Shown piece after piece: positions 1 through 6,921 of a stretch of 6,921 nt of DNA. Each line of letters starts with the position of its first letter. Positions within the stretch are counted from its first letter, which is position 1. The notes under the pieces were generated by a model. It was given only the letters and a program-made list of their open reading frames with translations. It was not told the origin of the DNA and did not search any database. The stretch comes from JALSIF01 sp026981635 [NCBI: bacterium] (GTDB lineage Bacteria > 4484-113 > JALSIF01), in NCBI GenBank assembly GCA_026981635.1, contig JALSIF010000005.1:1-6921 (forward strand), written 5' to 3'. The position numbers were made by a program, and so were the translations under genes.

Positions 1-506
1 ACATAGAGGGGGCTTAGGGGCGGCGGGTAGACCACCGCCTTCTCCCGCCTAAAGGAGAAGCGCTCCATAAGTGCCCTCAGGGTGCGGCGGGAATCGCACA
101 GGATGAGGTCGGCCCTTTCAAGCGCGGGGGGCATGAAGGTCCGATAGAGGGTGCGGGCGCGCCAGGAGATGGAGTTGGGAGCCTCCCAGGGAACCAGGTC
201 GTGGACCACCACCGCACACCTGGTGCGCAGGCGGAGGGGGAGGGTAAAGTCAGCGCCCAGGTAGAGCCCGGGTCTAAGTCTTCCTACCACCTGGGGAATG
301 ACTGCCTGCTCAAGGAGGGTGCGGTTGAGGAATGGAAGGGGGAGGCTGTGCTGAATGATCCCCTCTGGCAGGGTGGGGTCGGGTGAACGGACCAGGGTGT
401 GGACCTCAAAGCCCCCCCCTCTCACCAGAGCGTGGAGGAGGGAGCGGGTGTAGCGGCCGATCCCCCAGCGGTTGGTCAGCGGAAGACCGGTCACTACAAT
501 ACGCAC
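1..506 (-). CDS. Glycosyltransferase, GT4-like (GT-B fold), N-terminal part only
   Basis: The reverse strand reads open from a GTG at 506 to the window edge, giving 168 codons of an incomplete protein (C-terminus missing). The start reads VRIVVTGLPL, a first Rossmann strand. It is followed by the GIGRYTRSLL loop and helix (residues 15-24) typical of GT4 donor/acceptor-site loops. Residues about 98-140 contain AVVVHDLVPW and then ALERADLILCDSRRTLRAL, the usual 'HD..' and 'AD.I...S..' pattern of GT4 N-domains. Family members move a sugar from an NDP-sugar onto a lipid-linked or polysaccharide acceptor at the inner membrane face. The C-terminal nucleotide-sugar site (E-x7-E region) lies outside the window, so substrate and linkage cannot be given. 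No Shine-Dalgarno precedes the GTG, but GATAAT ends 7 bases before it, suggesting a leaderless mRNA. The frame stays open upstream with no better start codon. Family assignment is fairly sure; the exact start is less so. Confidence 0.8.
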   Translation of the reverse strand, partial: MRIVVTGLPLTNRWGIGRYTRSLLHALVRGGGFEVHTLVRSPDPTLPEGIIQHSLPLPFLNRTLLEQAVIPQVVGRLRPGLYLGADFTLPLRLRTRCAVVVHDLVPWEAPNSISWRARTLYRTFMPPALERADLILCDSRRTLRALMERFSFRREKAVVYPPPLSPLY

Positions 507-551
507 GATGCCTATTATCGGTAAGCGCCGGTGAGGATGGGAGGAATGAGA
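507..551. promoter_or_regulatory. Divergent promoter region with a shared two-way -10 element
   Basis: This 45-bp gap separates two divergent genes. Bases 513-518 read TATTAT on the plus strand (5 of 6 to TATAAT). The overlapping bases 514-519 read GATAAT on the minus strand (5 of 6). The minus box lies 7 bases before the glycosyltransferase GTG, so its transcript would begin at or next to the start codon. The plus box would start transcription near 525, leaving a leader of about 27 bases that carries GGGAGG (539-544). I see no convincing -35 hexamer at the usual spacing for either direction. Transcription starts are inferred from spacing only. Confidence 0.4.
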
Positions 552-1985
552 GTGCCAAATTCAAGGAAGGCCCTGTTTCTGGCGGTGGTGATCGCTCTGG
601 GAAGCTGGCTCATGGCTTACCCATCCGGGGTGGCAGAGGAGGCAGAGAGTCAGGCCAGGGAGAGTAAAGCGACGGCAGAGCAGGGAGTGGTGGAGCTAAG
701 CCTGGAGGAAGCCATCCAGACCGCCCTGGAGAAGAACCTGGCCCTGGCCCAGGCCCGCCACGGAGCACGGGCGGTCCTCTTCCAGGAGCGGGCTATCCGG
801 GCCGCCCTGATGCCCAAGCTTGACCTGGAGAACATGAGCTCCATCGTGGACGATTCCAACCTGGACATCCCCCCATTCCTGCAGGCCCAGGGGGGAGGTG
901 GCCAGATCTTTGGTCAGGACAAGTACACCCGGCTGACCACCCTAAGCCTCACCCAACCCATCTCCTTCACCCTGCCCAAGGTCCTAAGCTCCCTCAGCCA
1001 CGCCCGGCGGGCGGCAGACCTTCAGGTCTCAGCCCTGGAGGACCAGATCCGCTTCGCCACCACCCAGGCCTACCTCATGGCCCTGCTGGCCGAAGAGAAG
1101 CTTAGGGTGGCAGAGGAGGGGCTCAGGCTGGCGGAGAAGCTCAGGCGGGCGGCCAAGGTGCGCTATGAGGTGGGAACGGCGCCCCGCTTTGACCTCATCC
1201 AGGCCGAGGTGGGGGTGGCCAACGCCCGCCAGGAGCTGGAAAAGGCAAGGGCGGAGCGGGAGCGGGCGCTTAGGAACCTGCTTCTGGTGATGGGGGTAGA
1301 GGGAGTCAGTGCCGACCACCTGAGGCTCAGCCAGCGCCCCCTGGAAGATGAGGGCGGCCTGGCCGACGGTTTCAGGCCGGACGACCTTCCCGGCTATCCC
1401 GACCGCTACCTAGCCCTGAATGCCACCTACCTGGCCTTGCGGGAGACGGCCAAGGCGGCCCGCATCAAGGCGGGGGCACTGAGGCTTATCCCCGAGTTTG
1501 CCCTCATCGCCAGCGCGCGGGACATGGACCAGAGCCCCTTCCAGAGCGGGGAGATCTACTCCCTAGGGCTTTCGGCCCGCTGGCGCATCTTTGACTCAGG
1601 GGAGGTGAGGAGCAAGCGCCTCAGCGCCCGAGAGGAGGCGGCGGCGGCCCAGGCCAAGGCGGAGGAGTTTCGCCGCAACCTCCGCGAGGACCTTATCTGG
1701 GCCGCCGACCAGGTTCGGGTGAGCCGGCTAAATCTCGCCACCGCCAAGGAGGCCCTTCGGCAGGCCAGGGAGGCCCTGCGCATGGCCGAGCTGGGCTACC
1801 GGGAGGGAGAGACCAGCATGATTGAGTACGACCAGGCAAAGGTGGCCTACCTCTCTGCCCAGGTGAGGCTCTATGCCACCCGGGTTGAGCTGGCCCTGGC
1901 GGTGGAGCGGATAAGGAGCCTGATCGGCTACCGCAACCTGCCCCAGAAGGAGGAAGGGAGCGGGACGAAGACAGAGTCCGGCTAG
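552..1985 (+). CDS. TolC-family outer-membrane efflux protein
   Basis: From a GTG at 552 the product is 477 residues, about the usual length for the outer membrane efflux protein (OEP) family. I chose this start because GGGAGG at 539-544 lies 7 bases upstream. In-frame starts at 531, 537 and 546 are possible but have poor or no spacing to a ribosome site. A signal peptide is visible: basic NSRK, hydrophobic ALFLAVVIALGSWLMA, then a small-residue stretch near residues 22-29. The two OEP repeats follow. The first opens with LSLEEAIQTALEKN (about 49-62) and has long charged Ala/Leu/Arg/Glu helices (about 155-250). The second begins around residue 285 and ends with helices holding LGYREGETSMIEYDQAKVAYL. 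Such proteins trimerise into a periplasm-spanning exit duct for RND, ABC or MFS pumps. No pump or adaptor gene is adjacent, so the cargo is unknown. A short Gly run (about 114-117) sits where a beta hairpin is expected. Confidence 0.9.
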   Translation: MPNSRKALFLAVVIALGSWLMAYPSGVAEEAESQARESKATAEQGVVELSLEEAIQTALEKNLALAQARHGARAVLFQERAIRAALMPKLDLENMSSIVDDSNLDIPPFLQAQGGGGQIFGQDKYTRLTTLSLTQPISFTLPKVLSSLSHARRAADLQVSALEDQIRFATTQAYLMALLAEEKLRVAEEGLRLAEKLRRAAKVRYEVGTAPRFDLIQAEVGVANARQELEKARAERERALRNLLLVMGVEGVSADHLRLSQRPLEDEGGLADGFRPDDLPGYPDRYLALNATYLALRETAKAARIKAGALRLIPEFALIASARDMDQSPFQSGEIYSLGLSARWRIFDSGEVRSKRLSAREEAAAAQAKAEEFRRNLREDLIWAADQVRVSRLNLATAKEALRQAREALRMAELGYREGETSMIEYDQAKVAYLSAQVRLYATRVELALAVERIRSLIGYRNLPQKEEGSGTKTESG

Positions 1986-3970
1986 CTCCGGCGGGCACCC
2001 CTTCCCCGCCCCCGGCTGAGGGCGAAGAGCAGGGCCTGAAGGTCGGCCGGATCCACCCCGGGGATGCGGCCCGCCTGGCCCAGGGTCTCAGGCCTGACCT
2101 TGGAAAGTTTCTCCTTGGCCTCGGCGGAGAGGCTCTCCACCTGGTCAAAGTCAAAGTCAGGCGGGATCCTCACCGCCTCGCTCTCCCTCAGCTGCTCAAC
2201 CTCCCGAAGCTGGCGCTCCAGGTAGCCCCGGTAGCGGGCCTCAATCTCCACCTGCTCCACCGCCAGGGGGTCCAGGCTGTCCATGAGGTAGAGCAGCTCC
2301 TCGCTCATCACCGGCCGAAGGCGCTCCAGGGTGGTGGCGGGAAACTGGAGGGCCTCCAAGACGCTGCGGGGCTCTCCGGCGGGGAGCCCCGCCTGGGCAA
2401 GCTGTTCGCGGGAGAGGCGCTCGCGCCCGAGGGCCTCCCGAAGCTCCTCCACCTGGGAGAGCACCTCCCTGGCCCGGCGCCACTTGGCCTCCGGCAGCAG
2501 GCCGGCCCGGTGGGCGATCTCGGAGAGGCGAGTAAGGGCGTTGTCAAACCGGCAGAGGAGGCGAAACTCACAGCGGGCGGTAAACATCCGGTAGGGGTCG
2601 GTCACCCCCTTGGTGGTGAGGTCATCAATCAGGGTGCCGATGTAGCCGGTCTCCCGGGTAAGTGGGAGGGGCTCCCTGCCCGCCAGGGTGAGGGCGGCGT
2701 TGGCACCCGCCACCAACCCCTGGGCACCTGCCTCCTCGTAGCCGGTGGTGCCGCAGAGGTTCCCCGCCATGAAGAGGCCGGCCACCAGCTCTGACTCCAG
2801 GGCGCGGGTGAGGTGGATGGGGTTGTGGACGCTGTACTCCACCGCATAGCCGGGGCGGACGATGTGGGCCCGCTCAAGGCCCGGTATGGTGGCAAGCATC
2901 TGGTACTGCACCTCCAGGGGCAGGGAGGTGGAGAGACCCTGGAGATAGATCTCGGTGGTGGCAAGGCCGTCCGGCTCAACGAAGATGGGGTGGTGGAGGT
3001 TTTGGGGGAAGCGCTTCACCTTGTCCTCAATGGAGGGGCAGTAGCGGGGCCCGGGGCCGGCGATGAGGCCGGCAAAGAGAGCGCTCCGCTCAAGGTTTTT
3101 GCGCAGCACCGCGATGGTCTCGGGGCGGGTACGGGTGATCCAGCAGGGAAGCTGGAGGCCGCCACCCCCTTCCAGGGGCTTAAAACTTGAGAAGCCGTAG
3201 CGGTAGGGGCGGGAGAGCTGAACCTCCAGGCGGGAGAAGTCCACCGTGCGCCCGTCCAGGCGGGGGCTGGTGCCGGTCTTTAGGCGGATGAAGCGAAGGC
3301 CAAGCTTCCTCAGGTTCTCCTCCAGGGCCATGCTTGCCGGCTCGCCCATCCGCCCGCCGGGGAGGGTGGTCTCGCCGATGAAGAGGCGGCCGCCCAGGAA
3401 GGTGCCGGTGCAGAGGACCACCCGGGGGGCCAGGATCACCTCACCGGTGGAAAGCCTTACCCCCCGCACATAGAGGGGCTGGCGGAAGTGGGTGGGGCGC
3501 TCCCGCTGTTTCTGCCAGGGGAGACTGCGGGGAGAGCGGCCGGGGCGCTCGGCAAGCTCCTCCTCGGGGGCAGTTTCAAACTCACCCACCAGAAGCTCCA
3601 CCACCTCACCCTGGTAGAGGCTGAGATGGGGGGTCTGCTCCAGGCGCTGCTTCATGAGCAGGGAGTAGCGGGCCCGGTCGGACTGGCTACGCAGGGCCTG
3701 CACGGCGGGGCCGCGGCCGGTGTTGAGCATGCGGAAGTTGACTGCCGCCCGGTCGGTTATCTCTCCCATCGCCCCGCCCAGGGCGTCTATCTCCCGGATG
3801 AGGTGGCCCTTGGCCGGGCCCCCCATGCTGGGGTTGCAGCTCATGCGGGCGATGGCGTCAAGCTGGAGGGTGATGAGCAGGGTTTCCATGCCCAGCCGGG
3901 CGGCAGCCAGGGCGGCCTCGCAGCCGGCATGGCCCCCACCCACCACGATGACGTCGTAGCGCTGCCACAT
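1982..3970 (-). CDS. mnmG: tRNA uridine-5-carboxymethylaminomethyl modification enzyme MnmG (GidA)
   Basis: MnmG, with MnmE, installs the (carboxymethyl)aminomethyl group on wobble U34 of certain tRNAs, using FAD, NADH, methylene-tetrahydrofolate and glycine or ammonium. The 662-residue product begins MWQRYDVIVVGGGHAGCEA, the FAD-binding Rossmann motif (GGGHAG at 11-16). SCNPSMGGPAKGHL (44-57) holds Cys45, matching E. coli Cys47. PRYCPSIEDKVKRF (308-321) holds Cys311, matching Cys277. GTTGYEEAGAQG (407-418) is the second signature, and the C-terminal helical domain ends in GRIPGVDPADLQALL. It is longer than the usual 620-630 residues, mainly through an Arg/Pro/Glu-rich insert at about 133-166. 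The C-terminus is a basic tail, SRGRGRGARRS. No Shine-Dalgarno precedes the ATG; TAGACT (3980-3985 on this strand) lies 9 bases before it. mnmE and rsmG, frequent neighbours elsewhere, are not here. The stop shares a CTAG with the convergent TolC-family gene. Confidence 0.97.
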   Translation of the reverse strand: MWQRYDVIVVGGGHAGCEAALAAARLGMETLLITLQLDAIARMSCNPSMGGPAKGHLIREIDALGGAMGEITDRAAVNFRMLNTGRGPAVQALRSQSDRARYSLLMKQRLEQTPHLSLYQGEVVELLVGEFETAPEEELAERPGRSPRSLPWQKQRERPTHFRQPLYVRGVRLSTGEVILAPRVVLCTGTFLGGRLFIGETTLPGGRMGEPASMALEENLRKLGLRFIRLKTGTSPRLDGRTVDFSRLEVQLSRPYRYGFSSFKPLEGGGGLQLPCWITRTRPETIAVLRKNLERSALFAGLIAGPGPRYCPSIEDKVKRFPQNLHHPIFVEPDGLATTEIYLQGLSTSLPLEVQYQMLATIPGLERAHIVRPGYAVEYSVHNPIHLTRALESELVAGLFMAGNLCGTTGYEEAGAQGLVAGANAALTLAGREPLPLTRETGYIGTLIDDLTTKGVTDPYRMFTARCEFRLLCRFDNALTRLSEIAHRAGLLPEAKWRRAREVLSQVEELREALGRERLSREQLAQAGLPAGEPRSVLEALQFPATTLERLRPVMSEELLYLMDSLDPLAVEQVEIEARYRGYLERQLREVEQLRESEAVRIPPDFDFDQVESLSAEAKEKLSKVRPETLGQAGRIPGVDPADLQALLFALSRGRGRGARRS

Positions 3971-3998
3971 TGGAAGCGAAGTCTAGATTAGCGCGAAA

Positions 3999-4014
3999 CC
4001 GGCCCCGAGGCCAG
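3999..4014 (-). terminator. Possible weak hairpin terminator after the outer-membrane barrel gene
   Basis: Directly after the TAG of the barrel gene, the minus strand reads CTGGCC-TCGG-GGCCGG. This is a six-pair stem (one T-G wobble) with a four-base loop, followed by only three T residues. It could slow or partly end transcription before mnmG, or act as a 3' stabiliser. The T run is too short for a confident intrinsic terminator, and some read-through into mnmG is likely. Confidence 0.25.
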
Positions 4015-5172
4015 CTACCAGCGGAGGAAACCGCTTATGGTCAGGCGGTAGTCCCGCTCAAGCTGGGGGCCGTGGAGGTTCTGGTAGAGGGGAAGCCTGA
4101 TCCCCAGGGCTATCCCCTGGTTCCTCCCCATCCCGGGACGGGAGCTGAGGGAGAGATCCAGCCCCAGGTCCAGCCGGGTCCCCCCCTGGATGTGGGGACC
4201 GGCGGTGGGCACCAGAGAGGGATTGAGCTCCGGGTCCCTTCCCCGGATGTCCTTCCACCCCTCCCCCGCCAGGGAGAGCCTGAGGTGGGCCTTTCTCCCC
4301 AGCGGGTAGCGCTTCCAGAGCTCGGCGCTGAGCTCGTTTCCCAGCCGGTAGCCGCTGGAGTTTCTCCCCGTGCGCAGTACCCCCTCCAGCCCAAAACCCC
4401 AGCGGGATCTCCCTTGGAGGTACTCCCGCTGGTAGCCGAGGACCAGGTCCCAGGTCCCCGAGCCAAGCTGCATGGCGTAGGGGAGCTTGGCGCTCTCATT
4501 CATGGGAGTCCGGCCCCGCTTGCTCACCGAGCCGGTGGGGATGCTTATCCCCAGGCGGTAGCGGGGACCGGGGGCCATGTGACCGCGGGGGGAGTGCTGC
4601 CAGAGGAGCAGGAGGTCTCCCAGGCCCCGGGAGCGGGTGACGAACCTGGTCCCCATGCGGGTGCGGTGGCGCATGCTGAGGCTCTTGTAGGAGCCCATCA
4701 GCATGAACATCTCCCTCTCCCCCGCCATGTACATGAGCTCAACCATGTGGGCCTGCATGGACATCTGCTCGGGGGTAACGGGGAAACTTTCCAGCACCTC
4801 CTCCACCGAGCGCCGGGAGCGACCCTGGCGCAGCCCCTCCATCCCCATCTGGCCGAAGCGGTAGCGGAGCATGAGGCGGTGGCGGCGCATCCCCATCTCC
4901 ATCCCCATGGGGTGGGCCATGGGCTCTTCGCTCGGGGCCGGCTGGGCACTGGTGGCAAGTCCGGTCAGTCCAGCCAGGATTAGAAAGCCGCCCCCTTCCC
5001 CACGCCAGGAGGCAGAAAGCAGGCCGCCCACAGAAAAATCAGCCCCCGCAAAGGGAGGCGAAGGGGACGGGTGCCAGGCCCCCGCCGGCGAAAGGAAAGG
5101 CCCCTGAGAGAGGAGGAGGGCCAGGGTGAGCAACAGGAAATGCTTGGCGACCGGCTTAGCTGGATACCCCAT
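4015..5172 (-). CDS. Predicted Met-rich outer-membrane beta-barrel protein, 'transporter'/MetA-like (Phenol_MetA_deg-related) family
   Basis: The 385-residue product starts with a signal-like segment (HFLLLTLALLL, 11-21). A second hydrophobic stretch follows at 62-76 (GFLILAGLTGLATSA). The rest looks like a beta-barrel: alternating short strands, Gly/aromatic turns and a C-terminal strand ending in Trp, as in many BAM substrates. From memory of the family, KLPYAMQLGSGTWDL (229-243), ISIPTGS (209-215), RTRMGTRFVT and LPLYQNLHGPQLE (360-372) match proteobacterial proteins labelled 'transporter' and related to Pfam Phenol_MetA_deg. Their function is not established. Residues 85-173 contain 18 methionines, many spaced two apart, plus several His. 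An inverted repeat like a CsoR operator overlaps the start codon, so metal-dependent (perhaps copper) control is inferred. The ATG at 5172 has no Shine-Dalgarno and TATATT ends 9 bases upstream. No in-frame ATG or GTG upstream extends it. Family recognition is moderate; the function is unknown. Confidence 0.7.
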   Translation of the reverse strand: MGYPAKPVAKHFLLLTLALLLSQGPFLSPAGAWHPSPSPPFAGADFSVGGLLSASWRGEGGGFLILAGLTGLATSAQPAPSEEPMAHPMGMEMGMRRHRLMLRYRFGQMGMEGLRQGRSRRSVEEVLESFPVTPEQMSMQAHMVELMYMAGEREMFMLMGSYKSLSMRHRTRMGTRFVTRSRGLGDLLLLWQHSPRGHMAPGPRYRLGISIPTGSVSKRGRTPMNESAKLPYAMQLGSGTWDLVLGYQREYLQGRSRWGFGLEGVLRTGRNSSGYRLGNELSAELWKRYPLGRKAHLRLSLAGEGWKDIRGRDPELNPSLVPTAGPHIQGGTRLDLGLDLSLSSRPGMGRNQGIALGIRLPLYQNLHGPQLERDYRLTISGFLRW

Positions 5173-5180
5173 AGGGGTAT
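5164..5180. promoter_or_regulatory. Candidate CsoR-family repressor operator
   Basis: The bases ATACCCCATAGGGGTAT form a perfect inverted repeat with 7-bp arms and a 3-bp centre. A C-tract and a G-tract flanked by AT-rich ends is the form reported for CsoR-family operators (CsoR for copper, with relatives responding to nickel/cobalt or persulfide). It covers the ATG of the Met-rich barrel gene and lies just downstream of TATATT (5182-5187 on the minus strand). A bound repressor would therefore block promoter clearance. No CsoR-like gene is in the window; assignment is by pattern only. Confidence 0.5.
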
Positions 5181-5181
5181 G

Positions 5182-5187
5182 AATATA
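5182..5187 (-). promoter_or_regulatory. Candidate -10 box of the Met-rich barrel gene
   Basis: TATATT on the minus strand matches TATAAT at 5 of 6 positions and ends 9 bases before the ATG. The predicted transcript start falls within a few bases of the start codon, giving a leaderless or nearly leaderless mRNA. There is no convincing -35 hexamer. It gives the barrel gene a promoter separate from that of the upstream lyase gene, which ends only 40 bases away. Confidence 0.35.
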
Positions 5188-5212
5188 CCAGCTTTGAGCT
5201 AACCCTTTTCCC

Positions 5213-6646
5213 TCAGAGGTCCTCCTTGGTGATGAAGCCGGGTCTGGTCAGGCGGTCGGGGGTAAAGATCTTCCTTACCTGTTCCTCGGTAAGCACCCCC
5301 TCCTCCACCACTTCTCGCAGGATGGGCTTGCCCTTGGCCAGGGCCTGCTTTACGATGCGGGCGGCCTGGTTGTAGCCGATGAGGGGATTTAGCACGGTGG
5401 CCAGGGAGAGGCTGGACTCAAAGAAGTGGCGGCAGCGCTCCTGGTTCGCCCTAATGCCCCGGACGCAGCGCTCGGTGAAGGCGGTGATGGCGTTGGTGAG
5501 GATCTTTAGCATGTGGGTAAGGTTAAATCCCACCACCGGCATCATCACATTGAGCTGGTGCTCGCCAGCGGTGGTGCAGTAGTCCACCGTGGTAGCTAGC
5601 CCAACCACCTGGAAGCAGACCTGGTTTAGCATCTCCACCATGGAGGGGTTGATCTTGCCCGGCATGATGGAGCTTCCCGGCTGGACGGTGGGCAGGACGA
5701 TCTCGTAGATCCCCGAGGTGGGGCCGGCGTTCATGTGGCGAAGGTCAATGCCAATTTTCAGCAGGTCCAGCGCCAAACAGCGGAGGGCGGCGGCAAACTC
5801 GGCAAAGTCGTGGATGTTATGGGCGATCTCAATGTAGTTTCGGGCTGGCTTCAGGTCCAGGCCGGTAAGTTCGGCAAGTTTCAGGGCTACCCGCTCGCGG
5901 TAGTCGGGGTGGGTGTTTAGGCCGGTGCCCACCGCCGTCCCGCCCAGGTTGAGGTGGTAGAGCTCCCCGCTTGCCCGGACGAGGCGCTGTCTGGCCTTCT
6001 CCACCGTGTCGGCAAAGGCGGTAAAGACCTGGCCCAGGGTGATGGGGGTGGCGTCCTGGTTGTGGGTGCGGCCGGTGGTGATCACCTGGGCAAACTCCTC
6101 CCCCTTCTCCCCCAGGGCCTGGATGAGGCTGTCCAGGGAGCTGAGCAGGGCGGGCAGCATCCTGAGGCAGGTTAGGCGGATGGCGGTGGGGAAGGTGTCG
6201 TTGGTGGACTGGGCCATGTTGACGTGGTCGTTGGGGTGGACCAGGGGGTAGGTGCCCCGCTCGGGGTGGCCGGCAATCTCGTTTGCCCGGTTGGCAATCA
6301 CTTCGTTGGTGTTCATGTTGAAGCTGGTGCCGGCCCCCGCCTGGTAGACGTCCACCACCCACTGGTCAAGGAACTTTCCGGCGAGCACCTCGTCGCAGGC
6401 CGCAACGATGGCGTCCCGCTGCTCCTCGGATAGCATCCCCAGCTCGCAGTTGACCAGGGCGGCGGCTTTCTTGATGAGCACGTAGCTTTCAATGAAGACC
6501 CGGTCTATTACCAGCCCGCTGATGGGGAAGTTTTCCCTTGCCCGCTGGGTCTGGGCACCGTAGTAGGCCTCCTTGGGGACCTTGACCTCGCCCAGGGAGT
6601 CGCGCTCAATGCGATAGTTGCCTTCTTCACCCTGAACCTGGTTCAC
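5213..6646 (-). CDS. Class II fumarase/aspartase-family lyase (aspartate ammonia-lyase or fumarate hydratase)
   Basis: The product from GTG 6646 is 477 residues. I chose this start because GGGAGG (6655-6660) lies 8 bases upstream and homologues begin close to YRIERDSLGEVKVP (11-24). A GTG at 6691 would add 15 atypical residues. Visible family motifs are GAGTSFNMNTNEVIANR (104-120), HPNDHVNMAQSTNDTFPTA (137-155), TGRTHNQDATPITLGQ (191-206) and the superfamily signature GSSIMPGKINP (324-334), whose serine loop holds the catalytic base. The enzyme either deaminates aspartate to fumarate or interconverts fumarate and malate, as a cytosolic homotetramer. Evidence is mixed: DTFPTA, GRTH..DATP and GGTAVGTGLNTHP look fumarase-like. 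QAGAGTS, NPSMVEMLNQVCFQV, REVVEEGVLTEEQ and TRPGF look aspartase-like. I lean slightly to aspartase. The superfamily is certain; the substrate is not. Confidence 0.93.
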   Translation of the reverse strand: MNQVQGEEGNYRIERDSLGEVKVPKEAYYGAQTQRARENFPISGLVIDRVFIESYVLIKKAAALVNCELGMLSEEQRDAIVAACDEVLAGKFLDQWVVDVYQAGAGTSFNMNTNEVIANRANEIAGHPERGTYPLVHPNDHVNMAQSTNDTFPTAIRLTCLRMLPALLSSLDSLIQALGEKGEEFAQVITTGRTHNQDATPITLGQVFTAFADTVEKARQRLVRASGELYHLNLGGTAVGTGLNTHPDYRERVALKLAELTGLDLKPARNYIEIAHNIHDFAEFAAALRCLALDLLKIGIDLRHMNAGPTSGIYEIVLPTVQPGSSIMPGKINPSMVEMLNQVCFQVVGLATTVDYCTTAGEHQLNVMMPVVGFNLTHMLKILTNAITAFTERCVRGIRANQERCRHFFESSLSLATVLNPLIGYNQAARIVKQALAKGKPILREVVEEGVLTEEQVRKIFTPDRLTRPGFITKEDL

Positions 6647-6654
6647 CTTGCCTT

Positions 6655-6683
6655 CCTCCCTTGGTTTGAGTGGCCCAATTCTA
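6655..6683 (-). promoter_or_regulatory. Candidate -10 box and Shine-Dalgarno site for the lyase gene
   Basis: On the minus strand, TAGAAT (6678-6683) matches TATAAT at 5 of 6 positions. It would start transcription near 6671, giving a leader of about 25 bases. GGGAGG (6655-6660) in that leader sits 8 bases before GTG 6646. This supports that start over the GTG at 6691, which lies upstream of the predicted transcript start. No clear -35 hexamer is present. Confidence 0.4.
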
Positions 6684-6710
6684 GTCCCCACTGGAGCATC
6701 CTCCGGCGCC

Positions 6711-6716
6711 TATACT
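6711..6716 (+). promoter_or_regulatory. Candidate -10 box of the small membrane-protein gene
   Basis: TATACT matches TATAAT at 5 of 6 positions and ends 11 bases before the TTG at 6728, so the leader would be only a few bases long. No Shine-Dalgarno is present in the gap and no -35 hexamer is convincing. The inference rests on this short match alone. Confidence 0.25.
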
Positions 6717-6727
6717 CTTAGCCAGCC

Positions 6728-6919
6728 TTGACGAGGGAGAACAACCAGTCCACCCAGCCGGAGGAGAGCCCCCCCACCCCTGCCAGGGCCGGCATCTTTC
6801 TGCCGGAGCGGTTTGGTGCCCGGGAGATCATGGTTATCGCGGTGGCTTCGGAGGGCTTTCTCCTCATCATCGCTCTACTCATTGCCTGGCTGGGCAGGGT
6901 GGAGCTGGCAGGCTACTAG
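6728..6919 (+). CDS. Small single-pass membrane protein, or the N-terminal fragment of a CPBP-type membrane protease
   Basis: A TTG-initiated frame encodes 63 residues and ends at TAG two bases before the window edge. Residues 1-25 are polar and rich in Pro, Glu and Gln. About residues 34-56 form one hydrophobic segment, with IMVIAVASEGFLLIIALLIAWLG at its core. No earlier ATG or GTG exists in frame; the first ATG (6830) would lose the N-terminus. The SEGFLLIIALLIAWLG pattern is reminiscent of the first membrane helix of CPBP-family intramembrane proteases, often seen as 'EGxLxLLALLLGWLLG'. On that reading the gene may be cut short by a stop codon or frameshift, with the rest beyond the edge. 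Codon choice matches the neighbours. It could equally be a genuine small protein. The CPBP link is from memory and uncertain. Confidence 0.45.
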   Translation: MTRENNQSTQPEESPPTPARAGIFLPERFGAREIMVIAVASEGFLLIIALLIAWLGRVELAGY

Positions 6920-6921
6920 CG

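Follow-up and report, generated by a model that had tools for sequence, protein, structure and literature searches.

RicR of Mycobacterium tuberculosis, a CsoR paralogue, commands several dispersed copper genes for secreted and envelope proteins. The described operators closest to the one considered here are those of Streptomyces lividans and of the csoR-cueA divergon of Bradyrhizobium. Excerpts of PMC3902906 describe the CsoR type 2 operator of S. lividans as two short G/C tracts with an inner spacer and an outer TAC/GTA inverted repeat whose halves lie 9 bp apart. The consensus is given there as ATATACCCCTNAGGGGTATAT, with an N5 spacer and a TACX9GTA dyad, and mutation of the dyad renders binding no longer detectable. 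At cueA and at a leaderless csoR of Bradyrhizobium, the CsoR-box, TATACCCCTACCGGGTATA, overlaps the -10 element, according to excerpts of PMC5057107. In Mesorhizobium, the CsoR/RcnR-family repressor NreA acts on the leaderless promoter of nreAXY (PMC12724321, in excerpt). This system is like the present locus in its repressor family, compact promoter and leaderless mRNA, and differs in responding to nickel and in having a type 1 operator inside the -35/-10 spacer. At the outer membrane, the closest described proteins are PcoB and CopB, 12-strand barrels from a copper context, most homologues of which have a Met/His-rich N-terminal domain (PMC12509749, PMC9210255, both in excerpt).

The window, by which we mean the whole stretch of 6,921 nucleotides that was analysed, contains at 5164-5180 the inverted repeat ATACCCC-ATA-GGGGTAT (ATACCCCATAGGGGTAT), with perfect 7-bp arms and a 3-bp spacer. 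As the sequence-only reading had described, it spans the ATG (5172-5170, minus strand) of a gene for an outer-membrane barrel. When matched on both strands with up to three mismatches, the 17-bp repeat is unique in the window, and 0.02 such matches are expected in a shuffled window. Positions 5165-5179 read TAC-CCCATAGGG-GTA, which is the TAC-X9-GTA layout published for type 2 operators (PMC3902906, in excerpt). We therefore annotate 5164-5180, without a strand, as a candidate CsoR type 2 operator. The earlier proposal that the repeat is a CsoR-like operator is supported by this layout and by its recurrence at metal genes across the genome. The TAC-C tract/G tract-GTA order, the N5 spacer and the AT flanks are shared with the S. 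lividans and Bradyrhizobium sites (PMC3902906, PMC5057107); there, as in the present genome, such sites occur at the promoters of copper ATPases and of csoR. The targets named in the excerpts of these two papers are copZA, csoR and cueA, whereas here outer-membrane and cytochrome genes are also preceded by the repeat, and the window site covers a start codon, unlike the sites described there.

The source genome, a fragmented assembly (1,745,230 bases in 317 contigs, 85% complete), was searched for further sites. The exact pattern ATACCC-N5-GGGTAT occurs nine times, against zero for the reversed-pattern control. With up to one mismatch the count is 17 against 2, with up to two mismatches 56 against 29, and the shorter core TACCC-N4/5-GGGTA gives 13 against 6. 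Judged by these control counts, sites are informative when exact or with one mismatch, and the looser ones are not. Since the control yields two matches at up to one mismatch, a few of the eight one-mismatch sites are perhaps due to chance. Eight of the nine exact sites fall outside open reading frames of at least 150 aa, as kept by a greedy caller; the ninth (C292) lies within a 152-aa frame antisense to a cupin-like gene. Nine draft genomes of the same class hold at most one N5-spaced site each, which counts against the proposed reading.

The exact sites precede the following genes (names in "-like" given in the absence of a family match are readings of the translations by eye). Apart from the window site on C5, which overlaps the start of the barrel gene, one site on C309 lies 36 nt before the gene for a P-type ATPase that carries four YHS domains, an HMBD and a CPC motif and scores 619.9 bits against the copper-translocating model TIGR01511 (cut-off 397). 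Others are found 46 nt before the gene for a 214-aa protein with 17.7% Met (C123), 45 nt before a cytochrome b-like gene whose downstream neighbour encodes a Met-rich secreted protein (C315), 76 nt before CcsB (over the TIGR03144 cut-off) and a ResB-like gene (C287), and 22 nt before a gene for a small membrane protein (C117:20254). The remaining three precede genes for secreted proteins that reach no family cut-off (C124 and C40) and a cut cupin-like gene (C292); none of these has a known copper role, which counts against a copper regulon.

Among the one-mismatch sites, that on C24 fronts a csoR gene of its own, ATCCCCTGGGGGGGTAT running into TGGTATATT and then ATG. The occurrence of the repeat ahead of known metal genes, anticipated by the sequence-only reading, is thus borne out both by this site and by the exact one at the copper-type ATPase. 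Further one-mismatch sites lie 119 nt before a Rieske-like protein gene (below cut-off and cut by the contig end) on C69, which also carries cytochrome b-like genes; 5 nt before the ATG for a 470-aa outer-membrane-like protein on C284 (L052:996-2430), possibly a second barrel; before DsbD, by Pfam (C25); before a rhodanese-like protein (C92); and at the start of a YncE-like propeller (C270). Those on C20 and at C117:11340 have no convincing target. No operator site was found on the contig of the C302 csoR gene or in the 168 bp that the contig holds upstream of a P-type ATPase gene on C293, and at a P-type ATPase gene on C67 we found only an unrelated TACC-N7-GGTA beyond the gene; these gaps, too, count against the proposed reading.

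Candidate repressors are present as well: four genes (on C302, C146, C24 and C33) match PF02583 over its curated cut-off, so that the homologues of csoR to be expected with such an operator do exist. The C302 and C24 products score 92.7 and 72.9 bits (cut-off 22.8) and, read by eye, carry the Cys-His-Cys ligand set (YC..EDHLRTC and KC..EEHLTTC) together with RLxR. The C302 product aligns to solved chains of InrS and CsoR, with a best E of 2.5e-13 to InrS. The putative regulon resembles that of RicR, where copper genes that encode secreted or envelope proteins likewise lie at several separate places; it differs in that the C302 product reaches 57.2 bits against the NCBIfam RicR model, below the cut-off of 175. 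The other two products deviate in their ligands, that of C146 having Cys-Tyr-Cys and that of C33 only the first Cys (read by eye). The C146 gene (L024:1162-1828) is followed directly by a small thioredoxin/glutaredoxin-like gene. Taken together, we consider it likely that the repeat is the operator of a copper-sensing CsoR-family repressor, blocked by the apo-form and freed by Cu(I), with a regulon of copper genes along with envelope and redox genes. Copper is favoured over nickel or sulfur because of the target genes and the ligand residues.

A different signal for the same type of regulator appears unlikely, but deserves weighing. The operator could be real and read by a CsoR-family protein that responds to persulfide, as in CstR-like proteins, or to another metal, the cytochromes, CcsB, DsbD and rhodanese then forming a sulfur/redox regulon. 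The presence of four paralogues, two of which (C146 and C33) are not of the copper type, fits this reading, as do the one-mismatch sites ahead of DsbD and the rhodanese-like gene and a closely related N4-spaced site on C33, TACCCCGTAGGGTA, 3 nt before a rhodanese/persulfide-dioxygenase-like gene. However, that sulfur gene has N4 spacing, whereas the copper ATPase and the Met-rich genes have N5. In addition, the csoR gene with an adjacent site (C24) encodes the Cys-His-Cys type and is followed by a gene whose product has an HMA domain and matches MerT below the cut-off, which again argues for copper.

The N4 spacing might possibly mark a separate sulfur circuit at C33, distinguished through its operator. 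Excerpts of PMC10318464 report that paralogues within one cell can read different operators, with which the N4 site on C33 is consistent. On the minus strand of that contig, at L020:5090-5105, the N4 site reads ATACCCTACGGGGTAT, and the same contig has the CsoR-family gene that lacks the second Cys. A genome of the same class (G005, L070-L081) displays 15 TACCC/GGGTA sites, 14 of them N4-spaced and one N5-spaced, against 3 for the control. In the 12 regions read, the genes close to its sites include disulfide reductase-like, superoxide dismutase-like and TlpA-like ones, and the set has the look of a separate CsoR/CstR-type regulon.

The arrangement around the start codon of the barrel gene places the repeat with respect to transcription. 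On the minus strand the order is TGG-TATATT-C-ATACCCCTATGGGGTAT, that is, TGG-TATATT-C-ATACCCC-TATG-GGGTAT. TATATT (5187-5182) directly precedes the repeat, as had been noted from the sequence, and with the upstream TGG forms a candidate extended -10 (TGGTATATT, 5182-5190, minus strand), a string found identically at the csoR gene of C24. The ATG falls on the spacer and the first G, in the middle of the palindrome. No -35 was found, and a strict two-hexamer scan for sigma-70 promoters in 5100-5300 was empty, so that the promoter call depends on the -10. Codon 1 is the only start that lies ahead of the entire first signal-peptide-like stretch (read by eye); in-frame alternatives are TTG at codon 14, GTG at codon 48 and ATG from codon 85 onward. 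Since only 9 nt separate TATATT from the ATG, the transcript is probably leaderless or near-leaderless. The Bradyrhizobium csoR and NreA promoters (PMC5057107, PMC12724321, in excerpt) are earlier examples of leaderless genes with an operator near the start codon.

This geometry also bears on the reading of the palindrome by an unrelated regulator, for instance a MerR-type activator bound in the -35/-10 spacer, which we find quite improbable. The closing GGGTAT of the repeat contributes to a -10-like hexamer at several sites, which would place the repeat in the spacer, and at C315 a TTGACA stands just upstream. Most other sites, however, have no matching -35 by eye, and the window repeat lies downstream of its -10. 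Published work also describes leaderless promoters whose CsoR/RcnR-family operator lies in the spacer or at the -10 (PMC12724321, PMC5057107, in excerpt).

It is very improbable that the repeat acts as an RNA hairpin with a 7-bp stem and the AUG at its loop, either controlling translation or terminating the upstream fumarase-type gene. The RNA fold has an energy of -13.1 kcal/mol and puts the AUG at the hairpin loop, but z is only -1.57 and 16 of 200 shuffles fold equally well, a weak result on which we rejected this candidate. The terminator scan of 5100-5300 was empty, the -10 is so near that the 5' arm is probably not transcribed whole, and elsewhere the motif lies at varying distances from start codons. 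A chance palindrome, in favour of which one could cite the lack of conservation at relatives, is hardly credible against an expectation of 0.02 in the window and nine exact genome sites versus none for the control, several of them at copper genes.

For the copper-responsive CsoR operator that we prefer, the following sequence of events can be envisaged. In the absence of excess Cu(I), apo-CsoR tetramers would occupy the repeat from just past the -10 to the start codon and, bound there, would directly block RNA polymerase or initiation at the barrel gene. Cytosolic Cu(I) would then bind the Cys-His-Cys site, upon which the repressor would leave and the (near-)leaderless barrel mRNA could be made. 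The same repressor would control the copper-type ATPase, the Met-rich secreted proteins, the cytochrome b-like gene and the genes for cytochrome c biogenesis, and probably also csoR on C24. The barrel would probably handle copper at the outer membrane, by chelation or passage, in a PcoB-like manner. This role, drawn by analogy to PcoB, is the least certain step of the scheme, with import, export and chelation all being candidates. That the barrel belongs to the copper response of the cell is probable, given that the same switch precedes a copper pump, Met-rich proteins and cytochrome genes.

The barrel protein itself (4015-5172, minus strand; 385 aa) starts with a signal-peptide-like stretch and contains 23 Met among its 385 residues, 16 of which are located within residues 83-165. 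It matches no Pfam family at E up to 1, no NCBIfam model at E up to 0.1 and no PDB sequence at E up to 1. A low-confidence structure model built from four sequences (mean pLDDT 59.3, pTM 0.59) adopts a beta-barrel with 12 long strands or strand pairs, counted by eye. Foldseek at E up to 0.001 relates this model to FapF, a COG4313 channel (4rl8 among the matches) and BamA, with a best E of 1.9e-6 and query TM values of only 0.36-0.40; VIA-align adds CymA with a Z of 17.7 and an rmsd of 3.4 over 249 residues. The Met count and the resemblance of the model to outer-membrane barrels agree with the description as a Met-rich outer-membrane barrel, with a fold like that of COG4313-type channels. A common barrel fold says nothing on function. 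The likeness to PF13557/COG4313 channels (Phenol_MetA_deg) extends to a relative in G017, which narrowly exceeds the PF13557 cut-off (22.5 against 22 bits); the window protein differs in having no Pfam match and in its Met-rich signature.

PcoB/CopB barrels may resemble the window barrel in the number of strands (12 in the excerpts of PMC12509749 and PMC9210255; 12 long strands or strand pairs, counted by eye, in the low-confidence model). They differ in that no sequence relation was found in the Pfam search, and in that the Met residues of the window barrel extend through the first strands. PcoB was absent among the matches listed in the Foldseek and VIA-align searches, which does not exclude PcoB. 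The other genes of the window (3-506, 531-1985, 1982-3970 and 5213-6691) encode a glycosyltransferase, a TolC-type efflux protein, an MnmG/GidA-like protein (by reading) and a fumarase-type lyase, none obviously copper-linked.

The barrel belongs to a family of Met-rich outer-membrane proteins. Its relatives occur in 2 of 97 genomes, its own included, at three named genome loci (42% identity at best), on five plasmids and, in another phylum, in 7 of 45 genomes, the query's own included; no copy was detectable in the nine draft genomes of the class. We viewed the neighbourhoods of 13 relatives, three of which are closely similar Ruegeria loci (the Ruegeria plasmid hit H4, G100 and G113 were left out). 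Explicit copper or heavy-metal genes are found in three: a multicopper oxidase, an HMA protein and a P-type ATPase in a Ruegeria locus (L054), a multicopper-oxidase/cytochrome c protein with FGE-like and SCO1 proteins (L093), and a CusB/HlyD-type efflux protein with an RND-like protein (L042). In the other ten no gene is explicit for copper. A ccm/DsbD block is common to two further Ruegeria loci (L053 and L056), in neither of which a gene explicit for copper is visible. L041 has a molybdopterin oxidoreductase nearby and L055 has genes for iron uptake, and nothing relevant was recognised in L091 and L043. The neighbourhood link of the family to copper is suggestive, within a wider redox and cytochrome theme. 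In the other phylum, the barrel gene adjoins a histidine kinase/response regulator pair that reads as RegB/RegA-like in four of six loci (L092, L094, L095 and L096), a hint that the family is regulated there in a redox-linked way.

The operator is not kept near the barrel genes of these relatives: at up to one mismatch it was found at the gene in none of the 13, searched over 400 bp upstream of 12 and across the entire locus of each of the 13. The one-mismatch matches in these loci number two (L043 and L056), both at a distance of over 3 kb from the gene, and no CueR-type box was found upstream of any of the 13 genes. Conservation of the repeat ahead of orthologues, which does not belong to the operator definition in the literature, is therefore not borne out, though the relatives are distant, and the operator set is to be taken as the regulon of one genome. 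The earlier suggestion of metal-controlled barrel expression is supported, with one of its three stated tests negative. The CsoR genes and the sites at metal genes speak for this control, predicted as it is from sequence, while the relatives lend it no support.

Operator and repressor are of an already known class; what is unusual and useful here is their target, a barrel as yet uncharacterised, within a regulon that spans the envelope. In the matches listed from a literature search on CsoR with outer-membrane, Met-rich or cytochrome c biogenesis targets, we recognised no CsoR-controlled outer-membrane barrel. A wider proposition is plausible but, in our judgement, rather short of probable. 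In this lineage a cytosolic CsoR-type sensor, and not an envelope two-component system, may serve as master switch for a copper programme throughout the envelope, with the outer-membrane Met-rich barrel, the periplasmic Met-rich proteins, the cytochrome b/Rieske genes, DsbD, system II cytochrome c biogenesis and the copper pump under its control. Some of the operators through which it acts would overlap or adjoin start codons of leaderless mRNAs, and the barrel family might form a new copper-handling outer-membrane class distinct from PcoB. The analysis gives a nameless outer-membrane barrel family a testable role in copper handling, through regulation and some gene neighbours. It also points to a CsoR regulon far wider than pump plus chaperone in a diderm bacterium, with copper sensing tied to the outer membrane and cytochrome assembly.

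The C309 locus shows a further feature. Divergent from the copper ATPase gene are an ArsR-type gene and one for another P-type ATPase. The arsR gene is preceded by a ATATGAGCAACTGCTCATAT repeat (L044:1025-1044) of a form typical of ArsR/SmtB operators.
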